From positions 1 to 6,744 of the forward strand of contig JAJZWQ010000163.1 of the NCBI GenBank assembly GCA_021846605.1: 6,744 nt of DNA, in the 5' to 3' direction. Origin of the DNA: Bacillota bacterium. GTDB lineage: Bacteria; Bacillota_E; RBS10-35; JAJYVN01. This document shows positions 1 through 6,744 of the stretch, piece by piece. Position numbers and translations under genes: made by a program. The notes beneath the pieces are model-generated. The model saw only the letters and a program-made list of their open reading frames with translations. It was not told the DNA's origin and did not search any database. The stretch's first letter is position 1; every line of letters starts with the position of its first letter.

Positions 1-70
1 AGGGGTTCCGGCCAAGGGAGGGGCGTTCTTCATCTGAATGCCATATCCTGGTTCCACTTGCTGCTACTTT

Positions 71-190
71 CTAGTTAATCCTTCCAGCCACGCCCCACAA
101 AAGTGCAGGGCACCCGTTGTCATCAATGGCCGTCTCGAGCGCGTCATCAAAGTTGTAGCGCTTCGGGTTGAACTGAAATACCCAATCCAA
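71..190 (-). CDS. short ORF resembling the N-terminus of an EVE/PUA-like domain protein, ended by an early TAG
   Basis: The frame starts at a TTG (190-188) with a good Shine-Dalgarno, GGGGGTGA (204-197), six bases upstream, and gives 39 residues. The start MDWVFQFNPKRYNFDDALE and the later LLWGVAG have the look of the opening of EVE-type PUA-like domains (hydrophobic-Q-x-N-P, then a short Asp-rich helix, then a W-x-V strand). That likeness is from memory of the family and not from a search. The TAG at 73-71 cuts the domain short. Beyond it the same frame stays open to base 1 and contains a GTRIWHSDEERP-like stretch that would suit the next EVE strand. The TAG may therefore be a disabling mutation, a recoded codon or a sequencing error. 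The base composition is less GC-rich than the primase gene. A genuine 39-residue peptide is possible but less likely than an interrupted gene. Confidence 0.4.
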   Translation of the reverse strand: MDWVFQFNPKRYNFDDALETAIDDNGCPALLWGVAGRIN

Positions 191-334
191 CGGTGCTCAC
201 CCCCATCCGAATGGTAGATGGTGGACTGTTCTCCAGTGACGGGGCGGTAGCCTGCGGCGGGTACAAGCGCCTGTGCCCTGCGATTTCGATTGATTGGTTG
301 CTCCACCGACTGCAGGCGCTACGCGGCGTTTCGC

Positions 335-340
335 TATAAA
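335..340 (+). promoter_or_regulatory. candidate -10 element upstream of the carboxypeptidase fragment
   Basis: TATAAA matches five of six positions of the sigma-70/sigma-A -10 consensus and stands in a small AT-rich patch (329-345) within GC-rich DNA. No convincing -35 box lies 16-18 bases upstream (the closest is around CTGCAG at 310-315). It would drive the lipoprotein-type carboxypeptidase fragment starting at 437, leaving a leader of about 90 bases. Confidence 0.3.
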
Positions 341-391
341 ACTTCCTGCGGTAGTTGCCGGCATGCCCCTCCGCGGCCAGGCATAGGTCTG

Positions 392-409
392 CATGGACCC
401 GGGTCCATG
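392..409. promoter_or_regulatory. 18-bp perfect palindrome, operator-like
   Basis: CATGGACCCGGGTCCATG is an uninterrupted perfect palindrome with 9-bp half-sites and no spacer. It lies between the candidate -10 box at 335 and the GTG start at 437. That position and its dyad symmetry suit a binding site for a homodimeric regulator. As RNA it would make only a strained hairpin, so a DNA site is the more natural reading. No regulator gene is seen nearby. Confidence 0.4.
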
Positions 410-436
410 TCCGGGTAGGAGTGGGGGGGAGCGCCC

Positions 437-790
437 GTGCGCCGTACCGTCGCGGCCGTCATCGCCCTGATGCTTGCGGCCATCATGGCCGGCTGTGGCC
501 CTGCTTCAGGGATCGCCTCCAAGACATCGGCATCCTCCGGGCAGGGCGCCGTGGAGGCCCCGTCGGTGGTGCTGGGCCACCTGCACGAACCGGCCGCAGC
601 CATCCCGGGCATGTTCGCAGCCGCCGGTCCGGCCGCCGATGAGCCCGCGCCCAGCACAGACCTCGCCCCGCATGCCGCTGCCGCCGTCCTGATGGACGCG
701 TCTTCCGGACAGGTGCTGTGGGCGAAGAACCCTAATGCCAAGCGGCCCGCGGCCAGCGTCACCAAACTCATGACCATGACTTTACCATAA
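437..790 (+). pseudogene. truncated lipoprotein-type D-alanyl-D-alanine carboxypeptidase (peptidase S11), N-terminal part only
   Basis: The GTG start at 437 follows a purine run (GGGGGGA ending at 430) at a normal distance. The 117 residues begin with a signal peptide of two arginines, a hydrophobic stretch (about 5-17) and a lipobox MAGC with Cys20, so the mature protein would be lipid-anchored outside the membrane. A low-complexity Ala/Pro linker (about 21-78) follows. Then comes the start of the penicillin-binding catalytic domain: AAVLMDASSGQVLWAKNPN, then RPAASVTKLMTM with the SxxK nucleophile motif at Ser107-Lys110. S11 enzymes trim the terminal D-Ala from peptidoglycan stem peptides and need SxxK, SxN and KTG. 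Here the frame stops at TAA (788-790), seven residues after the lysine, so the other two motifs and most of the fold are missing. The product cannot be active. The break coincides with a sharp change to AT-rich and then non-coding sequence, which fits a recombination or insertion boundary. Confidence 0.75.
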
Positions 791-800
791 CGCATATAGG
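776..800. other. AT-rich junction where the carboxypeptidase homology ends; possible recombination site
   Basis: S11 similarity fades at about 782. The following TTTACCATAACGCATATAGG is an AT-rich island in GC-rich surroundings. Read on the minus strand, it contains TTATGGTAAAGT (790-779), close in form to the XerD-binding arm of dif-like sites (TTATGTTAAAT in E. coli, TTATGTAAACT-like in Bacillota). The partner XerC arm on the other side of a 6-bp centre is not convincing. It could equally hold a weak promoter for the region to its right: ATGACC at 770-775 and CATATA at 793-798, 17 bases apart. Confidence 0.25.
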
Positions 801-891
801 GCCAGAGGCGGTGCGCGAGCCTGGGGGAGAGGGATTGCAGCGGTCCGGGGCCTTTTCCCCCAAGCGGGAGTGCTACACTGACCTCGCCGCA

Positions 892-911
892 GCCGCCCGG
901 TTCCGGGCGGC
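892..911. repeat. perfect 9-bp inverted repeat with 2-bp spacer
   Basis: GCCGCCCGG and CCGGGCGGC are separated only by TT, giving a near-palindrome of 20 bp. As RNA it would form a very stable hairpin with a four-base loop. It lies in the non-coding region upstream of the replication gene and is one of its strongest stems. Confidence 0.6.
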
Positions 912-1082
912 AGACCTCCCAGCGGCCAAGTGCTCCGTCGCGGGAGCATGGGGGAGGCAGCCGCGAAGCAGCGCGGGGGACGCGCCCGCGCCATGCCGGC
1001 AACTGATCGGCTCCGAGGCCCGGCGCCGCTACGCGGCGGGGCGGGCAGGGCCGCCACAAGCGGCTAGGTGACCCGCAACAAG

Positions 1083-1105
1083 GGCCGCGCTCACTACGCG
1101 CGGCC
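1083..1105. repeat. perfect 8-bp inverted repeat, 7-base loop
   Basis: GGCCGCGC (1083-1090) and GCGCGGCC (1098-1105) flank a TCACTAC loop. A related stem with arms GCCGCGC/GCGCGGC recurs at 1145-1164 around a CCACGC loop. The two hairpins therefore share arm sequence, and their arms could also pair with each other in a switch-like way. Confidence 0.55.
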
Positions 1106-1294
1106 AAGGCCCAGGCAGGGCCAGGCTGACCAGGGCTTCCACGGGCCGCGCCCACGCGCGCGGCAGTCCGCCCACGAGGGCGGCGTATGCCCCCTCGCCG
1201 GGCCCCGGTCCGGCGGCGGGGGCGGCCCGGCACCAGGAGGTGCGGGGCGGGTTCGGGGCGGCCAGGGAAGGCCGCCAGGGCGCCTGAATGCGCC

Positions 1295-1342
1295 GGGATG
1301 ATCCAGATAGGGCCCGCCGGTGGGCGGGCAGTAGGGATGATC
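1295..1342. repeat. direct repeat GGGATGATC flanking a 7-bp hairpin
   Basis: GGGATGATC occurs at 1295-1303 and again at 1334-1342, 39 bases apart start to start. Between them sits the perfect stem GCCCGCC/GGCGGGC (1312-1318 and 1323-1329) with a GGTG loop. The repeats end four bases before the terminator stem. They are less GC-rich than their surroundings, which makes chance recurrence less likely than for the all-G/C stems. They could be binding sites or conserved loops of an RNA. Confidence 0.45.
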
Positions 1343-1346
1343 GAGG

Positions 1347-1397
1347 GTGCGCGAGATCGGCCCGGAGGACGGGCCGGTTTCGCGCACTCACTTTTTT
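1347..1397 (+). terminator. strong intrinsic terminator or attenuator upstream of the replication initiator
   Basis: An 18-bp stem pairs 1347-1364 with 1370-1387: GTGCGCGA with TCGCGCAC, then three pairs including two G-U wobbles, then CGGCCCG with CGGGCCG. The loop is GAGGA (1365-1369). After TCAC (1388-1391) comes T6 (1392-1397). This is the expected shape of a Rho-independent terminator for plus-strand transcription. It lies 121 bases before the rep start codon. No clear promoter is visible between it and rep, so read-through regulated as an attenuator is a real possibility. Such attenuation, driven by an antisense RNA, controls rep in pIP501-type plasmids; no antisense promoter was identified here. 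Confidence 0.75.
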
Positions 1398-1518
1398 GCG
1401 CCGCCGGACGTGTGGCGGCGAGGAGGTGAGCCCCCGAACCCCCGTGTGCGGGGGTGGGGCAAATACCCGCGCGGCGGGCCGGGGACCGGCCTCGCGGTCG
1501 TGAACAGGACATAGGACC
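1398..1518 (+). promoter_or_regulatory. structured rep leader with an isolated strong Shine-Dalgarno and a possible leader peptide
   Basis: Just after the terminator are three hairpins: CGCCGCC/GGCGGCG (1399-1405/1414-1420), ACCCCCG/CGGGGGT (1438-1444/1449-1455, loop TGTG) and GGCCGG/CCGGCC (1477-1482/1486-1491). Between the first two is a near-perfect Shine-Dalgarno, AGGAGGTG (1421-1428), with no start codon at the usual 5-9 bases. A GTG at 1444 lies 16 bases away. It opens 19 codons that end at TGA 1501-1503, only 15 bases before the rep ATG. The rep start has its own weaker AGGA (1506-1509), nine bases upstream. This layout would suit a translated leader coupled to rep, or a ribosome standby site. 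Both are inference. Confidence 0.3.
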
Positions 1519-2583
1519 ATGCCCGCCCCGGAGTCCCCGTCCCGCTCCCGGAGCCACAAGTCCCTTCGCCCTGCGCCCGATCCCAGTACAGTTGCAGCTC
1601 TCGGAGCCGCTCGCAAGGCGCGGGCTGCTCGCGGCGCGTGCCCCGTGGGGCAGAGGGCCCGACGTACCTCTGCCGCCGCCACTGTCCTGCGCGGGGACCT
1701 TCAGTTCACCCGCCGCCCAGACCTTTGGGCGGTGGACGCGCAAACGGCTACGGTGATCCTCGAAACGTCGGAGGCGGAGTACAGCACGACCCTTGGCCCC
1801 ACCGGGGGGACCATCACTTTTCGCGTGCCACTGATGGATGACAGCAAGGTTGCGCGCCTCGGTGCCTGGGAACAGGTCACGTACTACGCCCTCTGCGAGC
1901 TATGCCGGTCGGGTCAACGCGACGACGACGGGTGGCTCCGCATCCCCTCCATCCGCTACCTCGGGCGCCTCATCCTTGGGCGCACACCGACCGGCCGGGA
2001 TGTGGATCGGATCGTCACTGCACTCGGCCGCCTAGCGGGAGTCACCATCCGCGAGCGTTCCGAACACATCGAGATCGTGGAGCGGGGCGGGCGCCAGCGC
2101 GAGCGTCGCGTCCGCGTCGATACCACGTACCACCTCATCTCCGACCTCCAAGTCACCAGCACGGGTGACCCCATCGTCGTAGGCGAACCTGGAGCCCCAC
2201 TCATCCCACGCCAAGTCAGCGTCCGCTTGTCTCAGACGGTCATGGACCGGCTCGCCAAGGACTGGACGACCGACCTCCCGGCCAACGCTGTATACGCGCT
2301 CGGGCCCGGCCGTGAAGCGGCACTTCGCCTGTACGCGCACATCAAGAGCTTCCGGGCGGCCATGGGGTGGGTCACGGCACGTACAGTGGAGCAGATCGTC
2401 AAGCCTGCCGAGTCTTGGAGCCTACAGAAGCCCGCGAAGTTTCGGGCGCAGGTCGAGCACTTCGTCACCGAGATCACTGCCGCCGACCCTGGGCTCCGTG
2501 TCCGCCTGCGGAACGGGAGATCGGAGGATGGCGGGTGGACACTGGCTTGGTCCACCGTTCCGTCGCGGCAGCGGGGGCACTGA
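1519..2583 (+). CDS. plasmid replication initiator protein (RepA-like, tandem winged helix)
   Basis: The 354-residue product would bind the origin iterons and open the DNA. Residues about 1-75 are basic and Ala/Arg-rich, probably disordered. Residues about 100-185 look like a first winged helix: GAWEQVTYYALCELC, then DDDGWLRIPSIRYLGRLIL, then TGRDVDRIVTALGRLAGVTI. Residues about 231-345 look like the second: RQVSVRLSQTVMDRLAKD, then GREAALRLYAHIKSF, which corresponds to the arrLYryLd-type helix of this family, then QKPAKFRAQVEHFVTEI and a closing beta wing. The match is to RepA/initiator-type proteins from memory of the fold; catalytic HUH or polymerase motifs are absent. The ATG at 1519 has AGGA nine bases upstream. 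The N-terminal 70 residues are weakly conserved in style, so an internal GTG (1732 or 1753) is a possible true start, though neither has a clear ribosome site. The terminator upstream and iterons downstream support the role. Confidence 0.65.
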   Translation: MPAPESPSRSRSHKSLRPAPDPSTVAALGAARKARAARGACPVGQRARRTSAAATVLRGDLQFTRRPDLWAVDAQTATVILETSEAEYSTTLGPTGGTITFRVPLMDDSKVARLGAWEQVTYYALCELCRSGQRDDDGWLRIPSIRYLGRLILGRTPTGRDVDRIVTALGRLAGVTIRERSEHIEIVERGGRQRERRVRVDTTYHLISDLQVTSTGDPIVVGEPGAPLIPRQVSVRLSQTVMDRLAKDWTTDLPANAVYALGPGREAALRLYAHIKSFRAAMGWVTARTVEQIVKPAESWSLQKPAKFRAQVEHFVTEITAADPGLRVRLRNGRSEDGGWTLAWSTVPSRQRGH

Positions 2584-2591
2584 GCCCCCGC
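2571..2591 (+). other. perfect 8-bp GC hairpin with the rep stop codon in its loop
   Basis: GCGGGGGC (2571-2578) and GCCCCCGC (2584-2591) flank ACTGA, so the TGA that ends rep (2581-2583) sits in the loop. No T-run follows, so it is not a standard intrinsic terminator. It could stabilise the rep mRNA 3' end, slow transcription into the iteron region, or extrude near the origin. Confidence 0.55.
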
Positions 2592-2616
2592 GCCGCCGCG
2601 TCCAGCCCGGCAAAAG

Positions 2617-2690
2617 GCATGTGCAATCATTCCTCGTCGCTGCGCTCAGGGCATGTGCAATCGTTCCCCAAAAGCATGTGCAATCGTTCC
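2617..2690. repeat. three iteron-like 17-bp direct repeats; probable replication origin
   Basis: GCATGTGCAATCRTTCC occurs at 2617-2633 (with A at the variable base), 2651-2667 and 2674-2690 (both with G), all in the same orientation. Only one base differs among the copies over 17 bp. Start-to-start spacings are 34 and 23 bp, a difference of 11 bp or about one helical turn. The repeats are clearly less GC-rich than the surroundings and sit in the 248-bp gap between rep and the primase gene. Repeats of this size and number beside a Rep gene are the usual mark of an iteron origin and of Rep-mediated copy control. No DnaA box or long AT-rich tract was found in the gap. Lying in the primase leader, Rep bound here could also regulate primase transcription. 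Confidence 0.75.
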
Positions 2691-2818
2691 TCCTCGGAGC
2701 CGCCGAGGCGAAGAGCATCAACGGCTTCCTGACTTCGCTCCCAGTCCCACCCAGTACCCCATAGAGCAAACCCATTGACCCGATCCGAAACGCGTTTGCG
2801 AGGATGCGTCACCAGCTC

Positions 2819-2824
2819 GGAGGT
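2819..2824 (+). promoter_or_regulatory. ribosome binding site that sets the primase-helicase start
   Basis: GGAGGT lies seven bases before ATG 2832-2834. The longest open frame begins at TTG 2775 in the same frame, 19 codons earlier, but nothing purine-rich precedes that TTG. The intervening residues also add nothing recognisable before the zinc ribbon. The ATG is therefore the better start. Confidence 0.75.
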
Positions 2825-2831
2825 GGCGCAG

Positions 2832-5800
2832 ATGCCTTCTGCTGCTTGCGATTCCAGGGTTCCGCTCGGGCCGCGACGGGTATCCCGCACACGGCCCTGC
2901 CCGGTCTGCGGGGGTGTCAGCGAGTGCTACTTTCTGCCGGACGGACTAGCCGTGGTGTGCACGCGCGTGGAATCCCCCAGGCACGTCTACGACGCGATCA
3001 AGACCGTCGCATACGTCCACCCGCTGCCGGCCGCTGGGACGCCTGCCGTCCAGTCTACTGCTGCCACCAACGGCGCCGCCGACGTTCGTTGGCGCGAGGC
3101 CATGGCGGCCCGCTGGCTGCGGCCGACCACGCTCCGGCGTGGAGAACGCGAAGCGGCAGATGCAGCGCTGGACGCCTACCTGCGCGGGCGCGGGTTCTTG
3201 GACGGCCGCGATACCCTCCGCCGCGCCGGGCTCACCCCCACGGTCCACCTGCGGGTACCGTGGGGTCGTGGGGCGGCGGACGAAGGCGCCTACTACTATG
3301 CCTGGCCCGTGGCTACCCCGACCGGCGCGCCGGCCGCCGCCGTCCTGGCCCTGACGCCGGACGGCTCGAAGGCCCAGCAGGCCGCGTGGGAGGGCGATTC
3401 CCGGCGGACATACGGCCCGCGCCCAGAAGGCAGCCACGTGCTCCTGCGGCCCCTCCGCGACGACCGGGTAGACCTCGCCGCCGACCTCGGCACCGGGGAG
3501 CGGTACGTCATCGGCGAGGGCCTGGAGACCGTGCTCGCCGCGCAACTCGCGGTCGGCGGGGCGGGCGTCGTCTGTGTAGACGCCGGACACGTCGCCAACC
3601 TCCTGCGTTGCAGTCAGATCAGGGACGGCCTGGCCGAGACCGGCGGACACCTCGTGGTCGTGGCCGACCGCGACGAGTCCGATACAGGCCAGCGAGCTGC
3701 GGCCGACTGCGCCGCGATGGCGCGGGCGGCGGGCATCCCAGTCCTGGTCCTGCTGCCCCCGGCTCGATACGGCGAGCAGGCGGACTGGAACGACGTGCTC
3801 CAGCGGGACGGGATCGAGGGCGCCGAGGCCGCCGCCCGAGGAGCGGCTCAAGACGCGCGCCGTGAGGCGCTGGAGGCCCTGGCGCTGGCAGCGCTGACGG
3901 GCGACCCAGACGGCGCGGGCAACGCCGTGACGCCCCTGCCGGGGCTGCGCCGGATCCCTGGCCAGCCTGACACCACCCCGCCCGCCCACGATCCCGAGGC
4001 AGCCGCTGCCGCCCTGGAGGCAGCACGGGCCGCGCTGCCCGGCACGCTGCAGGCGGCCCTGGAGACCCCCGGCACCAGGCGTTTGGTCGCCCCAGCAACC
4101 GGCACCGGAAAGTCCCACGCCGCCGCACAGGCGACGGCAGCCACCCTGGGGGCCACGCTGCTCGTCGGGGCCACCCGCGCAGCGACCGGCGAACTGGCCG
4201 GGTGGTCGGGTGCCACGGTCTATCCCGCGCGGTCGGCGGACCCGGCCTCGCCCGGCTACTGCGCTCGCTACGACGAGGTGGTGGAGCCTCTGGCTGCGCA
4301 GCGCCGGGGCATCGCGCCTCTGGCATGCTCTACCTGCCCGCTCGGGCAGGCCGCGATGGAGGCGATAGCGGCTTGGCCCGCTGACCGCTCCCTGGCGCCG
4401 GTCTGTCCTCAGACCCTCGCGGTCCAACGAATCTGCTCCTACATCTGGCACGTCGAGGTCGCGCGGCGGGCTGAGCATGCGGCGGCGACCGCCGCTAAAC
4501 TGGCCGGCGACCCGGATGGCGTATCGGCCCACCGCGGGCGCCGCTGGGAGCGGGACGCGCGGGCGATGGTGGTCGACGACTGTCCCGAGGTTGCGAGCGA
4601 GGAGACCGCGACCATCGCGGATGTGTGGGCCTGGACCCGCACCGCCGCGCGGCAGGCCACCATCGACGGCGCGGCGGACCAACGGGCCACCGACGCCGTC
4701 AGCCGCACGCACGCGCGCCGCGCCGAGGGGCTGCGCGCCCTGCAGCCGCAGCTACAGCGGCTGGGTGAGTGGCTGGCGGCGCACGCGACCGCAGATGAGC
4801 AGGTCCGCCTCGACCCGGCTGAGTGGGCCGGCCTCACGGATGCGGCGCTGGCGCCAGCCATCCAGTGGATCGACGCGACTGGCGCGGAGGCCGTGCTGCG
4901 CGGTCCAGATGGCTCCCAGGAGATCCCGCTGCGCGCCGTACAGTCGCTCTGCCGCGCGATCCGGCGCGGCACGGCCTGGACCCACCACGGCATGCTGTTG
5001 TGGCAGAGCCCCACCGTCGTCGCTCAGCTACTCATCGACGGGCACCCCGGCGCGGTGGTGTCGCTCGACGCCACCCCATCCCCGCCCATGGGGCGCCTGA
5101 TCCGCACCGCTGGCGGCGAGGCCGGCGACCCTGAGCCCCAGCCGGGTAACCTCCATGTCGTACAGGTATACGCCGGGCTCCACGGCAAGGCGTCGTGCGC
5201 CGACCGGGCCCCGTCCCAGGGCCGCGAGCGCGACCACCTGCTGGCCGCGATTCGCCAGGAGGCGGCGGCGCTGCCGCCCGGTGGCAGTATGGCAGTGCTG
5301 ACCCATATGGCACTTGCGCTCCGAGTGGCCGCCGACCACGGGCTGGCCGAGGAGGACGGCGAGCAGGCGGGAGGGTATGTGCTCCCGCCGGGGGCGGTGG
5401 GTCGGGACGACGTGACGGTCTACTTGGGGTGGTGGGGCCGCCACTCGCGGGGCCACAACGCTTGGCTGGAGTGCCAGATGCTGCTAGTGTGGGGGGTCCA
5501 ACAACTGTCGCCGACGGCGGCCGAGCGGGCGTATGTCGGCGCCGAGGCGGTGCTCCGGGACGCAGGCGACTCGGATGCTCGGCCTGTCTGGGACCCGGCG
5601 CGCGCCCATCGCACCTACCGGGTCCCAGGGCAGCCATACGAGATCATCTGCGAGGGCTGGGCTGACGACCGTCAGGACGCCTGGGCGCGGGCGTGGACGA
5701 CGGCGGAGGTGGTGCAGCTCCTGGGTCGCCTGCGCGCAACGGCGCGGCCACACGACACGCTGCGGGCAGTGGTGTACTCCACCTACCCGCTGGCCGGGTA

Positions 5801-6260
5801 CGGGCTGCGGGTGGACGCGCTCGACACGGCGGCCCCCTGGAGGACGGTCGCCGGCCGACGCCGTGACGAGGCCGCGAGTGAGGCCCATCGGTTCGCCGAG
5901 GCGGCGGCTGGGCTGGAGGCTGAGGGGCAGCGCGTCTCGCGCCGCACCTTGGGCCGCTGGCTCCGCACACGCGGCAAGCAGTCCCTGCGGCCAGCGGTGT
6001 ACAGCCGACTGGCTTCCCTGGCCGGGCTCGCGGTAGGTGGTACCGTTCGCGAATATAGCCATCCCCGAGCGGTACCAGCCGCCTGGCGCGGCGGTTACGG
6101 ACTGCACGCCCTCACCCGGCTGCCGTTTCGGTGGAGGGCATCGCATACCCCAGCTTCAGTGCGGGGCTGGCGCGTGCGCGTGCTCGCCCGGCGCTGCGCG
6201 GCCCTCGGCGCCGTCACTGACCAGGAGGTGGTGCGGCCCCCGGCCGTCCGGGCGGGCTGA
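2832..6260 (+). CDS. zinc-ribbon/Toprim primase fused to an SF2-type helicase
   Basis: The 1142-residue protein combines priming and unwinding for plasmid replication. Residues 23-43 form a Cys4 zinc ribbon (CPVCGG, C32, then DG...VVC43-T-R) as in phage and plasmid primases. Residues about 83-205 resemble the DUF7146-type segment that precedes such Toprim domains. The Toprim domain spans about 222-325: GEGLET with Glu229, VVVADRD with Asp279 and Asp281 as metal ligands, and a closing DWNDVL (318-323). After a linker comes the helicase: Walker A GTGKS (424-428), probable Walker B VVDDCPE (580-586, Asp582/583), a DATPS motif (746-750), THMALAL (824-830), RGHNAW near 873-878, and motif VI QLLGRLR (962-968) with arginine-finger candidates. 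Five cysteines (477, 499, 502, 525, 535) lie between Walker A and Walker B, where XPD/DinG-type helicases carry an iron-sulfur domain. The C-terminal 150 residues are basic and unassigned. It follows the iterons and is ten bases upstream of the next gene. Confidence 0.8.
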   Translation: MPSAACDSRVPLGPRRVSRTRPCPVCGGVSECYFLPDGLAVVCTRVESPRHVYDAIKTVAYVHPLPAAGTPAVQSTAATNGAADVRWREAMAARWLRPTTLRRGEREAADAALDAYLRGRGFLDGRDTLRRAGLTPTVHLRVPWGRGAADEGAYYYAWPVATPTGAPAAAVLALTPDGSKAQQAAWEGDSRRTYGPRPEGSHVLLRPLRDDRVDLAADLGTGERYVIGEGLETVLAAQLAVGGAGVVCVDAGHVANLLRCSQIRDGLAETGGHLVVVADRDESDTGQRAAADCAAMARAAGIPVLVLLPPARYGEQADWNDVLQRDGIEGAEAAARGAAQDARREALEALALAALTGDPDGAGNAVTPLPGLRRIPGQPDTTPPAHDPEAAAAALEAARAALPGTLQAALETPGTRRLVAPATGTGKSHAAAQATAATLGATLLVGATRAATGELAGWSGATVYPARSADPASPGYCARYDEVVEPLAAQRRGIAPLACSTCPLGQAAMEAIAAWPADRSLAPVCPQTLAVQRICSYIWHVEVARRAEHAAATAAKLAGDPDGVSAHRGRRWERDARAMVVDDCPEVASEETATIADVWAWTRTAARQATIDGAADQRATDAVSRTHARRAEGLRALQPQLQRLGEWLAAHATADEQVRLDPAEWAGLTDAALAPAIQWIDATGAEAVLRGPDGSQEIPLRAVQSLCRAIRRGTAWTHHGMLLWQSPTVVAQLLIDGHPGAVVSLDATPSPPMGRLIRTAGGEAGDPEPQPGNLHVVQVYAGLHGKASCADRAPSQGRERDHLLAAIRQEAAALPPGGSMAVLTHMALALRVAADHGLAEEDGEQAGGYVLPPGAVGRDDVTVYLGWWGRHSRGHNAWLECQMLLVWGVQQLSPTAAERAYVGAEAVLRDAGDSDARPVWDPARAHRTYRVPGQPYEIICEGWADDRQDAWARAWTTAEVVQLLGRLRATARPHDTLRAVVYSTYPLAGYGLRVDALDTAAPWRTVAGRRRDEAASEAHRFAEAAAGLEAEGQRVSRRTLGRWLRTRGKQSLRPAVYSRLASLAGLAVGGTVREYSHPRAVPAAWRGGYGLHALTRLPFRWRASHTPASVRGWRVRVLARRCAALGAVTDQEVVRPPAVRAG

Positions 6261-6270
6261 CGGCGCGGGG

Positions 6271-6492
6271 ATGCCCGGCGGAGCCCCTGGTCGCCAGGTG
6301 GAGCGGTGGGCGGGGGCGCGGTGCAGGAGGACAGAGGAGCACTCGGCACCCCTGGACGGGCTGCTGGCGGACTTCCGGGCGTGGAGCGGTGACGCAGGGA
6401 AGGTGGACCGGGCGGCGTTCGGCGCGGCGCTGGTCGCCCTGGGGGTGCGGGTGTGGGGGCACGCGGTGGTGGTGGGGATCGCGCTCCGCTGA
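6271..6492 (+). CDS. small winged-helix-like protein resembling the C-terminal tail of P4-type primases
   Basis: The ATG at 6271 lies ten bases after the primase-helicase stop, so the two are almost certainly cotranscribed. The ribosome site is weak (GCGGGG directly upstream); a GTG at 6298 is an alternative start. The last 45 of 73 residues read DGLLADFRAWSGDAG, then VDRAAFGAALVALGVRVW, then VVVGIALR. This follows the pattern of the winged-helix end of phage/plasmid primase-helicases (Y/F-x-x-W, then a Ser/Ala-Phe-Gly-x-x-Leu helix, then a beta wing ending G-I-x-L). That domain normally sits at the C-terminus of a large D5/P4-type protein; here it stands alone after a different helicase. The first 28 residues are not recognisable and may not be translated. 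The role as a DNA-binding accessory is inference. The 109-bp gap to the convergent frame has an imperfect stem (about 6570-6576/6586-6593) but no T-run. Confidence 0.55.
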   Translation: MPGGAPGRQVERWAGARCRRTEEHSAPLDGLLADFRAWSGDAGKVDRAAFGAALVALGVRVWGHAVVVGIALR

Positions 6493-6601
6493 CCACCGCT
6501 CCGCACGGGCAAACGTCCACTGAACCCGCCACAAGGACGAGCCGAGGGGCTTCTGGAGGTGCCGCGCCCCCGGGAGGATCGCTGGCTCCCCGGCTTGCGC
6601 G

Positions 6602-6744
6602 TCAGCCTCCATCCGTGTCATCGACTTGCTCCAAGTTGATTCCCCGCGAGGCGAAGTAGGCCCACACGCAGTTGAGGGTTACGGCCTCCACCTTCGCCAA
6701 CAGGGCCAGGACCTTGTCGAGCATGTCCATGTATGCCGGCGTGT
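6602..6744 (-). CDS. C-terminal part of an unrecognised protein running off the right edge
   Basis: On the minus strand the frame is open from the edge to TGA at 6604-6602. From Met at 6730 it reads MDMLDKVLALLAKVEAVTL, then NCVWAYFASRGINLEQVDD. This is an amphipathic helical sequence with natural residue use, unlike the shadow frames around it. Neither ATG at 6730 nor 6724 has a ribosome site upstream, and the codons before 6730 (TPAY) are still open, so the start is probably outside the window. It converges on the primase operon. If the two ends of the window join, this frame continues without a shift into the minus-strand frame at 70-1 and back to the EVE-like start at 190. I do not recognise the family. 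Confidence 0.45.
   Translation of the reverse strand, partial: TPAYMDMLDKVLALLAKVEAVTLNCVWAYFASRGINLEQVDDTDGG

What the first reader, a model, noticed from the sequence alone, without database searches (positions are those of the whole stretch)
801..1397. Candidate large structured RNA, or very long structured rep leader, ending in an intrinsic terminator
About 570 bp without a believable gene holds at least a dozen short perfect inverted repeats in series, and a textbook terminator gives it a defined 3' end and strand. Two hairpins share arm sequence (1083-1105 and 1145-1164), allowing alternative pairings. It does not show the landmarks of common large RNAs that I know. Placed between a broken gene and a plasmid initiator, it could be a copy-control RNA, a rep attenuation leader or an undescribed RNA class.
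Basis: partly seen in the sequence, partly recalled or inferred. Interest (0 to 1): 0.7.

Follow-up and report, generated by a model that had tools for sequence, protein, structure and literature searches.

The report
Structured RNA leading replication genes
A mobile DNA element of a little-known bacterium seems to make a roughly 500-letter, many-hairpin RNA just ahead of its own copying genes, most likely as an on/off control for them; it matches no catalogued RNA family, but this is predicted from sequence only.

Summary
Window 886-1397 (not 801) carries 15 perfect hairpins in series; 0 of 200 shuffles reach that, and a coding stretch of the window has 3. A relative (L001, Bacillota MAG) also has 15; 13 of the window's 15 have a counterpart at the same aligned place, two with several arm changes that keep pairing. 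A damaged third copy (L047) fits the fold. Local homology begins 7 nt after an extended -10 box, where a transcript would start, and runs through a conserved terminator. The window has no other such box before the putative rep gene, so rep most likely depends on read-through. Rfam gives no match at threshold. Best reading: a ~512-nt attenuator leader of a rep-primase operon on an integrative element. Rivals: a free-standing RNA, or hairpins acting in single-stranded DNA. Weak points: two full copies and one fragment; outside the terminator the strand is undecided; the consensus scan does not call the promoter; no expression data. The 'broken gene' upstream is a carboxypeptidase gene cut at the same point in two other genomes.

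The parts
437..790 (+). 5' part of a D-Ala-D-Ala carboxypeptidase (dacA-like) gene, cut 7 codons after the SVTK active-site motif
   Evidence: Peptidase_S11 E 3e-10; same cut point in L051 and L052, uninterrupted in L038, L039, L040, L042, L043
779..885 (.). left end of the inserted element (inferred); alignment with L051 runs on to 836
853..879 (+). promoter-like site: TTTTCC (853-858, poor -35), 15-nt spacer, extended -10 TGCTACACT (871-879)
   Evidence: only TANNNT on + between 784 and 1586; L001 has TTTTCG-15-TGCTATGAT at the matching place. Against: not called by the consensus scan
886..1397 (+). conserved structured unit, predicted ~512-nt RNA
   Evidence: local homology to L001 starts here; 15 hairpins, 13 with counterparts in L001; alifold z -7.7
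931..948 (+). hairpin with 4 pairs changed on both sides and still pairing in L001
971..991 (+). hairpin: 7-nt loop GGACGCG identical in L001 while 3 stem pairs change on both sides
1145..1306 (+). segment also present in L047 (G072), 82% identity
   Evidence: three-sequence fold z -7.28 on +, -4.91 on -
1312..1329 (+). hairpin identical in L001
1345..1397 (+). intrinsic terminator, 20-pair stem plus six T; proposed attenuator
   Evidence: in L001 three changes in the 3' arm, each swapping G-C and G.U on the + strand, all 20 pairs kept
1398..1518 (+). post-terminator leader: hairpins, AGGAGGTGA at 1421-1429, no TANNNT box
   Evidence: 85% identity, alifold z -3.43 (- strand -3.03)
1519..2583 (+). 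putative replication initiator (rep), 354 aa, no known family
2613..2696 (+). three iteron-like direct repeats sharing GCATGTGCAATCRTTCC
   Evidence: family D1
2775..6260 (+). Toprim primase-like protein, 1161 aa
   Evidence: PF13362 E 7e-15; phrog_510 DNA primase E 2e-9

Best explanation
886-1397 is the 5' leader of a rep-primase operon on an integrative element. Transcription starts at ~886 from an extended -10 promoter. RNA polymerase makes a chain of about 15 hairpins and then meets a strong intrinsic terminator (1345-1397). Most transcripts stop there, leaving a stable ~512-nt RNA; rep and primase are made only when the terminator is read through. Shown: the conserved hairpin chain, the conserved terminator, a promoter-like site at the homology boundary in both full copies, no other TANNNT box before rep in the window, no reading frame through the unit. 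Inferred: transcription, termination, read-through control, and that the 3' block together with the upstream hairpins receives a signal (an RNA-binding protein, perhaps Rep itself, or host state) that keeps copy number low.
For: Promoter-like site and start of local homology coincide in both full copies. Window: no TANNNT on + between 880 and 1586, so none between terminator and rep at 1519. 1258-1397, which holds the terminator, has 93% column identity against 69% for 886-1340 as a whole, and conservation continues through 1398-1518 (85%) into rep. The terminator's three stem changes all keep pairing by G-C/G.U swaps, which pair on + and not on -. Hairpins exceed shuffles in both copies. A distant element (L017) has an analogous order of parts without sequence homology.
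Against: The consensus scan finds no promoter in the whole window (0 found, 0.4 expected); the -35 element is poor (3 of 6) at a 15-nt spacing; TGnTAnnnT occurs 5 times on + in the 6744-base window, so the match gains weight only from its place in both copies. L001 has two more TANNNT boxes on +, at 4727 and 4870, the latter in the terminator's T run. A strong terminator could be unconditional. No competing anti-terminator was found; only the fold before the 3' arm is made was looked at, and it shows partial pairing of the 5' arm. L017's leader has no excess stability (z 0.19). A 512-nt leader is longer than attenuation needs. Other sigma factors were not tested.
Confidence: 0.5

Rival explanations
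1. A free-standing ~512-nt trans-acting RNA gene with its own promoter and terminator, of the 'large ornate RNA' type, whose place before rep is incidental; rep has its own unrecognised promoter.
For: Defined 5' and 3' ends, many hairpins, a loop kept while arms vary; a fragment persists in G072 (L047), where the class search found no rep homologue, though that copy is damaged and lies at a contig end. L001 has a weak TANNNT box at its terminator.
Against: No TANNNT box between terminator and rep in the window; strong conservation across 1398-1518; both full copies stand directly before rep.
Confidence: 0.25
2. The hairpins work as single-stranded DNA (priming site, single-strand origin or transfer-linked structure) during element replication or conjugation.
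For: Position beside rep, primase and iteron-like repeats; the related element is an ICE by gene content. Outside the terminator the - strand does as well as + or better: alifold z -5.81 on - against -5.42 on +, and -5.29 against -3.50 for the 5' half; pairs kept from the window's fold at span 400: 125 of 155 on - (null 112.1, 1 of 3000) against 120 of 157 on + (null 109.5, 14 of 3000).
Against: A + strand terminator and promoter-like site frame the unit; terminator changes keep pairing on + only; the three-copy segment favours + (z -7.28 against -4.91).
Confidence: 0.15
3. An antisense-controlled attenuator leader as in pIP501 or pT181.
For: Leader plus terminator before rep.
Against: No TANNNT box on the - strand across the unit in the window, one weak one in L001.
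Confidence: 0.05
4. GC-rich filler without function; hairpins by composition.
For: 72% G+C; few copies; double changes alone are not significant without the terminator (13; shuffles mean 7.9, max 17).
Against: 0 of 200 shuffles reach the hairpin count (arm >=5) in either copy, and the coding control has no excess; alifold z -5.42 without the terminator against +1.06 for a rep coding control.
Confidence: 0.05

Closest known systems
Attenuated rep leaders of pIP501 (repR, inc18) and pT181
   Same: Long untranslated leader between rep promoter and rep in which transcription is stopped prematurely (pIP501: promoter 300 bp upstream of the repR SD, 329-bp leader; passages of PMC4981023; pT181 recalled).
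   Different: No antisense promoter-like site in the window; longer and richer in hairpins; initiator matches no known family.
OLE, ROOL, GOLLD large ornate RNAs
   Same: Size class (ROOL env-120 659 nt, passages of PMC12286853; OLE ~600 nt, abstract of PMC9723947 in listing), many hairpins, ROOL and GOLLD on phages and prophages.
   Different: No Rfam match at threshold; here the neighbour is rep; ROOL and GOLLD often lie near tRNA islands.
Protein- or ligand-controlled transcription attenuators (T-box, riboswitches, pyr leaders; recalled)
   Same: Structured 5' leader ending in an intrinsic terminator before the controlled genes.
   Different: No Rfam hit at threshold; ligand unknown.

Membership tests
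Antisense-controlled rep attenuator (pIP501/pT181 type) | terminator inside the leader between rep promoter and rep | tested here: met
   (promoter predicted only)
Antisense-controlled rep attenuator (pIP501/pT181 type) | convergent antisense promoter within the leader | tested here: not met
   no - strand TANNNT in window 886-1518; one weak in L001
Antisense-controlled rep attenuator (pIP501/pT181 type) | initiator of the RepR/RepC families | tested here: not met
   no Pfam, PHROGs, NCBIfam match at the E-values used
Any of 4227 Rfam families, including OLE, ROOL, GOLLD, T-box | covariance-model score at the family's gathering cut-off | tested here: not met
   4 hits at E<=5 in the window, none near its cut-off; in the unit only SorX, 18.0 of 46.6 bits, - strand
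Transcription attenuator leader in general | conditional termination and read-through | not testable with these tools
   needs RNA data
Transcription attenuator leader in general | mutually exclusive anti-terminator structure | tested here: inconclusive
   only the pre-terminator fold was examined
Conserved structured RNA | covariation beyond chance | tested here: inconclusive
   supportive but only 2 full copies and 1 fragment; double changes alone without the terminator: 13, shuffles mean 7.9, max 17

The most novel reading that the evidence does not exclude
An undescribed class of ~500-nt multi-hairpin RNA carried by integrative elements of a little-known Bacillota lineage, which couples element copying to a signal without any antisense RNA, possibly acting both as rep attenuator in cis and as an accumulating trans-acting RNA.
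Probability: 0.3. Interest if true: 0.8.

Novelty: new variant of a known kind. Interest (0 to 1): 0.56.

Why it matters
Copy control of integrative elements outside model hosts is little known (recalled). A large structured leader with a terminator but no antisense promoter would be a different solution from the classical antisense systems, and it gives a small, clear test object: one promoter, one terminator, one operon. It is also a large RNA candidate that none of 4227 Rfam models catches at threshold.

Tried and rejected
Coding hypothesis: tblastx and aligned start codons gave no frame through the unit; a 20-codon frame over the terminator (17 of 20 residues alike in the part compared) was set aside because conservation of the hairpin at DNA level explains it.

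Wider family. Rep protein: 2 proteins of 5.8 billion, one the window's own; only the ~8000 candidates sharing most words were scored. Primase-like protein: 6, one the window's own, same limit. Of 154 genomes of the relative's class: Rep matched 1; the primase alignment 4, one of them only over 51 model positions; model R1 6 at E<=1, of which G001 is strong and G072 (E 0.009) proved real by DNA; model R2 5 at E<=0.5, of which G001 and G072 are strong and three weak ones (L076-L078) were not followed; the DNA query 61 at E<=0.01, where apart from G001 and G072's 162-nt match every listed match is under 100 nt, which I read as chance matches of GC-rich DNA. Of the other weak R1 hits, L024, L029 and L030 were fetched more widely as L049, L048, L050: only L048 showed a further DNA match to the window, 44 nt, and I dropped them. 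A phylum sample of 398 genomes gave G001 only. Viral contigs: no relatives of Rep or of the primase as single sequences; an exact 20-mer 0 stretches; a 16-mer 6 stretches, none matched by R1; two hits of the primase alignment, L004 and L005, cover only about 100 residues of the Toprim part. Plasmids: no match to the unit, Rep or primase; phages: none to the unit.

L015, L016 and L017 have primase relatives but no convincing homologue of the RNA. Long-range folding is undecided: at span 400 the pairs of L001's fold are kept in the window no better than the null (95 against 96.6), while those of the window's fold are kept in L001 above it (120 against 109.5). The AlphaFold model of Rep was too poor to search with.

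Full report
What is there. The window (72% G+C) holds, left to right on the + strand: the first part of a D-Ala-D-Ala carboxypeptidase gene (437-790; Peptidase_S11), a non-coding stretch, a 354-aa protein without any known family (1519-2583), three iteron-like repeats (2613-2696) and a 1161-aa Toprim primase-like protein (2775-6260). The finding concerns the non-coding stretch.

Is the observation more than chance? Yes. 886-1397 has 15 non-overlapping perfect hairpins with arms of at least 5 and loops of 3-8; 200 dinucleotide shuffles give a mean of 6.1 and a maximum of 11. A primase coding stretch of the same length has 3. Folding energy is below that of shuffles (z -5.64 on +, -4.80 on -). 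Much of that is the terminator: without it z is -2.50 on + and -2.26 on -. The terminator is a 20-pair stem, G-U pairs included, followed by six T in eight bases.

A relative. A scan of 84,980 species genomes with the 354-aa protein gave one locus, L001, in a Bacillota metagenome-assembled genome, MAS3.bin161. One DNA alignment, 83% identical with 119 gap positions, runs from window 886 to 6493; over 886 to 1509 the identity is 79%. L001's counterpart, 4341-4877, also has 15 hairpins with arms of at least 5 (0 of 200 shuffles reach that; with arms of at least 7 it has 4, reached by 3 of 200). On the alignment 13 of the window's 15 have an L001 hairpin centred within 4 columns; 1040-1055 and 1230-1243 have none that is perfect. 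Arms change together in two of them: 931-948 differs at four pairs on both sides and 971-991 at three, and the loop of the latter, GGACGCG, is unchanged. Fold z for L001 is -5.82. A consensus fold of the two has z -7.70 on + (without terminator -5.42), while a rep coding control has +1.06 (100 shuffles each).

A third, damaged copy. The 3' model R1 gave a weak hit in genome G072 (E 0.009), and plain BLAST showed why: L047 92-248 is 82% identical to window 1145-1306 (E 5e-38). The three-sequence fold has z -7.28 on the + strand and -4.91 on the - strand; 0 of 300 shuffles are as low on +. Of 161 cells 93.2% pair, against 41-51% when partners are slid by 1 to 3 columns; 6 pairs change on both sides, a value reached by 15 of 500 shuffles. 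The structure was predicted from the same three sequences, which favours it.

Limits of that evidence. With the window's own local hairpins (886-1342, span 60), 116 of 149 pairs survive L001's changes, against a null of 103.7 (2 of 3000 permutations as high); starting from L001's hairpins the excess is weaker (104 of 153 against 98.1; 223 of 3000). The - strand gives 115 of 146 against 106.0 (25 of 3000) and 103 of 154 against 99.5 (673 of 3000). At wider spans the - strand does as well or better (span 150, L001's fold: 116 of 164 on -, 12 of 3000, against 108 of 160 on +, 318 of 3000; span 400, window's fold: 125 of 155, 1 of 3000, against 120 of 157, 14 of 3000). Without the terminator the consensus z is -5.81 on - and -5.42 on +, and for the 5' half -5.29 and -3.50. 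Double changes alone are not significant without the terminator (13; shuffles mean 7.9, maximum 17); with it 13 exceed all 100 shuffles (maximum 12). So local hairpins are conserved, long-range structure is undecided, and outside the terminator and the three-copy segment the strand is open.

Ends of the unit. Local homology with L001 starts at 886 / 4341. The last base of a TACACT box lies at 879, that of L001's TATGAT at 4334; both are preceded by TGC (extended -10) and, 15 nt further up, by TTTTCC / TTTTCG. Transcripts usually start about 7 nt after the -10 box (recalled), which is where homology begins. Against this: the consensus scan calls no promoter in the window (0 found, 0.4 expected), and TGnTAnnnT occurs 5 times on + in the 6744 bases, so the site is convincing only by its place in both copies. 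On + of the window the only other TANNNT boxes between 782 and 1620 are at 783 and 1587; on - there is one, at 789, outside the unit. L001 has two further ones on +, at 4727 and 4870 (the latter in the terminator's T run), and one on -, at 4734. At the other end both copies have the same terminator; L001's stem has three changes in its 3' arm, each swapping G-C and G.U, so all 20 pairs hold on the + strand; on the - strand such changes give A.C mismatches, which favours an RNA read from +. The 121 nt from terminator to rep are 85% identical and also folded (z -3.43 on +, -3.03 on -), with AGGAGGTGA at 1421-1429, about 90 nt before the rep start.

It does not code. tblastx pieces between the copies hop between frames on both strands; the 13 alignment gaps are 13, 5, 3, 3, 3 and eight times 1 long. 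Six open frames tested gave no Pfam family at its cut-off.

How it most likely works. In the window the only promoter-like site of this kind lies before the unit, so rep and primase are most simply transcribed from 886 through the terminator. That makes the unit an attenuator leader: mostly terminated, sometimes read through, holding Rep low. What tips the balance is not known; Rep itself or a host factor binding the hairpin chain is my guess. An element with a related primase (L017) shows a like order of parts with unrelated sequence: TGCTACGAT at 14965, about 300 nt with a stop in each forward frame (one frame stays open for about 100 codons), terminator stem at 15275-15299, a ribosome site with a nine-codon frame, then the primase at 15398; no TANNNT after the promoter. 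Its leader is no more stable than shuffles (z 0.19). This is an analogy, not homology.

Rivals. A free-standing RNA gene fits the defined ends and the fragment in G072 but needs a hidden rep promoter. A DNA-level role (priming, single-strand origin) fits the open strand question and the neighbours. Antisense control as in pIP501 lacks its defining antisense promoter in the window.

What is known. No Rfam family reaches its cut-off. In pIP501 the repR leader is 329 bp and a 136-nt antisense RNA induces premature termination (passages of PMC4981023). OLE, ROOL and GOLLD are similar in size or larger; ROOL and GOLLD lie on phages and prophages, often near tRNA islands, with functions poorly understood (passages of PMC12286853). 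Three paper searches aimed at rep leaders, large RNAs and ICE-borne RNAs showed no title or abstract start that describes this unit (10 of 15, 10 of 10 and 12 of 48 papers listed); I read no paper whole. A fourth listing shows 'MAS3' in a paper on acid mine drainage sediments (PMC7779479), which suggests but does not prove where L001 comes from.

Rarity. The initiator has 2 database proteins in 5.8 billion, one the window's own, with only the ~8000 best word-sharing candidates scored. In the class of the relative 2 of 154 genomes carry the RNA, one of them only the damaged piece. The element around the second copy (L001, L021) has a tyrosine integrase, a VirB4-type ATPase (below NCBIfam's equivalog cut-offs, Pfam P-loop_TraG above its own), a coupling protein and a MobP3 relaxase, so it is an ICE by gene content; the window is too short to show this for itself.

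The broken gene. The carboxypeptidase frame stops seven codons after SVTK. The same stop point, with CCATAACGC just there, is found in L051 (G070) and L052 (G072); L051 stays alignable with the window to 836 and L052 to 796, after which the DNA differs. In L038, L039, L040, L042 and L043 the frame runs on for 322-324 residues from the motif; L044 gave no motif in that script. So the gene is a recurrent insertion point, not a random break, and I infer that the element's left end lies at about 779.

Noticed in passing
window 700-836; L051 5631-5863; L052 463-618: A D-Ala-D-Ala carboxypeptidase gene is cut at the same point, just after its SxxK active-site motif, in three genomes with different following DNA: a recurrent, probably site-specific insertion point. 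One paper search showed no title on it (8 of 47 listed).
   Followed up: partly
window 2613-2696: Three iteron-like direct repeats (core GCATGTGCAATCRTTCC) between rep and primase, a candidate Rep binding site and origin.
   Followed up: no
L017 14965-15400: Unrelated sequence with a like order: extended -10 promoter, ~300 nt, terminator, ribosome site with a nine-codon frame, hairpin (read by eye), primase.
   Followed up: partly
window 1421-1514: A strong ribosome-site-like AGGAGGTGA stands ~90 nt before the rep start; a short frame from GTG 1446 stops at 1514, 4 nt before rep. By eye L001 does not keep the stop, so a leader peptide is doubtful.
   Followed up: partly
L001 and L021 (G001:C107): ICE gene set beside the second RNA copy: integrase, VirB4-type ATPase, coupling protein, MobP3 relaxase; a tRNA-like piece near L001 4066-4110 was read by eye, ARAGORN finds no tRNA.
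   Followed up: partly
L047 1-91 and 300 onward: The damaged RNA copy is flanked by tandem repeats of a GTGATCGGCA-bearing unit and by a transposase-like frame with stops (resemblance recalled, not searched).
   Followed up: no
window 6602-6730 (-): Small frame with a weak match to phrog_6937 of unknown function (E 0.008).
   Followed up: no
L076, L077, L078: Weak hits of model R2 (25-27 bits, E 0.09-0.29) in three more genomes of the class, perhaps chance.
   Followed up: no
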